64,000 bases of DNA from Pseudomonas wenzhouensis (lineage in GTDB: Bacteria; Pseudomonadota; Gammaproteobacteria; Pseudomonadales; Pseudomonadaceae). Below the pieces are notes generated by a model. The model did no database searches. It was not told where the DNA came from and saw only the letters and a list, made by a program, of their open reading frames with translations. The position numbers and the translations under genes were made by a program. Positions 1 through 64,000 of the stretch are shown in pieces (positions within the stretch are counted from its first letter, which is position 1; every line of letters starts with the position of its first letter). Where the stretch lies: positions 806,001-870,000 of the forward strand of contig NZ_CP072610.1 in NCBI RefSeq assembly GCF_021029445.1, in the 5' to 3' direction.

Positions 1-175
1 TCCAGCTGCGATAACGGCCGTAATCGCGCGGTGCGGCCGGGTAGGCGCTGCGGTCGAAGGTGGTGGCCGCTTCCGGCGGGGCTGGTGGTATGGGCAGCGA
101 TTCGGCGCGGTAGGGATTCTGGCTCTGACAGGCGGCCAGCAGCGGCAGGATGAGTATGGCTATGACGGTGCGCAT
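1..175 (-). CDS. Putative outer-membrane lipoprotein, C-terminal part cut off by the window edge
   Basis: The reading frame starts at an ATG at 175 on the minus strand and runs open off the left edge, giving 58 residues. The N-terminus is a classic lipoprotein signal: MRT, a hydrophobic stretch, then LAAC with the lipidated cysteine at residue 16. The mature part is rich in Pro, Ala and Tyr and contains repeated short PxP and RDYxxY-type motifs. This resembles small DUF4136-like lipoproteins of Pseudomonas, but the diagnostic part lies outside the window, so I give no function. A membrane-anchored periplasmic role is all that can be supported. Confidence 0.7.
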
Positions 176-250
176 GGTGGTCTCCGTGGTCGCGCGCGAC
201 ATCCCGGGTGGTTTCAGGCTACGCCGGCTTGCTGGCTTCGTCCAACGCGT

Positions 251-1000
251 TCAGATCGGCCGGCATATCCAGTGCAGGTAACGGCCCAGCCCCTCGAAGC
301 TGGGGTGACGCCGATGGGCCAGCTCCATTTCCAGCAGGTCGATCAGTTCGGCCTTGGCCTGGAATGGCTGCGGCATGTAATCGTGGAATACGCGCACGCC
401 GCTACGGCTTTCGACCTGCCAGTAGGCTGCGAGTTGCGTGGCCAGTTCGCGTGGGTCGAGCGGTTGTTGGGGCGTCAGGCTCTGTTTCTCGCCGGCGAAC
501 TGCGCCTTGCGCAGCTTGCGGAAGTGGCCCTTGAGCAGGTTGCGGTAGATCAGCGCGTCCTTGTTATAGAAGGCCAGCGACAGCCAGCCGCCCTTGTTCG
601 TCAACTGGTGCAGCACCGGCAGGATGGCGGCCGGCTCGGCCAGCCATTCCAGCACGGCGTGGCACAGCACCAGGTCGAAGGGCTCCTGCAACTGGCCGGG
701 CAGTTCCTGCCAGGGCGCCTGGATGAAGGTGGCATGCTGACCCGCTTCGGTGAAACGCTGACGCGCGCCTTCGAGCATGGGTTCGGCCGGCTCAGCCAGG
801 GTGACCTGATGGCCACGCTGGGCCAGCCACAGGCTCATATGGCCGAGCCCGGCGCCCACGTCGAGTACGCGCAGCGGACGATCCGGCAGCGCTTCGGCTA
901 GGTCGGCCTGCAGCACGGCGAGGCGGATGGCACCCTTGGCGCCGCCGTAGATCCTCTCGGCGAAGCGGGTGGCGAGTTCGTCGAAGTGGCGGTCGCTCAT
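251..1000 (-). CDS. cmoM: tRNA 5-carboxymethoxyuridine methyltransferase CmoM-like SAM-dependent enzyme
   Basis: This 249-residue class I methyltransferase starts MSDRHFDELA. It has the SAM-binding motif I V-L-D-V-G-A-G-L-G-H near residue 45 and an acidic LAEPAEPM loop after strand 2, as in the SmtA/CmoM family. CmoM makes the methyl ester of 5-carboxymethoxyuridine (mcmo5U) at the wobble base of some tRNAs, acting in the cytoplasm. The chosen ATG overlaps the stop of the upstream pyrophosphohydrolase gene by 4 nt (ATGA), which indicates translational coupling. A longer frame exists upstream but lacks family similarity. Length and motifs agree with the family; exact substrate is inferred from resemblance. 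Confidence 0.85.
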   Translation of the reverse strand: MSDRHFDELATRFAERIYGGAKGAIRLAVLQADLAEALPDRPLRVLDVGAGLGHMSLWLAQRGHQVTLAEPAEPMLEGARQRFTEAGQHATFIQAPWQELPGQLQEPFDLVLCHAVLEWLAEPAAILPVLHQLTNKGGWLSLAFYNKDALIYRNLLKGHFRKLRKAQFAGEKQSLTPQQPLDPRELATQLAAYWQVESRSGVRVFHDYMPQPFQAKAELIDLLEMELAHRRHPSFEGLGRYLHWICRPI

Positions 1001-1302
1001 GTGAGGAAGCGCCGTTCGTTGTCGGCGAGCTTGTCGAGCACCGCCTGGTTCATGTCGATGCCCAACTCGCTGCACAGTTGCAGCAGATAGAGCACCACAT
1101 CGGCCACTTCCTGGCCGGCATGGGCGAGTTGTTCAGGCGGCAACTGGCGGGATTGCTCCTCGCTCAGCCACTGGAAGATTTCCACCAGTTCGGCCATTTC
1201 CACGCTGGCGGCCATGGCCAGGTTCTTCGGGCTCTGGTAACGGCGCCAGTCGTTGTGGTCGCGAATGGCGTGCATGCGCGCGGTGAGTGCAGCGATGTTC
1301 AT
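997..1302 (-). CDS. MazG-like nucleotide pyrophosphohydrolase (dCTPase/RS21-C6 type)
   Basis: A 101-residue all-helical protein starting MNIAALTARM. It contains the EExxE-like metal-binding helix as S-V-E-M-A-E-L-V-E-I (about residues 35-45) and a second acidic helix with G-Q-E-V-A-D-V-V-L-Y (about 65-75), the signature of the MazG/DCTPP1 fold that hydrolyses non-canonical or excess (d)NTPs to monophosphates. The start is set by an AGGAG sequence 8 nt upstream; the open frame extends further upstream but without family-like sequence. It forms a two-gene unit with the methyltransferase, overlapping it by 4 nt. A nucleotide-pool cleaning role is inferred from the family. Confidence 0.82.
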   Translation of the reverse strand: MNIAALTARMHAIRDHNDWRRYQSPKNLAMAASVEMAELVEIFQWLSEEQSRQLPPEQLAHAGQEVADVVLYLLQLCSELGIDMNQAVLDKLADNERRFLT

Positions 1303-1769
1303 GGTGCGGCTCCTGTCGAGCCGCATAGCTTCGGCGCGAACGTTGTGCGCTGCAAGCAGGAGCTGATTGGCCTGTTCTTCGGATGAGCGTCGTTGACGAA
1401 TGACAACCGACGCCAGGCCTGATCCGAGCGACGACATGCCGCCCATGCGCTCGCTCACCGAGGGGTAGATGCCCGGCATGCCCCAGCAGGCGGCGTCTGC
1501 TGCAACGCCTCTTCAGCAATTGCTCGTCGGAGCCGTGCTGTGGTGGCCTGTCGCGCGGCAAATCACCACAGCGCCTGTTGCGCCTTTAGCCGCTAGTCTT
1601 TCATTGCAACATTGATTCAAATCAATACCGCACGTCGCGCTTAATCTGGCAGCCGTTCGGCTGCACTGCATGTCATAAGAACAATTTCAGCTCGTGTGAC
1701 TCCAACACCTGGAGTCTGTGGCTCGGCTTTGCGTGCCGGGGCCAAGATAACCCTGAATGAGGACACCAC
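1303..1769. promoter_or_regulatory. Divergent intergenic region between the mazG-like gene and cioA
   Basis: This 467-bp stretch has no convincing gene. It must carry the minus-strand promoter for the mazG-cmoM pair and the plus-strand promoter for cioAB. The recognisable element is a perfect Anr/FNR palindrome at 1612-1625. Reading frames that cross the region are extensions of the mazG-like frame with no family resemblance. Confidence 0.5.
1612..1625 (+). promoter_or_regulatory. Anr/FNR binding site upstream of cioAB
   Basis: The sequence is TTGATTCAAATCAA, a perfect match to TTGAT-N4-ATCAA. It lies 144 bp before the cioA start codon. Anr is the oxygen-responsive regulator of Pseudomonas, and cioAB is known to be influenced by Anr in P. 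aeruginosa. The direction of control here cannot be read from sequence because the transcription start is unknown. Confidence 0.8.
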
Positions 1770-3209
1770 ATGTTCGGTCTAGAGGCGCTTGATCTCGCCC
1801 GAATCCAGTTTGCCTTCACCATTTCCTTTCACATCGTCTTCCCGGCCATCACTATCGGCCTGGCCAGTTACCTGGCGGTGCTCGAAGGGCTGTGGCTGAA
1901 AACCGGCAATACCTTGTACCGCGATCTCTACCACTTCTGGTCGAAGATCTTCGCGGTCAACTTCGGCATGGGCGTGGTTTCCGGCCTGGTCATGGCCTAT
2001 CAGTTCGGCACCAACTGGAGTGCCTTCTCCGATTTTGCCGGGGCGGTCACCGGGCCGCTCTTGACCTACGAAGTGCTCACCGCGTTCTTCCTCGAGGCAG
2101 GTTTCCTCGGCGTCATGCTGTTCGGCTGGAATCGCGTCGGGCCGGGCCTGCACTTCTTCTCCACGCTGATGGTGGCCATCGGTACGCTGATTTCGACCTT
2201 CTGGATTCTCGCCTCCAACAGCTGGATGCACACACCGCAGGGGTTCGAGATCATCGACGGGCGAGTGATTCCGGTGGACTGGTTCGCCGTGGTGTTCAAC
2301 CCCTCGTTCCCCTATCGCCTGGCGCATATGGCCACGGCGGCGTTCCTGGCTACCGCCTTCTTCGTCGGCGCCTCGGCGGCCTGGCATCTGCTGCGCGGGC
2401 GTGACAACCCGGCGATCCGCAAGATGCTCTCGATGGCGTTGTGGATGGCGCTGATCGTCGCGCCGGTGCAGGCCTTCATTGGCGATCTGCACGGCCTCAA
2501 TACCCTGAAGTACCAGCCGGCCAAGATCGCAGCCATTGAAGGGCACTGGGAGAATGTCGGTGACGAGCCGACGCCGCTGATCCTCTTCGGCTGGCCGGAT
2601 ATGGAGCGCGAGGAAACCCGCTTCAAGGTGGAGATCCCCGCACTCGGCAGCCTGATCCTCACCCACAGCCTGGACAAGCAGGTGCCGGCGCTCAAGGACT
2701 TCCCGCCGGAAGACCGGGCCAACTCCACCATCGTCTTCTGGACCTTCCGCATCATGGTTGCCATGGGCCTGATGATGATCTTCGTTGGCCTGTGGGGCAC
2801 CTGGCTGCGTCGCGGCGACCGGCTCTATACCTGCCGGCCGTTCCTGCACCTGGCGGTATGGATGGGGCCGAGCGGCATCATCGCCATCCTCGCCGGCTGG
2901 TACACCACCGAAATCGGCCGCCAGCCGTGGATCATCCATGGCCTGATGCGCACCGCCGATGCTTCGTCCGGGCACAGCGCGACGCAGTTGGGCATCACCC
3001 TGGTGCTGTTCGTGGTAGTGTATTTCGTCCTGTTCGGTGCGGGCATCGGCTACATGCTGCGTCTGGTGCGCAAGGGGCCGACGCTCGATGAAGGCAAGGA
3101 AGTGTCGTCCGGTGGCCCTGGTCAGCCGCGTACGCCGGCACGGCCGTTGTCGGCTGCCGAAGAAGGCCTGGACGATGGCGAAACCGACACCTTGCCGCAG
3201 AGGAACTGA
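1770..3209 (+). CDS. cioA: Cyanide-insensitive cytochrome bd-type quinol oxidase subunit I
   Basis: CioA/CydA, 479 residues, is the haem-carrying subunit of the bd-type oxidase that oxidises ubiquinol and reduces O2 at the inner membrane. Visible ligands and key residues are His21, Glu101, His186 and Met329 (in W-T-F-R-I-M), and the quinol-loop residues Lys252 and Glu257 in K-I-A-A-I-E-G-H-W. The Q-loop is short, lacking the insertion of E. coli CydA, which is typical of the CIO subgroup. The protein ends in a soluble tail rich in Gly, Pro, Glu and Asp. It lies 2 nt before cioB, with an Anr box upstream. Confidence 0.96.
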   Translation: MFGLEALDLARIQFAFTISFHIVFPAITIGLASYLAVLEGLWLKTGNTLYRDLYHFWSKIFAVNFGMGVVSGLVMAYQFGTNWSAFSDFAGAVTGPLLTYEVLTAFFLEAGFLGVMLFGWNRVGPGLHFFSTLMVAIGTLISTFWILASNSWMHTPQGFEIIDGRVIPVDWFAVVFNPSFPYRLAHMATAAFLATAFFVGASAAWHLLRGRDNPAIRKMLSMALWMALIVAPVQAFIGDLHGLNTLKYQPAKIAAIEGHWENVGDEPTPLILFGWPDMEREETRFKVEIPALGSLILTHSLDKQVPALKDFPPEDRANSTIVFWTFRIMVAMGLMMIFVGLWGTWLRRGDRLYTCRPFLHLAVWMGPSGIIAILAGWYTTEIGRQPWIIHGLMRTADASSGHSATQLGITLVLFVVVYFVLFGAGIGYMLRLVRKGPTLDEGKEVSSGGPGQPRTPARPLSAAEEGLDDGETDTLPQRN

Positions 3210-3211
3210 AC

Positions 3212-4219
3212 ATGGGTATCGACCTTCCGCTGATCTGGGCGGTGATCATCGCCTTCGGTGTGATGATGTATGTGGTGATGGATGGTTTCGATCTGGGCAT
3301 CGGCATCCTCTTTCCCTTCGTCCGTGACGACGGCGAGCGCGATGTGATGATGAATACCGTGGCGCCGGTCTGGGACGGCAACGAAACCTGGCTGGTGCTG
3401 GGCGGCGCGGCGCTGTTCGGCGCCTTCCCGCTGGCCTATGCGGTGGTGCTCGATGCCTTGTACCTGCCGCTGATCCTGATGCTGCTGGGGCTGATCTTCC
3501 GGGGGGTGGCCTTCGAGTTCCGCTTCAAGGCCAAGGCCGCCAAACGCCATCTGTGGGACAAGGCCTTCATCGGTGGCTCACTGACCGCGACCTTCTTCCA
3601 GGGCGTGGCGCTGGGCGCCTATATCGATGGTTTCGAGGTGGTCAACCGGCGTTTTGCCGGCGGTGCCTTCGACTGGTTCACGCCGTTCTCGGTGTTCTGC
3701 GGCCTGGCGCTGATCGCTGCCTATGCGCTGCTCGGCTGCACCTGGCTGATCATGAAGACCGAGGGGCGCCTGCAGCAGCAAATGCACGATATGGCGCGGC
3801 CGCTGGTGCTGGTGTTGCTGGGCGTGACCGGCATCGTCAGCCTGTGGACGCCTTTGGCTCACCCGGATATCGCCGAGCGCTGGTTCAGCCTGCCCAACCT
3901 GTTCTTGTTCATGCCGGTGCCGCTACTGGTGCTGCTGTGCACCTGGGCGCTGCTCAAGGCCGTGGCCGATAACGCACACTACGCGCCGTTCATCCTTACC
4001 CTGGTGCTGATCTTCCTGGGTTACAGCGGCCTGGCCATCAGCCTGTGGCCGAACGTCATCCCGCCGTCGATCAGCATCTGGGATGCCGCCGCGCCGCCGC
4101 AGAGCCAGGGCTTCATGCTGGTGGGCGCGCTGTTCATCATCCCCTTCATTCTCATGTACACCGCCTGGAGCTACTACGTGTTTCGCGGCAAGGTGACGGT
4201 GGATGATGGTTATCACTGA
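3212..4219 (+). CDS. cioB: Cyanide-insensitive cytochrome bd-type quinol oxidase subunit II
   Basis: CioB/CydB has 335 residues and is an integral membrane protein with about eight or nine hydrophobic helices. It starts at an ATG two bases after the cioA stop. The N-terminal M-D-G-F-D-L-G and W-D-G-N-E-T-W-L-V motifs are the conserved CydB signatures. It pairs with CioA to form the haem-copper-independent oxidase that keeps respiration running in cyanide or at low oxygen. Its last bases overlap possible start codons of the next small gene, which supports a three-gene operon. Confidence 0.95.
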   Translation: MGIDLPLIWAVIIAFGVMMYVVMDGFDLGIGILFPFVRDDGERDVMMNTVAPVWDGNETWLVLGGAALFGAFPLAYAVVLDALYLPLILMLLGLIFRGVAFEFRFKAKAAKRHLWDKAFIGGSLTATFFQGVALGAYIDGFEVVNRRFAGGAFDWFTPFSVFCGLALIAAYALLGCTWLIMKTEGRLQQQMHDMARPLVLVLLGVTGIVSLWTPLAHPDIAERWFSLPNLFLFMPVPLLVLLCTWALLKAVADNAHYAPFILTLVLIFLGYSGLAISLWPNVIPPSISIWDAAAPPQSQGFMLVGALFIIPFILMYTAWSYYVFRGKVTVDDGYH

Positions 4220-4229
4220 GAACGCAGCC

Positions 4230-4376
4230 ATGACCGAAACCGAAGAGAAGAAACCGCTGTGGCAGCGTCTGGTGTGGCTGGTGCTGATCTGGGCCTGCAG
4301 CGTCACTGCGCTGGGTGTGGTGGCCTGGCTGTTGCGCCAGTTCATGAGTGCGGCGGGGTTGGGTACACCGGGCTGA
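4230..4376 (+). CDS. DUF2474 small membrane protein, probable third CIO subunit
   Basis: A 48-residue protein, MTETEEKKPLWQ followed by one hydrophobic helix (about residues 12-37) and a short tail. DUF2474 proteins are found directly after cioAB and are thought to play a part like CydX in E. coli, stabilising the oxidase. The start is uncertain: in-frame ATGs at 4203 and 4206, inside the end of cioB and preceded by AAGGTG, would add eight or nine residues. Either choice keeps the helix. The close coupling to cioB supports a function in the same complex. Confidence 0.8.
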   Translation: MTETEEKKPLWQRLVWLVLIWACSVTALGVVAWLLRQFMSAAGLGTPG

Positions 4377-4445
4377 ACCCTGGTTGATCCGTCACCCCCG
4401 CTTGTTCCCATACTGGCCTCCTTTCTCCGCAATCCGGGAGGCCCG

Positions 4446-5888
4446 ATGTTCGCCCTTAGCGACACTCTGCAGCGGCGTTTTGCTGCGCTGAAATCCACCG
4501 CCGACTTCTGCTCGCTGCGTTATGTGCAGGAGAGCCGGGAATCCTACTGGGTGAGGCGGCATGTGGCGCAGGTGCCTTCTTTCGTTGACGATGGCGGTGC
4601 CATGCTCACCGTGCGCATTGGCGGTGTCGAAGCTTATGCGGCCACCAGCGATCTCAGCCAGGTCGGCTTGCAGGCCGCGCTGGAGCGAGCCGAGCAGATG
4701 GCTCGCGCACTGGCCGGGCATAACCTGTTGAGCCTCGTTGACCTGCCGCAACCTGCCGAACAGGCCGATGATGTGATGCCGGGTTACCAGCAGCCGCTGG
4801 CCAGTGCCGCGCACTGGTTCGAGTTGCTGATGGCCGAGTCGGCGTTGATTCCCCGCGATGCACGTCTGGTCGATAGCCATGTTGGGCTGACCTTTACCGA
4901 TCACGAGCAGATCTACCTCAACAGCGCAGGCGCTTGCCTGCGTCGTGCCCAGCGCTATGTCTTTCCGCAAGTGGGTGTTACCGCCAGCGATGATCGAGAT
5001 AGCCAGAGCCGCAGTTTCGGCGGCACCCATCTGGCGCGGCAGGGTGGTGCCGAGGTGCTGCAGCAGTTGGGCGTGATCGGCAGCGCTGCGCGTATCGCCG
5101 ACGAGGCGTTGCAACTACTGCTGGCGCCCAACACGCCAAGCGGTGCGCGCGATCTGCTGCTGATGCCGGATCAGATGATCCTGCAGATTCACGAATCCAT
5201 CGGCCACCCGCTGGAGTTGGACCGCATCCTCGGTGACGAGCGCAACTTCGCCGGTACCAGCTTCATTCGCCAGGAGGATTTCGGTCATTACCAGTACGGC
5301 TCGCCATTGCTCAACGTGACCTTCGATCCGGGTGTGCCAGGCGAGCTGGCCAGCTACCGCCATGACGACTACGGCACCCCAGCGCAGCGCGAATACTTGA
5401 TCCGCGATGGCATCCTTCAGCGTCCGCTCGGCGGTGCGCTGTCGCAGTGGCGCAGCGGGCTGCCGGGTGTCGCCAACAGCCGCGCCTGCAGTTGGAATCG
5501 ACCGCCCATCGACCGTATGGCCAATCTCAATCTGGAACCGGGTGAGCAGAGCCTGGCCGAGCTGATCGGCGGCATCGAGCGCGGCATCCTGATGAGCAAC
5601 AACCGCTCCTGGTCGATCGACGATGCGCGCAACAAATTCCAGTTCGGCTGCGAGTGGGGCCAGTTGATCGAAAACGGCGAACTCAAGGGCGTGGTGAAGA
5701 ATCCCAATTATCGCGGCATCAGCTCGGGCTTCTGGCGCAACCTCAAGGCGGTCGGCGACGCCTGCACCTTCGAGGTGATGGGCACGCCCTATTGCGGCAA
5801 GGGCGAACCCAATCAGGTGATCCGCGTCGGGCATGCCTCGCCGGCCTGTGTATTCGCCGATATCGACGTTTTTGGAGGGGCGGCCTGA
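4446..5888 (+). CDS. TldD-family metalloprotease subunit (second-type TldD)
   Basis: A 480-residue member of the TldD/PmbA (U62) family. The zinc-binding HExxxH motif is present as H249-E-S-I-G-H254, and a Cys in the conserved C-terminal G-T-P-Y-C-G-K-G context can supply a third ligand. TldD with its inactive partner TldE/PmbA forms a hexameric or heterodimeric protease that cleaves unfolded peptides and matures some ribosomal peptides. The motif context (HESIGHPLELDR) differs from my memory of the housekeeping E. coli TldD, so this may be a paralogous copy. Its stop overlaps the start of the partner gene (TGATG), which implies obligate co-expression. Confidence 0.85.
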   Translation: MFALSDTLQRRFAALKSTADFCSLRYVQESRESYWVRRHVAQVPSFVDDGGAMLTVRIGGVEAYAATSDLSQVGLQAALERAEQMARALAGHNLLSLVDLPQPAEQADDVMPGYQQPLASAAHWFELLMAESALIPRDARLVDSHVGLTFTDHEQIYLNSAGACLRRAQRYVFPQVGVTASDDRDSQSRSFGGTHLARQGGAEVLQQLGVIGSAARIADEALQLLLAPNTPSGARDLLLMPDQMILQIHESIGHPLELDRILGDERNFAGTSFIRQEDFGHYQYGSPLLNVTFDPGVPGELASYRHDDYGTPAQREYLIRDGILQRPLGGALSQWRSGLPGVANSRACSWNRPPIDRMANLNLEPGEQSLAELIGGIERGILMSNNRSWSIDDARNKFQFGCEWGQLIENGELKGVVKNPNYRGISSGFWRNLKAVGDACTFEVMGTPYCGKGEPNQVIRVGHASPACVFADIDVFGGAA

Positions 5889-7207
5889 TGGATGCTCGTC
5901 AGCATTTCACCGCGTTGCTGGAGTATTTGCAGGCGCAAGTCGTGGGCGAGGAGGGTTTTACCCTGGTCTACGGCGCCGAGGTTTCCAGCTTTATCCGCTT
6001 CAACCAGGGGCAGGTGCGTCAGGCTGGGCAGGTGCAGCAGGTCTACGTCACCTTGTCGCTGTACCAGGGCCAGCGCCATGCCGAGCACAAGCTGGCGCTC
6101 AGTGGTGTGCTCGATGAAGATGTACCCCTGCTGCTGCAAGCGCTGCAGCGCCTGCGTGGCATGCTGCCAACTCTGAGCGAGGATCCGTATCTGCGCCTGA
6201 ATCGTCAGGCCTGGCGCAGCGAATCCATGGGCGAAGCGATTGCGCTGGATAGCGCGGCCATGGCGCAGCAGATCGTCGCTGCGGCGGCTGGCCTGGATCT
6301 GGTCGGCTTTCTCGCCTTGGGGCCGCAGTACCAGGGCTTCGCCAGCTCCTGGGGCGCTTTCGGCTGGTATGCCGCCAGCAGCTTCAACTTCGAGTTCAGT
6401 CTGTTTCACGGCAACGGCCAGGCGGTGAAAAGCGCTTATGCCGGTGAGCAGTGGGACGCTCAGGCGTTCGCCCGCAATCTCGACAGCGCGCGACAACAAC
6501 TGGCGTTTCTCGGCCGTCCGGCCAAGGCGTTGCAACCGGGCGCTTATCGCGCCTATCTGGCGCCGGCAGCGCTGGAAGAGCTGGTCAGCCTATGCTGCTG
6601 GGGCTTCGGTGCGCAGGCGCTGGCTTCGGGCGGCAGCCCCTTGCAGCGGCTGTTCGGCGGCAAGGCCGAACTCAACACCCAGGTGACCGTGGACGAGCGT
6701 ATCGAAGGTGGCCTGGCTCCGGCCTTCACGGCAGAGGGGCCACGCCAGCCGCTGCGCCTGATCGATCGTGGCCGTCCTGGCGAACGCCTGGTCAGTTCGC
6801 GCAGCGCTGCCGAGTACGGCCTGACCGCCAATGGTGCCGGACGCGGCGAATACCCGTTGTCACTGCACATGCACGGCGGTGATCTGGATGAGCGCGAGGT
6901 GCTGCAGCGCCTCGGCACGGGTCTGTATATCGGTAACCTGTGGTATGGCAACTTCTCCGACCTGCCGGCCGGGCGCCTGACCGGTATGACCCGCTTTGCC
7001 ACCTTCTGGGTCGAGGACGGGCAGATCCAGGCGCCGGTCAACACCATGCGCTTCGATGATTCGCTGTTCGACTGCCTCGGCCCGCAACTCGAAGCCCTGA
7101 CCCGCGAGCCCGAACTGCTGCTGCCCGGCGGCACCTACGGCGCCCGGCAGACCGGCTCGATGGCGCTGCCGGGGGCATTGCTGTCGCGCTTTACCCTGAC
7201 CTTGTAG
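5888..7207 (+). CDS. PmbA/TldE-family partner of the adjacent TldD-like protease
   Basis: A 439-residue TldE/PmbA-type protein without a zinc HExxxH motif, as expected for the non-catalytic partner. The chosen ATG overlaps the TGA of the TldD-like gene; the open frame upstream of it is only overlap in another frame. Family hallmarks include the N-terminal region with G-A-E-V-S-S-F-I-R-F-N-Q and the C-terminal L-P-A-G-R-L-T-G-M-T-R-F segment. The gene ends 5 bp before the convergent rlmG stop. In E. coli the two subunits are encoded far apart; here they are one operon. Confidence 0.84.
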   Translation: MDARQHFTALLEYLQAQVVGEEGFTLVYGAEVSSFIRFNQGQVRQAGQVQQVYVTLSLYQGQRHAEHKLALSGVLDEDVPLLLQALQRLRGMLPTLSEDPYLRLNRQAWRSESMGEAIALDSAAMAQQIVAAAAGLDLVGFLALGPQYQGFASSWGAFGWYAASSFNFEFSLFHGNGQAVKSAYAGEQWDAQAFARNLDSARQQLAFLGRPAKALQPGAYRAYLAPAALEELVSLCCWGFGAQALASGGSPLQRLFGGKAELNTQVTVDERIEGGLAPAFTAEGPRQPLRLIDRGRPGERLVSSRSAAEYGLTANGAGRGEYPLSLHMHGGDLDEREVLQRLGTGLYIGNLWYGNFSDLPAGRLTGMTRFATFWVEDGQIQAPVNTMRFDDSLFDCLGPQLEALTREPELLLPGGTYGARQTGSMALPGALLSRFTLTL

Positions 7208-7212
7208 GTGGC

Positions 7213-8340
7213 TTACTTGCTCGCCTTGAGCACCACGAACTTCGGGTTGGCCGCCACCTGCTCGACGCCACGGAACAGCCGCGCCAGCTTGGCGTGATAG
7301 CCCAGGTGGCGGTTGCCGACGATCCACAGTTCGCCGCCGGTCACCAGTGCCGCGCGGGCCTGCTGGAACATGCGCCAGGCGAGAAAATCACCGACCACCT
7401 GCTGCTGATGGAACGGCGGGTTGCACAGCACCAGATCCAGCGAGTCGGCCGGCTGCTCGGCCAGGCCGTCGCCTGCGCGGATCATCACTGCTCGCTCACC
7501 GAGCGCCGCCAGCCAGTTTTCCTGCGCCGACTGCACGGCCATATAGGACTCGTCCACCAGCGTCAGTTGCGCCTGCGGGCTGCCCAGCGCGTAGGCGATG
7601 CCGAGCACGCCGTTGCCGCAGCCCAGATCGGCGACGCGGCGTGCGTCGAGATGGCGTGGCAGGTGCGGCAGTAAGGCGCGGGTGCCGATGTCCAGGCCGT
7701 CGCGGCAGAACACGTTGGCGTGGTTAACCAGCTCCAGCGCCGGTTTATCCAGGCGATAGCGGCTCGGGTAGGGCGAGCGTGGCGCGGCCTTGGCCTCAGG
7801 CGTGGCGCTGAGCAGGCGGGCTTTCTTCACCGCCAGCGAGGCCTGCACCGGGCCGATGTATTGCTCCAGCAGATCGCCCGCCGCGCGCGGCAGGTGCTTG
7901 ATCATCGCCCCGGCAATCACCCGAGCGCCCGGCGCCAGTTGGCCGTGCAGGCGGATCAGTTGTTCTTCCAGCAGCGCCAGGGTCTTGGGCACGCGAATCA
8001 GCACCCAGTCGAACGGCCCTTGCGGCGTTTCGCTACTCGGCAAAAAAGTGACTGTGTCGCTACTCAGGCCATTGCTGGCGAGGTTTTTCTGCAGGGCGAG
8101 AAAGCCCAGGTGCGAATCGCTGCTGCTGGTCACCTGGTAGTGCCCGGCCAGCGAGCAGGCGAGGGCGCCGAAGTTGTCATTGAGCAGCAGCACGCGGCTA
8201 CCGGCTTCGATGCCGTGCTCATGCAGATGAGCCAGCAGGTATTCATCGGCTGCGTCGAAGGCTTGCAGCGGCTCGTTAGGCTGGTGCGGTTGGCGTTGCA
8301 GATGATCAAGGCTGGCGAAGGGTGTGTCGAGAGTAGGCAT
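7213..8340 (-). CDS. rlmG: 23S rRNA (guanine-1835-N2)-methyltransferase RlmG
   Basis: A 375-residue protein with two methyltransferase-like halves. The C-terminal half holds the active site with a D-L-G-C-G-N-G-V-L-G SAM motif (about residue 237) and the N-P-P-F motif (in L-C-N-P-P-F-H-Q-Q-Q) used for exocyclic amine methylation. RlmG modifies m2G1835 in 23S rRNA before 50S assembly is complete. The degenerate N-terminal half probably binds RNA. Length fits the E. coli enzyme. It is convergent with the pmbA-like gene and divergent from fpr. Confidence 0.92.
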   Translation of the reverse strand: MPTLDTPFASLDHLQRQPHQPNEPLQAFDAADEYLLAHLHEHGIEAGSRVLLLNDNFGALACSLAGHYQVTSSSDSHLGFLALQKNLASNGLSSDTVTFLPSSETPQGPFDWVLIRVPKTLALLEEQLIRLHGQLAPGARVIAGAMIKHLPRAAGDLLEQYIGPVQASLAVKKARLLSATPEAKAAPRSPYPSRYRLDKPALELVNHANVFCRDGLDIGTRALLPHLPRHLDARRVADLGCGNGVLGIAYALGSPQAQLTLVDESYMAVQSAQENWLAALGERAVMIRAGDGLAEQPADSLDLVLCNPPFHQQQVVGDFLAWRMFQQARAALVTGGELWIVGNRHLGYHAKLARLFRGVEQVAANPKFVVLKASK

Positions 8341-8409
8341 GCAAACCTTCGGTGTTTGTCGGCGGTCGATTGCGCCAGACTGGGCAGGTATTCAAAGGAG
8401 GAGGCGATT

Positions 8410-9186
8410 ATGACCGTCAGTGACGACAAGTTCACCCGTCAGACGCTGCTCGAGGTGCACGGCCTGACGCCGAGCCTGTTCACCCTGCGTACCACGCGGG
8501 ATGCGGGCTTTCGTTTTCGCGCCGGGCAGTTCGTGCGTCTCGGTGTCGAGAAAGTCGATGGTTCAGTGGTCTGGCGTGCCTATTCGCTGGTGTCCGCGCC
8601 GCATGACGAGTTTCTCGAGTTCTTCTCCATCGTGGTGCCGGGCGGCGAATTTACCCGCGAGCTGAGCCGTCTGCGGGTTGGTGACAGCCTGCTGGTGGAG
8701 AAGCTGGCCACCGGCTTCCTGACCCTGGATCGCTTCGTCGATGGCCGCGACCTGTGGCTGCTGGGCAGCGGCACCGGCATCGCGCCATTTTTGTCGATCC
8801 TGCAGGACTTCGAGGTGTGGCAGCGCTTCGCGCGCATCGTGCTGGTGTACAGCGCGCGCACCAGCGCCGAGCTGGCCTATCAGCCGCTGATCAGAAGCTT
8901 CGCTGAACTGGAGCATTTGGCCGAGTTCGCGCACAAGCTCACCTACCTGCCGGTGGTTACCCGCGAACAGGCGCCGGGCTGCCTGCATGCGCGGATCACC
9001 GATCTGCTCGACAGCGGCGAGCTGGAGCGCGCTGCCGGGCTGCAACTGACGCCCGAGCATTCGCGGGTGATGATCTGCGGCAACCCGCAGATGATCGACG
9101 ATATTCGCCAGCGTCTGAAAGCGCGCGGCCTCAACCTGAGCCTGACCCGCAGACCGGGTCAGGTGGCGGTGGAGAACTACTGGTGA
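8410..9186 (+). CDS. fpr: Ferredoxin/flavodoxin-NADP+ reductase
   Basis: A 258-residue FNR. The start at 8410 follows a strong AAGGAGG ribosome site (8396-8402). FAD is bound through R56-A-Y-S59 and the NADPH domain shows G-S-G-T-G-I-A-P-F (119-127) and the M-I-C-G-N-P-Q-M segment. The C-terminus ends V-E-N-Y-W, in the manner of bacterial subclass Fpr enzymes. It moves electrons between NADPH and ferredoxin or flavodoxin for Fe-S assembly and oxidative-stress defence. Its stop codon abuts the convergent stop of the next gene with no spacer. Confidence 0.93.
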   Translation: MTVSDDKFTRQTLLEVHGLTPSLFTLRTTRDAGFRFRAGQFVRLGVEKVDGSVVWRAYSLVSAPHDEFLEFFSIVVPGGEFTRELSRLRVGDSLLVEKLATGFLTLDRFVDGRDLWLLGSGTGIAPFLSILQDFEVWQRFARIVLVYSARTSAELAYQPLIRSFAELEHLAEFAHKLTYLPVVTREQAPGCLHARITDLLDSGELERAAGLQLTPEHSRVMICGNPQMIDDIRQRLKARGLNLSLTRRPGQVAVENYW

Positions 9187-10212
9187 TCAGTCCTCGCGGA
9201 TGGCCTTGATGCGGTGCTCCCAGCGGCGCTTGGCGAAGCGGCGCATATTGGGAATGTCATCGGTCTCATCGAGGATCGGCTTTCCGATGATGGTTTCCAT
9301 GATGTCTTCCAGGGTCACCAGGCCGCGCCAACTGCCGAATTCGTCGTACACCAGGCACATGTGCTGACGTTCCTGCATCATCAGGGTCATCAGGTTCTCC
9401 ACGTTCATGCTTTCCGGCACGACCTTCAGCGGCTTCATGATCTGGGTGATCGGCTCGCCATCGTTCTCGGCGGCCAGGGCGTCATAGCGGAACACCACGC
9501 CCAGCGGCGATTCGTCTTCACCGATGACCGGGTAGCGGGAGAACTGGCTCTCGCTGGCGCGTGTCTTGAAGGTGGCAATGGATTCGTCCGGTGCGGCGGA
9601 TTCGCAGACGATGCGCGGGGTCATGATGTCGCGCAGGCGAATCTCGTGCAGGTCGAGGATATTGCTGATCACCCGATGCTCATCTTCGTCGAGCTTGCCG
9701 ACTTCGCGGCCAAGCAGGGTCAGCGCCTTGATCTCCTGACGGATGTCGTGCTCCGGCTCCTTGCCGCCGAACAGGCGCATGATCAGGTCCGACATGACGA
9801 TGAACGGCTTGAGCAGCAGGATCATCGCCCGCAGCATGCCCGGCAGAACGGGCGCCAGGGCGCGCCAGTAACGGGCACCGATGGTCTTCGGCAGAATTTC
9901 CGAAAGCACCAGGATCAGCAGGGTCATGACCGCCGAGGCGATACCCAGGTAACCGTCGCCGAAGACGATTGCCACCTGCGCACCAACGCCGGTCGCGCCA
10001 ACGGTGTGTGCCACGGTGTTGAGGGTCAGGATGGCCGCCAGCGGCTGGTCGATCTTGTCTTTGAGCTCTTTCAGCCTTTCGTACAGCTGAGGTTTGTCGG
10101 CCTTCTGCTGGGCGATGTAACTGGGCGTGAGAGAGAGCAGCGCGGCTTCGAGAATGGAGCAGATGAACGAAACCAGGATGGAGAGGACAGCGAACGCTAT
10201 CAGGAGTGTCAT
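9187..10212 (-). CDS. CNNM/CorC-type transmembrane protein with CBS domains
   Basis: A 341-residue protein with an N-terminal DUF21/CNNM transporter domain of about three or four membrane helices (residues 1-150, including the L-S-E-I-L-P-K-T signature) and two CBS domains (about 190-315; I-M-T-P-R, F-R-Y-D-A and V-Y-D-E-F-G-S-W-R-G-L-V-T-L-E-D motifs). Unlike many relatives it lacks a long C-terminal CorC/HlyC domain. Members are linked to magnesium, cobalt or sodium export and magnesium balance; the substrate here is not known. Convergent with fpr; the two TGA codons touch at TGATCA. Confidence 0.87.
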   Translation of the reverse strand: MTLLIAFAVLSILVSFICSILEAALLSLTPSYIAQQKADKPQLYERLKELKDKIDQPLAAILTLNTVAHTVGATGVGAQVAIVFGDGYLGIASAVMTLLILVLSEILPKTIGARYWRALAPVLPGMLRAMILLLKPFIVMSDLIMRLFGGKEPEHDIRQEIKALTLLGREVGKLDEDEHRVISNILDLHEIRLRDIMTPRIVCESAAPDESIATFKTRASESQFSRYPVIGEDESPLGVVFRYDALAAENDGEPITQIMKPLKVVPESMNVENLMTLMMQERQHMCLVYDEFGSWRGLVTLEDIMETIIGKPILDETDDIPNMRRFAKRRWEHRIKAIRED

Positions 10213-10392
10213 GTAGATGGGCTAGTGACGAACGGCCGATGAAATTAACGCAAAAAGCAGGTGATATTGCAGCAAGGCTGCAACATTTTGTTTCAGGGGC
10301 TGCGCAGGTACGCCGGGGCTGGCAACTCCTTGCGCTGCAGCATTCGGTGCAGCTTCGACTAGGCTAAGGAAACCCCTTCCGGAGAATCCTCC

Positions 10393-10641
10393 ATGCCGCT
10401 CGAACACCATCCGCTTAGCCGAGAGTTTCCGCAGCAGCACGATGCCTTGCGCAAGTTGCTGCACAGCGACCCACACTTTCCACGTCTGGCCAGTGACTAT
10501 GAAGCGCTGGACAGGCGCATCTACGCCATCGAGGCGGGGCGTGAGGCGGCGGATGATCTGATCCTGCAGGGCCTGAAGTTGCAGCGGGTGGCCCTCAAGG
10601 ACGAGATCGCCGAACTGTTGCGCCAAGCGGGCAGTGCTTGA
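10393..10641 (+). CDS. YdcH family (DUF465) small coiled-coil protein, first copy
   Basis: An 82-residue helical protein of the YdcH family. It shows the family pattern H-H-P-L near the N-terminus, then Y-E-A-L-D-R-R-I and the closing L-K-x-Q-R-V-A-L-K-D-E-I. A GGAG ribosome site lies 7 nt before the ATG. The function of the family is unknown. A paralogue follows 68 bp downstream. The TAGGCT hexamer at 10360-10365 could serve as a -10 element for this gene. Confidence 0.85.
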   Translation: MPLEHHPLSREFPQQHDALRKLLHSDPHFPRLASDYEALDRRIYAIEAGREAADDLILQGLKLQRVALKDEIAELLRQAGSA

Positions 10642-10651
10642 TCCGGATCAA
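10638..10651 (+). promoter_or_regulatory. Perfect Anr/FNR site between the two ydcH-family genes
   Basis: TTGATCCGGATCAA is a fully symmetric match to the Anr/FNR consensus. It overlaps the stop codon of the first gene. The centre is at 10644.5; a class II promoter would start near 10686, and a TAGGCT hexamer at 10674-10679 sits where its -10 element would be. The downstream ATG is at 10710. This predicts low-oxygen activation of the second gene independent of the first. Confidence 0.8.
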
Positions 10652-10709
10652 ATGAACGGTCGACGTGCAGCGCTAGGCTGGAGCCATCTTTCCTGTCAGA
10701 GGCTCCACC

Positions 10710-10988
10710 ATGCACGTCGACCATCATCCGCTGGTTCATGACTTTCCCGAACTGCGCAGCGAGCTGCAGCGTCTTCGCCAGAGTGATGAGTATTTCGCGC
10801 GCCAGGCCGAGGAATACGAAGCGCTGGACAAGCGTATCTGCCGCATCGAGGACGGTATCGAGCTGCTCGATGACGTCACGCTCGGCGCGCTGAAACTCAA
10901 TCGTGTCGCCATGAAGGACGAGCTGGCGCGCCAGCTCAAGCGCGCTGCCGGGCAGTGCTGCGGTTGCGGTAATGGCTGCAAGGGCTGA
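10710..10988 (+). CDS. YdcH family (DUF465) protein with Cys-rich tail, second copy
   Basis: A 92-residue paralogue of the preceding protein: H-H-P-L-V-H-D-F-P, Y-E-A-L-D-K-R-I, and L-K-L-N-R-V-A-M-K-D-E-L line up with the first copy. It differs by a C-terminal tail Q-C-C-G-C-G-N-G-C-K-G with four cysteines, absent from copy one, which could bind a metal. A probable Anr-dependent promoter lies upstream (10638-10679). Function is unknown for the family; the tail and regulation suggest a specialised role in low oxygen, which is inference. Confidence 0.85.
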   Translation: MHVDHHPLVHDFPELRSELQRLRQSDEYFARQAEEYEALDKRICRIEDGIELLDDVTLGALKLNRVAMKDELARQLKRAAGQCCGCGNGCKG

Positions 10989-11048
10989 GTGCAGGCGGTC
11001 TTGGTAAAGACTGATCGCCCACAAGCGGGCTCCTGCGCTCAGGCGCTA

Positions 11049-11543
11049 TCAATGTACGGGCGGGTTGATCAGGTAGGTGAGCAGCCCGTCCGCCTCTTCT
11101 TCCGTCCACACGGGGCGCGCTGGCCTGGGCCATTCACTCAGTAGCTGCTGCCAGAATGCGCAGGCCAGTTCATCCTGGCGGTAGTAGCGCAGCAACCACG
11201 GGCTGCCATCGCCCATGATCTGCTGCACCAGCGCGCGGCCAATGCCCTGGCGGCGATACTTCTTGAGGATGAACAGGTCGGCAAATTCCGGCGCCTCGAT
11301 ACCCGGCAATTCGCTGCGTTCGACCAACAGAAAGCCGGCGATAAAGCCATTGGCCAGGATCAGCTGTGCGCTCCAGCCCGGCTCCTGCCAATAGCGCTGC
11401 AGATGGGGGTGATGGATGTAGAAGCGGCCGTCCGTCTCCACGTCCTCCTGCTCCCAGTCGGAGCTTTCGTAGGCATAGAACTGGTAGAGGTTGGCCAGTA
11501 GCGGCAATTGTTCGGCGCTGGTGGGCAGCAGTTGGATCTGCAT
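11049..11543 (-). CDS. GNAT-family N-acetyltransferase
   Basis: A 164-residue protein with the acetyl-CoA binding motif A at R97-R-Q-G-I-G-R103 preceded by the beta4 strand L-F-I-L-K-K-Y, typical of GNAT enzymes. The N-terminal part has Y-x-F-Y-x-Y-E-S and is seen in Pseudomonas acetyltransferases of unknown substrate. It is divergent from radA, sharing a 93-bp intergenic region. Nothing nearby indicates the substrate. Confidence 0.82.
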   Translation of the reverse strand: MQIQLLPTSAEQLPLLANLYQFYAYESSDWEQEDVETDGRFYIHHPHLQRYWQEPGWSAQLILANGFIAGFLLVERSELPGIEAPEFADLFILKKYRRQGIGRALVQQIMGDGSPWLLRYYRQDELACAFWQQLLSEWPRPARPVWTEEEADGLLTYLINPPVH

Positions 11544-11636
11544 GGATGTGCTCCGCGCGGTGTGGTGTGGTCTGTAAATCTATCCAGTAGTTCGGTATCG
11601 TTCCAGCCTTCGCTCAACAGGCAGGACGATTTTCCC

Positions 11637-12995
11637 ATGGCCAAGGCTAAACGCATGTACGGCTGCACCGAGTGCGGCGCCACCTTTCCCAAATGGGCCG
11701 GGCAATGTGGTGAGTGCGGCGCCTGGAACACCCTGGTGGAAACCGTGGTCGAGGGCGCGACGCCCAGTGGCCGCACTGGCTGGGCCGGCGACAAGGCCAA
11801 TATCAAGACCCTGGCCGAGGTCAGTGTCGAAGAAATTCCGCGCTTTTCCACCGCTTCCGGCGAGCTGGACCGGGTGCTCGGCGGTGGCCTGGTCGATGGC
11901 TCGGTGGTGCTGATCGGCGGCGACCCCGGCATCGGCAAGTCGACCATCCTGCTGCAGACCCTGTGCAACATCGCCCAGCGTTTCCGGGCACTGTACGTCA
12001 CCGGCGAGGAATCACAGCAGCAGGTGGCCATGCGCGCGCGGCGGCTGGACCTGCCGCAGGACAAGCTCAAGGTGATGACCGAAACCTGCATCGAGTCGAT
12101 CATCGCCACCGCCCGCCAGGAAAAACCCAAGGTCATGGTCATCGACTCGATCCAGACCATCTTCACCGAGCAACTGCAGTCGGCTCCTGGTGGCGTTGCC
12201 CAGGTGCGCGAGAGTGCGGCGCTGCTGGTGCGTTTTGCCAAACAGAGCGGCACGGCGATCTTTCTGGTCGGCCACGTCACCAAAGAAGGCGCGTTGGCCG
12301 GCCCGCGTGTACTGGAGCACATGGTCGACACAGTGCTGTATTTCGAGGGCGAGTCCGATGGCCGTTTGCGCCTGTTGCGGGCGGTGAAGAACCGTTTCGG
12401 CGCAGTCAACGAACTGGGCGTGTTCGGCATGACCGACAAAGGCCTCAAGGAAGTCTCCAATCCGTCGGCGATCTTCCTCACCCGCGCCCAGGAAGCGGTG
12501 CCCGGTAGCGTGGTGATGGCCACCTGGGAAGGTTCGCGGCCGATGCTGGTGGAAGTGCAGGCGCTGGTCGACACCAGCCATCTGGCGAATCCGCGCCGCG
12601 TCACTCTGGGCCTGGACCAGAATCGCCTGGCCATGCTGCTGGCCGTATTGCACCGCCATGGCGGCATCCCGACCTATGACCAGGACGTATTCCTCAACGT
12701 GGTCGGTGGGGTCAAGGTGCTGGAAACAGCGTCCGACCTGGCATTGATGGCGGCGGTAATCTCCAGCCTGCGCAACCGGCCGCTGCAACATGACCTGCTG
12801 GTGTTCGGCGAGATTGGTCTGTCCGGCGAAATCCGCCCGGTGCCCAGTGGTCAGGAGCGTCTCAAGGAGGCGGCCAAGCATGGCTTCAAGCGCGCCATTG
12901 TGCCCAAGGGCAACGCGCCCAAGGAAGCGCCGGCTGGGTTGCAGGTCATCGCCGTGACGCGCCTGGAGCAGGCGCTGGATGCGCTGTTCGAATAG
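11637..12995 (+). CDS. radA: DNA repair protein RadA/Sms
   Basis: A 452-residue RadA. In order: an N-terminal C4 zinc finger (C10, C13, C24, C27), a RecA-like ATPase with Walker A G-G-D-P-G-I-G-K-S-T (94-103), the RadA-specific K-N-R-F-G motif followed by V-N-E-L-G, and a C-terminal Lon protease-like domain (E-I-G-L-S-G-E-I-R-P). It drives branch migration of recombination intermediates and helps restart stalled forks. The start MAKAKRMYGC is the conserved family N-terminus, so the longer upstream frame was rejected. Confidence 0.96.
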   Translation: MAKAKRMYGCTECGATFPKWAGQCGECGAWNTLVETVVEGATPSGRTGWAGDKANIKTLAEVSVEEIPRFSTASGELDRVLGGGLVDGSVVLIGGDPGIGKSTILLQTLCNIAQRFRALYVTGEESQQQVAMRARRLDLPQDKLKVMTETCIESIIATARQEKPKVMVIDSIQTIFTEQLQSAPGGVAQVRESAALLVRFAKQSGTAIFLVGHVTKEGALAGPRVLEHMVDTVLYFEGESDGRLRLLRAVKNRFGAVNELGVFGMTDKGLKEVSNPSAIFLTRAQEAVPGSVVMATWEGSRPMLVEVQALVDTSHLANPRRVTLGLDQNRLAMLLAVLHRHGGIPTYDQDVFLNVVGGVKVLETASDLALMAAVISSLRNRPLQHDLLVFGEIGLSGEIRPVPSGQERLKEAAKHGFKRAIVPKGNAPKEAPAGLQVIAVTRLEQALDALFE

Positions 12996-13002
12996 AGGAG
13001 GG

Positions 13003-13064
13003 CGTAGCCCGGATGCAATCCGGGGCTTTGCGGTGCTGTTCTTCCCGGATTTCATCCGGGCTAC
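13003..13064. repeat. Inverted pair of GTAGCCCGGAT-type repeats
   Basis: One unit, GTAGCCCGGATGCAATCCGG, begins at 13003; the opposite unit ends at 13064 with CATCCGGGCTAC. Each half is itself a small hairpin. Similar single units occur at 52061-52082 and 57381-57402, so this is a dispersed intergenic repeat family, likely REP-like. Here it may also serve as the radA transcript end. Confidence 0.75.
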
Positions 13065-13105
13065 TGGACTGCGGCGTTCTGTCGCGATTGGGGCACTGGG
13101 GAAAA

Positions 13106-13119
13106 TTGACCGAGATCAA
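13106..13119 (+). promoter_or_regulatory. Anr/FNR-like site upstream of the 48-aa gene
   Basis: TTGACCGAGATCAA matches the TTGAT-N4-ATCAA consensus at nine of ten fixed positions. It is 58 bp upstream of the ATG at 13178, nearly the same spacing as in the second ydcH-family gene, and would fit class II activation with a start near 13154. Confidence 0.6.
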
Positions 13120-13177
13120 TGGGTAGCAGGCTATCGACGCGCAGCATGAAGGCGTATCCAAACGAGGAGACACCATC

Positions 13178-13324
13178 ATGTTCCTGTTTTTCGACTACTT
13201 TTCCCGGGCTTTCAACTTCGACGCCAAGGCCGTCGAGTCACGCGAGGCGCGTCGCGAAGCGCAGCGTATCCAGGCCCGTCGTCAGCGCCGGCAGCAGGCT
13301 GAAGCTGCCTGCCTGCGCCATTGA
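13178..13324 (+). CDS. Small basic protein of unknown function (48 aa)
   Basis: The sequence begins MFLFFDYFSRAF and then becomes an Arg/Gln/Ala-rich helix (about residues 20-44, R-R-E-A-Q-R-I-Q-A-R-R-Q-R-R-Q-Q) ending C-L-R-H. A GAGGAG ribosome site lies about 8 nt before the ATG, and an Anr-like box is in good position. The aromatic N-terminus plus a strongly basic helix suggests a membrane-surface or nucleic-acid contact, but no family is recognised. Its stop touches the convergent stop of the PilZ gene. Confidence 0.65.
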   Translation: MFLFFDYFSRAFNFDAKAVESREARREAQRIQARRQRRQQAEAACLRH

Positions 13325-13696
13325 TCAATCGGCTTCGCCGAGTGCCGCCAGTTCACGTTCCAGCAGTTGCTCATCACCCAGATTGAGCTCGATCAGGCGG
13401 CGCAGGTGGCTGATCGATTCCAGGTCGATATGCCGGCAGACGAAGCCGAGCGACTGCGGCTGGGTGCGCGTGAGCACCACTTCCATCTTCACCCGGGCTT
13501 CGTTGCCCAGTTCGATCAGCGCCTCGAATGGTTGATCCGGATCGCCGTTCCAGTCTCGCGGCGTGCCGATGAGCAGACCCTTGAGCGAAATATCGTGCAG
13601 AGCGGCCGACCATTGTCGCTCGCCCTGTGCGATGACGGTGGGGGCGTCGAAAGCGACGCGCTGAAAGCGCCGACGCTCGTTGGCTGATTCACTCAT
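13325..13696 (-). CDS. mapZ: PilZ-domain cyclic-di-GMP adaptor MapZ
   Basis: A 123-residue single PilZ domain. The two c-di-GMP binding motifs are present: RxxxR as R9-R-F-Q-R13 and D/N-x-S-x-x-G as D35-I-S-L-K-G40. The sequence and the location next to radA and the DUF3015 gene match P. aeruginosa PA4608 (MapZ), which binds the chemotaxis methyltransferase CheR1 when loaded with c-di-GMP and reduces receptor methylation. morA, a large c-di-GMP enzyme, and a chemoreceptor are encoded nearby in this window. Confidence 0.88.
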
Positions 13697-13861
13697 GCCC
13701 GTACTCCTGAAGGATTTACATCACTATAGCCAAGGCTGGTAAGCCTGTGCTGCATAGCTGTGCCGTAGCGCACAACCGCAGCGCATAAGTTTGACAGGTG
13801 GCCAAGTCTCGCCAAAGCTCCTTATGCGGTTTTTATTACTCGATATTGCGGAGTGACAGAT

Positions 13862-14368
13862 ATGAGCAAGCGACTGCTGGGTAAAGGTTTGGTCTTCGGC
13901 CTGTTGAGCATGGCCAGCGTTGGTGCATTTGCCGATGCGGCAGGCGGCAACGGCTGCGGCTGGGGCAACATGTTGTTCGAAGGGCAGCGCGGCATGGCGC
14001 CGCACTTCCTGGCGACCACCACCAACGGCACCTCGGGTAATGCCACCTTCGGTATGACTTCCGGTACCAACGGCTGCGATACCAGCGGCGCGCTGGGTTA
14101 CAACGGTCGCTCCATGCTGGCAATGAATGGCATGCTCGACTCCATCGCCGAAGACATGGCCGTGGGCCAGGGTGAAGCGCTGGATGCCTACGCCACGCTG
14201 CTGGGCGTTGCCGCGCAAGACCGCGCGCATTTCGCCAAGGTCACCCACGAGAATTTCGGCAGCATCTTCAGCAAAGCTGACGCCACCAGCGAGCAAGTGC
14301 TGGCTGCCACCCTCGATGTGATGAGCCGTGACGCGCAGTTGGCGCGCTACGTGAAACAGCCGGCCTGA
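13862..14368 (+). CDS. DUF3015 secreted protein
   Basis: A 168-residue protein with a signal peptide (MSKRLLGKGLVFGLLSMASV, cleavage near A-F-A-D at about residue 24). The mature protein has paired cysteines in G-N-G-C-G-W-G and T-N-G-C-D-T that could form a disulphide, and the G-W-G-N-M-L-F pattern typical of DUF3015. The family is common in proteobacteria and is presumed periplasmic; function is not known. An upstream in-frame ATG at 13853 would add three residues only. Confidence 0.85.
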   Translation: MSKRLLGKGLVFGLLSMASVGAFADAAGGNGCGWGNMLFEGQRGMAPHFLATTTNGTSGNATFGMTSGTNGCDTSGALGYNGRSMLAMNGMLDSIAEDMAVGQGEALDAYATLLGVAAQDRAHFAKVTHENFGSIFSKADATSEQVLAATLDVMSRDAQLARYVKQPA

Positions 14369-14385
14369 GATTAATCCCCGGCAAA

Positions 14386-14414
14386 AACAAGCCCGCCAAT
14401 TCGGCGGGCTTGTT
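14386..14414. terminator. Bidirectional rho-independent terminator between the DUF3015 gene and glyA
   Basis: A perfect 12-bp stem, AACAAGCCCGCC paired with GGCGGGCTTGTT, encloses a 5-nt loop. On the minus strand the stem is followed by a run of T, making it a strong glyA terminator; on the plus strand the tail is weaker. Confidence 0.9.
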
Positions 14415-14430
14415 CATTTCAGGCAGCGTA

Positions 14431-15684
14431 TCAGTTGCCGTATACCGGGAACTTCGCGCACAGCGCCTTGACCTGTTCGCGCACGCGGCCTTCGACTTCA
14501 TCGTTGCCGATGTTGGCCAGCACGTCGCAGATCCAGCCCGCCAGCTGACGGCACTCGTCTTCCTTGAAACCGCGCGTGGTCACGGCCGGGGTGCCGATAC
14601 GCAGGCCAGAGGTGACGAACGGCGAACGTGGATCGTTCGGTACGCTGTTCTTGTTGACGGTGATGAAGGCGCGGCCGAGGGCGGCGTCGGCGTCCTTGCC
14701 GGTGATGTCCTGCTTGATCAGCGAGAGCAGGAACAGGTGGTTCTCGGTGCCACCTGAAACCACGTCGTAGCCGTTGTCGATGAACACTTGGGCCATTGTC
14801 TGGGCGTTCTTGATCACTTGCGCCTGGTAGGCCTTGAATTCAGGCTGCAGCGCTTCCTTGAAGCACACGGCCTTGGCCGCGATGACGTGCTCCAGCGGGC
14901 CGCCCTGGCCACCCGGGAACACGGCGGAGTTGAACTTCTTCTCCAGCTCTTCGTTCTTGCGCGCCAGGATCAGGCCGCCACGCGGGCCGCGCAGGGTCTT
15001 GTGGGTGGTGGTGGTGACGACGTCGGCGAACGGTACCGGGTTCGGGTACAGACCGGCAGCAACCAGACCGGCGACGTGGGCCATGTCGACGAACAGGTAG
15101 GCACCGACCTTGTCGGCGATGGCGCGGAAACGCGGGAAGTCCAGCACCTGCGAGTAGGCGCTGAAGCCGGCGATGATCATCTTCGGCTTGTGCTCGACGG
15201 CCAGGCGCTCGACTTCGTCATAGTCGATCAGACCCTGGTCGTTGATGCCGTACTGCACGGCGTTGTAGATCTTGCCGGAGAAGCTGACGCTAGCGCCGTG
15301 GGTCAGGTGACCGCCATGGGCCAGGCTCATGCCCAGCACGGTGTCGCCGGCGTTGAGCAGGGCCATGTACACGGCGCTGTTGGCCTGGCTGCCGGAGTGC
15401 GGCTGGACGTTGGCGTAGTCGGCGCCGAACAGTTCCTTGGCGCGGTCGATGGCGAGTTGCTCAACCACGTCGACATACTCGCAACCACCGTAGTAACGCT
15501 TGCCCGGGTAGCCTTCGGCGTACTTGTTGGTCAGCACGCTGCCCTGGGCTTCCATCACCGCCGGGCTGGTGTAATTTTCCGAGGCGATCAGCTCGATGTG
15601 CTCTTCCTGGCGCTGAGCTTCCTGCTCCATCGCGGCAAAGAGTTCGGCGTCATAACGAGCGAGGTTCAAATCACGGCTGAACAT
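14431..15684 (-). CDS. glyA: Serine hydroxymethyltransferase
   Basis: A 417-residue PLP enzyme converting serine and tetrahydrofolate to glycine and methylene-THF, the main one-carbon source. The PLP lysine is in [14 protein letters not shown] and the folate-site region E-N-Y-T-S-P-A-V is intact. Length is standard. It lies upstream of morA's 3' end on the same strand but separated by 136 bp, and ends in a strong hairpin. In P. aeruginosa one of several glyA copies also sits beside morA. Confidence 0.96.
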
Positions 15685-15820
15685 GGCATTCCCCTGAAGT
15701 CAGCTGGGCGGAAGAAATAGGGGGCGGATTCTACCGTAAAGGTCGCATTAAGGCATATGAAGGTCGGTCATGAGCCTGACAAATGGCTTTCAAGAGCCCT
15801 GTGCCATATCAGCCTGCCGC

Positions 15821-18800
15821 TCAGCTCAGCATGAACAGCGCGGCACCGCCGAACTGGGCGCTGAACTGGCGCGCCTTCATCGGCCGGCCGAGCAGATAGC
15901 CCTGCACTTCGTCGCAACCATGCTCACGCAGGAAGTCCAGCTGTGCGTGGTTTTCCACGCCTTCGGCGATCACCATCATGTTCAGGCTGTGCGCCATGGC
16001 GATGATGGCGCGGGCGATCTGCGCATCCTGTTCGCCGTCCGGCAGGCCGTCGACGAAACTGCGGTCGATCTTCAGTACGTCGATGGGGAACTGCTTGAGG
16101 TAGTTCAGCGACGAGTAGCCGGTACCGAAGTCGTCCACGGCGATGCACAGGCCCAGGTGCTTGAGTTCCCTGAGGGTCTGCATCGCACTTTCCACATCGC
16201 GCATCAAAATACTTTCGGTCAGCTCCACCTCCAGGCAGGCCGCCGGTACGCGGGTTCTGCGCAGAATGGTGGCGATCCGCGCTGTCAGATCGCCTTCGGC
16301 GAACTGACGCGCCGACAGGTTGACCGACACCTTGGGGATGCGGATCTTCTCGTCATGCCAGGTCTTGAGCTGACGGCACGCCTCTTCCAGTACCCATTCA
16401 CCGACCTGCACCACCAGGCCCAGTTCCTCCAGTACGGGGATGAAGTCATCCGGTGGTATCAGGCCACGGGTCGGATGATTCCAGCGCAACAGGGCCTCGA
16501 CGCCGGTCAGGCGGCTGCCGTCGCCGGAAAACTGTGGCTGGTAATGCAGCACGAACTGAGCCTGCTCCTGGGCGTGGCGCAGGTCACTTTCCAGTTCCAG
16601 GCGTTCCAGGGCGCTGGCGTTCATGTCGGCCTGGTAGAACTGGAAGTTGTTCTTGCCGCGTTCCTTGGCGTGGTACATCGCCGTGTCGGCGTTCTTCATC
16701 AGTTGGCTCAGTTCGTTGCCGTCTTGCGGGGCGAGGGCAATGCCGATACTGGCCGTGACGAAGAACTCGCGACCTTCGAGGATGAAGGGGCGGGCCAGGC
16801 TGGAAAGAATCTGCTCGGCGACATGAATGGCACGGTTCAGTGCGCTGTCGCGGTTGGCGCGTGGTTGCAGCAGCAGGGTGAACTCGTCGCCGCCCATGCG
16901 TGCCACGGTGTCGTCGCCATCGACGCAGGCCGACAGGCGCACGGCCACGTCCTTGAGCATGCGGTCGCCGGCAGCATGACCGAGTGAGTCGTTGATCGGC
17001 TTGAAGCGGTCGAGGTCGAGGAACATCAGCACCACCCATTCGTCATGCCGCTCGGCATGCTGCAGGGCGCTGTGCAGACGATCCTGGAACAGGGTGCGGT
17101 TGGGCAGGTGGGTCAGGGCATCGTAGTAGGCCAGGCGATGGATGCGCTGCTCGCTAGCCTTGCGCTCGCTGATGTCGCTGAAGAAGCACACGTAGCTGAC
17201 CAGGTCACCTTCCTCGTCATGCACGGCGGTGATGCCGACCCAGGCAGGGAAGTTCTCGCCGCCCCTGCGCTTGAGCCATACCTCGCCCTCCCAGCTGCCA
17301 CGCTGGTTGAGTTGGCCAAGGATGTACTGCACATGTGTCGCCTGCTGGCGGTCGGCGGTGAGCATGCCTGGCAACTGGTCGAGCACCTGAGCCGGCGAGT
17401 AACCGCTGACACGGCTGAAGGCCTTGTTGACCTGCACGATGTAGCCGGCCGGGTCGGTTACCAGGATCGCCGCCGTGGAATGCTCGAATACCGTGGCGGC
17501 CATGCGCAGGTCCTTTTCCGCGCGGCGTTGCTGGCTGATATCGCGGCCTACGGTGAGAATGCCTTCGAAGCGTCCGTACTCGTCCCACATCAGCACCAGG
17601 CGCAGCTCCACCGGAATCTTGTGGCCGTCGGCGCGCAGGCAGTCGAAGACGAAGAGCTGATCCGGCAGTTCTTCGCGCAGGCGATCGAGCCGGTCGCTCT
17701 CACTCAGGGAGTCGCGGATGCGCTCGAGCAGCAGGTTCAGCCCGCTGAGCTGTTGCGGGTTGGCTGCCAGGCTGAAGATGTTGTTGCTCATCACCCAGTC
17801 GACCGAATAGCCCAGCAGGGGTTCGACCGAAGGGCTGACGTAATTGAGCCTGAGCAGACTGTCGGTGGAGAGGATCACGTCGCTGATGCTTTCGGCCAGC
17901 AGGCGATAGCGCTGCTCACTGTCACGCAGTGACTGGTTGCGCTCGATCTGCTCGGTGATGTCCTTGGCCACGCCGATCAGGCGGCTGACGCGGCCGCGTT
18001 CGTCGCGCGCCAGTGCCTGCTCGCGGATACTGAACCAGTGCCATTGACCATTGCGATGACGCCAGCGCAGCACGGATTCGAGCAGGACGCCCTCGCCCAC
18101 CACCTGCTGCAGATTGCGGATGCGCCAGTAGTATTCGGCATCGTCCGGGTGCAGCACCTGCACCCAGAAGTCTTCGCGCATCGCACGCAGCTCGGCCTTG
18201 CTGTAACCCAGCTGCAGGCCCAGGCTGTGGTTGCTGAACAGCACGTGCCGGTTCTGCATGTCATGTACGTAGAGCAGATCAGGAACCGAGCGCACCACCT
18301 CGGACCAGAAACGCTCACGCTCGATCAGCGACAGCTCGATACGCTTGCGGCTGGTGATATCGCTGATGCTCAGGGTGACGGCCTGATAATCCTGAATCAT
18401 TTCCGGCAGACGCAGTACCAGCCATACATGACGCTGCAGGCCCTGTGCGGTGACCAGCTGGGTTTCCAGCTCCACCAGATTGGGGCCTTCGAGCACGGCC
18501 ACGGCCAGGCGATAACGCAGATCGTCGTGCTGTATCGGGCCGTTGTCGATCAGTTGCTGCCAGGCCTGCTCGGTACTCTTCACCCCGAGCAGGTTGAGCG
18601 CCACCTGATTGGCTTCGGTGAGGTGCAGGTGCTCGATCAGCTGCTCTTGGTGTGCGCTATCGGCACGCAGCCAGCGCTGCAGGCCGGCTTCGTCACGCAG
18701 CTTGTGCTGCAGCAGCAGGCTGCGCATGCCGGAGAGATCGAGGACGCACAGGGCCACGCCGGTGCCCTCGAAGATATCCTGATAGCGCCTGCGGGTTTCC

Positions 18801-20026
18801 TGCAGCACGCGCATGGCCTGCTGCTCGTCGGTCACGTCACGCAGCACCCAGACGTAGCCGGCCTGGTATCCGTTATCGCTGATGTCGCTGCGCGTCACGG
18901 CAAACAGCCGTTCGCGACCTTCACGGGTTACCCTGACCAGCTCCGCGCCGAGGTCGCTGCTCTGCTGCGGGCTGTTGAGCAGCAGGGGATCCAGATCCGG
19001 CAGCAATTCCAGCAGATGCAGGTTTCGAGCGCCTTCACTGTTGAAACCGAACAGGGCCTCGGCCTGCGGATTCAGGTAGCGCACCTTGCCATCGGCTTGG
19101 GTAACCAGAATCCGTTCCTCGACGGCGCCAAGCGCGCTGGCAGCCTGGCGCAGCGAGCGGCGTGATTCGGTATTCAGACGTTGTAGGCGGCGTTGCTCGC
19201 GCTGCAGGCCATAGAGCGCCAGCAGTGTGAGCAGGCTGCAGAGAATGAACAGCAGAAATTTACCGGCCAGCGCTGGCATCAGCTGGTTGCCGGCGCGTTC
19301 AGCGTCGAACAGGGCGCGCAGTTGCCAGTCGCTACCGGACAGGGCGAATGCCTCCAGACTGTGCGCCTGTTCTGCGGCGGTAACCGGGGTGGCGCTGAAG
19401 CCTGTTCGTGGCGCGTCGTCAGCGCGTGCAATGACCCGCTGGCTCAGTCTGTCCTCGAGCAGCCACTGATGTTCGCCACGATCCTGATCACGCAGCCAGT
19501 CGTCCAGTACCTGGGGCTGCAGGCGCAGCACGTGATGACTGTCGTCGGGCTGGCGCAGCAACAGGTACAGCGTGCGGCCTTCAGGGGGGCTGAAGGCGTA
19601 GTGATAGTCGTGCGAAGCGTTGTGCCGCAGCAGTTGGCGGATAAAGGCCTGGTCGCGTGATGGGCCTGCGCTATCCGCCCGCAACTGCCCGTTGCTGTCG
19701 AACCAGGCCACGCTGCTCAGTGCCGGAAAAACCTCGCGCAGGTTGCCGATGCGCTGATCGAACCCCTCACTTGCAACGTCACGGCTCTGGAGTATGACCT
19801 GCACCGTCTGCGCCTTGAGTGACATGCTCTGGCTCAGGTGTCTGGCCAGTTGCGTGGCATAGGCCTGATGCAACTGCCTTTGGCTGTCGAGCAACTGGCG
19901 ATATTCCTGAGCCAACTGCCAGACCAGCAATCCCAGGATCGTCACTATCAGTGTGACCAGCGCGCGCCGCAACGCCACGCGCGACTCGCCCGTGGAGGAG
20001 GCAGGCAGGGAGGAGGGAGTTGACAC
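15821..20026 (-). CDS. morA: MorA-type membrane PAS-GGDEF-EAL cyclic-di-GMP regulator
   Basis: About 1401 residues from a GTG at 20026. Order: membrane helix (about 16-40), a periplasmic sensing region with a polar B-like sequence, a second membrane helix (about 245-265), a chain of four or five PAS/PAC modules (several D-I-T-x-x-K/R or D-I-S-x-R-K closings), GGDEF near residue 1044 and EAL (G-V-E-A-L-L-R-W) near 1175. Both catalytic motifs are intact, so synthesis and hydrolysis of c-di-GMP are possible. MorA controls flagellar timing and biofilm in pseudomonads. The start is unsure: the frame is open to an ATG at 20218 and no clear ribosome site marks either. Confidence 0.9.
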   Translation of the reverse strand: MSTPSSLPASSTGESRVALRRALVTLIVTILGLLVWQLAQEYRQLLDSQRQLHQAYATQLARHLSQSMSLKAQTVQVILQSRDVASEGFDQRIGNLREVFPALSSVAWFDSNGQLRADSAGPSRDQAFIRQLLRHNASHDYHYAFSPPEGRTLYLLLRQPDDSHHVLRLQPQVLDDWLRDQDRGEHQWLLEDRLSQRVIARADDAPRTGFSATPVTAAEQAHSLEAFALSGSDWQLRALFDAERAGNQLMPALAGKFLLFILCSLLTLLALYGLQREQRRLQRLNTESRRSLRQAASALGAVEERILVTQADGKVRYLNPQAEALFGFNSEGARNLHLLELLPDLDPLLLNSPQQSSDLGAELVRVTREGRERLFAVTRSDISDNGYQAGYVWVLRDVTDEQQAMRVLQETRRRYQDIFEGTGVALCVLDLSGMRSLLLQHKLRDEAGLQRWLRADSAHQEQLIEHLHLTEANQVALNLLGVKSTEQAWQQLIDNGPIQHDDLRYRLAVAVLEGPNLVELETQLVTAQGLQRHVWLVLRLPEMIQDYQAVTLSISDITSRKRIELSLIERERFWSEVVRSVPDLLYVHDMQNRHVLFSNHSLGLQLGYSKAELRAMREDFWVQVLHPDDAEYYWRIRNLQQVVGEGVLLESVLRWRHRNGQWHWFSIREQALARDERGRVSRLIGVAKDITEQIERNQSLRDSEQRYRLLAESISDVILSTDSLLRLNYVSPSVEPLLGYSVDWVMSNNIFSLAANPQQLSGLNLLLERIRDSLSESDRLDRLREELPDQLFVFDCLRADGHKIPVELRLVLMWDEYGRFEGILTVGRDISQQRRAEKDLRMAATVFEHSTAAILVTDPAGYIVQVNKAFSRVSGYSPAQVLDQLPGMLTADRQQATHVQYILGQLNQRGSWEGEVWLKRRGGENFPAWVGITAVHDEEGDLVSYVCFFSDISERKASEQRIHRLAYYDALTHLPNRTLFQDRLHSALQHAERHDEWVVLMFLDLDRFKPINDSLGHAAGDRMLKDVAVRLSACVDGDDTVARMGGDEFTLLLQPRANRDSALNRAIHVAEQILSSLARPFILEGREFFVTASIGIALAPQDGNELSQLMKNADTAMYHAKERGKNNFQFYQADMNASALERLELESDLRHAQEQAQFVLHYQPQFSGDGSRLTGVEALLRWNHPTRGLIPPDDFIPVLEELGLVVQVGEWVLEEACRQLKTWHDEKIRIPKVSVNLSARQFAEGDLTARIATILRRTRVPAACLEVELTESILMRDVESAMQTLRELKHLGLCIAVDDFGTGYSSLNYLKQFPIDVLKIDRSFVDGLPDGEQDAQIARAIIAMAHSLNMMVIAEGVENHAQLDFLREHGCDEVQGYLLGRPMKARQFSAQFGGAALFMLS

Positions 20027-20410
20027 GTCTGGTGAACCTGCTGACGGTGCGGGGCTATCTTGAGCAGTTGGGCGTGCGAGTCTGCATGAATGCGCGCCAG
20101 CCGGGTAGAATGCCTGTAAATATGGCGAAGTGCCAGTTGCGCCGACGAGCGTGGGTTTGCCCTGCCTCGCGCATTCCGGTAGCTTTGGTGCCGCGCGCGT
20201 GAACGCTCCGCGCGACACTTGGCGTTCGTCCTGTCAGGGGCTACCGTCTTCGTCAGCGTGTCGTTGCCAGGGCAATGAAAATTACCCGCAGCCGGTCACG
20301 GCGGGCAGGTCAGCAGACGCCAGCGGTTTGCCGTCTGCATTACTGCAGCGTTGCGCCGTAACGCCGGGCCCACTCTATTTCAGCCTTTATTCTAACCAGT
20401 CAGGTTTTCC

Positions 20411-22078
20411 ATGGCTCAGTACGTCTACAGCATGCATCGGGTCAGCAAGGTTGTCCCGCCCAAGCGTGAAATTCTCAAGGACATCTCCCTGTCCTTCTTC
20501 CCGGGGGCTAAGATCGGTGTTTTAGGTCTCAACGGTGCAGGTAAATCAACATTACTGCGCATCATGGCCGGCGTCGACACCGAGATCGACGGCGAAGCCC
20601 GGCCGATGCCCGGCATCAAGGTCGGCTACCTGCCACAGGAGCCGCAGCTCGACCCGAGCAAGACCGTGCGTGACATCGTCGAAGAGGCCGTAGGCGAGAT
20701 CAAGCAGGCCCAGGCCCGCCTCGACGAAGTGTATGCCGCCTATGCCGAGCCGGATGCCGATTTCGACGCGCTGGCCGCCGAGCAGGCCAAGCTCGAAGCC
20801 ATCCTGCAGGCCTCCGACGGGCACAACCTCGAGCGCCAGCTGGAAGTGGCCGCCGACGCCCTGCGCCTGCCGCCATGGGATGCCAAGATCGAACACCTGT
20901 CCGGTGGCGAGAAGCGCCGTGTGGCGCTGTGCCGCCTGCTGCTGTCGGCGCCCGACATGCTGCTGCTCGATGAGCCAACCAACCACTTGGATGCCGATTC
21001 GGTGGCCTGGCTCGAGCGTTTCCTGCATGATTTCCCCGGCACCGTGGTGGCCATTACCCACGACCGTTACTTCCTCGACAACGTTGCCGGCTGGATTCTC
21101 GAACTCGACCGTGGCCACGGCATCCCCTACGAAGGCAACTACTCCGGCTGGCTGGAATCGAAGGCCAACCGCCTCGCTCAGGAAGCCAAGGCCGAGGCGT
21201 CGCATGCCAAGGCGATGAAGGCCGAACTGGAATGGGTTCGTCAGGGCGCCAAGGCGCGTCAGTCCAAGTCCAAGGCGCGTCTGCAGCGCTTCGAGGAAAT
21301 GCAGTCGCAGGAATTCCAGAAGCGCAGCGAGACCAACGAGATCTACATTCCGGCCGGTCCGCGCCTGGGCGACAAGGTCATCGATTTCCACAATGTATCG
21401 AAGTCCTTCGGCGACCGCGTGCTGATCGACGATCTGTCCTTCAGCATCCCCAAAGGCGCCATCGTCGGCGTGATCGGCGGTAACGGTGCCGGCAAGTCGA
21501 CCCTGCTGCGCATGATCACCGGCAAGGAGCAGCCGGACTCCGGCACCATCGAGATCGGTGAAACCGTACAGATCGCGAGCGTCGAGCAGAGCCGCGAAAT
21601 GCTCGAAGGCAACAAGACCGTGTGGGAGCAGATTTCCGATGGTTTCGACATGATCAAGGTCGGCAACTACGAGGTGCCGTCGCGCGGTTATGTCGGGCGC
21701 TTCAACTTCAAGGGCGCCGACCAGCAGAAGTTCGTCAAGGATCTCTCCGGCGGTGAGCGCGGGCGTCTGCACATGGCGCTGACCCTCAAGCAGGGCGGCA
21801 ACGTGCTGCTGCTCGACGAACCGTCCAACGACCTCGACGTGGAAACCCTGCGCGCCCTGGAAGAAGCGCTGCTGGACTTCCCCGGCGCCGCCATCGTGAT
21901 CTCCCACGATCGCTGGTTCCTCGACCGTATCGCCACGCACATCCTCTCCTACGAGGACGACGGCAAGGTCAACTTCTTCGAAGGCAACTACACCGAGTTT
22001 GAAGCCGACCGCAAGAAACGCCTGGGCGAGGCTGCCGCACAGCCACACCGCGTGCGTTACAAGAAGCTGGCGCAGTAA
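20411..22078 (+). CDS. ettA: Energy-dependent translational throttle protein EttA (ABC-F)
   Basis: A 555-residue soluble ABC-F ATPase with two nucleotide domains. Walker A motifs are G-L-N-G-A-G-K-S-T (first domain) and G-G-N-G-A-G-K-S-T (second), with L-S-G-G-E signatures and L-L-L-D-E-P-T/S-N-x-L-D Walker B regions in both, and a charged linker carrying the P-site tRNA interaction motif between them. EttA binds the ribosomal E site and gates entry into elongation according to the ATP/ADP ratio. It is divergent from morA and ends at a good terminator. Confidence 0.95.
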   Translation: MAQYVYSMHRVSKVVPPKREILKDISLSFFPGAKIGVLGLNGAGKSTLLRIMAGVDTEIDGEARPMPGIKVGYLPQEPQLDPSKTVRDIVEEAVGEIKQAQARLDEVYAAYAEPDADFDALAAEQAKLEAILQASDGHNLERQLEVAADALRLPPWDAKIEHLSGGEKRRVALCRLLLSAPDMLLLDEPTNHLDADSVAWLERFLHDFPGTVVAITHDRYFLDNVAGWILELDRGHGIPYEGNYSGWLESKANRLAQEAKAEASHAKAMKAELEWVRQGAKARQSKSKARLQRFEEMQSQEFQKRSETNEIYIPAGPRLGDKVIDFHNVSKSFGDRVLIDDLSFSIPKGAIVGVIGGNGAGKSTLLRMITGKEQPDSGTIEIGETVQIASVEQSREMLEGNKTVWEQISDGFDMIKVGNYEVPSRGYVGRFNFKGADQQKFVKDLSGGERGRLHMALTLKQGGNVLLLDEPSNDLDVETLRALEEALLDFPGAAIVISHDRWFLDRIATHILSYEDDGKVNFFEGNYTEFEADRKKRLGEAAAQPHRVRYKKLAQ

Positions 22079-22097
22079 GCGTTCAGTGGAAAATACA

Positions 22098-22121
22098 ACG
22101 GAGCCTGCGGGCTCCGTTTTT
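22098..22121 (+). terminator. Rho-independent terminator of ettA
   Basis: ACGGAGCC pairs with GGCTCCGT around a TGCG tetraloop, followed directly by TTTTT. It starts 20 bp after the ettA stop codon. Confidence 0.9.
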
Positions 22122-22246
22122 CGTTGCGGTGAGGGGGGCTCGAACCGGGTGAAGTAGGGTCTACAGACTTATTCCTGATGTGAGATGTCGAGGGGGAGGC
22201 TGGCGCTACAATGCGCTGCGAGATGCATCTGGATATTGTTAGCGGT

Positions 22247-23472
<1,226 letters not shown>

Positions 23473-25764
23473 ATGAAGACCGACGCGAATGTGGTGCACC
23501 TGGCCAAGGTCATCGCAGAGCAATCGCCAACTTCGCCGGTAGGAAGACTGCCCGTGGCGCTGACCCAGGTGCGTGATAAAGCTGCGCAACAGCTCAAGCA
23601 GAGTCTGCAGAGCCTGTTCGACAATGCCGACGATACCCTCTTCGAGATGGCGGATCGGGCTACCAGTAATGCCGAGCAGAATGCTTTCTTCGAGGCCATG
23701 CGCGACCTGCGCCTGAAACGCAAGAACATCGAGCGCGGTTTCCTGCAGAAGGTGTTCGAGTCTTTCGCCAATCTCAATCAGTACGAAATCGGTAAGCCGC
23801 AACCCGCGCTTGATGCGGTGTCGTTCGACAGCCTGAGCCTGGTGCAGAACGACGAACTGGAAGAAACCGTTGCCCTGGATGCCATGGTGGCCAGGGTGAT
23901 GAGCCGTGATGCCGTTGCGCTGGGGCATCTCACCACGCGCCTCAATGCTGTGATCAGCAAAAAACTCGATGACAAGAGCAACCCGCTCGGCCCGACGCTG
24001 CTCAGTGAATACTTCCTCGATGCCTGCAGTGGCCTGGGTGTGGAGATCAAGGTCAAGCTGATCATCCTCAAACTGTTCGAAAAATATGTGCTCGGCGGTT
24101 GTGATCTGCTGTACGCCGAAGCCAACCAGGCGCTGGTCGCTGCCGGTGTGCTGCCTGAACTCAGGTCTGCACCGCCGCGCCGGCAGCCGCGCCAGGCAAC
24201 TTCGGCCCAGGCGCAGCCAGCCACTGAGGACGGCATGCCCTTGCTCGACGGGGCTGATGCGAGTGTGCAGGAGGTGTTTGGCGCCTTGCAGGATCTGCTG
24301 TCGCAGGTGCGCGGCACGGCGATGCCACGACGTGCCCAGGTGGCCGATGCATTGCCGATTACCAGCAATGACCTGATGCGTCTGCTCTCGCACATGCAGC
24401 AGCGTGCTCCGGCTCAGGCCAGTGTCGAAGACTTCGACCTGCGCGAGCAGCTCGAGCTACTGCTCGAGCGCGCCAGTGCCAAGAGCGGCAAGGCGCGGGT
24501 AGTGGGTGAGGTGGATGAAGATGTGATCAACCTGGTGTCGATGCTGTTCGAGTTCATTCTCGACGATCGCACCCTGCCGGATTCGCTCAAGGCGCTGATC
24601 GGACGTCTGCAGATCCCGATGCTCAAGGTCGCGGTGCTGGACAAGACCTTCTTCAGCCGTGGCAGCCATCCGGCGCGCCGCCTGCTCAATGAAATCGCTT
24701 CTGCGGCCCTTGGCTGGGTCGATCAGGACGATGCGCAGCGTGACAGCCTGTATCAGAAGATCGAGCAGGTGGTGCAGCGTCTGCTTAACGACTTTGTCGA
24801 TGATCCGGCGATTTTCTCCGAGCTGCTGGCCGACTTCATGGCCTTTACCGGCGATGAACGCCGCCGCAGCGAGTTGCTCGAACAGCGCACGCGCGACGCC
24901 GAGGAAGGCAGCGCGAAGGCCGAGTTGGCGCGTCGTCAGGTCGAGCACGCATTGAACGAACGACTGCTGGGCAAGACCTTGCCGGAGGTGGTGGTGCGTC
25001 TGCTGCAGGAGGCCTGGAGCAAGGTGCTGATGCTCACCTGCCTCAAGCATGGTGTCGATTCCGAGGAGTGGCAGGCCGCCTTGCAGACCATGGATGATCT
25101 GGTCTGGAGTGTTGCTCCGCATGAAGACCCGGAAGCACGCCTGCGCTTGCTGGAGCTGGTGCCGGGGCTGCTCAAGGCATTGCGCGAGGGCATGGCCAGC
25201 GCGGCCTTCGATCCATTCTCCACCAGCGAGTTTTTCAGCCAGCTGGAGGTGCTGCATGTGCAGGCTTTCCAGCGTTTCAAACGGGCCTCGTCCGACAGCG
25301 ACGTGGTGCCTGAACTGACAACCGACGCAGCAGAGGCCGGTATCGAGTTGCCGCTGCTGGAGTTGCCGGCTGCGCAAGACGTCGAAGATGCCCCGGCGAT
25401 GGTCGAGGTGGTGGAGGAAATCATTCTGCTCGCGCCGGGCCAGACGCATCCGCAGGAGCCGGATGTGGTATTGCCGGACGATGACGAGGCCTTGTTGCAG
25501 GTCGATGCCCTGCGTGTCGGCAGTTGGGTCGAGATCCAGGAAGACGAAGAGCATAAATTGCGCTGCAAGCTGGCGGCGATCATCAAGCCGACTGGCAAGT
25601 ATGTATTCGTCAATCGCACTGGTATGAAGGTGCTGGAGAAGACGCGCAACGCCCTGGCCGTGGAGTTTCGCCGCAATACCATTCGCCTGCTCGACGATGC
25701 TCTGCTTTTCGACCGGGCTCTGGAGTCGGTGATAGGCAACCTGCGCAGGTTGAAACACAGCTGA
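23473..25764 (+). CDS. DUF1631 protein
   Basis: A 763-residue mostly helical protein of family DUF1631, starting MKTDANVVHLAK. The N-terminal two thirds are amphipathic helices rich in Leu, Asp, Glu and Arg. After an acidic Pro/Val/Glu-rich linker (about 600-655) comes a beta-rich C-terminal segment with V-G-S-W-V-E-I-Q and K-Y-V-F-V-N-R-T-G-M-K-V that resembles a PilZ-like barrel without clear c-di-GMP motifs. It corresponds in position to PA4523 of P. aeruginosa, between nadC and ampD. Function is not established; some databases mislabel the family as thymidine phosphorylase. A cytoplasmic scaffold or RNA/nucleotide-related role is speculation. Confidence 0.85.
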   Translation: MKTDANVVHLAKVIAEQSPTSPVGRLPVALTQVRDKAAQQLKQSLQSLFDNADDTLFEMADRATSNAEQNAFFEAMRDLRLKRKNIERGFLQKVFESFANLNQYEIGKPQPALDAVSFDSLSLVQNDELEETVALDAMVARVMSRDAVALGHLTTRLNAVISKKLDDKSNPLGPTLLSEYFLDACSGLGVEIKVKLIILKLFEKYVLGGCDLLYAEANQALVAAGVLPELRSAPPRRQPRQATSAQAQPATEDGMPLLDGADASVQEVFGALQDLLSQVRGTAMPRRAQVADALPITSNDLMRLLSHMQQRAPAQASVEDFDLREQLELLLERASAKSGKARVVGEVDEDVINLVSMLFEFILDDRTLPDSLKALIGRLQIPMLKVAVLDKTFFSRGSHPARRLLNEIASAALGWVDQDDAQRDSLYQKIEQVVQRLLNDFVDDPAIFSELLADFMAFTGDERRRSELLEQRTRDAEEGSAKAELARRQVEHALNERLLGKTLPEVVVRLLQEAWSKVLMLTCLKHGVDSEEWQAALQTMDDLVWSVAPHEDPEARLRLLELVPGLLKALREGMASAAFDPFSTSEFFSQLEVLHVQAFQRFKRASSDSDVVPELTTDAAEAGIELPLLELPAAQDVEDAPAMVEVVEEIILLAPGQTHPQEPDVVLPDDDEALLQVDALRVGSWVEIQEDEEHKLRCKLAAIIKPTGKYVFVNRTGMKVLEKTRNALAVEFRRNTIRLLDDALLFDRALESVIGNLRRLKHS

Positions 25765-26118
25765 TTCTTTGCCGGGAAGCGCTTCCGGTAACGCTCTGGT
25801 CAGTGGCCCTGCATCAGGATTAAACCTTTTGCTCTTGCAGCGTGCTCGGTATCGATTCGCCGCGAGGCGCGGCTCCTACAGGGGATATCAGGGCTAAGCA
25901 TTTCGGCTTTTGTGGGAGCCCCGTCCCGGGGCGAAGCTTCTGGCTTGGGTGTTGCCCCTGTAACCATTCGCCGCGATGTGCGGCTACAGGGGGTTGATGC
26001 CAGGACGCTGAGCCTTGGCGGCTCGCTCTGATTCTCTCGCGCGCACATCCTGTTGCGCCCTCGCTCTTGGCCGCTGTAGCCGCCTGTTCTAGAGTGGTTG
26101 CTCGTTCAGGAGCATTTC
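25765..26118. repeat. Intergenic region with a REP cluster between the DUF1631 gene and ampD
   Basis: This 354-bp stretch has no supported gene. It holds at least three REP-like units: GATTCGCCGCGAGGCGCGGC from 25854, an opposite unit TGTGGGAGCCCCGTCCCGGG from 25911, and a third, ATTCGCCGCGATGTGCGGC, from about 25967. The first two are an inverted pair. The rest appears featureless apart from the ampD ribosome site at its end. Confidence 0.7.
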
Positions 26119-26670
26119 ATGCAGCTCGACCCCTCGACAGGCTGGTTTCAGGGCATTCGCCATTGCCCATCGCCGAACTTCAATGCACGCCCGGCGGGTG
26201 AGGTTTCCTTGCTGGTGGTGCATAACATCAGCTTGCCGCCCGGGCAGTTCGGCACCGGCAAGGTGCAGACGTTCTTTCAGAACCGTTTGCCTGTGCACGA
26301 GCACCCTTTCTTCGCTGAGATTGCCTCCTTGCAGGTTTCTGCGCACTTCTTCATCGAGCGTGATGGCGGGCTGACGCAGTTCGTCTCCTGTCTGGATCGC
26401 GCCTGGCATGCGGGTGTATCGAGCTTCGAGGGGCGCGACAACTGCAATGATTTTTCGCTTGGTGTGGAGCTGGAAGGGACGGATGATCTGCCCTACACCG
26501 ATGCCCAGTACGCCAGGCTGGGCGAGTTGACCCGGCAGTTGCTGGGCGCCTATCCGGCGTTGTCGGCGCAGCGTATCCGTGGCCATAGCGACATCGCGCC
26601 CGGGCGCAAGACCGACCCGGGGCCGGCTTTCGATTGGTCGCGCCTGCATGCCGAACTGAAGGAGAGGTAG
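26119..26670 (+). CDS. ampD: 1,6-anhydro-N-acetylmuramyl-L-alanine amidase AmpD
   Basis: A 183-residue cytoplasmic zinc amidase that removes the peptide from anhydromuropeptides during cell-wall recycling, thereby keeping AmpR-driven beta-lactamase expression low. Zinc ligands H35, H156 and D166 and catalytic E117 and K164 line up with the known AmpD residues. The start MQLDPSTGWF follows an AGGAG site; an upstream in-frame ATG at 26098 is less likely. The next gene, ampE, begins 2 nt after the stop, so the ampDE operon is preserved. Confidence 0.95.
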   Translation: MQLDPSTGWFQGIRHCPSPNFNARPAGEVSLLVVHNISLPPGQFGTGKVQTFFQNRLPVHEHPFFAEIASLQVSAHFFIERDGGLTQFVSCLDRAWHAGVSSFEGRDNCNDFSLGVELEGTDDLPYTDAQYARLGELTRQLLGAYPALSAQRIRGHSDIAPGRKTDPGPAFDWSRLHAELKER

Positions 26671-26672
26671 CA

Positions 26673-27506
26673 ATGAGTTTTCTGGTGATCTTACTGGTGC
26701 TGTGGGTTGAAAAGTTTTCGGCCTGGCGCCTGCGTATTCAGCAGGATGGCCCCTGGTTGGCACAGCTCCAGCGTTTGCAGCAGGGTGGTTTTCAGCAGGC
26801 GCCCTGGCTGTGCCTGGCGCTGCTGGTGTTGCTGCCGGTGCTGGTGCTGGGGCTGCTCTTGCTGGTACTCGAACCGCTGGCTTACGGTTGGCTGGCGTTG
26901 CCCGTGCATTTGCTGGTGCTGATCTACAGCCTGGGGCGTGGCGATCTGCTCGCCGCCCTGGGGCCGTTTCGTGATGCCTGGCGGCGCGGTGATGCGCAGG
27001 CGGCGTACCACGTCGCCGAGCGCGATCTGGCCCTGCAGCCGGAAGAGGGCAGCGAGCTGCTGGTGCAGGTTCAGGGACACTTGCTGTGGCAGGCGTATCA
27101 AAGCTTCTTCGCGGTTATTTTCTGGTATCTGCTGCTCGGGCCGATGGCGGCGCTGGCGTATCGCCTGCTGGCGCTGAGCGCCGAGCAGGCCGAGCAACCG
27201 GCTCTGCGCGAGCGGGCCGTGCAGGTGCGGCATGCCTTCGATTGGCTGCCGGCGCGGGTGCTGGCTTCCAGTTTTGCCCTGGTGGGCAATTTCGTCGCGG
27301 TCAGTCGTGCCCTGCTGCATGAGCTGCTGAGCTGGGACATTTCTGCTGCGCAACTGGTGATCAAGGCCGGGCGTGCGGCAGGGGAGATGCCGCCGCCGGT
27401 GATGGGTGAGGAGGGCGTCGAGACTCTCGATCAGCTCTGGCAGCTGCTGATACGCGCGGCGGTGGTCTGGTACGCCGGTTACGCGGTGTGGGTGTTGTTC
27501 ATCTAG
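26673..27506 (+). CDS. ampE: AmpE inner-membrane protein
   Basis: A 277-residue membrane protein with four predicted helices: about 1-12 plus 46-73, 74-90, 145-170 and 258-277. An AAGGAG site is embedded in the end of ampD. The AmpE family (CobD-like) contains the conserved R-D-A-W-R-x-G-D and F-W-Y-L-L-L-G-P segments seen here. AmpE is proposed to take part in sensing or signalling connected with beta-lactamase induction, but its biochemical activity is not settled. Followed by a terminator hairpin. Confidence 0.92.
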   Translation: MSFLVILLVLWVEKFSAWRLRIQQDGPWLAQLQRLQQGGFQQAPWLCLALLVLLPVLVLGLLLLVLEPLAYGWLALPVHLLVLIYSLGRGDLLAALGPFRDAWRRGDAQAAYHVAERDLALQPEEGSELLVQVQGHLLWQAYQSFFAVIFWYLLLGPMAALAYRLLALSAEQAEQPALRERAVQVRHAFDWLPARVLASSFALVGNFVAVSRALLHELLSWDISAAQLVIKAGRAAGEMPPPVMGEEGVETLDQLWQLLIRAAVVWYAGYAVWVLFI

Positions 27507-27510
27507 CAGC

Positions 27511-27534
27511 GCCTGGCGATCAGCCAGGCTCTTT
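27511..27534 (+). terminator. Probable terminator of ampDE
   Basis: GCCTGGC pairs with GCCAGGC around a GATCA-type 5-nt loop and is followed by TCTTT. It begins 5 bp after the ampE stop. Confidence 0.75.
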
Positions 27535-27772
27535 CGTGCGCTGCGCGGCCCGGCAGGATATCGGCTGGGCATTCGGCGTGCGCTTAACCTTAAGTTACAA
27601 AGCGACACGTCGATAAGGGGTATAAGAGGCATCAGCCGCCCTTTTGGTGACTTTCGTCACATTCGTCTGCCTCTGTACAGGCCGGGCTGCGCAGGACGCC
27701 GTCGTCAGCCCGAAAGCGGTTTTGCGGTCGTTCAGCTACACCCATAACAATAATGCTAACTGGAGACGTCTA

Positions 27773-29803
27773 GTGAAGACCGTGTTGTACCCGGCCATCG
27801 CGCTGATGAATCGCCTCAGCTTCGGCATGAAGTTCAGCCTGATCAGCGTTTTGTTCTTCCTGCCCATGCTCGTCACCAACTTCTATCTGGTGCGTGACTC
27901 CTATCGTCAGTTCGTTGGTACCCAGACGGCTCTGCAAAGCCTGGAACTGCTGGGGAGCAGCCTGCAGTTGCGGCGTGATCTGGAAAACCTCAACGACCTG
28001 GTGCTGATCAATTCGATGATCGGCCAGTCCGGTCAGGCGGGTGATCTCGAGGGGCGCATCGATCAACTGCAGCAGTCGCTCAGCGCCAGTTTGCAGGGGC
28101 TGCAACCGGTGACCAGCGATGCCGACCAGGCCGCAGAGTTCCTGGCCAAGCGCGATGAGCTGCTGGCCGAGCTGAAAAGCGCAGAAGCCGAGACGTCTTT
28201 GCAGAGCAAGGCCGTCATGGTCGAGAAGCTGTTGGGAGCTTCGCAGGTCTTCATCAAGCAGGTGGCCAGTCAGGCTGGTCTGAGTCAGGACCCGCAGCCG
28301 CAGGTGCGAGGTATGACCGAGCTACTGACCAACGTGACGCCCCATATTACCGGGGCGCTCAGCCAGGGGCGGGCCATCGGTGCCTATTCCCTGGGGCAGG
28401 GGTTTCTCAATTCCGCTGCCAGTACCAAATTCGATGATCTGCTGTTGCGGTTGGAGAAACTGCACGCCGAGTATGGCCTCAATCTGCAGGAGGCCCTGGC
28501 GGGCAATGTGGCTGCGCAGAATGGCCTGGGCAGTCTGGCCGAGGCCAGCCGTCAGACGCTCAAGGACGGCGCAGTCTTGTTCGAGGACAAGGTGATCATC
28601 GCCGACAGCCTGGATGCACCCTGGGCGCAGTTCTATGAGCAGGTCAGCCAGGAAATGGCCAAGACCTACGCTTTCAACGATGGCCTGCTGGCCTTTCTCG
28701 ACAGCCAGTTGAGCGAGAGGCTCGCGGAGAACCGTGGGCAGATGGTGCTGCTGGTCGCTGCCCTGGTGGTGGTGTTCCTGCTGATCGTCTATCTCTACAG
28801 CGGCTTTTACGTATCGACCCGCACCACCCTGAAGAATCTGGGGCGGGTGATGGACAAGGTGGCGGCGGGCGACATGACGGTCAGCTTTCAGGCGCACAGC
28901 CGTGACGAGTTGGGCGAGCTGGGGCAGGTATTCAATCAGACCGTGCAGCGTATTCACGATCTGATCGAGCGTGTCGGCCATACCGTGGGCGAAGTCGGTG
29001 GCCAGGCTGACCGGGTTGAGGTGATCTCCGGCGAGAGTAATCAGGCCGTGGCGGGGCAGCGTTCGCAGATCGAGCAAGTGGCCACGGCGATGAACCAGAT
29101 GGCCGCTACCGCTCAGGAAGTCGCACGCAGCGCCGCGGCGGCAGTGGGCAGTGCGCAGAGCGTGAATCAGGAAACGGTCAGTGGCCGTGCCCTGGTCGAA
29201 GCGCAGGTCGGCGCCATCGAGCGTCTGGCCGGCGAAATCGATCAATCGGTGGCGGTCATCAATCAGCTGGCCAGCGACAGCGCTTCGATCAGTCAGGTGC
29301 TGGATGTGATCAAGGGCATCGCCGAGCAGACCAACCTGTTGGCGCTCAATGCCGCGATCGAGGCCGCGCGCGCCGGTGAGCAGGGACGAGGTTTTGCCGT
29401 GGTGGCCGATGAGGTGCGCAACCTGGCCAAGCGTACCCAGCAGTCCACCGAAGAGATCGAGGCGATGATCGCCAAGCTGCAAGGCGGTGTCGGCGCGGCG
29501 GTCAAGGCCATGAATGCCAGTCACCAGATGGCGGATGCTACGGTCAGTGAATCATCCAGGGTGCAGCAGGCGCTGGAAAACATCCTCGGTGCAGTGGGCA
29601 TGATCGTCGACCAGAACCAGCAGATCGCCGCTGCTGCCGAACAGCAGACGGCGGTGGCGCACGATATCGATCAGAACATCGTCGAGATCAACCACGCTGG
29701 AGAGCGTACCGCCGCCGGTGCCAGCCAGACCGAGCAGGCCAGCCGCGAATTGAGCGAGTTGGTAACGCGGCTCAAGCAATTGATCGGCGCGTTTCGTGTG
29801 TGA
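27773..29803 (+). CDS. Methyl-accepting chemotaxis protein
   Basis: A 676-residue receptor. A GTG start at 27773 after a TGGAGA ribosome site gives an N-terminus V-K-T-V-L-Y-P with a membrane helix at about 22-42; the frame is open further upstream but lacks a ribosome site. A large, helical periplasmic domain (about 43-320), a second helix (about 325-345), HAMP and a cytoplasmic coiled coil follow. The signalling tip [20 protein letters not shown] is near residues 517-540. There is no C-terminal CheR-docking pentapeptide. Ligand unknown. It holds the place of PA4520 in P. aeruginosa beside ampE. Confidence 0.9.
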
Positions 29804-29890
29804 GGACTGGCCTCGTGGGAGGCGCTTTGGCGGCGATGCTTTTGTAGTCGTCGTGGCCAAAGCCCCTTCCACAGGCCTCCACGCTCAGGG

Positions 29891-29963
29891 GTAGGAGCGG
29901 CGCCCCGCCGCGAATTTGGGCGACGCGGTCTGGAAGCATTCGCCCCGGGGCGGGGGCTCCTAC
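29891..29963. repeat. Inverted REP pair
   Basis: GTAGGAGCGGCGCCCCGCCG at 29891 faces CGGGGCGGGGGCTCCTAC ending at 29963, with a spacer of about 25 nt. The pair sits between the convergent chemoreceptor and tatD genes and can fold into a long hairpin. Confidence 0.8.
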
Positions 29964-29974
29964 CCTGGCTGCAT

Positions 29975-30754
29975 TTATCCCCAGCCGAACAACTCATCTG
30001 CATTACGGCTGCTGGCCGCCGCCAGTTCTTCGGTGCTGATGCCACGTAAGGCGGCCAGTTCAGTGCAGATATCTGCCAGGTACTCCGGACTGTTGCGCTG
30101 ATACGGGTGCATGGCCGGTGCCATGTCCGGGGCGTCGGTTTCCAGCACGATGGCGTCCAGTGGCAACCCGGCCACTACCTGGCGCAGACGGTTGGCCTGT
30201 GGCCAGGTGGCCGCGCCACCCAGGCCGAGACGAAAACCCAGCTTGATGTATTCGCGGGCTTCTTCCTGACTGCCGGCAAAGGCGTGGATGATGCCGCCGG
30301 GCTTCAGGCGAAAGCGTTTGAGTGTGGCGATGGTCGCGGCATGGGCGCGGCGCACATGCAGCAAGGCTGGCAGTTCGAACTCGGCAGCCAGCTCAAGCTG
30401 CGCCTCGAACAAGGCCTGCTGGCGCTGCCGATCCAGGTTCTCCAGGTAGTAATCCAGACCGAACTCGCCAACGGCGCAGAGCTTGCGCTGCCCGAGGCGG
30501 TCGCTGAGCCATGCACGCAGTTCATCGAGGTGCTGCGGCTGATGTTCGTTGAGATAGACCGGGTGCAGGCCGAACGCGGCATACAGGCCTTCGTTTGCCT
30601 CGACCAGGTGCCACAGCCGCTGCCAATTGGCCTGATAAACCCCGAGCACCACCATGCGCTGCACGCCAAGCGCCCGGCTGCGCGCGAGCACGGCGTCGCG
30701 ATCCGTGTCGAAGTCGGGGAAGTCGAGGTGGGTATGGGTGTCGATCAGGCGCAT
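29975..30754 (-). CDS. TatD-family metal-dependent DNase/hydrolase
   Basis: A 259-residue TIM-barrel metallohydrolase. Metal-binding sites are H7-T-H9 in I-D-T-H-T-H-L-D, the Glu of V-G-E-F-G-L-D-Y, the His of L-L-H-V-R-R-A-H, the His of I-I-H-A-F-A-G-S and the Asp of L-E-T-D-A-P-D-M. TatD/YcfH enzymes are 3'-5' exonucleases or D-aminoacyl-tRNA deacylases in some species, and exact activity here is not certain. It follows fruR on the same strand by about 100 bp. Confidence 0.9.
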   Translation of the reverse strand: MRLIDTHTHLDFPDFDTDRDAVLARSRALGVQRMVVLGVYQANWQRLWHLVEANEGLYAAFGLHPVYLNEHQPQHLDELRAWLSDRLGQRKLCAVGEFGLDYYLENLDRQRQQALFEAQLELAAEFELPALLHVRRAHAATIATLKRFRLKPGGIIHAFAGSQEEAREYIKLGFRLGLGGAATWPQANRLRQVVAGLPLDAIVLETDAPDMAPAMHPYQRNSPEYLADICTELAALRGISTEELAAASSRNADELFGWG

Positions 30755-30858
30755 GGGCCAAGCTTCGGTGATTTTTCCCGGCGATGCCAGGTGCGGATGC
30801 CGGTGTTTCTCGCCATGGTCGTCCGCACGCGGGTTCTGTGTTGCGAAGGCGCCCGATC

Positions 30859-31845
30859 CTACAGGCGCGCCTTGAAACTGCGTTCGATGGCCTCGATGCC
30901 GGGGCGATAGTCGTTGTTCTCCACCGCCTGTAAGGTCCAGGCCAATACCCGTTCGGTAATGCGCTCGTGCTGCTGGCTCATGGCGTTGACCCGCAGCGGC
31001 AGAAAATCCAGCAACTGGGTGTCGCCGAAGGTGGCCAGTCGCACGGCTGGCCAGTGCTCGCTGCCTTGTTCGCGCAGGGCATCGAACACCCCTTCGAGCA
31101 GCACGTAGGCGGTGGTCAGCAGGGCATCCGGCGGGCTGCCTGCGTCCAGTAGCGTCTTCATATGCCGGTAGCCGCAGGCGCGGTTGAACTGCTCGCCGTG
31201 GCAGACGCTGAGGCGTCCGTCGAAGCCCGCCAGGGCGGCACGGAAACCGCGCTCGCGCGCCTGGCTGATGACCAGTTCAGCGCGTGCGCCAAGCAGGGCG
31301 ATATGACGCGGTTTGGGCGTGAGCAGGCTGGCGGTGAGGGTGCGTCCGGCTTGTTCGTCATCGCTGACCACCGAGCGGATGTGGGCTGGCGACAATGCCC
31401 GGTCGACAGCGATCACTGGCAGGCCGGCGGCGACGATGCTGGGGTACAGCAGGTCGTCCGGCGGCAGGCAACTGGCGACGATCAGCGCCTCGCAGCGACG
31501 CGAGCGAAACAGGTCAAGCAACTGCCGTTCGCTGCTCGGGTCGTCATCGGAACTGGCGATCAGCAACTGGTAGCCGGCGGCGCGGGCCTTCTGCTCGAGC
31601 AGCTTGGCCAGGCGCGCATAGCTGGGGTTTTCCAGGTCCGGCAGGATGAAACCGAGGCAGCGACTCTGCCCACGGCGCAGACTGGCGGCCTGCTGATCTG
31701 GGCGATAGCCATGCTCTTCGACCACCGCCAGCACCCGGGCCACGGTGGCGGGGCTGATGCGGCGTTTCTCGGCCTGACCGTTGATCACGTAGCTGGCGGT
31801 TGTAACCGAGACCTGAGCCAGGCGGGCGATGTCGCTGAGTTTCAC
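30859..31845 (-). CDS. fruR: Fructose operon repressor FruR/Cra (LacI family)
   Basis: A 328-residue LacI-family regulator. The helix-turn-helix is at residues 1-50 (K-L-S-D-I-A-R-L-A-Q-V-S-V-T-T-A-S-Y-V-I) with hinge and periplasmic-binding-type sensor following. It is divergent from fruB, and a Cra-like operator lies in the shared spacer. In Pseudomonas Cra responds to fructose 1-phosphate and controls mainly the fruBKA operon. Confidence 0.92.
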   Translation of the reverse strand: MKLSDIARLAQVSVTTASYVINGQAEKRRISPATVARVLAVVEEHGYRPDQQAASLRRGQSRCLGFILPDLENPSYARLAKLLEQKARAAGYQLLIASSDDDPSSERQLLDLFRSRRCEALIVASCLPPDDLLYPSIVAAGLPVIAVDRALSPAHIRSVVSDDEQAGRTLTASLLTPKPRHIALLGARAELVISQARERGFRAALAGFDGRLSVCHGEQFNRACGYRHMKTLLDAGSPPDALLTTAYVLLEGVFDALREQGSEHWPAVRLATFGDTQLLDFLPLRVNAMSQQHERITERVLAWTLQAVENNDYRPGIEAIERSFKARL

Positions 31846-31960
31846 GGGCGCATCCTGAATCGCTGAGTGAGAGGGCGTGCGAGCGCCGCGAGTCTACAAC
31901 GACTCGGCGACGGCCGGGCTTCAAGGATCACTCATTATCGGATAAGGTGCCAGCGCTTGA

Positions 31961-31972
31961 TGAATCGTTTCA
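31961..31972 (+). promoter_or_regulatory. Cra/FruR operator upstream of fruBKA
   Basis: TGAATCGTTTCA is a near-perfect palindrome that differs at one inner position from the enteric Cra consensus TGAAACGTTTCA. It lies 54 bp before the fruB start and between the divergent fruR and fruB genes. A half-site like GATTCATC follows at 31981. Binding by the neighbouring FruR is the natural reading. Confidence 0.8.
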
Positions 31973-32025
31973 GCAAAGCGGATTCATCGGCTAGTCTTAG
32001 CCAAAACAACAAGTCGGAGACCACC

Positions 32026-34887
32026 ATGCTCGAACTCGATGCCAGCCAAATCCAGATGGGCCGGGTTGCGGCGAACAAGGGCGAAGCCCTGGCCATGCTC
32101 GGTGATGCGCTGACCCGTGCCGGCCTGGCCAATCCGGCTTACCTCGAGGGCTTGCAGGCGCGTGAGGCCCAGGGCTCGACCTTTCTCGGTCAGGGCATCG
32201 CCATCCCCCATGGCACGCCACAGACCCGCGATCAGGTGCTGCGCACTGGCGTCAGCCTGATTCAATTTCCCGATGGGGTGGACTGGGGCAATGGCCAGCA
32301 GGTGTACCTGGCCATTGCCATTGCTGCGCAATCCGACGAACACCTGCACCTGCTGCAACTGCTGACCCGCGCCTTGGGCGAGGGCGACCTGAGCCAGGCA
32401 CTGCGTGAGGCCCGCGAGCCGGCGCAGATTCTCGAGCTGCTGCAGGGCGCGCCGCAGGCGCTGGCGCTGGACGGCCAACTGGTGGCGCTGGGGCAGCCGG
32501 CCGAAGATTTCGACGAATTGCTCTGGCAGGGCGCGCGCCTGTTGCGCCAGGCCGGTTGCGCGCGCAGCGGTTTTGCCCTCGGGCTGGCCCGTGGCGAGCC
32601 GCTGCCGCTGGGCGACGGCCTGTGGTGGCTGCACAGCGAGGCCAGCGTCGAGCGGCCTGGGCTGGCCTTCGTCACCCCGGCTCAGCCGCTGAGTTTTCGC
32701 GGTGAGGCGCTACGTGGTCTGTTCTGTCTGGCCAGCCAGGGCGAAGCGCATCGGCAGGCGCTGGAACGTTTATGCGATGTGCTGATCGGTGGCCGCGCGG
32801 CGGCCTTCAGTGAAGCCAGCGATAGCCGCCAGGTGATCGAGGCGCTGGGCGGCGAGGTGCCGCCGGACTGGCCCAGCCTCAGCGTGCCGCTGCTCAATGC
32901 TCATGGTTTGCACGCGCGACCGGCCAAGGCGCTGAGCGAGCTGGCGCAGGGTTTTACCGGCGAGATTCGCGTGCGTCTGCGCGGCGACAGCGGCGCGGGC
33001 GTGTCGGCCAAGAGCCTCAGCCGCTTGTTGGCCCTGGGCGCGCGACGTGGGCAGATGCTTGAGTTCAGCGCCGAACCGGCGATTGCCGACAGCGCCCTAC
33101 CGGCCATTCGCGCGGCCCTGGAAAGCGGCTTGGGTGAGGCAGTCGAGCCGCTGAGCGAAGCGTTGCCGGAAGTGGCTGCGCAGTTGCAACCCGTCGAGGT
33201 GGTGGCGCCGGTTGCCGGGAGTCGCCTGCTGGCGGTTGGTGCTTCGCCGGGGATCGCCATGGGCCCGGCGCTGGTGCGCACGCCGCCGGTGTTTGATTTC
33301 GCCGAGCAAGGGCAGGGTGCCGAACAGGAACGAGCGCGACTGGCGTCAGCCCTAACGGCCGTTGCCGCGCAGATTCAGCGCCTGGTCGACGGCGCCGGGA
33401 TGGCGAGCATCCGCGAGATTTTCAGTGCCCATCTGGCCATGCTGGCTGATCCGGCGTTGCGCGAGGACGTCGATGCGCGCCTGGCCAAGGGTGCGAGCGC
33501 CGAGGCGGCCTGGCAGGGCGAGGTCGAGGCAGCGGCCTCGCGCCAGGAGGCGTTGCATGATCCGCTGCTGGCCGAGCGCGCGGCGGATCTGCGTGATATC
33601 GGCAACCGCGTGCTGGCGCATCTGTGTGGCGTGGAGCTGCCCAGCGAGCCGAACGAACCTTACATTCTGGTGATGGCCGAAGTGGTGCCGTCGGACGTCG
33701 CCAGCCTCGACCGTCAGCGCGTGGCGGGCATTCTGACCGCGCGCGGCGGTGCGACTGCACACAGCGCCATCATCGCCCGCGCTCTGGGGATTCCCGCCGT
33801 GGTTGGTGCCGGTGACGGCGTACTGGCCCTGGCGCAGGGCACGCCGTTGCTGCTCGACGGCGACAGCGGCCTGCTGCGTATCGCTCCGGATGTCGCCGAG
33901 CGTGATCAGGCACTCCGGGAGCGCGAGACGGCGCAGCAACGCCGTGAGCAGGCACATGCCGCGCGCTTCGAGGCGGCGCAGACCCGCGATGGTGTGCGCG
34001 TGGAAGTGGCGGCCAATATTGGCGCCAGTGGCGAAACCGCCGAAGCGGTGGAGCTGGGCGCGGAGGCGGTGGGCCTGCTGCGCACCGAGCTGGTATTCAT
34101 GGAGCATGCCCAAGCGCCGGATCAGGCCGCGCAGGAGCGTGAGTACCGGCGTGTGCTCGATGCCCTGGACGGGCGCCCGCTGGTGGTGCGTACCCTGGAT
34201 GTCGGCGGCGACAAGCCGCTGCCGTACTGGCCGATGCCGGCTGAGGAGAACCCTTTCCTTGGTGTGCGTGGCATTCGCCTGAGCCTGCAGCGCCCGGCGA
34301 TTCTGGAAACCCAGTTGCGCGCCTTGCTCGCCTCGGCCGATGGCCGGCCGCTGCGCATCATGTTCCCCATGGTCGGCGCGGTGGAAGAGTGGCGCGCAGC
34401 GCGTGACATGGTGCAGCGTCTGCGTGAGGAGATCGCCGTCAGCGATCTGCAGGTCGGCATCATGATCGAAGTGCCCTCGGCAGCGCTGCTGGCGCCGGTA
34501 CTGGCGCGCGAAGTGGACTTCTTCAGCATCGGCACCAACGACCTGACGCAATATTGCCTGGCCATCGACCGTGGCCATCCACAGCTGTCGGCGCAGGCCG
34601 ATGGTCTGCATCCGGCGGTGCTGCGCCTGATCGAGATGACCGTGACCGCCGCCCACGCCCAGGGCAAGTGGGTGGGCGTTTGTGGTGAGCTGGCCAGCGA
34701 CCGTTTGGCCGTGCCGCTGCTGGTCGGCCTGGGCGTGGACGAACTGAGCGTGACGCCGCGTTCGATGGCCCTGGTCAAGGCGCGCGTGCGTGAGCTGGAC
34801 AGTCGCCAGGCGCGCACCCTGGCCGACCGCGCCCTGACCCTGGACAGTGCCAGCGCCGTGCGTGCGCTGGTGGCGGAGATGCACTGA
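32026..34887 (+). CDS. fruB: Fructose PTS multiphosphoryl transfer protein (EIIA-HPr-EI)
   Basis: A 953-residue fusion that passes phosphate from PEP to the fructose permease. Order: EIIA-Fru with phospho-His62 (I-P-H-G-T-P), a middle linker domain (about 150-285), HPr with His296 in G-L-H-A-R-P, and enzyme I with active His579 in G-G-A-T-A-H-S and the C-terminal V-C-G-E-L-A-S-D PEP-binding signature. Having its own EI and HPr makes the fructose system independent of other phosphotransferase proteins, as in other pseudomonads. ATG at 32026 chosen by family start MLELDASQ. Its TGA overlaps the fruK ATG. Confidence 0.95.
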   Translation: MLELDASQIQMGRVAANKGEALAMLGDALTRAGLANPAYLEGLQAREAQGSTFLGQGIAIPHGTPQTRDQVLRTGVSLIQFPDGVDWGNGQQVYLAIAIAAQSDEHLHLLQLLTRALGEGDLSQALREAREPAQILELLQGAPQALALDGQLVALGQPAEDFDELLWQGARLLRQAGCARSGFALGLARGEPLPLGDGLWWLHSEASVERPGLAFVTPAQPLSFRGEALRGLFCLASQGEAHRQALERLCDVLIGGRAAAFSEASDSRQVIEALGGEVPPDWPSLSVPLLNAHGLHARPAKALSELAQGFTGEIRVRLRGDSGAGVSAKSLSRLLALGARRGQMLEFSAEPAIADSALPAIRAALESGLGEAVEPLSEALPEVAAQLQPVEVVAPVAGSRLLAVGASPGIAMGPALVRTPPVFDFAEQGQGAEQERARLASALTAVAAQIQRLVDGAGMASIREIFSAHLAMLADPALREDVDARLAKGASAEAAWQGEVEAAASRQEALHDPLLAERAADLRDIGNRVLAHLCGVELPSEPNEPYILVMAEVVPSDVASLDRQRVAGILTARGGATAHSAIIARALGIPAVVGAGDGVLALAQGTPLLLDGDSGLLRIAPDVAERDQALRERETAQQRREQAHAARFEAAQTRDGVRVEVAANIGASGETAEAVELGAEAVGLLRTELVFMEHAQAPDQAAQEREYRRVLDALDGRPLVVRTLDVGGDKPLPYWPMPAEENPFLGVRGIRLSLQRPAILETQLRALLASADGRPLRIMFPMVGAVEEWRAARDMVQRLREEIAVSDLQVGIMIEVPSAALLAPVLAREVDFFSIGTNDLTQYCLAIDRGHPQLSAQADGLHPAVLRLIEMTVTAAHAQGKWVGVCGELASDRLAVPLLVGLGVDELSVTPRSMALVKARVRELDSRQARTLADRALTLDSASAVRALVAEMH

Positions 34888-35807
34888 TGGCACGAATCCT
34901 GACCCTGACCCTGAATCCGGCGCTGGATCTGACCCTGCGCCTGGATCGCCTGCACCCCGGTGCGGTCAACCGCTGCCATGAGCTGCGCAGCCACGCCGCC
35001 GGCAAGGGGCTGAACGTCGCCCAGGTGCTGGCCGACCTTGGCCATAGCCTGAGCGTTGCTGGCTTTCTCGGGCGCGCCAACGCGGCGCCGTTCGAGAGCC
35101 TGATGCACAAGCGCGGTTTTCACGATCTGTTCGTCCGTGTGCCGGGGGAGACGCGCAGCAATATCAAACTGGCCGAGGCCGATGGCTGCATCACCGACCT
35201 CAATGGCCCTGGCCCGCAGGTCGAGGCCGAGCATCTGCAACGTCTGGAAACTGAGCTGGAGCCGCTGCTCGCCGGGCATGACGCCGTCGTGGTCGCCGGC
35301 AGCCTGCCGCGTGGGGTGACGCCGCAATGGTTCGCCGGCCTGCTGCGGCGGATCAAGGCCAGTGGCGTGCCGCTGCTGGTGGACAGCAGCGGTGCCGCGT
35401 TGCAGGCGGCCCTGGGCGTCGCGCCCTGGCTGATCAAACCCAATGAAGAAGAACTGGCTGAGGTCTGTGGCAGCGATCTGCCGACCGCCGTGCAGCGTCT
35501 GCGCGCGCAGGGCATCGAGCATGTGCTGCTGTCGCGTGGCGCCGAGGGCGTCGATTGGTATGGGCCGGGCATCGCCCTGCGCGCTGTACCGCCGCGTGTC
35601 GAGGTGGTCAGCACGGTGGGTGCCGGTGACTCGCTGCTGGCCGCCAGCCTGCACGGCCTGCTCGCAGGCTGGCCGGCCGAACGCACCCTGCGCCTGGCCA
35701 CCGCCGTGGCCGCGCAAGCGGTCACCCAGATCGGCTTCGGCATCCATGATCGCGAGCAGCTGGCCCGTCTCAAGACGGCTGTGCAGTTGCACTCCATAGA
35801 ACAATAA
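34887..35807 (+). CDS. fruK: 1-phosphofructokinase
   Basis: A 306-residue PfkB-family kinase that converts fructose 1-phosphate and ATP to fructose 1,6-bisphosphate. N-terminal T-L-T-L-N-P-A-L-D-L-T substrate motif, K-G-L-N-V-A, and the catalytic G-A-G-D-S motif near the C-terminus are present. TGATG overlap with fruB and 12-nt gap to fruA show one operon. Its substrate is also the FruR inducer, so it acts in feedback. Confidence 0.95.
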   Translation: MARILTLTLNPALDLTLRLDRLHPGAVNRCHELRSHAAGKGLNVAQVLADLGHSLSVAGFLGRANAAPFESLMHKRGFHDLFVRVPGETRSNIKLAEADGCITDLNGPGPQVEAEHLQRLETELEPLLAGHDAVVVAGSLPRGVTPQWFAGLLRRIKASGVPLLVDSSGAALQAALGVAPWLIKPNEEELAEVCGSDLPTAVQRLRAQGIEHVLLSRGAEGVDWYGPGIALRAVPPRVEVVSTVGAGDSLLAASLHGLLAGWPAERTLRLATAVAAQAVTQIGFGIHDREQLARLKTAVQLHSIEQ

Positions 35808-35819
35808 GAGGCGCCCACC

Positions 35820-37547
35820 ATGAATCTGTTGATCGTCACCGCCTGCCCCAACGGCCAGGTCACCAGTGTGCTCTGTTCGCGCCTGCTGCAGGCAGCGGCT
35901 GAGCGCCTGGGCTGGCAAACCTGTGTCGAGGTGCACGACAGCCGTGCCATCGGCGCGCCGCTGAGCGAAGCGCAGATCGCCGCCGCCGACTGGGTGCTGG
36001 TGGTCAAGACCGGTGAGTTGTCGCTGGCGCGTTTTGCCGGCAAGCGTCTGGTTCAGGCTGCGCCGGCCGAAGCGCTGGCCGACCCGCAGCGCTTCCTGCA
36101 GGACGCCGCCGAGCGTGCTCAGCCCTATGTCGAACGTGCCGAGTCTGAAACCGCTGGCCGCCGTCGCCTGGTCGCCATCACCGCTTGCCCGACCGGCGTG
36201 GCGCACACCTTCATGGCCGCCGAAGCGCTGCAACAGGCGGCGCAGCGCATGGGGATCGACCTGCAGGTGGAAACCCGTGGCTCAGTCGGTGCGCGCAATC
36301 TGCTCGATGAGGCTGCCATTGCCGCCGCCGATGCCTTGCTGCTGGCCACCGATATCGAGGTGGATACCAGCCGCTTCGCCGGCAAGAAGGTCTATCGCTG
36401 CGGCACCGGGGTGGCACTGAAACAGCCGCAACAGACGTTGGAAAAAGCCTTGAGCGAAGCGCGGCCGCTGGCCGAGGCGGCAGCGCCTGCTGAGGGCAAG
36501 GCCGTCGCCAGCAGTGGCGAAAAGAGCGGCCCCTACAAGCATCTGCTCACCGGCGTGTCCTATATGCTGCCGATGGTGGTGGCGGGTGGTCTGCTGATTG
36601 CTTTGTCGTTCGTCTTCGGCATCGAGGCGTTCAAGGAGGAGGGCACCCTGGCTGCCGCGCTGATGAAGATTGGCGGCGAGAGCGCCTTTCAACTCATGGT
36701 GCCGCTGCTGGCCGGCTACATCGCCTATTCCATCGCCGACCGTCCGGGCTTGGCACCAGGGATGATCGGCGGGCTGCTGGCCAGCTCGCTGGGCGCCGGT
36801 TTTATCGGCGGCATCGTCGCCGGTTTTCTTGCCGGCTATTCGGCCAAGGCCATCGCCCATTGGGTGCGTCTGCCGGCCAGCGTCGAAGCGCTCAAGCCGA
36901 TTCTGATCATCCCGCTGCTGGCCAGCCTGTTTACCGGGCTGGTGATGATCTATCTGGTCGGCAGCCCGGTGGCGGGTATGCTGGCGGGGCTTACCGCCTT
37001 TCTCGATGGCATGGGCAGCACCAATGCCATCCTGCTTGGCGTACTGCTCGGCGGTATGATGTGCGTCGACCTCGGTGGGCCGGTCAACAAGGCGGCCTAT
37101 GCCTTCTCCGTCGGTCTGCTGGCCTCCAGCAGCTATGCACCGATGGCGGCGACCATGGCTGCCGGCATGGTGCCGCCCATCGGCATGGCCATCGCCACCG
37201 TGCTGGCGCGGCGCAAGTTTGCCGAGAGCGAACGCCAGGCCGGCAAGGCCGCTGGGGTACTGGGGCTGTGCTTCATCTCCGAGGGGGCGATTCCCTTCGC
37301 GGCGAAAGACCCGCTGCGGGTGATCCCGGCGAGTATCGCCGGTGGAGCGCTGACCGGCGCGCTGTCGATGTATTTCGGCTGCAAGCTGATGGCGCCGCAC
37401 GGCGGCTTGTTCGTGCTGCTGATTCCCAACGCCATCAACCATGCGCTGCCCTACCTGTTCGCCATCGTCGCCGGCAGCCTGGTCACGGGTGTGCTCTACG
37501 CGTTGATCAAACAGCCCGAGGTGCAGCCGCAGGCAGTTGGGGCATGA
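35820..37547 (+). CDS. fruA: Fructose PTS permease EIIBC
   Basis: A 575-residue membrane permease. Two EIIB-like domains occur: an N-terminal one with Cys9 in T-A-C-P-N-G and the phosphorylated one with Cys123 in T-A-C-P-T-G-V-A-H-T. EIIC (about 235-570) has about eight to ten hydrophobic helices and the G-G-P-V-N-K-A-A-Y and E-G-A-I-P-F motifs. Fructose enters as fructose 1-phosphate. The first EIIB copy keeps the cysteine but lacks the rest of the active-site pattern and probably has a docking role. Confidence 0.94.
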   Translation: MNLLIVTACPNGQVTSVLCSRLLQAAAERLGWQTCVEVHDSRAIGAPLSEAQIAAADWVLVVKTGELSLARFAGKRLVQAAPAEALADPQRFLQDAAERAQPYVERAESETAGRRRLVAITACPTGVAHTFMAAEALQQAAQRMGIDLQVETRGSVGARNLLDEAAIAAADALLLATDIEVDTSRFAGKKVYRCGTGVALKQPQQTLEKALSEARPLAEAAAPAEGKAVASSGEKSGPYKHLLTGVSYMLPMVVAGGLLIALSFVFGIEAFKEEGTLAAALMKIGGESAFQLMVPLLAGYIAYSIADRPGLAPGMIGGLLASSLGAGFIGGIVAGFLAGYSAKAIAHWVRLPASVEALKPILIIPLLASLFTGLVMIYLVGSPVAGMLAGLTAFLDGMGSTNAILLGVLLGGMMCVDLGGPVNKAAYAFSVGLLASSSYAPMAATMAAGMVPPIGMAIATVLARRKFAESERQAGKAAGVLGLCFISEGAIPFAAKDPLRVIPASIAGGALTGALSMYFGCKLMAPHGGLFVLLIPNAINHALPYLFAIVAGSLVTGVLYALIKQPEVQPQAVGA

Positions 37548-37664
37548 TGAGTGCAAGGTGACGAGGCTCGGTTACACTGGCTGCACTGACGCCGGGATTT
37601 GGGGTGGCGTTGTACTGCTCTGCCCCGTGGCGTGACACCTTCACCCAGAAAGGAACTGCTCTAG

Positions 37665-39842
37665 ATGACCCAAACTCTCGCGCATCGCTGGCGCTTCTTC
37701 CGTGCCGGCGGTTTCGATCAGGTGCAACTGGAAACCCCGGCCGACCTCGCCGCCCTGCGTGGCCTGGATCAGAAACTCTGGGCCAGCCTGGCCTGCCCGG
37801 TGCAGAACCTCGAGTTGGACCGGCGCATGCTCGATTACATCGACCTGAACAGGGACGGGCGTATTCGGGCGCCGGAAATGCTCGATGTGGTCGACTGGAC
37901 CCTGGCACGCCTGGCTGATCCTGCCGTGCTGTTTCAGCAAGGCCCGCTGCTGCTGTCCTCGCTCACCGACGATGCCGTGGGTACACGCCTGCGTCTGGCT
38001 GCACAGCGTCTGCTGGGTGTACTCGGCCGGCCCGATGGCGATAGCCTGACCCCGGCCGATACGGCTGACCTGGCGCAACTGTTCCCGCCGCATCAGCCCA
38101 ATGGCGATGGTCTGGTGCCGGCGACCCTGACCGACGATGCCGAGCTCAAGGTGGCCATCGCCGACATTATTGGCTGCCTCGGTGCGCAGACTGATCGTAG
38201 CGGCGAGCCGGCCATCGGTGCTGAGCAGATTACGGTCTTCTTCGACCAGGCGCGGCAAATACACGCTTGGTATGCACGGGCCGCCGAGCAGGGGCTGGAT
38301 GTGTTCGGCGATGACACCGTCGCGGCGGTTGAGGCGTTGAGTGCCGTGCGCGACAAGATCGACGATTATTTCACTCGCGTGGCCATGGCCGAGTTCGACC
38401 CGCGCGCCGCTGCGCTGATGAATGCCCGGGAAGACGAACTGGTACGTCTGGCGGCGCTGTCACTGGCCGATGCCGGCGAAGTCGCGGGGCTGCCACTGGC
38501 CGCCGTGCAGCAGGGCGACGAATTACCCCTGAGCAAGGGGCTCAATCCGGCCTGGCAGGGCGCTATCGCGGCGTTTCGTCAGCGTGTGGTGGTGCCGGTG
38601 TATGGCGAGCTGGATAGCCTGTCGCGCGAGCAGTGGCAACATCTGCTGACGCTGTGTGGCAACTACCTGGCCTGGCAGGCCGAGGCACCCAAGCCGGCAA
38701 TTGCCGATGGACTGTCACGCGAGCGCATTCTCGAACTGCTCGAACAAGGCAGCGAAGCGCGTCTACTGGCCCTGGTCGAACAGGACAAGGCGGTGGCCGA
38801 GGCGGCCGAAGGCTTGGTCGATCTGGACAAGCTGATTCGTCTGCGCCACGGCCTGGTCGAGTTGCTGCGCAATTTCGTGTCGTTCCAGCGCTTCTATGCG
38901 CGTCAGGCCAAGGCGGTGTTCCAGGCCGGCGTGCTGTACATCGACGGCAAGAGCTGTGATCTGGTGGTCGAGGTGGGCGACATCGAGGCGCATGCCAAGG
39001 TGGCGGCGGCCAGCGACTGCTTCCTGCTCTATTGCACCTGTACCCGTCGTGGCGAGCCGGTGCGGGGGCGGGAAACGCTGAACATCGTGGTGGCCGTGAC
39101 CGCTGGCAGTGAAGGCGATCTGCAGGCCGGTCGCCACGGGCTGTTCTATGACCGCGATGGCAACGACTGGGATGCCACGGTGGTCAAGGTGGTGCAGCAT
39201 GCCATCAGTATTCGCGAGGCGTTCTGGTCGCCGTACCGGCGCATCTCCAGCCTGGTGTCCGAACAGGTACAGAAGCTGGCGGCCAGCCGTGATGCCGATA
39301 TGGTCAGCAAGACTGCCGCCAGGCTCGGCGAAACCGGTGCTGCGCCGGCCGCTACAGCGGCGCCGGCCTTCGACATTGCCAAGTTCGCCGGGATTTTCGC
39401 CGCCATCGGCCTGGCGGTCGGCGCCCTGGGGACGGCGCTGGCGGCGGTGGTCACGGGGATTCTGGCGCTGGCCTGGTGGCAGATTCCATTGTTGTTGCTC
39501 GGTGTGTTGCTGGCCATCTCCGGCCCGGCGATGCTGCTGGCCTGGTTCAAGTTGCGCCGGCGCAGCCTGGGGCCGATCCTCGATGGCAACGGCTGGGCGG
39601 TGAATGCCCAGGCGCGGCTCAGCATTCCCTTCGGTACTGCACTGACGCAGATGGCGGAACTGCCCAAGGGCAGCGACCGCGCGCTACGCGACCCCTATGC
39701 CAACAAAGCGCCTGTGTGGCCCTGGATACTGGCGCTGCTGCTGGCGCTTGGACTGGGTTACTACGCCTGGAGCAATGGTGTGTTCAGCCCGGCATCGGAG
39801 GTACCTGCCGAAGCCGCGGCGCCTGTTCAGGACGCCGGGTAG
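37665..39842 (+). CDS. Uncharacterised 725-aa membrane protein with an EF-hand-like loop
   Basis: No family is recognised with confidence. The N-terminal domain contains a canonical EF-hand loop, D60-L-N-R-D-G-R-I-R-A-P-E71, and a later D-R-D-G-N-D-W-D stretch could bind cations. The body (about 80-570) is helical, with repeated D-E-L and L-L-E-Q-G segments and a beta-rich part around 430-520. Three membrane helices follow (about 584-605, 610-640, 690-708), leaving a short tail. There is no signal peptide, so most of the protein is likely cytoplasmic. It stands alone between fruA and repeats, with its own ribosome site (AGAAAGGA). Codon use looks native. Role unknown; calcium responsiveness is a hypothesis. 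Confidence 0.8.
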   Translation: MTQTLAHRWRFFRAGGFDQVQLETPADLAALRGLDQKLWASLACPVQNLELDRRMLDYIDLNRDGRIRAPEMLDVVDWTLARLADPAVLFQQGPLLLSSLTDDAVGTRLRLAAQRLLGVLGRPDGDSLTPADTADLAQLFPPHQPNGDGLVPATLTDDAELKVAIADIIGCLGAQTDRSGEPAIGAEQITVFFDQARQIHAWYARAAEQGLDVFGDDTVAAVEALSAVRDKIDDYFTRVAMAEFDPRAAALMNAREDELVRLAALSLADAGEVAGLPLAAVQQGDELPLSKGLNPAWQGAIAAFRQRVVVPVYGELDSLSREQWQHLLTLCGNYLAWQAEAPKPAIADGLSRERILELLEQGSEARLLALVEQDKAVAEAAEGLVDLDKLIRLRHGLVELLRNFVSFQRFYARQAKAVFQAGVLYIDGKSCDLVVEVGDIEAHAKVAAASDCFLLYCTCTRRGEPVRGRETLNIVVAVTAGSEGDLQAGRHGLFYDRDGNDWDATVVKVVQHAISIREAFWSPYRRISSLVSEQVQKLAASRDADMVSKTAARLGETGAAPAATAAPAFDIAKFAGIFAAIGLAVGALGTALAAVVTGILALAWWQIPLLLLGVLLAISGPAMLLAWFKLRRRSLGPILDGNGWAVNAQARLSIPFGTALTQMAELPKGSDRALRDPYANKAPVWPWILALLLALGLGYYAWSNGVFSPASEVPAEAAAPVQDAG

Positions 39843-40172
39843 GGCGTCCCGGTCCGCCCTACGCGCTGCCGGCTGAAGGAAAATTGTGGGAGCCGCTCCC
39901 CGCGGCGAATCGGGTATTCGCCCCGAGGCGGGGCTCCTACGGCTTGGCCATGGGCTGGGGGAGAGGGTTGAAAGCACCGCAAAACTGCCAGTTTCCCCTC
40001 TCCGAACGCGGCCCGCCCTAACCCTCCCCCAAAGGGGCGAGGGGACTAATCGCGTCCGACCATCGCTTATGTGAACAGCATGATGGCCATGGGCGCGCTT
40101 TTGTAGGAGCCGGCTTGCCGGCGATCCTGCACGATGCTGATCGCCAGCAAGCTGGCTCCTACATTTCGACGC
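39843..40172. repeat. Repeat-rich intergenic region
   Basis: This 330-bp stretch has no gene. It carries an inverted REP pair at 39885-39940 (TGTGGGAGCCGCTCCCCGC against CGGGGCTCCTAC), a GGGGGAGAGGG / CCTCCCCC repeat around 39957-40045 of a kind common in pseudomonads, and a second inverted pair at 40102-40163 (TGTAGGAGCCGGCTTGCCGG against GCAAGCTGGCTCCTACA). They separate two convergent genes and probably end both transcripts. Confidence 0.75.
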
Positions 40173-40880
40173 TCAACCAGCCAGCAGCTCCGCCACCCAG
40201 CGCGGTATTTGCTCGGTGGCCGGGCCATAGCGCTTTTCGGCGAACAGCGAGTGGCCCTGGCTCGGCTCCAGATTGATCTCCAGCGTATGCGCGCCCGCAC
40301 GGCGCGCCTGCGCGACGAAACCCGCTGCCGGGTAGACGTGCCCCGAGGTGCCGATGCTGACGAACAGCTCGCACTGCTCCAGCGCGTCGTAAATACGCTC
40401 CATGTGATAAGGCATTTCGCCGAACCAGACGATATCCGGCCGTAACGTGCCCTTCAGGCCGCAGCAGGCACAGGCCTGGCCGACCGGCATGTCCTCCAGC
40501 AAGGGAAAACGCTGCTGGCTGTTGCTGCACAGCATCGACTGCAACTCGCCGTGCATATGCAACAAGCGTTTGGAGCCGGCGCGCTCGTGCAGGTTGTCGA
40601 CGTTCTGCGTCACCAGCAGGAATTCGCCTTGCCAACCAGCCTCCAGCTCGGCCAGGGCCAGATGCCCGGCATTTGGTGCGATGGCCGAATCACGCAACTG
40701 GGCGCGACGCATGTCGTAGAAGCGCTGCACCAGCGCAGGATCACGGGCGAAGCCTTCGGGCGTGGCCACTTCTTCGATGCGATGGTCTTCCCACAGGCCG
40801 TCGGAGGCGCGGAAGGTGCGAATACCGCTCTCGGCGGAGATGCCGGCGCCGGTAAGGATGACGAGATTGGGATGGGGCAT
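40173..40880 (-). CDS. cobB: NAD-dependent protein deacylase (CobB-like sirtuin)
   Basis: A 235-residue class III sirtuin. NAD-binding G-A-G-I-S-A-E-S-G-I-R-T-F-R (11-24), T-Q-N-V-D-N-L-H, and catalytic His110 are present. Tyr55 and Arg58 in F-Y-D-M-R form the pocket that favours succinyl and malonyl lysine, so desuccinylation as well as deacetylation is likely. Three cysteines near 118-145 (C-S-N-S, C-A-C-C) follow the same incomplete zinc pattern as E. coli CobB. The ATG at 40880 has AGGAG upstream; longer frames are not supported. Confidence 0.93.
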   Translation of the reverse strand: MPHPNLVILTGAGISAESGIRTFRASDGLWEDHRIEEVATPEGFARDPALVQRFYDMRRAQLRDSAIAPNAGHLALAELEAGWQGEFLLVTQNVDNLHERAGSKRLLHMHGELQSMLCSNSQQRFPLLEDMPVGQACACCGLKGTLRPDIVWFGEMPYHMERIYDALEQCELFVSIGTSGHVYPAAGFVAQARRAGAHTLEINLEPSQGHSLFAEKRYGPATEQIPRWVAELLAG

Positions 40881-40917
40881 GCTGGCTCCTGGGCAGGTCG
40901 CCATTAGGGGCGGCGCT

Positions 40918-41223
40918 TCAGCAGGGCTTGCCGTTGCTGCGGTTATCGGTCGGCTCCACACACACCTGCTCAACGATGGACTGCACCTGAGGGCTCTTGT
41001 CGCGAATGCTGCTGGTGAAGCTGCCGATAAAACGTTCGGCTGCAGCGGCATCGTCAAAGCGACGCGCGCCACTCAGGTTGCCGGTGTAGGAACCGTTGCT
41101 GGAGGCGTAGCACTGCGAGTAGCCGTCGCATTTGAGGGCGACCACCCATACCGTCGAGTTGACCAGTACGCCAGCCTGGGTGATACCAGCGGTGAAAAGC
41201 AAAGAAAGAAGGGCAGCGCGCAT
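40918..41223 (-). CDS. Small secreted protein of unknown function
   Basis: A 101-residue protein with a short signal peptide (MRAALLSLLFTAGITQAG, cleavage after T-Q-A). Mature sequence contains four cysteines (C-D-G-Y-S-Q-C-Y, Q-V-C-V-E-P and a final P-C) that could form two disulphides, and repeated Ser/Asn/Gly. No family recognised. It is 37 bp upstream of cobB on the same strand, so co-transcription is possible but function need not be related. Confidence 0.7.
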   Translation of the reverse strand: MRAALLSLLFTAGITQAGVLVNSTVWVVALKCDGYSQCYASSNGSYTGNLSGARRFDDAAAAERFIGSFTSSIRDKSPQVQSIVEQVCVEPTDNRSNGKPC

Positions 41224-41369
41224 ATCGATAACTCCTGTAGTCGAGAAGGCGAGAGTAGCGGGTGACAGGTGTTTCGGCTACTGGACGCCGGCTGGGCCAG
41301 CGTCCGTTTCTACATCAGCCACATTAATGCACACGCCGGCTGATGTTCGTGGCCTTGTGCAGTGGGCGA

Positions 41370-42953
<1,584 letters not shown>

Positions 42954-43120
42954 GAATATGTGCCTGGATGGAGTCGTTGAGGGTGCCTTGGCACCCGTAA
43001 AACGCGGGATTATACCGATAACTGGCGGCTCTGGCGGAGAGCGGTCATCGGTTTTCAGGCCGTTCGGTAAGTGCTGCGGCCGGGCCTTGTTGCAGATGCG
43101 TAAATATCGCGCAAAGTAAT

Positions 43121-43139
43121 GGTTATGAAAATTATTCCC
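43121..43139 (+). promoter_or_regulatory. Candidate Fur box before the piuB-like gene
   Basis: The 19-mer starting GGTTATGAAAATTATTCCC matches the Fur consensus GATAATGATAATCATTATC at 13 of 19 positions. It directly precedes TATAGA at 43141-43146, a likely -10 element, so Fur binding here would block transcription when iron is plentiful. Confidence 0.6.
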
Positions 43140-43183
43140 ATATAGAGTAGCCGCCCGTCGCAGTGGGTGAGGGTGGCTCCGTC

Positions 43184-45706
43184 GTGTTCAAGAAAATCAT
43201 CTTCCAGTTGCACTGGTTCTTCGGTATCAGCGCCGGCCTGGTGCTGGCCGTCATGGGCATAACCGGTGCCCTTTACAGTTTCGAGGGCGAGATCACCCGG
43301 GCGCTCAACGCCGAGCGTTGGCAGATTCAGCCCAGCGCACAAGGCCCTCTCACCCCTGGCGAGCTGGCTGCGAAGATCGAGGCCGCCACTGCTGATCGCG
43401 TTACCGGGCTGTGGGTCGATGGCCGCCATGACGGGCCTGGCATGGCTTTTCTGTCTCCGCCGCCGGGCGAGCGGCGTGGGCCGCGCATCGTCTTCGACCC
43501 CTATACCGGTGAAGTCCTTGCCGAGCCCGTTGGTCAGGACTTCTTCCACCTGATGCTGATGTTGCACCGCTTCCTGTCCATGGGCGAAGTGGGCAAGCAG
43601 ATCACCGCTGCCAGCACTCTGGCGCTGCTGTTCTTTTGTCTCTCCGGCCTCTATCTGCGTTGGCCGCGCCAGGCCTTGAGCTGGCGTACCTGGTTGACGC
43701 TGGACTGGAAGAAGAAGGGGCGTAGCTTCAACTGGGATCTGCACGCGGTCGCCGGCACCTGGGCGCTGCTGTTTTATCTCTGCGCCGGGCTCACGGGCCT
43801 GTACTGGTCTTATGACTGGTATCGCGAGGGGCTGACGCGTCTGCTCTCCGACACGCCGACCGAACAGCGTGGCGAGCGTGGTCAGCGCCAGGCGCCCGCT
43901 GGCCCTGCGCCGAACGTTGACTACGACGCCGTCTGGCAGAGCATCCAGCAAGCCGCCGGGCCCAAGCTGGTGGCCTGGAACCTGCGCCTGCCGCCAGTGG
44001 CGGGGCAGCCAGCGACGGTTTTCTACATACTCGATGGCGCCGAGCATGTGCGCGCCTTCAACCAGTTGCAGCTCGACCCGCAAAGCGGTGAAGTCAGTCG
44101 GCATGAGCGCTACGCCGAGAAGAGCTTCAAGGCGCAACTGCTGGCCAGCGTCTACGCCCTGCATGTGGGCGAGTACTTCGGCCTGCCTGGGCGCATCCTG
44201 ATGATGCTGGCCACGGCGGCCATGCCGCTGTTCTTCATCACCGGCTGGCTGCTGTACCTGGACCGCCGACGCAAGAAGCGCGCGGCCCAGGCGGCGCGCG
44301 GTACGCTGAAAACGGATGACTCGGCTGAAGGCTGGCTGGTGGGCTTCGCCAGCCAGAGTGGTTTTGCCGAGCAGTTGGCCTGGCAGAGTGCCGGGCAGTT
44401 GCAGGCCGCCGGTATCCCGGTGCGGGTCGAGCCGCTGTCGCGCCTCGATGCTGACAGCCTGCGGCAGACACGCAAGGCGTTGTTCGTGGTCAGCACCTTC
44501 GGTGACGGCGAGGCGCCGGACGCGGCGCAGGGCTTCGAGCGCAAGGTGCTGGGTGGCGCGCTGCCGCTCGAACAACTGAGCTATGCCGTGCTGGCGCTGG
44601 GCGACCGCCAGTACCAGCACTTCTGCGGCTTCGCCCGGCGCATCAACGACTGGCTGGGTTTGCAGGGTGCGCAGCGCCTGTTCGACAGCGTTGAGGTCGA
44701 TGGCGCCGATCAGGCCGCGCTGCAGCGTTGGCAACAGCAGCTGAGCGCGCTGACCGGCGCGGCGCCGGTTCGTTTCGAGGAGGCGCCCTGGCAGAGCTGG
44801 ACGCTGGCTGAGCGGCGCCTGCTCAACCCTGGCAGCCAGGGCGCGCCGGTGTTCTTCATCGGCCTGACGCCACCGGCGCAGAACACCTGGCAGGCCGGCG
44901 ACATTCTGCAGATTCGCCCGCGCCATGCGCCGAGTGTGGTGGAGTCCTGGTTGCAGCATTCCGGCTTCGAGGGCTTCGAGCCCGTCACGCTCGCGGGGCA
45001 AGCGACCAGCTTGCGCGAAGCGTTGGCTGAGCGGCAACTGCCAGACAGCTTCGCCCATCTGGTCGGCCTGCATGCCCAGGCACTGGTCGATGCGCTGGTG
45101 CCGTTGGGCACGCGTGAATATTCCATCGCCTCGGTGGCGGCCGATGGTGTGCTGCAGCTGATCGTACGTCAGGCGTTGCAAGCCGATGGCCGTCTGGGGC
45201 TGGGGTCTGGCTGGCTGACCGAGCACCTGCCGGACGGTGGTCAGTTGCTGGCGCGGGTAAGACGCAACAGCGGCTTCCACCTGCCGGACGACGACCGCCC
45301 GCTGATCCTGATCGGCAATGGCACCGGCCTGGCCGGCCTGCGTTCGCTGCTGCGCGCACGCGCACTAGCCGGGCAGGGGCGCAACTGGCTGCTGTTCGGC
45401 GAGCGCAACCGCGCCTGCGACTTCTTCTGTGGCGACGAACTGCAGGCGGCGCTGGCCACCGGCGAGCTGCAGCATCTGGATCTGGTGTTCTCCCGTGATC
45501 AGGCGCACAAGCGCTACGTGCAGGATCTATTGCGCGAGCAACACGAGCGCCTGCGTGTCTGGCTGGGCGAAGGGGCTGCCATTTATGTGTGCGGCAGCCT
45601 GCAGGGCATGGCCGGCGGCGTCGATGCTGCGCTGCGCGACTTGCTCGGCGACGAGGTGGTGCAGGAGCTGATCGAGGAAGGGCGTTATCGCCGTGACGTG
45701 TACTGA
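43184..45706 (+). CDS. piuB: PepSY membrane domain / flavodoxin / NADPH reductase fusion (PiuB-like)
   Basis: About 840 residues from a GTG at 43184 (after GAGGGTGG; a GTG at 43163 would add seven residues). The N-terminal 370 residues are a PepSY-associated membrane domain with about four helices and conserved L-H-x-x-F/W and L-M-L-H-R-F histidines. A flavodoxin domain (about 385-525; [17 protein letters not shown]) and a CysJ-type FAD/NADPH reductase ([17 protein letters not shown]; terminal Y-R-R-D-V-Y) follow. It can carry electrons from cytoplasmic NADPH across the inner membrane, most likely to reduce ferric siderophores. The match to P. aeruginosa PA4513 (piuB) is from memory. Confidence 0.85.
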
Positions 45707-46141
45707 GTGGACGAGCGGACGGTGCAAACCGCTCGCTCAAAGGTGCTGCAATGGCACTGAAACACGGCTGCGCCAAACTGGCTGAAAGCCCCGCCTGTTC
45801 AGCATTTCAGGGCGTTTTGTGTGATATCCGGAACGAGCTGAAATTAGGCAGAATTTCCGGTTGATCTGCGGGGCGCATGGTCTTAAAGTCCGCGCCCGAA
45901 CGTCCATGCTGGAAACGATCCATCCGGCTCAAGTACTGACGACGAGAGGTTGCCGGCCGGCGCATGGTCGGTACCGGTGATGCTCGGCGACATGCCTTGG
46001 GAAGTAGGCGAACCAAAGTGGGGAAACTGTCAGACGTTCAGGCACGCGCGTTGCGCGGCCACCCCCTACACGTAGCGGAACCTGTGAGCGGTTCTGCTGC
46101 CCGAATCCATGTGTTCCCGGTTTAGCCATTGGAGTTCCCGC
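45707..46141. promoter_or_regulatory. Long leader region upstream of speC
   Basis: This 435-bp stretch has no supported gene. An inverted repeat GAAATT-N6-AATTTC is at 45840-45857. Several hairpins can form farther on, for example GGGCGC with GCGCCC (about 45870-45900) and GAACC with GGTTC just before the gene. Such a long, structured leader ahead of a polyamine gene may contain post-transcriptional control, but I recognise no known riboswitch. Confidence 0.4.
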
Positions 46142-47305
46142 ATGTCGATCAAGGTCGAAGACTATTACGCACCCGCCACTTTCCAGCGCATGAAGGCATT
46201 CGCCGATCAGCACGAAACCCCGTTCGTGGTGATCGACCGCCAGATCATCGCTGATGCCTACGATCAACTGGGCACCTGCTTCCCCTTCGCCAAGGTCTAC
46301 TACGCGGTCAAGGCCAACCCGGCCGTCGAGATCATCGAGCTGCTGCGTGACAAGGGCTCGAGCTTCGACATCGCCTCGATCTACGAGCTGGACAAGGTCA
46401 TGGCCACCGGCGTCGGCCCCGAGCGCATCAGCTACGGCAACACCATCAAGAAGGCGCGCGACATTCGCTACTTCTATGAAAAAGGCGTGCGCCTGTTCGC
46501 CACCGATTCCGAAGCCGACCTGCGCAACATCGCCAAGGCCGCGCCGGGTTCGAAGATCTACGTGCGCATCCTGACCGAAGGCTCCACCAGTGCCGACTGG
46601 CCGCTGAGCCGCAAGTTCGGTTGCCAGCCAGATATGGCCTTGGACCTGCTGATCCTGGCCAAGCAACTGGGCCTGGTGCCGTACGGTATTTCCTTCCACG
46701 TTGGCAGCCAGCAGCGCGATATCGACGTGTGGGACGCTGCCATCGCCAAGGTCAAGGTGATCTTCGAGCGCCTCAAGGAAGAAGACGGCATCACCCTGCA
46801 GATGATCAACATGGGGGGCGGCTTCCCGGCCAATTACATCCAGCGCACCAATGATCTGGAAACCTACGCAGCGGAAATCACCCGCTTCCTCAAGGAAGAC
46901 TTCGGCGATGATCTGCCGGAAATCATCCTTGAGCCGGGCCGCTCGCTGATCGCCAACGCCGGCGTGCTGGTCTCGGAAGTGGTGCTGGTCGCACGTAAGT
47001 CGCGTACCGCCGTTGAGCGCTGGGTGTATGCCGATGTGGGCAAATTCAGCGGCCTGATCGAAACCATGGACGAATCGATCAAGTTCCCCATCTGGACCGA
47101 GAAGAAGGGCGAGATGGAAGAGGTGGTGATCGCCGGCCCGACCTGCGACAGTGCCGACATCATGTACGAGCACTACAAGTACGGCCTGCCGCTCAACCTC
47201 TCCAGTGGTGACCGCCTGTACTGGCTGTCCACCGGTGCCTACACCACCAGCTACAGCGCCGTGGAGTTCAATGGCTTCCCGCCGCTGAAGTCCTACTACC
47301 TGTAA
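46142..47305 (+). CDS. speC: Ornithine (lysine) decarboxylase, eukaryotic-type fold
   Basis: A 387-residue group IV PLP decarboxylase. PLP-lysine K57 lies in Y-Y-A-V-K-A-N-P, the G-G-G-F-P glycine loop and E-P-G-R-S phosphate-binding motif are present, and the catalytic cysteine is in G-P-T-C-D-S-A-D. It makes putrescine from ornithine and may also accept lysine. Length fits the family. ATG at 46142 follows TTGGAG; an upstream ATG at 46109 is less likely. A terminator hairpin follows, then an IS insertion. Confidence 0.95.
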   Translation: MSIKVEDYYAPATFQRMKAFADQHETPFVVIDRQIIADAYDQLGTCFPFAKVYYAVKANPAVEIIELLRDKGSSFDIASIYELDKVMATGVGPERISYGNTIKKARDIRYFYEKGVRLFATDSEADLRNIAKAAPGSKIYVRILTEGSTSADWPLSRKFGCQPDMALDLLILAKQLGLVPYGISFHVGSQQRDIDVWDAAIAKVKVIFERLKEEDGITLQMINMGGGFPANYIQRTNDLETYAAEITRFLKEDFGDDLPEIILEPGRSLIANAGVLVSEVVLVARKSRTAVERWVYADVGKFSGLIETMDESIKFPIWTEKKGEMEEVVIAGPTCDSADIMYEHYKYGLPLNLSSGDRLYWLSTGAYTTSYSAVEFNGFPPLKSYYL

Positions 47306-47371
47306 GGCACTGCAAGTCTTGACCCTGGCCGTAGGCCACCCTGCGTAGGGTGGCTGTGATGCCAGGTGACG

Positions 47372-47396
47372 AACGCCCACCTCGAGTGGGCGTTTT
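47372..47396 (+). terminator. Rho-independent terminator of speC
   Basis: AACGCCCAC pairs with GTGGGCGTT around CTCGA, followed by TT. A further hairpin (CCACCCT / AGGGTGG) lies just upstream at about 47336-47353. Confidence 0.85.
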
Positions 47397-47451
47397 CATG
47401 TCTGCCCAGAACACCTCATGTGTAATGAATCGTCGGTCCTGGACGCTCTAG

Positions 47452-48782
47452 CAGGCCGTTGAAAAACTCGGCTTCAACTGCCCCAACCCGTCCGGTTTGG
47501 CGCTTTTTCAAGCGCTTTGGCCTAACGGAGTCCACACAAGGCCTGACTTCAGGCCTTTTTGACAGGTTTCAGCACCACGTTCACGCCTTTCGGCGTTTTT
47601 TGGGCGTAACTCGCCCTATACATGCGATCCTCGCCACCAACCCGACAGGCTACCCAGTCGGATCAGGTTGTAGACCGAGAAACCCAGCAATAACTGAGCA
47701 CTCAGCTTGGCGCGACCGATCAGCTTGGTCTTGCGCAGGCCGCCAACCGTCTTCAGCCAGCCAAAACCTTCTTCGATCCGCTTGCGGATCTTCTGGCTGG
47801 CGGCATACCCCGGATGCCGCGTGGTGCGCCCATCGATGGCGCTGCCCTTGCGCTTCTGCGCCACATGCGGTGTCACTTTCAGCTCGCGCGCCCTCTGCAC
47901 GAAACGCTTCTGGTCGTAATTCTTGTCTGCACCTACCGTGCTGCCCGGCTTGGCCGTGCGCTCCAGCATCTCCAGCGCCGCCTCTACCTCGGCACGTCCA
48001 TTGAACTCGGTGCATTCCACATCCACGATCAGACCGTTGCGGTGCTCCATCATCGTGTGGGCCATGTGCGCCAGACGACTGGCATCGCCATTGCTCTTGC
48101 GCGCCAGCCGGGCCTCGGGATCGCTGGTCGATTGGTGGGTCGCGTTGCTGCGCTTCTCGCCCTTGAAGTCGGCATCGGGGTTGCGCGTGCCATCCTCCGG
48201 TGGGTCGCCGCCATCCTTCTTGATAAAGGACTTGTGCGAGGCCCAGGCGTCGATCAGCGTGCCATCGACGCTGAAATGCTCGTTGCTGGCGTACTCGGAC
48301 CATGCGGCCAGCGACTTGATGCGCTGGAAGAACAGCCGCGCTACATCCTGGTTGAACAAGCGGTCACGGTTCTGGCTGAAGGTCGAGTGATCCCACATGC
48401 GCTCGTCCATCGACAAGCCGACGAACCAGCGAAACAGCAGGTTGAAATCAATCTGCTCGACCAACTGCCGCTCGGAGCGAATGGTGTAAATCACCTGCAG
48501 CAACGAGGCGCGCAGCAGCCGCTCCGGCGCAATCGAGGCCCGTCCCAGGGTGGAGTACAGCCCGTCGAAGTCCCGATCCATCGAAGCCAGAACGGTATCG
48601 ACCAGGCCTCGCAGGGGACGCAGCGGGTGATCGTTCGGGATGCGCTGCTCCAGCGTCGTATAACTGAACAGCTCGTTTTGTTTGAGGTCGAGTCCACGCA
48701 TCGGCTTGGGCTGGCTTCGGCAGAAGAGGATGGCCGCCATTTTGCCAGAGCCACGCGGGCTCTGGCTTTTTTCAACGGCCTG
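47452..48782 (-). mobile_element. Complete IS5-family insertion sequence (1331 bp)
   Basis: The ends are perfect 15-bp inverted repeats, CAGGCCGTTGAAAAA at 47452-47466 and its complement at 48768-48782. A 4-bp direct repeat CTAG flanks both sides (47448-47451 and 48783-48786), as IS5 family elements create at YTAR targets. One transposase gene fills the element on the minus strand. The left end also holds a hairpin with T-run (47538-47560) that could stop transcription entering from speC. Intact ends, target duplication and open frame point to a recent insertion. Confidence 0.95.
47616..48701 (-). CDS. IS5-family DDE transposase
   Basis: A 361-residue transposase starting MRGLDLKQNELFSY, the common N-terminus of this subgroup; an ATG at 48740 would add 13 residues. 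The N-terminal DUF772-like domain (V-I-Y-T-I-R-S-E-R-Q-L-V-E-Q-I) is followed by the DDE catalytic domain: first Asp in F-S-V-D-G-T-L-I-D-A-W, second in V-G-A-D-K-N-Y-D, and Glu in R-K-R-I-E-E-G-F-G-W-L-K. No frameshift or stop is seen, so it is likely active. Confidence 0.93.
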   Translation of the reverse strand: MRGLDLKQNELFSYTTLEQRIPNDHPLRPLRGLVDTVLASMDRDFDGLYSTLGRASIAPERLLRASLLQVIYTIRSERQLVEQIDFNLLFRWFVGLSMDERMWDHSTFSQNRDRLFNQDVARLFFQRIKSLAAWSEYASNEHFSVDGTLIDAWASHKSFIKKDGGDPPEDGTRNPDADFKGEKRSNATHQSTSDPEARLARKSNGDASRLAHMAHTMMEHRNGLIVDVECTEFNGRAEVEAALEMLERTAKPGSTVGADKNYDQKRFVQRARELKVTPHVAQKRKGSAIDGRTTRHPGYAASQKIRKRIEEGFGWLKTVGGLRKTKLIGRAKLSAQLLLGFSVYNLIRLGSLSGWWRGSHV

Positions 48783-48825
48783 CTAGGGGGCAGGATAAAA
48801 GCGTGGATATTTTTGTTACAAACAA

Positions 48826-48844
48826 GTTGATGTAAATCATTCAT
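48826..48844 (+). promoter_or_regulatory. Candidate Fur (or Anr-like) site upstream of the PiuA-like receptor
   Basis: The 19-mer GTTGATGTAAATCATTCAT matches the Fur consensus at 12 of 19 positions. It also contains TTGATGTAAATCAT, one base short of a full Anr box. Downstream TTGATT (48850-48855) and TACTAT (48872-48877) with 16-bp spacing form a plausible promoter. The IS right end is only 43 bp away. Which regulator uses it cannot be decided from sequence. Confidence 0.4.
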
Positions 48845-48907
48845 AAAGATTGATTAAGATTGAATCTCAAATACTATCGCGCACAGTTTCTATCCGGAGT
48901 GACTTTC

Positions 48908-51211
48908 GTGAGCGATAAACACAACAAGCGTACCCCTTTCCCCCAGCGTCGTTTGCTGGCCTCGGCTGTCAGCCTGGCTCTGCTGTCCGGTTATGCCGTG
49001 GCGCAAGAGACGGCGGTGGAACTGGACGACATCACCGTTCAGGGGCAACAGGACAACGGGTTCAAAGCCGACAAGGCGTCCTCTCCCAAGCAAACCGCCG
49101 CCCTACTCGATACCCCGCAGACGGTCAATGTCATTCCGGAGACGCTGTTCCGCCAGCAGAACGCCCGTACCCTGACCGATGTGCTGCGCAATACGCCCGG
49201 GATCAGCTTCGAGGCGGGCGAAAACGGTTTTGCCACCGGTACCAACAACTTCAGCCTGCGGGGTTTCAACACCAGCGGCAGCCTGTTCATCGACGGTGCG
49301 CGTGATAACGGCAGCTACACCCGCGACGTGTTCAACGTCGAGCAGGTCGAGGTGTTCAAGGGGCCGGCAGCCGACAATGGCCGCGGTGGCGCCGGTGGTT
49401 ACGTCAATCAGGTGACCAAGACGCCAACCCTGGAAAGCTTCATCGCCGGCGGCGCCAGCTTCGGCTTCGATCAGTACGACTCCGAGCCACGCCGCCGTGC
49501 CACGCTCGACACCAACCAGATCATCAATGACAGCAGCGCGTTTCGTCTCAACCTGCTGGTCGAGGACAGTGGCGTCGCGGGCCGTGAGCATGCCGAGAAG
49601 AACAGCTGGGGTATCGCCCCGTCGGTGGCCTTCGGTCTGGGCACCGACACTCGCGCCATAGTCGCTTACGAGCACGTCGAGATGAACGACCGCCCGGATC
49701 TGGGTGTGGCCGGCGTCACCCTGCGTGACCAGCTCAAAGGCGCCAACACACCACTCGATTCCTCGGTGTGGTCGGCCGATCGCGACAAGTACTTCGGCCT
49801 CAAGTCCGATTTCGACGACACCACCAGCGATGCGCTGATGTTCCGCCTCGAACATGATCTGTCCGCTGGCGTCACCCTCAGCAACCAGACACGTCTGGCC
49901 CGCGTTGATCGCCAGGCGCGCTACACCCACGTACTGGATGACGACAACAATGCCAATGCTGCGCTGGTCAATGTACAGCGTCAGCAGTATGACCGCGTCA
50001 ACACCTCGCTGAGCAACCTGACCAACCTGTCCACTCAGTTCGATACCGCAGGATTGCGCCACAACTTGTCGGCAGGTTTGGAACTGAGCCGTGAAAAGTC
50101 TGAGTCGCTGGGCTTCCAGTCGCAGACACTGCCGGGGCTGGTCAATGTCTTCGATCCGGATTGGGAGCGCAGCGTGCCAGCGGCATTGGCCCCGCGCGAT
50201 CGCACCAAGGTCGATGTGGATACGGCGGCGCTCTATGTCTACGACACCATCGAGATCAACCCCCAGTGGCAGGTGACCGGTGGTCTGCGTCTCGAGCAGT
50301 ACCAGGCGAGCATCAGCAACAAGCGTCTGGATGGCGCTGCTGCGCCGGGCGATGACTTCGATGACACCGAGCTGAGCCTCGGTGGCAAGTTGGGTGTGGT
50401 CTACAAGCCACTGCCCAACGGCAGCGTTTATGCGGCCTACGGTGTGTCCACCCAACCGCCGGGTTCCTACCTGTCCAACTCGGATATCTCCCGTAGCGAC
50501 CAGGGCTTGCCGGCGTTGATCAAGGGCGCCGATCCGGTGCGTGCGCACAGCTACGAGATCGGCACCAAGTGGGACTTCTTCGACAAGCGCCTGTCCACCA
50601 CTGCCGCGCTGTTCTACACGGAGAAGAAGAAGGTGGCGATCACCGGGCTGGACGTGGGTCAGACCGGGCCTGCCACACTCAAGGGCTATGGCGAACAAGT
50701 GGTTAAAGGCCTTGAGCTGGGTGTCAGTGGCAAGATCACCGACAACTGGGATGTCTTCGGCGGCATCGTGTTCATGGACAGCGAGCGCAAGCACAGCGCG
50801 TATCTGGATGACGTGCGTCGTCGTGCCAACAGTGGCGACTACGGCACTGAGCTGCGCACCGATGTTGACGAGCTGGCTTTCACGCCCAAGGTCTCCGGCA
50901 ACCTGTGGACGACTTACCGTCTGCCTGTCGGCCTGACTCTGGGGCTGGGCGCCCAGCATGTCGGCTCGTCCTACCTGGGGCGTCCGGATGACGTCGAGCG
51001 TATTGTCGCCAACGGTCGCTACGGCCGTGTGCCGAGCTACACCACCTTCGCCGCGATGGCCAGCTATGAGGTCAATGCCAATGTGGATGTGCGCCTGAAC
51101 ATCGACAACCTCACCAATGAGGAATATGTCAGCTCGGCCAACTGGCAGGGGCGCCGTGCCTTGCTGGGTGATCCGCGTACCTTCACCCTGAGCACCAACT
51201 TCCACTTCTAA
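48908..51211 (+). CDS. piuA: TonB-dependent siderophore receptor (PiuA/Fiu-like)
   Basis: About 767 residues from a GTG at 48908 preceded by CCGGAG; an in-frame TTG at 48860 would add 16. The signal peptide ends at A-V-A-Q near residue 33-35. A plug domain (L-L-D-T-P-Q-T-V-N-V-I-P; R-G-F-N-T-S-G-S-L-F-I-D-G) and a 22-strand barrel ending in N-F-H-F follow. The pattern is that of catecholate receptors Fiu/PiuA, which also import siderophore-drug conjugates. A piuC hydroxylase gene lies directly downstream, as in P. aeruginosa, supporting the name. The promoter is next to an IS, with a candidate Fur site. Confidence 0.85.
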   Translation: MSDKHNKRTPFPQRRLLASAVSLALLSGYAVAQETAVELDDITVQGQQDNGFKADKASSPKQTAALLDTPQTVNVIPETLFRQQNARTLTDVLRNTPGISFEAGENGFATGTNNFSLRGFNTSGSLFIDGARDNGSYTRDVFNVEQVEVFKGPAADNGRGGAGGYVNQVTKTPTLESFIAGGASFGFDQYDSEPRRRATLDTNQIINDSSAFRLNLLVEDSGVAGREHAEKNSWGIAPSVAFGLGTDTRAIVAYEHVEMNDRPDLGVAGVTLRDQLKGANTPLDSSVWSADRDKYFGLKSDFDDTTSDALMFRLEHDLSAGVTLSNQTRLARVDRQARYTHVLDDDNNANAALVNVQRQQYDRVNTSLSNLTNLSTQFDTAGLRHNLSAGLELSREKSESLGFQSQTLPGLVNVFDPDWERSVPAALAPRDRTKVDVDTAALYVYDTIEINPQWQVTGGLRLEQYQASISNKRLDGAAAPGDDFDDTELSLGGKLGVVYKPLPNGSVYAAYGVSTQPPGSYLSNSDISRSDQGLPALIKGADPVRAHSYEIGTKWDFFDKRLSTTAALFYTEKKKVAITGLDVGQTGPATLKGYGEQVVKGLELGVSGKITDNWDVFGGIVFMDSERKHSAYLDDVRRRANSGDYGTELRTDVDELAFTPKVSGNLWTTYRLPVGLTLGLGAQHVGSSYLGRPDDVERIVANGRYGRVPSYTTFAAMASYEVNANVDVRLNIDNLTNEEYVSSANWQGRRALLGDPRTFTLSTNFHF

Positions 51212-51228
51212 GCACGCTTGAGTGCCAG

Positions 51229-51260
51229 ACGCCCTGATTGCCACGCAGTCGGGGCGTTTT
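51229..51260 (+). terminator. Probable terminator after the PiuA-like receptor gene
   Basis: ACGCCC at 51229 pairs with GGGCGT at 51252-51257, then TTTT. The stem is interrupted, and piuC may still receive read-through. Confidence 0.6.
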
Positions 51261-51351
51261 CATTTTTGCGGTAGCAGATCGGACTTCTTTCCGGGTGCTG
51301 CTGCCCTTTAGAATCATTCGCAACGGCGACTGGCCCTGGAGAACCCCGAAC

Positions 51352-52032
51352 ATGATGCTGAGCATTCCCGGCGTGCTGAATGCCGAACAACTACGGCAAT
51401 GCCGCGCCGCGCTTGAAGGTGGCAACTGGCAGGATGGCCGGTTCACCGCCGGGCATCAGGCGGTGAACGTCAAGGCCAATCAACAGCTCGCTCAGGACGA
51501 TCCGCTGACCCAGCAACTGGGTGATTTCATCCTGGCCTGCCTGGCCCAGCATCCGCGTTTCATGGCCGCTGCGTTGCCACTGAAAGTGGTGCCGCCGCGT
51601 TTCAATCGCTATGCCGAAGGTGGCACCTACGGTGACCACATCGACAATGCGGTATTCAGCGTGCCGGGCACACCGCATCGGATTCGTGCCGACCTCTCGG
51701 CGACTCTGTTCTTCAGCGAACCGGACGAATATGACGGTGGCGAGCTGGTCGTTCACGACCATTTTGGCAGTCACCGGGCCAAGTTGCCCGCTGGCCATTT
51801 GCTGCTCTATCCCAGTGGCAGCCTGCACCGGGTCGAGCCGGTGACACGGGGGGCGCGCCTGGCAGCGTTCTTCTGGGTGCAGAGCCTGGTACGTGAGGAG
51901 CCTCAGCGCAGCGTCCTGCTTGAGTTGGATGACAGTATTCAGGCGCTGCGTGAGCAGGTACCCGACAGTCCCGAACTGGTACGACTGACCGGGATCTACC
52001 ACAACCTGTTGCGGCAATGGACGCAGACGTGA
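51352..52032 (+). CDS. piuC: Fe(II)/2-oxoglutarate-dependent hydroxylase PiuC (PKHD type)
   Basis: A 226-residue PKHD-type dioxygenase. Iron ligands are H-I-D in Y-G-D-H-I-D-N-A-V and the distal His in [15 protein letters not shown] supplies the 2-oxoglutarate arginine. It is homologous to E. coli YbiX and P. aeruginosa PiuC, which follow a Fiu/PiuA receptor gene; substrate is unknown. ATG at 51352 has CTGGAG about 10 nt before; an ATG at 51355 is equally possible. Confidence 0.9.
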
Positions 52033-52060
52033 GCCAGCTCCGCGCTTTCTGGGCTGCATG

Positions 52061-52082
52061 TCCCGGATTGCATCCGGTCTAC
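52061..52082 (-). repeat. Single CCCGGATTGCATCCGG-type repeat unit
   Basis: TCCCGGATTGCATCCGGTCT followed by AC matches the repeat pair at 13003-13064 with one change. It lies between piuC and the alpha-hydroxy-acid oxidase gene. Confidence 0.65.
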
Positions 52083-52114
52083 GAATCGACGATGACAACG
52101 CGCTGAGAATCGCC

Positions 52115-53227
52115 ATGACCTTGCCCAAGTTGCAGCAGATCCCGTCCACCATCGCCGCCGTAGCCGACTATGAGCCTTATGCCCGCGAACGCATGAGCGA
52201 ACAGGCCTGGGCCTATCTGGCCGGCGGCGCGGCGGATGAACTGACCCTGGCGGATAACCGGGCGGCGTTCGAGCGCCTGCGTCTGCGTAGCCGAGTGCTG
52301 CAAGACCTGAGCGCTGGCAATACGCGCCTGCGCCTGTTCGGTCAGGACTTCGATCATCCGATCTTTCTTGCACCGGTGGCCTACCAGAAGCTCGCCCATC
52401 CTGATGGTGAATTGGCCAGCGTGCTTGCGGCTTCAGCGTTGGGGGCCGGCATGGTGGTCAGCACTCAGGCCAGTGTCGAGCTGGAAGCCATCGCGGCGCA
52501 GGCGCAGGCGCCGCTTTGGTTCCAGCTGTATATCCAGCCGGATCGCGCATTCACTGCGGCCTTGATCCATCGAGCAGAAAGCGCCGGTTACCAGGCGCTG
52601 GTGCTGACGGTGGATGCCCCGGTCAACGGTGTACGCAATCGCGAGCAGCGCGCCGGTTTCGCCTTGCCGGCGGGTGTCGAGGCAGTCAATCTGCGTGGGA
52701 TGCGACCCTTGCAGGCACAGGCCGATCCGCAGAACGGCAGCCTGCTCCTGGGCGGCCCGTTGCTGGCGGCTGCGCCGACCTGGCGCGACCTCGCCTGGCT
52801 GCGCGAGCAGACGCGTTTGCCGATTCTGCTTAAGGGCATCATGAGCGGGGTCGATGCCGAGCAGGCGCTGGCGGCGGGCATGGATGGGCTGATCGTTTCC
52901 AACCATGGCGGTCGCACACTCGATGGTCTGCCTGCAACCATCGATGTGCTGCCCGAAGTCGCTGCGGTCGTGCAGGGTCGGGTGCCGCTGTTGCTCGACG
53001 GCGGTATTCGGCGTGGCAGTGACATCTTCAAGGCGTTGGCGTTGGGCGCCGATGCGGTACTGATAGGCCGGCCGTACGTGTATGGCCTGGCTACGGCTGG
53101 CGCTGTTGGCGTCGCCCATGTGCTGCAAATACTGCGCGCCGAGCTGGAAGTGGCCATGGCGTTGACAGGCTGTCGGAACCTGCAAGCAATTGCGCCCCAG
53201 TCAATCTGGAGTGCCCCCCGTGGCTGA
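52115..53227 (+). CDS. FMN-dependent alpha-hydroxy-acid oxidase/dehydrogenase
   Basis: A 370-residue TIM-barrel flavoenzyme of the lactate oxidase/glycolate oxidase family. The active-site base is in V-S-N-H-G-G-R-T-L-D, the FMN-phosphate loop is L-L-D-G-G-I-R-R-G-S-D, and L-L-K-G-I-M and L-T-V-D-A-P are conserved. It oxidises an L-2-hydroxy acid to the keto acid; the substrate is not certain. No membrane-binding insertion as in LldD is seen, so a soluble lactate-oxidase-like enzyme fits. It sits 82 bp after piuC, and co-occurrence with siderophore genes may indicate use of hydroxy acids as iron chelators, which is inference. Confidence 0.88.
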   Translation: MTLPKLQQIPSTIAAVADYEPYARERMSEQAWAYLAGGAADELTLADNRAAFERLRLRSRVLQDLSAGNTRLRLFGQDFDHPIFLAPVAYQKLAHPDGELASVLAASALGAGMVVSTQASVELEAIAAQAQAPLWFQLYIQPDRAFTAALIHRAESAGYQALVLTVDAPVNGVRNREQRAGFALPAGVEAVNLRGMRPLQAQADPQNGSLLLGGPLLAAAPTWRDLAWLREQTRLPILLKGIMSGVDAEQALAAGMDGLIVSNHGGRTLDGLPATIDVLPEVAAVVQGRVPLLLDGGIRRGSDIFKALALGADAVLIGRPYVYGLATAGAVGVAHVLQILRAELEVAMALTGCRNLQAIAPQSIWSAPRG

Positions 53228-53293
53228 GCGAGGGATCGATCATGCTAGAGGCAGGCTGTTCATTGGCGGAATCTAATTAATATTGATTCTTGT

Positions 53294-53321
53294 TTGACAT
53301 TGAAATATTTACAAATACTAT
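53294..53321 (+). promoter_or_regulatory. Sigma-70 promoter before the second TonB receptor
   Basis: TTGACA at 53294-53299 and TACTAT at 53316-53321 are spaced by 16 bp in an AT-rich stretch. The leader to the ATG at 53444 would be about 115 nt and includes the candidate Fur box. Confidence 0.6.
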
Positions 53322-53405
53322 ACCTGCGCCCACGGCGCTGAATGCCGACGGGCTGTCTGCCGCTTGCTCTGCGGAAACTCAGGCGTAGTCATGTGTGAGT
53401 TTTTT

Positions 53406-53424
53406 GTAAATAATTATCAATAGC
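53406..53424 (+). promoter_or_regulatory. Candidate Fur box before the second TonB receptor
   Basis: GTAAATAATTATCAATAGC matches the Fur consensus at 13 of 19 positions. It ends 19 bp before the start codon, so it would lie in the early transcribed region or overlap an additional downstream promoter. Confidence 0.55.
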
Positions 53425-53443
53425 TAACGATGGGTCATATTGA

Positions 53444-55654
53444 ATGAGTGCCAGGAATAACTACCAAACCCTGCCTGCCAAACGTCTGTTAGTGACTGCT
53501 ATCGGGGTAGCCGTTGCGTCGCTTGCGCTGCCGGTAATGGCTGCCGAGTCGGTAAAGCTCGATAGCGTGACCGTCAAAGGAGAGCGCCAGGAGGGCTTCA
53601 AGACCAGCGAGTCGTCTTCGGTCAAGTACACAGCCCCCTTACTCGATACACCGCAAACCGTAACGGTAGTACCGCAGAAGGTGATTGCGCAGCAGCAGGC
53701 GTTGAGTCTGCGCCAGGTCTTGTCGAACGTTTCGGGTATCACTTTCACCGCAGGCGAGGGCGGTGGCGGTTCAGGCGACAGCATCAATATTCGTGGTTTC
53801 GGTGCCAACGCCAATATGCAGATCGACGGGTTGCGCGACAGCACCCAGACCAACCGTACCGACACCTTCAATATCGAGTCGGTCGAGGTGATCAAAGGGC
53901 CCAACTCGGTATTCGGCGGCAGTGGGACCACCGGTGGCTCCATCAATCAGGTCACCAAAGCGCCGGTACAGCGCGATTTCACTCGCCTCGGCGCTAGCCT
54001 GGGTACCGACAGCTATCATCGCCTGACACTCGACAGCAATCAGACGCTGGAGGATGTCGGCGTCGACAGCGCGTTCCGTTTGAACCTGATGACACACGAA
54101 AACGATGTGCCCGGTCGTGAGCAGATCGACCGCAAGCGTTGGGGCATCGCACCTTCGCTCGCGCTGGGGCTGAGTGAGGACACGCGCCTGACGCTCAGTT
54201 ACTTCCATCAGACCGATGATCAGTTGCCCGATTATGGTGTCCCGGCAATCGATGGCAAGAAGATCGCCGGTGTCGACCGTGACGCCTATTTCGGTTGGAA
54301 GAATCTGGACAAGGACGACATCAAGACCGATGCCTTCACGGTCAAGTTCGAGCACACCTTCAACGACAGCCTGAGCCTGCAGAATCTGACGCGCTACAGC
54401 CTGATCGACCGCAATACGGTGATCTCGGCTTCTCACGTCAACACCACGGGTGTGCCGGCAGGTAACTATCGCCCCGCCGGCCCGCAGGCTTACGGGCGTG
54501 ATATCAACAGTGAGTTGCTGATCAATCAGACCAACCTGCGCGCCGACTTCGAGACCTTGGGGTTGTTGCACAGCCTGGCCACCGGGGTCGAGGTATCGCG
54601 TGAGCACTTCGATCTGAAGACCTACAACCACGGCCTGGGCTCAGGCGCAGCCGCGTATCCGGGTAACGGCTATTCGCTGGACAATCCGCCGGGTTACTGG
54701 GCTGGCCCGGCCAACAAGACATTCACTGCCGACACCTCGACGCGCCTGGACAATCAGGCTGTCTACGTCTTCGACACCATTGCCCTGAACCCGCAATGGG
54801 ATGTGAATCTGGGGCTGCGCTACGACTGGATCGAGGGTGACTACGAAAGCACGGCGCTACCGTCAGGTGCGCTAACCACGCTTGATACCCGTGATGAAAA
54901 GCTCAGTGGACGAGCCGGCCTGGTCTACAAACCCACCGATAATGGGCGCATCTATGTGGCCTACGGCACCTCGTTCAATCCATCGGCCGAGTTCCTGGTG
55001 ACCACGGGCGGTGGAGTGTCGGCAGCGACCGCCGATCTGTCGCCGGAAAAGAACAAGACCTGGGAGCTGGGCACCAAGTGGGAACTGCTCGACAAGCGTC
55101 TTGAGGTCGATGCCGCGCTGTTCCGGGTGGAAAAGTCCAATGCCCGAGAAACCATGGCTGACGGCAGCACCCAGCTGGCCGGCGAACAGCGTGTGCAAGG
55201 TATCGAGCTGGGCCTGACGGGCCACATCACCGAGCAGTGGGATGTGTTTGCCAATTACACGGTACTGAGCAGCGAAACCCTCAAGGCTGCGGACACAGCC
55301 GCCGGGATCGCGCGCGAGGGGCAGGCGTTGGCCAATACGCCGCCGCGTTCGTTCAACCTGTGGACGGTCTACGAGCTACCCGCCGGATGGTCCCTGGGTT
55401 ATGGCGCACGTTACGTTAGCGAACGTAATGTCAGCTCCAGTGGCAGCGCCAAGCTCGACGCGTACTGGCTGCATAACGCCATGGTCGGCTATGCGGTCAA
55501 TGAAAACCTGGATCTGCAGCTGAACCTCAACAACCTCTTCGATGAGGACTACGTCGAGCGCGTGCGCCAAACGCCAGGCACCTCGGCGCGTTCGTCCGCT
55601 ATCGAATACGGTGATGGTCGCTCGGCCATTCTGTCGGCGACCTACAGCTTCTGA
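53444..55654 (+). CDS. TonB-dependent catecholate-type siderophore receptor
   Basis: A 736-residue receptor. Signal peptide of about 33 residues (V-M-A-A-E-S cleavage region), plug domain (L-L-D-T-P-Q-T-V-T-V-V-P; R-G-F-G-A-N-A-N-M-Q-I-D-G-L; E-V-I-K-G-P-N-S-V-F-G) and a barrel ending in A-T-Y-S-F with terminal aromatic. Closely related in architecture to the PiuA-like protein 4.5 kb upstream but clearly distinct in barrel loops. Probably binds ferric catechols; ligand is inferred only from family. It has its own promoter and terminator. Confidence 0.87.
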   Translation: MSARNNYQTLPAKRLLVTAIGVAVASLALPVMAAESVKLDSVTVKGERQEGFKTSESSSVKYTAPLLDTPQTVTVVPQKVIAQQQALSLRQVLSNVSGITFTAGEGGGGSGDSINIRGFGANANMQIDGLRDSTQTNRTDTFNIESVEVIKGPNSVFGGSGTTGGSINQVTKAPVQRDFTRLGASLGTDSYHRLTLDSNQTLEDVGVDSAFRLNLMTHENDVPGREQIDRKRWGIAPSLALGLSEDTRLTLSYFHQTDDQLPDYGVPAIDGKKIAGVDRDAYFGWKNLDKDDIKTDAFTVKFEHTFNDSLSLQNLTRYSLIDRNTVISASHVNTTGVPAGNYRPAGPQAYGRDINSELLINQTNLRADFETLGLLHSLATGVEVSREHFDLKTYNHGLGSGAAAYPGNGYSLDNPPGYWAGPANKTFTADTSTRLDNQAVYVFDTIALNPQWDVNLGLRYDWIEGDYESTALPSGALTTLDTRDEKLSGRAGLVYKPTDNGRIYVAYGTSFNPSAEFLVTTGGGVSAATADLSPEKNKTWELGTKWELLDKRLEVDAALFRVEKSNARETMADGSTQLAGEQRVQGIELGLTGHITEQWDVFANYTVLSSETLKAADTAAGIAREGQALANTPPRSFNLWTVYELPAGWSLGYGARYVSERNVSSSGSAKLDAYWLHNAMVGYAVNENLDLQLNLNNLFDEDYVERVRQTPGTSARSSAIEYGDGRSAILSATYSF

Positions 55655-55681
55655 GGCTGAGGCCGCGCGTCCTGAGACAAC

Positions 55682-55710
55682 ACGCCCCGACTGGTTCGGG
55701 GCGTTCTTGT
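55682..55710 (+). terminator. Rho-independent terminator of the second TonB receptor
   Basis: A 9-bp stem, ACGCCCCGA with TCGGGGCGT, encloses CTGGT and is followed by a T-rich tail (TCTTGTCT). Confidence 0.85.
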
Positions 55711-55762
55711 CTGAGTGTTTGGCGCAATATCTTGTCCGCGTCGTGTCTTGAAGGACAGCAGA

Positions 55763-57334
55763 CTAGTAAAGGTCGCGCCGGTAACGTCCGGCTTCGCGCA
55801 AGGCCGTCACCTGCTGCTGGCCGAGCAATCCGTGCAGCAGCGCATCGACCTCTTCGCCCATGCCTTGCAGGCTGCCGCACAGCAGCAGGCTGGCGCCACG
55901 TTCGATCCAGGCGCGCAGCTCATCAGCAGCGTCGCGCAGCAGGTGCTGTACGTAGACCGCTTGCGCCTGATCGCGGGAAAACGCCAGGTCGAGACGGCTG
56001 ATGTGGCCGCTGCGCTGCCAGGTGCGTAGCTCGTCGGCGAAGAACAGGTCGCAGGCGGCGTTGCGTTCGCCGAACAGCAACCAGTGGCCATGCTGGCCCA
56101 GGCGCTCACGCTCGCGCAGGTGGGCGCGCAGGCCGGCCAGGCCGGTGCCGTTGCCGATCAGGATCAGCGGGCCGCTGGCTGTCGGCAGGTGAAAGCTCGG
56201 GTTGCTGCGAATACGCAGCTCGACAGCCCCGCCGATGGGCGCGTATTGGCACAGCCAGCCGGAACCCAGGCCGGGCTGGCCTTTGGCGTCCTGCAGCAGG
56301 CGCACCAGCAATTCCAGCGCGCCGTCATCAGGCAGCGAGGCGATGGAGTAGTCACGATGCGCCAGCAGGGGCAGCGTTTGCAGCACGGCTTCGGCATCCA
56401 GGCCGCGCAGGCTTTGCAGGTCATCCGGCAATTGCCGGCGAGCCAGTTGTGCGCTCAGGGATTGGCCATCGCCAAGGCGTAGCTGGCCATCGAGCTGGAG
56501 CGTGCGCAGCAACGCCTCGACTCGCTCGGTCGGCTGGCAGGGGGCGACTTCGGCGATATCGCCGGCTTGCCAGGCCGGCATGTAGTCTGTTGGCTGCAAG
56601 CGCAGGTGGAACGCGGGGCGCCCTTGGCTGGTGGGGTTCATACAGTGACGTGCGAGCAGTTGCCAGGGCTGGTAATCGGCTGCCTGCCAAGCGGCGAAGT
56701 GCTGCCCGCCAGCCAGCACGCCGAGTTGCTGCTGCCACTGACGCAGCACGGCCGGGTCGCCACGGTCGGCTTCCAGGCGGTCGAACAGGGGATTCGCGCC
56801 GAGGCCTTGCAGTCGCTGGTCCAGTTGCCTAGCAAAACCACAGAAATGCCGATATTGGCGATCCCCCAGGCCGAGCAGGGCGAAGTCGAGCCGGCTCAGG
56901 TCCGGTTGGGCCTGGTCGAGCTCACGCAGCCAGCGCGCCGCGTGATCCGGCGCCTCGCCTTCGCCGTAGGTGCTGGCTATCAGTAGCAGGCGGCTGCTGG
57001 AGGCCAGGCGTTCGGCGCGCAGGGCATCGCAGGGCAGTGCCTGTGCAGCGATGCCGGCGCTGCGCAGTTGTTCGGCGCTCAGCTCGGCAAATGCCCGCGC
57101 CTGGCCGCTCTGGCTGGCGTAGGCGACGAACAAGGGCTCGCCTGTCTCGCTGACGGGGACGGCGCAGGCGGAGCGGGGACGCCAGCTTCGCACGCAGATC
57201 CCTAGCCAGGCGAGCACGGCCAGCGCGGCGCTGATGTGCCGTGGCGGCTGCAGCCAGAACAGCAGGGCGGCCAGGCTCAGGCAGGCAAGTGCGGGCCAGT
57301 AGCGCTGCAGGAAGGGGGCGAGTTGGGGCGTCAT
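55763..57334 (-). CDS. Membrane-anchored flavodoxin/FAD/NADPH reductase (CysJ-like)
   Basis: A 523-residue diflavin reductase. Two N-terminal membrane helices (about 12-30 and 33-50) anchor it. The FMN/flavodoxin domain (66-205) has Y-A-S-Q-S-G-Q, S-T-Y-G-E-G-E-A-P-D and L-G-L-G-D-R-Q-Y; the FAD domain has H-R-D-Y-S-I-A-S; the NADPH domain has G-N-G-T-G-L-A-G-L and ends Y-R-R-D-L-Y. It resembles the C-terminal two thirds of the piuB-like fusion. It is the last gene of the minus-strand cluster with DUF4198, DUF2271, PepSY and a TonB receptor, and is the likely cytosolic electron source for them. A hairpin and repeat separate it from the DUF4198 gene. Confidence 0.87.
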   Translation of the reverse strand: MTPQLAPFLQRYWPALACLSLAALLFWLQPPRHISAALAVLAWLGICVRSWRPRSACAVPVSETGEPLFVAYASQSGQARAFAELSAEQLRSAGIAAQALPCDALRAERLASSSRLLLIASTYGEGEAPDHAARWLRELDQAQPDLSRLDFALLGLGDRQYRHFCGFARQLDQRLQGLGANPLFDRLEADRGDPAVLRQWQQQLGVLAGGQHFAAWQAADYQPWQLLARHCMNPTSQGRPAFHLRLQPTDYMPAWQAGDIAEVAPCQPTERVEALLRTLQLDGQLRLGDGQSLSAQLARRQLPDDLQSLRGLDAEAVLQTLPLLAHRDYSIASLPDDGALELLVRLLQDAKGQPGLGSGWLCQYAPIGGAVELRIRSNPSFHLPTASGPLILIGNGTGLAGLRAHLRERERLGQHGHWLLFGERNAACDLFFADELRTWQRSGHISRLDLAFSRDQAQAVYVQHLLRDAADELRAWIERGASLLLCGSLQGMGEEVDALLHGLLGQQQVTALREAGRYRRDLY

Positions 57335-57380
57335 GATGATCCGTGGTGCGGCTGCAATTCAGGAGGGGCGTGGTGCTCAT

Positions 57381-57402
57381 TCCCGGATTGCATCCGGGCT
57401 AC
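57381..57402 (-). repeat. Single CCCGGATTGCATCCGGGCTAC repeat unit
   Basis: A near-identical copy of the repeat at 13003-13064 in the spacer between the diflavin reductase and DUF4198 genes. Confidence 0.7.
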
Positions 57403-57442
57403 GGTGGCTGCATACCCGCAATGGTTGCCGCAGGTGTGCAGG

Positions 57443-57476
57443 ATGCGCCCCCTGGTCATGTGCGAAGGGGGCGCAT
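57443..57476 (-). terminator. Strong hairpin between the DUF4198 and diflavin reductase genes
   Basis: A perfect 11-bp stem, ATGCGCCCCCT with AGGGGGCGCAT, has a 12-nt loop and starts 4 bp after the DUF4198 stop codon. No T-run follows, so it may attenuate or protect rather than end transcription. Confidence 0.55.
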
Positions 57477-57480
57477 TGGC

Positions 57481-58353
57481 TCAGGGGGCGAGCACTTCGA
57501 GGGTTGCGCTGTAGCTGGCGCGGCGGCGGGTGGCGGGCGCCTGTGCCTGGTCGCTTTCCAGCTCGGCTTCCAGCCAGTACATGCCGGCCTCGGGCCAGGT
57601 GATGCTGACACGGCCCTGGGCATCGCTCTTCAATTCGATCTCGCCGAGCTGGTCGCGATAGCGGTTGCCGCCGGGGATCACACTCACTGCCACATCAGCG
57701 GCAGGCTTGCCGTCGAGCAGCAGGATGAACTCGGCCGCTTCGCCCGCGAACAGGTCATTGGGGTGGGTCACCGGCTGCAGTTCCAGACCCTTGCCGGTGG
57801 TGGACAGCACGGTGTCGGTGGTTTTGCCGGAGGTGACGAAGACTTCCATACGACTGGAGGTCTGGCTGACCTGCAACTCTTCGGCGGCCGCCGGGATTTC
57901 CTTGGCCAGGGCCTCGGCGCTGCCCATCCAGCGCCGCTGTTGGCCGTTCTCCTTGTAGGAGGCGAACAGGCCGTGGTTGGTGATGCTCAGCTTGTAGGTG
58001 CCCTTCTGTGAAAGGGGTAGGTCGAAGCTGCTGCGGTAGCGGCCGATATGGCCATTTTGCGGTTGCAGCAGGCTGCCGTCCGGTGCCTGGATCTGCAGTT
58101 GCGCGGCCGGGCGCAGACGCATGCCGGGTGGCCCACCGGCCGGTGCTTGATCCATTGCGCCGACACCGGCGATACGCAGCGGGAAGTGCTCGAAGTAGAA
58201 CAGATCATTGGAGACGGCGGCGTCGACGGTGATCCACGGCTCCTCACCGGACAGTACGGTGGCCGAGGGCAGCATCCAGGCGCGGTGCGCCTGAGCGGAG
58301 AAAGGCAGGCACAGGGCCAGGGTCAGTGCGGCCCATTTGCAGGTCTTGTTCAT
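57481..58353 (-). CDS. DUF4198 periplasmic protein
   Basis: A 290-residue secreted protein, signal peptide MNKTCKWAALTLALCLPFSA with cleavage after A-Q-A, so the mature chain would start at His23 (H-R-A-W-M-L-P-S). Such an N-terminal H-x-x-W-x-x-P is typical of DUF4198/NikM-like domains, and a terminal histidine can bind a transition metal. The rest is beta-rich with F-Y-F-E-H-F-P-L and Y-W-L-E-A-E. AAGGAAA ribosome site. It starts 10 nt after the DUF2271 stop. Role is inferred to be metal handling. Confidence 0.83.
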   Translation of the reverse strand: MNKTCKWAALTLALCLPFSAQAHRAWMLPSATVLSGEEPWITVDAAVSNDLFYFEHFPLRIAGVGAMDQAPAGGPPGMRLRPAAQLQIQAPDGSLLQPQNGHIGRYRSSFDLPLSQKGTYKLSITNHGLFASYKENGQQRRWMGSAEALAKEIPAAAEELQVSQTSSRMEVFVTSGKTTDTVLSTTGKGLELQPVTHPNDLFAGEAAEFILLLDGKPAADVAVSVIPGGNRYRDQLGEIELKSDAQGRVSITWPEAGMYWLEAELESDQAQAPATRRRASYSATLEVLAP

Positions 58354-58363
58354 GGTGATTTCC

Positions 58364-58876
58364 TTATGGGGTGAGTTCGAGGGTGATGGCGCCCAGCTCG
58401 TGCTGGCCCTGGGCGCTGGCCTGGTTGCGCTGCTGCGGCGGCCAGGTGAACGGCACACGCAGCAGTTCGCGGCCGCCCACTTCGCGTGCAGCCTCTACGA
58501 CCAGTTGGTATTCACCCGCCGCCAGGTTCTGCAACTGCGGGCTGTCGCTGGCGAAGCTCAGGCTGTGCTTGCCTACGGCGCGGGTGGCGCCGCTGATGCC
58601 ATCGACCGGCATGTCCAGGTTGCGCCCGCTGCGGCGCCACCACTGGCGCAGATCCTTGAGCCATTTCTCGCCCTCGGCATCCTTCATCTTCATGTCGTAC
58701 CACACCGTCAGATCGGCGGCGTGACGGTTGCCCGCATCCTCCAGCCAGACGGCCACATAGGGGCGGTGGTATTCGGCGACCTGCAGGCGCGGGATCTCGA
58801 CCTCGACGGTCATCTGTGCCGCCAGCAGCGGGGCGCTGAGCAGGCTGGTAAAGGCGAACAACAAGGGTCTGGACAT
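58364..58876 (-). CDS. DUF2271 periplasmic protein with a flavinylation-like SGAT motif
   Basis: A 170-residue protein with a 20-residue signal peptide (L-L-A-A-Q). Residues 92-98 read D-G-I-S-G-A-T, matching the D-x-x-S/T-G-A-T pattern on which ApbE attaches FMN through the threonine (here T98). A W-W-R-R-S-G-R patch and K-M-K-D-A-E-G-E precede it. DUF2271 has been linked to ApbE-dependent extracytosolic redox systems. GAGGTGG site before the ATG. Spaced 10 nt from both neighbours, so translated with PepSY and DUF4198 genes. Covalent FMN is a prediction. Confidence 0.85.
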   Translation of the reverse strand: MSRPLLFAFTSLLSAPLLAAQMTVEVEIPRLQVAEYHRPYVAVWLEDAGNRHAADLTVWYDMKMKDAEGEKWLKDLRQWWRRSGRNLDMPVDGISGATRAVGKHSLSFASDSPQLQNLAAGEYQLVVEAAREVGGRELLRVPFTWPPQQRNQASAQGQHELGAITLELTP

Positions 58877-58886
58877 GGCCACCTCG

Positions 58887-59486
58887 TCAATGGATGAAAA
58901 CAAGCGCCAGCAGCAGCGGCAGCAACAGGCCCAGACCCGTGAGTGGCCAGGTCGAGGGGCGGCTGCCGGCATGGCGGTGCAGGAGCAGCAGGCCAGTGAG
59001 GCTGAACAACACGCAGACTGCGGCGAAGATATCGATGAGCCAGCTCCAGGCCGTGCCGGTATGGCGGCCCTTGTGCAGGTCGTTGAAGTAAGCGATCCAG
59101 CCACGGTCGGTGGCTTCGTATTCCAGCTCGCCGGAGTGCAGATCGAGGCTCAGCCAGGCGTCGCCACCTGGGCGCGGCAGGGCGATATACAGCTCGCCAT
59201 CCGACCACTCGGCGCTACGCCCGTCGAGGCGCACTTGCAGGCTCTGCTCCAGCCATTGACGCAAGGCCAGCGGCAAACCCTGATTGGGCGTTTGCTGCAG
59301 CAACTGCGCCTGCAACTCGGCGGGCAGTTGCGCCTGCCGCTGCTGTACCTGCGGGCGGGCTTCGATCTGCCCGGCGTGGTTGAGGGTGATGCCGGTGATG
59401 GCGAACAGCAGCATGCCGGCCAGGCAGAGCGCGGAACTGATCCAGTGCCATTGGCGCAGGGTGCCGAGCCAGGGGAGTCGGGGCAT
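58887..59486 (-). CDS. PepSY-associated inner-membrane protein
   Basis: A 199-residue protein with three hydrophobic helices (about 15-35, 148-171, 181-198) and a periplasmic domain between the first two. Conserved histidines are H14, H36, H138 and H142 (in D-L-H-K-G-R-H-T-G) and H170, candidates for haem ligands in PepSY_TM electron carriers such as FpvG-type reductases. Immediately upstream of the DUF2271 gene. A split version of the N-terminal part of the piuB-like fusion. The start has no strong ribosome site, so it could differ by a few codons. Confidence 0.82.
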   Translation of the reverse strand: MPRLPWLGTLRQWHWISSALCLAGMLLFAITGITLNHAGQIEARPQVQQRQAQLPAELQAQLLQQTPNQGLPLALRQWLEQSLQVRLDGRSAEWSDGELYIALPRPGGDAWLSLDLHSGELEYEATDRGWIAYFNDLHKGRHTGTAWSWLIDIFAAVCVLFSLTGLLLLHRHAGSRPSTWPLTGLGLLLPLLLALVFIH

Positions 59487-59596
59487 GTGCAGCGTGCTCG
59501 AAAGAAGGAGGCGGGGATTCTATTCCGGGTGTTTCTGAGGCTGGTTCTTATTGGCAAGGGCTATGCGTTCGTCTGCCGATGACGTTCACCAGTGAA

Positions 59597-59622
59597 GCCG
59601 CCGCTCCGGATGGAGCGGCGGC
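59597..59622 (-). terminator. Hairpin between TonB receptor gene and PepSY gene
   Basis: A perfect 11-bp stem, GCCGCCGCTCC with GGAGCGGCGGC, has a GGAT tetraloop. It lies 7 bp after the receptor stop with no T-run, so it may partly limit transcription into the downstream genes. Confidence 0.6.
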
Positions 59623-59628
59623 ATGGCA

Positions 59629-61860
59629 TCAGAACTCGATAACCGTCGACAGCCAGAGACGGCGACCTTCCTCGAGGGTGCCACTGGTGGACTGCGCGAT
59701 CTGCGTATAGTCCGAGGCCCAGCCGGTGGTGCCGGTGTTGGTGGTGTAGTAGCTGCCGCTGGTGAAGTCCCGGTCGAACAGGTTGTAGATCGTGGCGCTG
59801 AAGGTCACGTTCTGCGAGGCCTTGAAGGAGCCGCCGAGGTGGAAGACCTCATAGGCTTTCAGATCACCGACTGCGTCGAACAGGGTCTGGTTTGCGGCAG
59901 TCAGGTTCTCGTAGCGATCAGTAAAGCGAGCGCGTTCGCCGCGATATTCGCCTTTGAACCACAGTGTCAGGCGGTCATTGGCTGCCCAGCTCAGGCGAGC
60001 GTGAGCCATATGCTCGGGGGTGTTGGTGAGTGGCGCGCCCTTGTTGATGCCACTTTTCTGCTCGCTGTCGGTGTAGGTGTAGTTGACGGCCAATGCCCAG
60101 GCAGGGGCGAACTCCCAGCGGCCTGCAACCTCGACACCCCGGGTGACGGCTTCGCCGATATTCACGCTCTGGGCGAAGTTCTCCTGAGTGAAGCCCGAGC
60201 CGTAGCTTACGCAGCCTGGCTGATTCGGATTCGCCGTGTAGAAACAGTTGGCCAGCGGGGTGCCGTCATCGATCTTGTCCTTGAACTTGTTATGGAACAG
60301 GGTGACGTTGGCGTTGAAGTCGGAAAGGTTGTCGTAGTACGCACCGATCTCGGTGTTGGTGGTGATTTCCGGATCAAGGTCGGGGCTACCGATAGTGATT
60401 GTCGAACCCTGGCCCGTTACACCATTGATGCCGTCATGCAACTGGTTGAGTGTCGGGGTCTTGTAGCCACGGCTTACGCCGCCCTTCAGGGTCCAGGTGT
60501 CCGTTGTGTTCCACACCAGGTAGGCGCGCGGGCTGATATGGCCACCAAAGGCTTCATGATCCTCGTAGCGCGCGCCCAGAGTCAGTGCCAGGTCTTCACG
60601 CAGGCGCCACTCATCTTCGGCGAACAGCGCCCAGGACGTTTGCTGGAAATCCTTATCCGCGATGCTGTCGGTGACCTTGGCGTCCCACCACTGGGCGCCG
60701 ATGGTTGCGATGTGAGATTCCCCCAGCGGGGCGACCAGCTTGCTATCGACAACCAGGTCGGTTGACTTCAGCTTGCGGTCGTCACCGATGATGATCGACG
60801 GGAAACCGGTGTAGGCGTTACCAATCGGGTTACCTGGAATGGTGCGGCCCAAGGTTTCCGTGGTGTTGTGGGTGACGCTGCTTTCCAGGGTGCCGAAACT
60901 CAAACGCCCGGTATGGCTGAGGGCGATCTGATCGCGTTCGAAGCGCAGTTCATCCTTGTAGCCATTGGCTCGCAAAGGCGCATTGGTGGTACAGCCATCG
61001 GTTGCGCTGCCGCCGTTCTTGCCATCGAGATTGCCCAACTGACAGTTATCGTTGTTGTAGACCTGACGGCCACGTTCGAAGTCGAGGGCGAAATCATTGG
61101 ATTCGTTCGGGGTTAGCGTCAGGCGCGTACCGAAGGTTGTATTACGGCCTTCGACGGGCGATGCACCGCGTTTACTGACAGTGCTGTTGTCATCGAACTG
61201 CAGATCGGATTCGCCCCGGTCATACAGGCTGCCACGTACGGCGAGCCCCAGTAGACCTTCGACCAGTGGGCCGCTGGCGTAGAGGCTGGTACTGCTTGCC
61301 TCGCCGTAATCGCGGTTTTCCTGGAACGTATGATCCAGGCTCAGGCTTGCTCCCCATTCCTGGGCGACCTTGCGCGTGATGATATTGACTACGCCGCCCA
61401 TGGCATCGGAGCCGTACAGGGTCGACATCGGCCCGCGAATGACCTCGATGCGCTCGATAGCGGACATGGGCGGCATGAAGCTGGTAGCGGTTTCGTTGAA
61501 GCCATTGGGCGTGACATTACCGGCGGTGTTCTGCCGACGGCCGTCAATCAGAATCAGGGTGTAGTCGCTGGGCAGGCCGCGAATGCTGATATTCAGACCA
61601 CCAGTCTTGCCCGTGCCCTGGCGCACGTCGATGCCTTCCACATCTTCCAGTGCCTGTGCCAGGTTGCTGTAGCGCTTCTGCTGCAATTCCTCGCGGCTGA
61701 TCACGCTGATGCTGGCGGGGGCTTCGGTGATCTTCTGCTCGAAGCCGGAGGCGCTGACGACCACATCGCCAAGGGCGATAGGCTCGTTGGCCTGGGCGCC
61801 GAAGCTGGCGGCCAAGGCAATGGCGCTGGCCAATGCGGTGCGGGAATTGAGAGCGGGCAT
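59629..61860 (-). CDS. TonB-dependent outer-membrane receptor (CirA/FepA-like)
   Basis: A 743-residue receptor. Signal peptide of 24 residues (F-G-A-Q-A-N cleavage region), TonB box region G-D-V-V-V-S-A, plug domain with R-G-L-P-S-D-Y-T-L-I-L-I-D-G-R-R and E-V-I-R-G-P-M-S-T-L-Y-G-S-D-A-M-G-G-V-V-N-I-I-T, and a barrel ending in S-T-V-I-E-F. This subgroup (IrgA/CirA/FepA) differs from the two Fiu-like receptors. It heads the minus-strand cluster with the PepSY-DUF2271-DUF4198 genes, suggesting a ligand that is reduced after import. Confidence 0.9.
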   Translation of the reverse strand: MPALNSRTALASAIALAASFGAQANEPIALGDVVVSASGFEQKITEAPASISVISREELQQKRYSNLAQALEDVEGIDVRQGTGKTGGLNISIRGLPSDYTLILIDGRRQNTAGNVTPNGFNETATSFMPPMSAIERIEVIRGPMSTLYGSDAMGGVVNIITRKVAQEWGASLSLDHTFQENRDYGEASSTSLYASGPLVEGLLGLAVRGSLYDRGESDLQFDDNSTVSKRGASPVEGRNTTFGTRLTLTPNESNDFALDFERGRQVYNNDNCQLGNLDGKNGGSATDGCTTNAPLRANGYKDELRFERDQIALSHTGRLSFGTLESSVTHNTTETLGRTIPGNPIGNAYTGFPSIIIGDDRKLKSTDLVVDSKLVAPLGESHIATIGAQWWDAKVTDSIADKDFQQTSWALFAEDEWRLREDLALTLGARYEDHEAFGGHISPRAYLVWNTTDTWTLKGGVSRGYKTPTLNQLHDGINGVTGQGSTITIGSPDLDPEITTNTEIGAYYDNLSDFNANVTLFHNKFKDKIDDGTPLANCFYTANPNQPGCVSYGSGFTQENFAQSVNIGEAVTRGVEVAGRWEFAPAWALAVNYTYTDSEQKSGINKGAPLTNTPEHMAHARLSWAANDRLTLWFKGEYRGERARFTDRYENLTAANQTLFDAVGDLKAYEVFHLGGSFKASQNVTFSATIYNLFDRDFTSGSYYTTNTGTTGWASDYTQIAQSTSGTLEEGRRLWLSTVIEF

Positions 61861-62260
61861 CGATCTACTCCTGGCAGTAAGGGGGTGCAGTCGTAAGACT
61901 TGCGAACGGCCGGGATGATAGTGATTTGCATATAAGGTTCAATTGCGGATGATATCGAGAAACCTGGAATTGCTCCGCAAGTGCCGTGAATGCTGGCTTG
62001 CGGGGAGGTGTAAATTTTGTAAATGCGACTGATTCTTGATGATTTGAAGGGCTTTGCGTCTGTTTCTGGCCTGCATGAGTTGCTGTCGACAGGAGGCTTG
62101 TACGCTGTCCGGCCGTGAGTGGGCGTGGCGCTCGGTCAAGGGTTCGTGGTGGCGGATCTATCGCGGTCAGGCGGGTTGTGAAACACCCTCAACCGTCACG
62201 CCCGCGAAAGCGGGAGCCCGGTGCCCGTCGGTCCCGGCATGACGGCTTTTGCAGTGTTTC
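61861..62260. promoter_or_regulatory. Intergenic region with receptor promoter and a CCGTCACG/CATGACGG repeat
   Basis: This 400-bp stretch has no supported gene. A weak Fur-like match (GATAGTGATTTGCATATAA, 61917-61935, 11 of 19) lies about 57 bp before the receptor start. From 62193 to 62246 there is an inverted repeat, CCGTCACGCCCGCGAAAGCG to CATGACGG, of a type widely dispersed in bacterial genomes. The rest appears empty. Confidence 0.5.
62193..62246. repeat. CCGTCACGCCCGCGAAAGCG-type inverted repeat
   Basis: The outer arms CCGTCA and TGACGG pair, and inner CCCGC / GCGGG forms a small stem. The size (about 54 bp) and look are those of a small non-coding palindromic repeat. Confidence 0.6.
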
Positions 62261-62551
62261 CTAGCAGGCTTGCCAGTCCAGGGTCAGCTCTTCCTGCCAG
62301 ACGAAGCGTTCGAAGTGACTGCCGACGATACCCTGCAGGCGCTGCAGGTCTTCGCTGTTGTCGCTTTGTACCTGCAGGCGCAATCCCTGATTTTCTGCCT
62401 TGAGGGTGGCCAGGCCTGAAGTGAACGTGATGTTGCCCTGATGCTCGTCGAAGCTGACCGGGATCTTGTGCGCGAAGTGTTTGCACAGTCGGCTGATATA
62501 GCGGGCCGGGGTGTCGGTTGCCACGAAGGCCGTGCTGCTGAATGAAGTCAT
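62261..62551 (-). CDS. DUF2218 protein
   Basis: A 96-residue protein of DUF2218 with the typical A-R-Y-I-S-R-L-C-K-H-F-A-H-K pattern near residues 16-29, then F-x-x-x-x-G and H-F-E-R-F-V-W-Q-E near the C-terminus. The family often occurs beside siderophore or iron-uptake genes; function unknown. Ribosome site GAGAGG precedes the ATG. It lies at the edge of the iron region, on the same strand as the third receptor cluster. Confidence 0.85.
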   Translation of the reverse strand: MTSFSSTAFVATDTPARYISRLCKHFAHKIPVSFDEHQGNITFTSGLATLKAENQGLRLQVQSDNSEDLQRLQGIVGSHFERFVWQEELTLDWQAC

Positions 62552-62604
62552 GAGGAAACCTCTCGGAAGATGATTGTGCTGTGAGTACGCCGCGTCAGCG
62601 GCGT

Positions 62605-63246
62605 TCAGTACGCCAGGGTAAAACGCTGACGGATGTGTTGCGGCTGCTCGGTTTCGTCGAGCATTGCCACGGCGAGGTCGGCGACCGAAATGCTGCCCGG
62701 CTCATCGCCATTGCTCAGCAACTCATCACGGCCCAGGCGGAACTTGCCGGTACATGGGCCTGGAACCAGCAGGGCAGCGGGGGAGACAAAGGTCCACTCC
62801 AGCGCCTGTTCGTCACGCAGGATGTTCAGCACCTGGCGTGCGCCCTCGGCGCCTTCCTTGTACTCGGCGGGGAAATCAGGCGTATCGATCAATTGAACGC
62901 CAGGCGCGACGTACAGGCTGCCAGCGCCACCGACCACCAGCAGACGCCTGATGCCGGCCTGCTTGCTCGCGGCGATGATCGAGCGGCTACCCGCGATGAA
63001 CTGCTCACGGATGTCCGCCACGCCCCAACCCGGGTTGAAGGCGCTTATCACCACGTCATGCCCATTGAGCTGTTCGCTCAGTGTGGCGCTGTTGTGTACG
63101 TCAGCTTGTACGGGGTTGAGCTGAGGGTGTGCGGCCAGTTTGTGTGGATGACGCACCAGAGCGCTGACCTGATGGCCACGATTCAGCGCCTCGTCCAGTA
63201 GCGGTGTGCCGACGTAGCCTGTGGCACCGATCAGGGCGATTTTCAT
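62605..63246 (-). CDS. NAD(P)-binding oxidoreductase (atypical SDR, NmrA-like)
   Basis: A 213-residue Rossmann-fold protein starting MKIALIGATGYVG, the nucleotide-binding G-x-x-G-x-x-G motif. It resembles YwnB-like atypical short-chain dehydrogenases that sense or use NAD(P)H. No canonical Y-x-x-x-K pair is seen. It is divergent from a LysR gene across 98 bp, a common arrangement where the regulator controls the oxidoreductase. Confidence 0.88.
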   Translation of the reverse strand: MKIALIGATGYVGTPLLDEALNRGHQVSALVRHPHKLAAHPQLNPVQADVHNSATLSEQLNGHDVVISAFNPGWGVADIREQFIAGSRSIIAASKQAGIRRLLVVGGAGSLYVAPGVQLIDTPDFPAEYKEGAEGARQVLNILRDEQALEWTFVSPAALLVPGPCTGKFRLGRDELLSNGDEPGSISVADLAVAMLDETEQPQHIRQRFTLAY

Positions 63247-63344
63247 GGAGACCTCGTGCAGTGAAGGTGGATACATCATCGCTGCTGGATAAACACGAGA
63301 AAAAGTGGCCTTATGCACTTGGATAATTAAGTGAGACTTCATAA

Positions 63345-64000
63345 TGGAGCAGCTCAAGCGTATGGCGCTGTTCGCCACGGTGGTGGCCAGGGGCTCGATG
63401 GTTGGCGCTGCCGAAGCCCTGGGCATGACGGCCTCGGCGGTCAGCCAGCAGGTTCGCCGGCTCGAAGAGGCCACCGGCGTTACCCTGCTGCATCGCACCA
63501 CCCGCAAGCTGACCCTGACCGAAGCCGGCGCGACCTTCTACGAGAGCTGCCGGCAGATCGTCGAACTGGCTCAGCAGGCCGAACAGCGCCTGGCCGAACA
63601 GCGTGATGCGCCGGTGGGGGAGTTGCGCGTCGCCGCACCGGTTGGCTTTTCCGGGCCGCTGTTGTGCGAGGCGCTGGCACCCTTGCTCAGTGCTCATCCG
63701 GGGCTGAGCCTGAGCCTGTTCTTTCAGGATGAGCAGATCGATCTGATCGAGTCGCGCATCGACCTGGCCATTCGCGTCGGCCTGCAGGAAGACTCCAGTC
63801 TCATTGCCCGTCATGTCACCGACTGGCGCATGCTGCCATGCGCTGCTCCGGCCTATCTGGCACGTAGCGGTATGCCCGTGGCACCGGAGCAGCTGCTCAG
63901 GCTCGACTGGATAGGCCTGCGGCATGAGCGCAGCCAGCACCTGACCCTGCAGGGGCCAGCAGGTGCGCAGCAACGCCTGCGCCTGGAGACGCGCATCAGT
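63345..64000 (+). CDS. LysR-family transcriptional regulator, 3' end outside the window
   Basis: The frame starts MEQLKRMALFATVV at 63345 and is open to the window end (218 residues). The winged helix-turn-helix occupies residues 1-60 (A-A-E-A-L-G-M-T-A-S-A-V-S-Q-Q-V-R-R-L-E) and the start of the substrate-binding domain follows (G-E-L-R-V-A-A-P-V-G). The type is the CrgA/DsdC-like LTTR often divergent from a dehydrogenase. It probably controls the adjacent NAD(P)-binding gene. A long frame on the opposite strand is only its shadow. Confidence 0.9.

Follow-up and report, generated by a model that had tools for sequence, protein, structure and literature searches.

Gene content of the locus

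The window, i.e., the whole 64,000-nt stretch of Pseudomonas wenzhouensis DNA that was analysed, encodes a receptor, a PepSY protein, a DUF2271 protein, a DUF4198 protein and a diflavin reductase as intact open frames, arranged on the minus strand in the order given (55763-61860). An earlier note on this DNA had described five consecutive minus-strand genes; all frames were found at the positions it gave, and the Pfam families agree. The features are listed below; the Fur-like box was scored against what we take to be the Fur consensus.

61916..61930, minus strand: Fur-like box TGCAAATCACTATCA, about 56 nt upstream of the receptor ATG, matching 11 of 14 consensus positions
59629..61860, minus strand: CirA/FepA/CfrA-like TonB-dependent receptor, 743 aa (Pfam TonB_dep_Rec/Plug)
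58887..59486, minus strand: PepSY_TM_like_2 membrane protein, 199 aa (Pfam 8.3e-85)
58364..58876, minus strand: periplasmic DUF2271 protein of 170 aa with Thr98 of DGISGAT as predicted flavin site (Pfam 1.4e-52)
57481..58353, minus strand: DUF4198 secreted protein, 290 aa (Pfam 6e-55)
57335..57480, minus strand: spacer with strong hairpins, the site of apbE in many relatives (fold z-score -4.49 for 57335-57483)
55763..57334, minus strand: flavodoxin plus FNR-type diflavin reductase with hydrophobic N-terminus, 523 aa (Flavodoxin_1 1.2e-25, NAD_binding_1 4.6e-06)
43163..45706, plus strand: PepSY_TM-Flavodoxin-NAD_binding fusion of the PiuB/PA4513 type, 847 aa (Pfam)

The PepSY, DUF2271 and DUF4198 genes are separated by 10 nt each, as had been noted before. 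The receptor-PepSY gap measures 142 nt and the DUF4198-reductase gap 146 nt, and as both contain hairpins, one five-gene transcript is only putative. Scans of promoters and terminators gave background level only. The best NCBIfam match of the receptor, NF010012, scores 660 bits where 924 would be the cut-off, and the nearest solved structures are those of the colicin I receptor.

The PepSY protein falls under PF03929/PF16357 and has three transmembrane helices, modelled at residues 5-38, 145-175 and 177-198 (AlphaFold2, pLDDT 85.9). Its histidines are widely kept among 80 proteins (His14 in 79, His37 in 72, His138 in 79, His172 in 69 and His199 in 78; the alignment used 41 sequences). Like the siderophore reductase FoxB (7ABW), it has a PepSY domain flanked by transmembrane helices and histidines near both membrane-helix ends. 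In contrast, FoxB has four transmembrane helices and two PepSY domains, according to the accessible part of its description, and the two proteins share no sequence match and only a weak fold match. Phmmer found nothing among solved structures up to E 1, and Foldseek with the PepSY model gave zero matches at E 0.001.

In the reductase, FAD_binding_1 remains under its Pfam cut-off. An identity as CysJ of assimilatory sulfite reductase was rejected because the NCBIfam equivalog score of 231.8 bits misses the cut-off of 668.15. The membrane anchor claimed earlier is plausible from the sequence: two short hydrophobic segments at the N-terminus speak for it, but no membrane helix is called, the best 19-residue Kyte-Doolittle mean being 1.42 and thus under the threshold of 1.5. 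In all 45 scored reductases some 17-residue segment attains 1.3 or more; these are the 45 of 72 with the motif by which the N-terminus was located, most Pseudomonadaceae being among the 27 unscored ones. Over 491 aligned columns, the reductase shares 46% identity with the diflavin portion of the PepSY fusion encoded 10 kb away. This fusion is probably of the PiuB type (PA4513 type), a label derived from its architecture and from literature available in part rather than from a homology search against PA4513. It differs from the locus proteins in being a single chain that spans a full PepSY_TM region (355 residues) and lacks DUF2271. A fused-type match at one related locus, L056, was disregarded, as it probably represents the reductase of L056 itself.

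Conserved core, variable receptor and Fur-like boxes

For comparison we used the best 80 of 590 confirmed matches to two conserved peptide patterns, a sample biased to close relatives. In these loci PepSY is present in 79/80, DUF4198 in 80/80 and the reductase in 72/80, the latter counted on short 33-34% matches only in L067 and L105. Of the eight loci lacking a reductase, L083, L087, L099 and L107 end early, whereas L079, L081, L084 and L110 do not. A chance gene order was rejected because the gene set recurs across the 80 loci, which come from several Pseudomonadota classes. Judged from these comparisons, PepSY-DUF2271-DUF4198-reductase is a conserved operon core.

The receptor behaves differently. 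An orthologue lies upstream on the same strand in 17/23 loci of Pseudomonadaceae (the 23 include L047, whose upstream DNA is too short to reveal one) versus 3/57 other loci. These 23 loci were assigned by organism name and comprise Pseudomonas, Stutzerimonas, Serpens and Thiopseudomonas plus L043, which is named only as a gammaproteobacterium. At four other loci, a Fiu-like receptor together with PiuC takes the place of the CirA-like receptor. By the same comparisons, the receptor is a partner that is specific to the lineage and can be exchanged. The conserved order in other genomes, which the earlier note proposed to look for in all five families, was found for the four core genes but not for the receptor, which is mostly confined to Pseudomonadaceae.

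The 11/14 score of the box preceding the receptor was reached by 1 of 200 block shuffles, and relatives have similar boxes at similar places, e.g., TGCGAATCACTATCA in L062. Boxes of at least 11/14, a limit which we chose with the window box itself scoring 11, precede 12/19 receptors and 34/78 PepSY genes among loci with at least 200 nt upstream, while the mean best score of shuffles, made of two-base blocks and hence not strictly dinucleotide-preserving, is about 8. PepSY genes situated behind a receptor have such boxes less often (2/19 versus 32/59; p = 0.001), as if the receptor promoter drove both receptor and PepSY. Searching the window for a strict 19-base Fur consensus, up to 3 mismatches being allowed, gave zero matches, and a 15-base palindrome adopted afterwards gave 70 sites in the genome versus 8 for the reversed control. 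Four of the 70 sites lie in the window and three of them directly precede a PepSY gene or the gene of an iron-type receptor; a Fur-like site at 43126-43140 directly precedes the fused PepSY-diflavin gene.

Alternatively, only PepSY-DUF2271-DUF4198 might form an operon, with an independent receptor as neighbour and the reductase as a separate gene. The two long hairpin-containing gaps and the scarcity of upstream receptors outside Pseudomonadaceae would fit this arrangement, but we consider it rather unlikely in view of the frequent reductase, the receptor orthologues of Pseudomonadaceae and the distribution of the Fur-like boxes.

Predicted flavin site and distant ApbE

SGAT occupies residues 95-98 of the DUF2271 protein, whose hydrophobic N-terminus (hydropathy) fits a signal peptide of a PepSY-like flavinylation system. 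The flavin-site threonine of the DGISGAT motif, T98 as named before, is invariant in 81/81 DUF2271 proteins, those from loci without apbE included, whereas the preceding residues vary ([ST][GSA][AP]T). A DUF2271 of another bacterium is known to be flavinylated at the motif threonine by its cognate ApbE, and both DUF2271 flavinylation and PepSY/DUF2271/DUF4198 clusters have been described (Meheust et al., 2021; PMC8238504).

ApbE is encoded in cis at 47/80 loci, in 44 of them between DUF4198 and the reductase, and at 0/23 loci of Pseudomonadaceae. A hidden ApbE in the corresponding gap of the window was rejected, as this hairpin-bearing gap is just 146 nt long. The whole genome (4.45 Mb) contains a single DUF2271 match and a single ApbE match (C1:3030289). 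The latter lies inside the Na+-NQR operon about 2.2 Mb from the cluster, in line with the absence of ApbE from the window recorded earlier, and the NqrC encoded beside it has DGLAGAT, close to DGISGAT of DUF2271. ApbE was present in 50/50 genomes checked, covering all 30 loci judged cis-less and 20 chosen from the 47 with cis ApbE, and it is encoded elsewhere in the genome in 30/30 of the former. The 30 consist of the 23 loci of Pseudomonadaceae plus L055, L067, L068, L081, L084, L097 and L105; L083, L087 and L099 were excluded. Eleven of the 20 genomes with cis ApbE have one ApbE match only. ApbE was found in 112/113 Pseudomonadaceae genomes positive for DUF2271 versus 151/185 others. Genomes with only the window type of DUF2271 have one ApbE in 73/74 cases, and those with only the other type have two in 25/30 cases (genome lists compiled by eye; G074, a fragment match, is in neither class).

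It is improbable that DUF2271 stays unflavinylated here, with apbE lost, the ApbE of the NQR operon ignoring DUF2271, and the PepSY haem itself reducing the chelate, in the way suggested for FoxB. Such a scheme would agree with the lack of cis apbE in Pseudomonadaceae and with FoxB, for which the accessible part of its description gives a haem-mediated mechanism, leaves the electron donor unidentified and names no flavin partner. It is countered by the invariance of Thr98 even at cis-less loci, by the ApbE found in all 30 cis-less genomes checked and by the resemblance of the NqrC and DUF2271 motifs. The distant sole ApbE and the invariant Thr98 rather point to flavinylation in trans, as the earlier note had suggested.

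A probable flavinylation-dependent ferric-chelate reductase

The clusters of Meheust et al. (2021; PMC8238504) likewise combine PepSY of PF16357, DUF2271 with SGAT and secreted DUF4198, often with ApbE and sometimes with a TonB receptor, and iron reduction was proposed for them. Differences are that apbE, frequent but not obligatory there, is absent here and that the NAD(P)H diflavin reductase is separate rather than fused. In Caulobacter crescentus, CC3059-3063 (CCNA_03155-03159) encode PepSY-family, DUF2271, DUF4198 and sulfite-reductase-like flavoproteins in the same order; however, apbE lies between DUF4198 and the reductase, and the five genes include no receptor. That operon is Fur-regulated, and its disruption lowers fitness in EDTA.

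DUF4198 has the metal-binding DUF4198/Zcp fold. Its secretion was judged by eye from the N-terminus, where no hydropathy stretch reaches 1.5, and its mature start is predicted by eye at His23. A mature N-terminal histidine occurs in 81/81 proteins, and His34 and His175 are conserved (alignment of 40 of 81 sequences; L098, with an uncertain mature start, was dropped). The solved DUF4198 of Ideonella binds nickel with a Kd of 18 nM and uses His18, whereas mature residue 18 is Trp in 79/81 sequences, matched by number and not by structural alignment; Zcp structures contain copper, zinc and cobalt. These precedents would suit a system for nickel, cobalt, zinc or copper, in which DUF4198 is the metal chaperone and the PepSY chain reduces, for example, copper, as would the copper-linked PepSY_TM protein CrpH of Bordetella, as far as its available description goes, and a Zur regulon study listing Caulobacter CC3060 and CC3061. 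We regard another metal as quite unlikely, given the Fur-like boxes that precede the receptor gene here and in relatives, the strong response of the Caulobacter operon to Fur and iron, the CirA-like receptor, the Fiu/PiuC-like neighbours and, by number only, the Trp in place of His18.

We therefore favour, with a probability of about 0.75, a PepSY-like, flavinylation-dependent ferric-chelate reductase of the type of Meheust et al. (2021), flavinylated in trans. NADPH would reduce the diflavin reductase at the cytoplasmic face. From there electrons would reach one or more haems, bound by histidines on either side of the PepSY protein with its three helices, and then FMN attached covalently to Thr98 of periplasmic DUF2271. 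The substrate that FMN-DUF2271 might then reduce would be either a ferric chelate or siderophore that the CirA-like receptor has imported or iron bound to DUF4198; the FMN would be attached by the sole ApbE of the genome, encoded in the Na+-NQR operon. The proposal of an electron relay is not new, being that of the PepSY-like flavinylation system. As put forward in the earlier note it probably holds for the four core genes, judging from conservation, Thr98, Fur-like boxes, the single distant ApbE and published homologous systems, and is weaker for the lineage-specific receptor.

More tentatively, Pseudomonadaceae may have dropped their own apbE and tied maturation to the NQR ApbE, and DUF4198 might be an iron chaperone whose His1/His34/His175 site, unlike the solved nickel-type one, takes iron as FMN-DUF2271 reduces it and hands it on to some non-FeoB importer. 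The genome yielded no recognisable FeoB; of two Nramp matches, one is above the cut-off (77 bits, not clearly MntH) and one below. The DUF4198 histidines may mark an iron-type rather than a nickel-type site. Apparently respiration (through NqrC) and iron reduction (through DUF2271) depend here on one and the same ApbE, a clean natural case: the 4.45 Mb contain a single match each for DUF2271 and ApbE, and trans-flavinylation of a PepSY system could be tested by one deletion.

The five-gene cluster and its neighbours

Gene calls and domain searches confirm the five minus-strand genes described at 55763-61860 in the earlier note, including the 10-nt spacing between the PepSY, DUF2271 and DUF4198 genes:

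within 55763-61860, minus strand: CirA/FepA-like TonB-dependent receptor
within 55763-61860, minus strand: PepSY_TM_like_2 protein, 199 aa
within 55763-61860, minus strand: DUF2271 protein, 170 aa
within 55763-61860, minus strand: DUF4198 protein, 290 aa
within 55763-61860, minus strand: flavodoxin/FNR reductase, 523 aa (closest named relative from Pseudomonas sediminis, 92%, pointing to a source of the window closely related to this species)

Hairpins are contained in the receptor-PepSY gap (142 nt; fold z-score -1.73) and in the DUF4198-reductase gap (146 nt; -4.49), and therefore a shared transcript is considered likely for the inner three genes and may or may not extend to the receptor and the reductase. 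Directly 3' of the DUF4198 stop, a strong hairpin without a T-run is located at 57443-57476 (GCGCCCCC...GGGGGCGC), followed by CCCGGATGCAATCCGGG, which we take to be REP-like.

The segment 43126-53227 of the window constitutes an iron-uptake neighbourhood, after which a second Fiu-like receptor is encoded:

43163-45706: PiuB-type PepSY-diflavin fusion with a Fur-like site at its front
48860-51211: Fiu-like receptor
51349-52032: PiuC-like Fe2+/2OG dioxygenase
52058-53227: FMN-dependent dehydrogenase, related to lactate dehydrogenases
53444-55654: second Fiu-like receptor

Gene order and Fur-like boxes in relatives

When a DUF2271 alignment was used to scan named genomes, 590 matches were confirmed, the best 80 of which were retained as loci. 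Among these 80, PepSY is encoded directly upstream of DUF2271 in 79, DUF4198 downstream in 80 and the reductase downstream in 72, with L067 and L105 counting as reductase loci by short 33-34% matches only; four of the eight loci lacking a reductase end early and four do not. ApbE is present in 47 of the 80, in 44 of them between DUF4198 and the reductase. In all 23 loci assigned to Pseudomonadaceae from record titles, ApbE is absent from this position and the reductase is kept. By the counting rule used, a receptor is encoded upstream on the same strand in 17/23 Pseudomonadaceae loci versus 3/57 others.

An annotated Acidovorax plasmid record and two Cupriavidus replicons show the same order including ApbE. 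The Sphingomonas and Methylobacterium loci lack the reductase and begin with genes for a TonB-dependent receptor and an Fe2+-dependent dioxygenase, followed by PepSY-DUF2271-DUF4198-ApbE; in Pseudoalteromonas, PepSY and DUF2271 are fused into one protein behind a receptor. Given such varied neighbours, the occupant of the receptor position can be exchanged, whereas PepSY, DUF2271 and DUF4198 stay together. In four of the loci (L008:3867-9905, L011:3935-9963, L102 and L116), a Fiu-like receptor and PiuC precede PepSY-DUF2271-DUF4198-ApbE, suggesting that the PiuA-PiuC pair and the PepSY-DUF2271 reductase may share one iron source.

About 56 nt before the ATG of the cluster's receptor lies a Fur-like box matching 11 of 14 positions, equalled in 1 of 200 block shuffles; the box TGTAAATAATTATCA (53405-53419, 2 mismatches), just upstream of the second Fiu-like receptor, is the better Fur-like match. 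In relatives, 12 of 19 receptor genes and 34 of 78 PepSY genes have a box of at least 11/14 in front of them, and the boxes preceding PepSY are rarer behind a receptor (2/19) than without one (32/59), which fits one iron-controlled unit headed by the receptor in Pseudomonadaceae.

A published system, its possible metal and its likely substrate

Meheust et al. (2021; PMC8238504) describe 3220 PepSY-like flavinylation clusters, with DUF2271 in 2833, DUF4198 in 1500 and a TonB receptor in 231, report ApbE-dependent flavinylation of a DUF2271 at the motif threonine and propose iron reduction and uptake for these clusters. PepSY haem sites are discussed in related work of 2024 (PMC11334425), and PMC7190382 ties Alteromonas DUF4198/DUF2271 pairs to iron-responsive receptors. 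The window cluster is therefore a member of an already published system. The earlier interpretation, in which NADPH electrons would pass through the diflavin reductase and PepSY to flavinylated DUF2271 and on to a metal chelate brought in by the receptor, seems largely right, but the idea is not new.

A metal other than iron may be handled instead, as binding of Ni, Zn, Co and Cu is known among relatives with the DUF4198 fold; a Bordetella PepSY_TM protein is copper-linked and a Zur study includes Caulobacter CC3060/CC3061.

FeoB was not recognised in the window genome (no FeoB_C match, weak FeoB_N matches only) and an Nramp search of it gave only a weak match (77 bits), which is unexpected given several ferric-reductase-type genes in the same genome. 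As the redox potentials of intact catecholate siderophores lie below that of NADPH, the substrates are more likely to be weaker chelates, or catecholates that have been partly degraded, than the intact siderophores.

ApbE supply and the predicted flavin site

The window genome encodes one DUF2271, two FMN_bind proteins and a single ApbE match, which is the last gene of an nqrABCDEF operon; in this operon, most gene names were assigned from protein sequences and the NqrC FMN_bind domain and ApbE were confirmed. Among 298 Pseudomonadaceae genomes, DUF2271 exceeds the cut-off in 113 and ApbE is found in 263, including 112 of those 113 (Fisher p 4.8e-7, uncorrected for ancestry); the lone exception is a 75%-complete genome. 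ApbE also occurs in 50/50 genomes behind the loci, and in 30/30 of those without a copy inside the locus. Thr98, the predicted flavin-attachment residue, is present in 81/81 DUF2271 proteins whether or not the operon contains apbE, although the three residues preceding it vary. Both this constancy and the ApbE co-occurrence support the predicted attachment of FMN in trans, as the earlier note had guessed. Judging from a reference title in Meheust et al. (2021), by which Pseudomonas stutzeri ApbE matures NosR, there is a precedent for a pseudomonad ApbE acting on a partner other than DUF2271.

DUF2271 proteins of Pseudomonadaceae fall into two score classes (about 136-180 and 112-128 bits). Genomes with the low class only carry a second ApbE in 25 of 30 cases, sometimes encoded a few kb from the low-class DUF2271 gene, as in the Pseudomonadaceae genomes G254 and G216.

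No statement that Pseudomonadaceae rely on the NQR-operon ApbE was found in the literature listings and openly available main-text passages searched. The point of interest in the window cluster is its predicted dependence on a shared ApbE.
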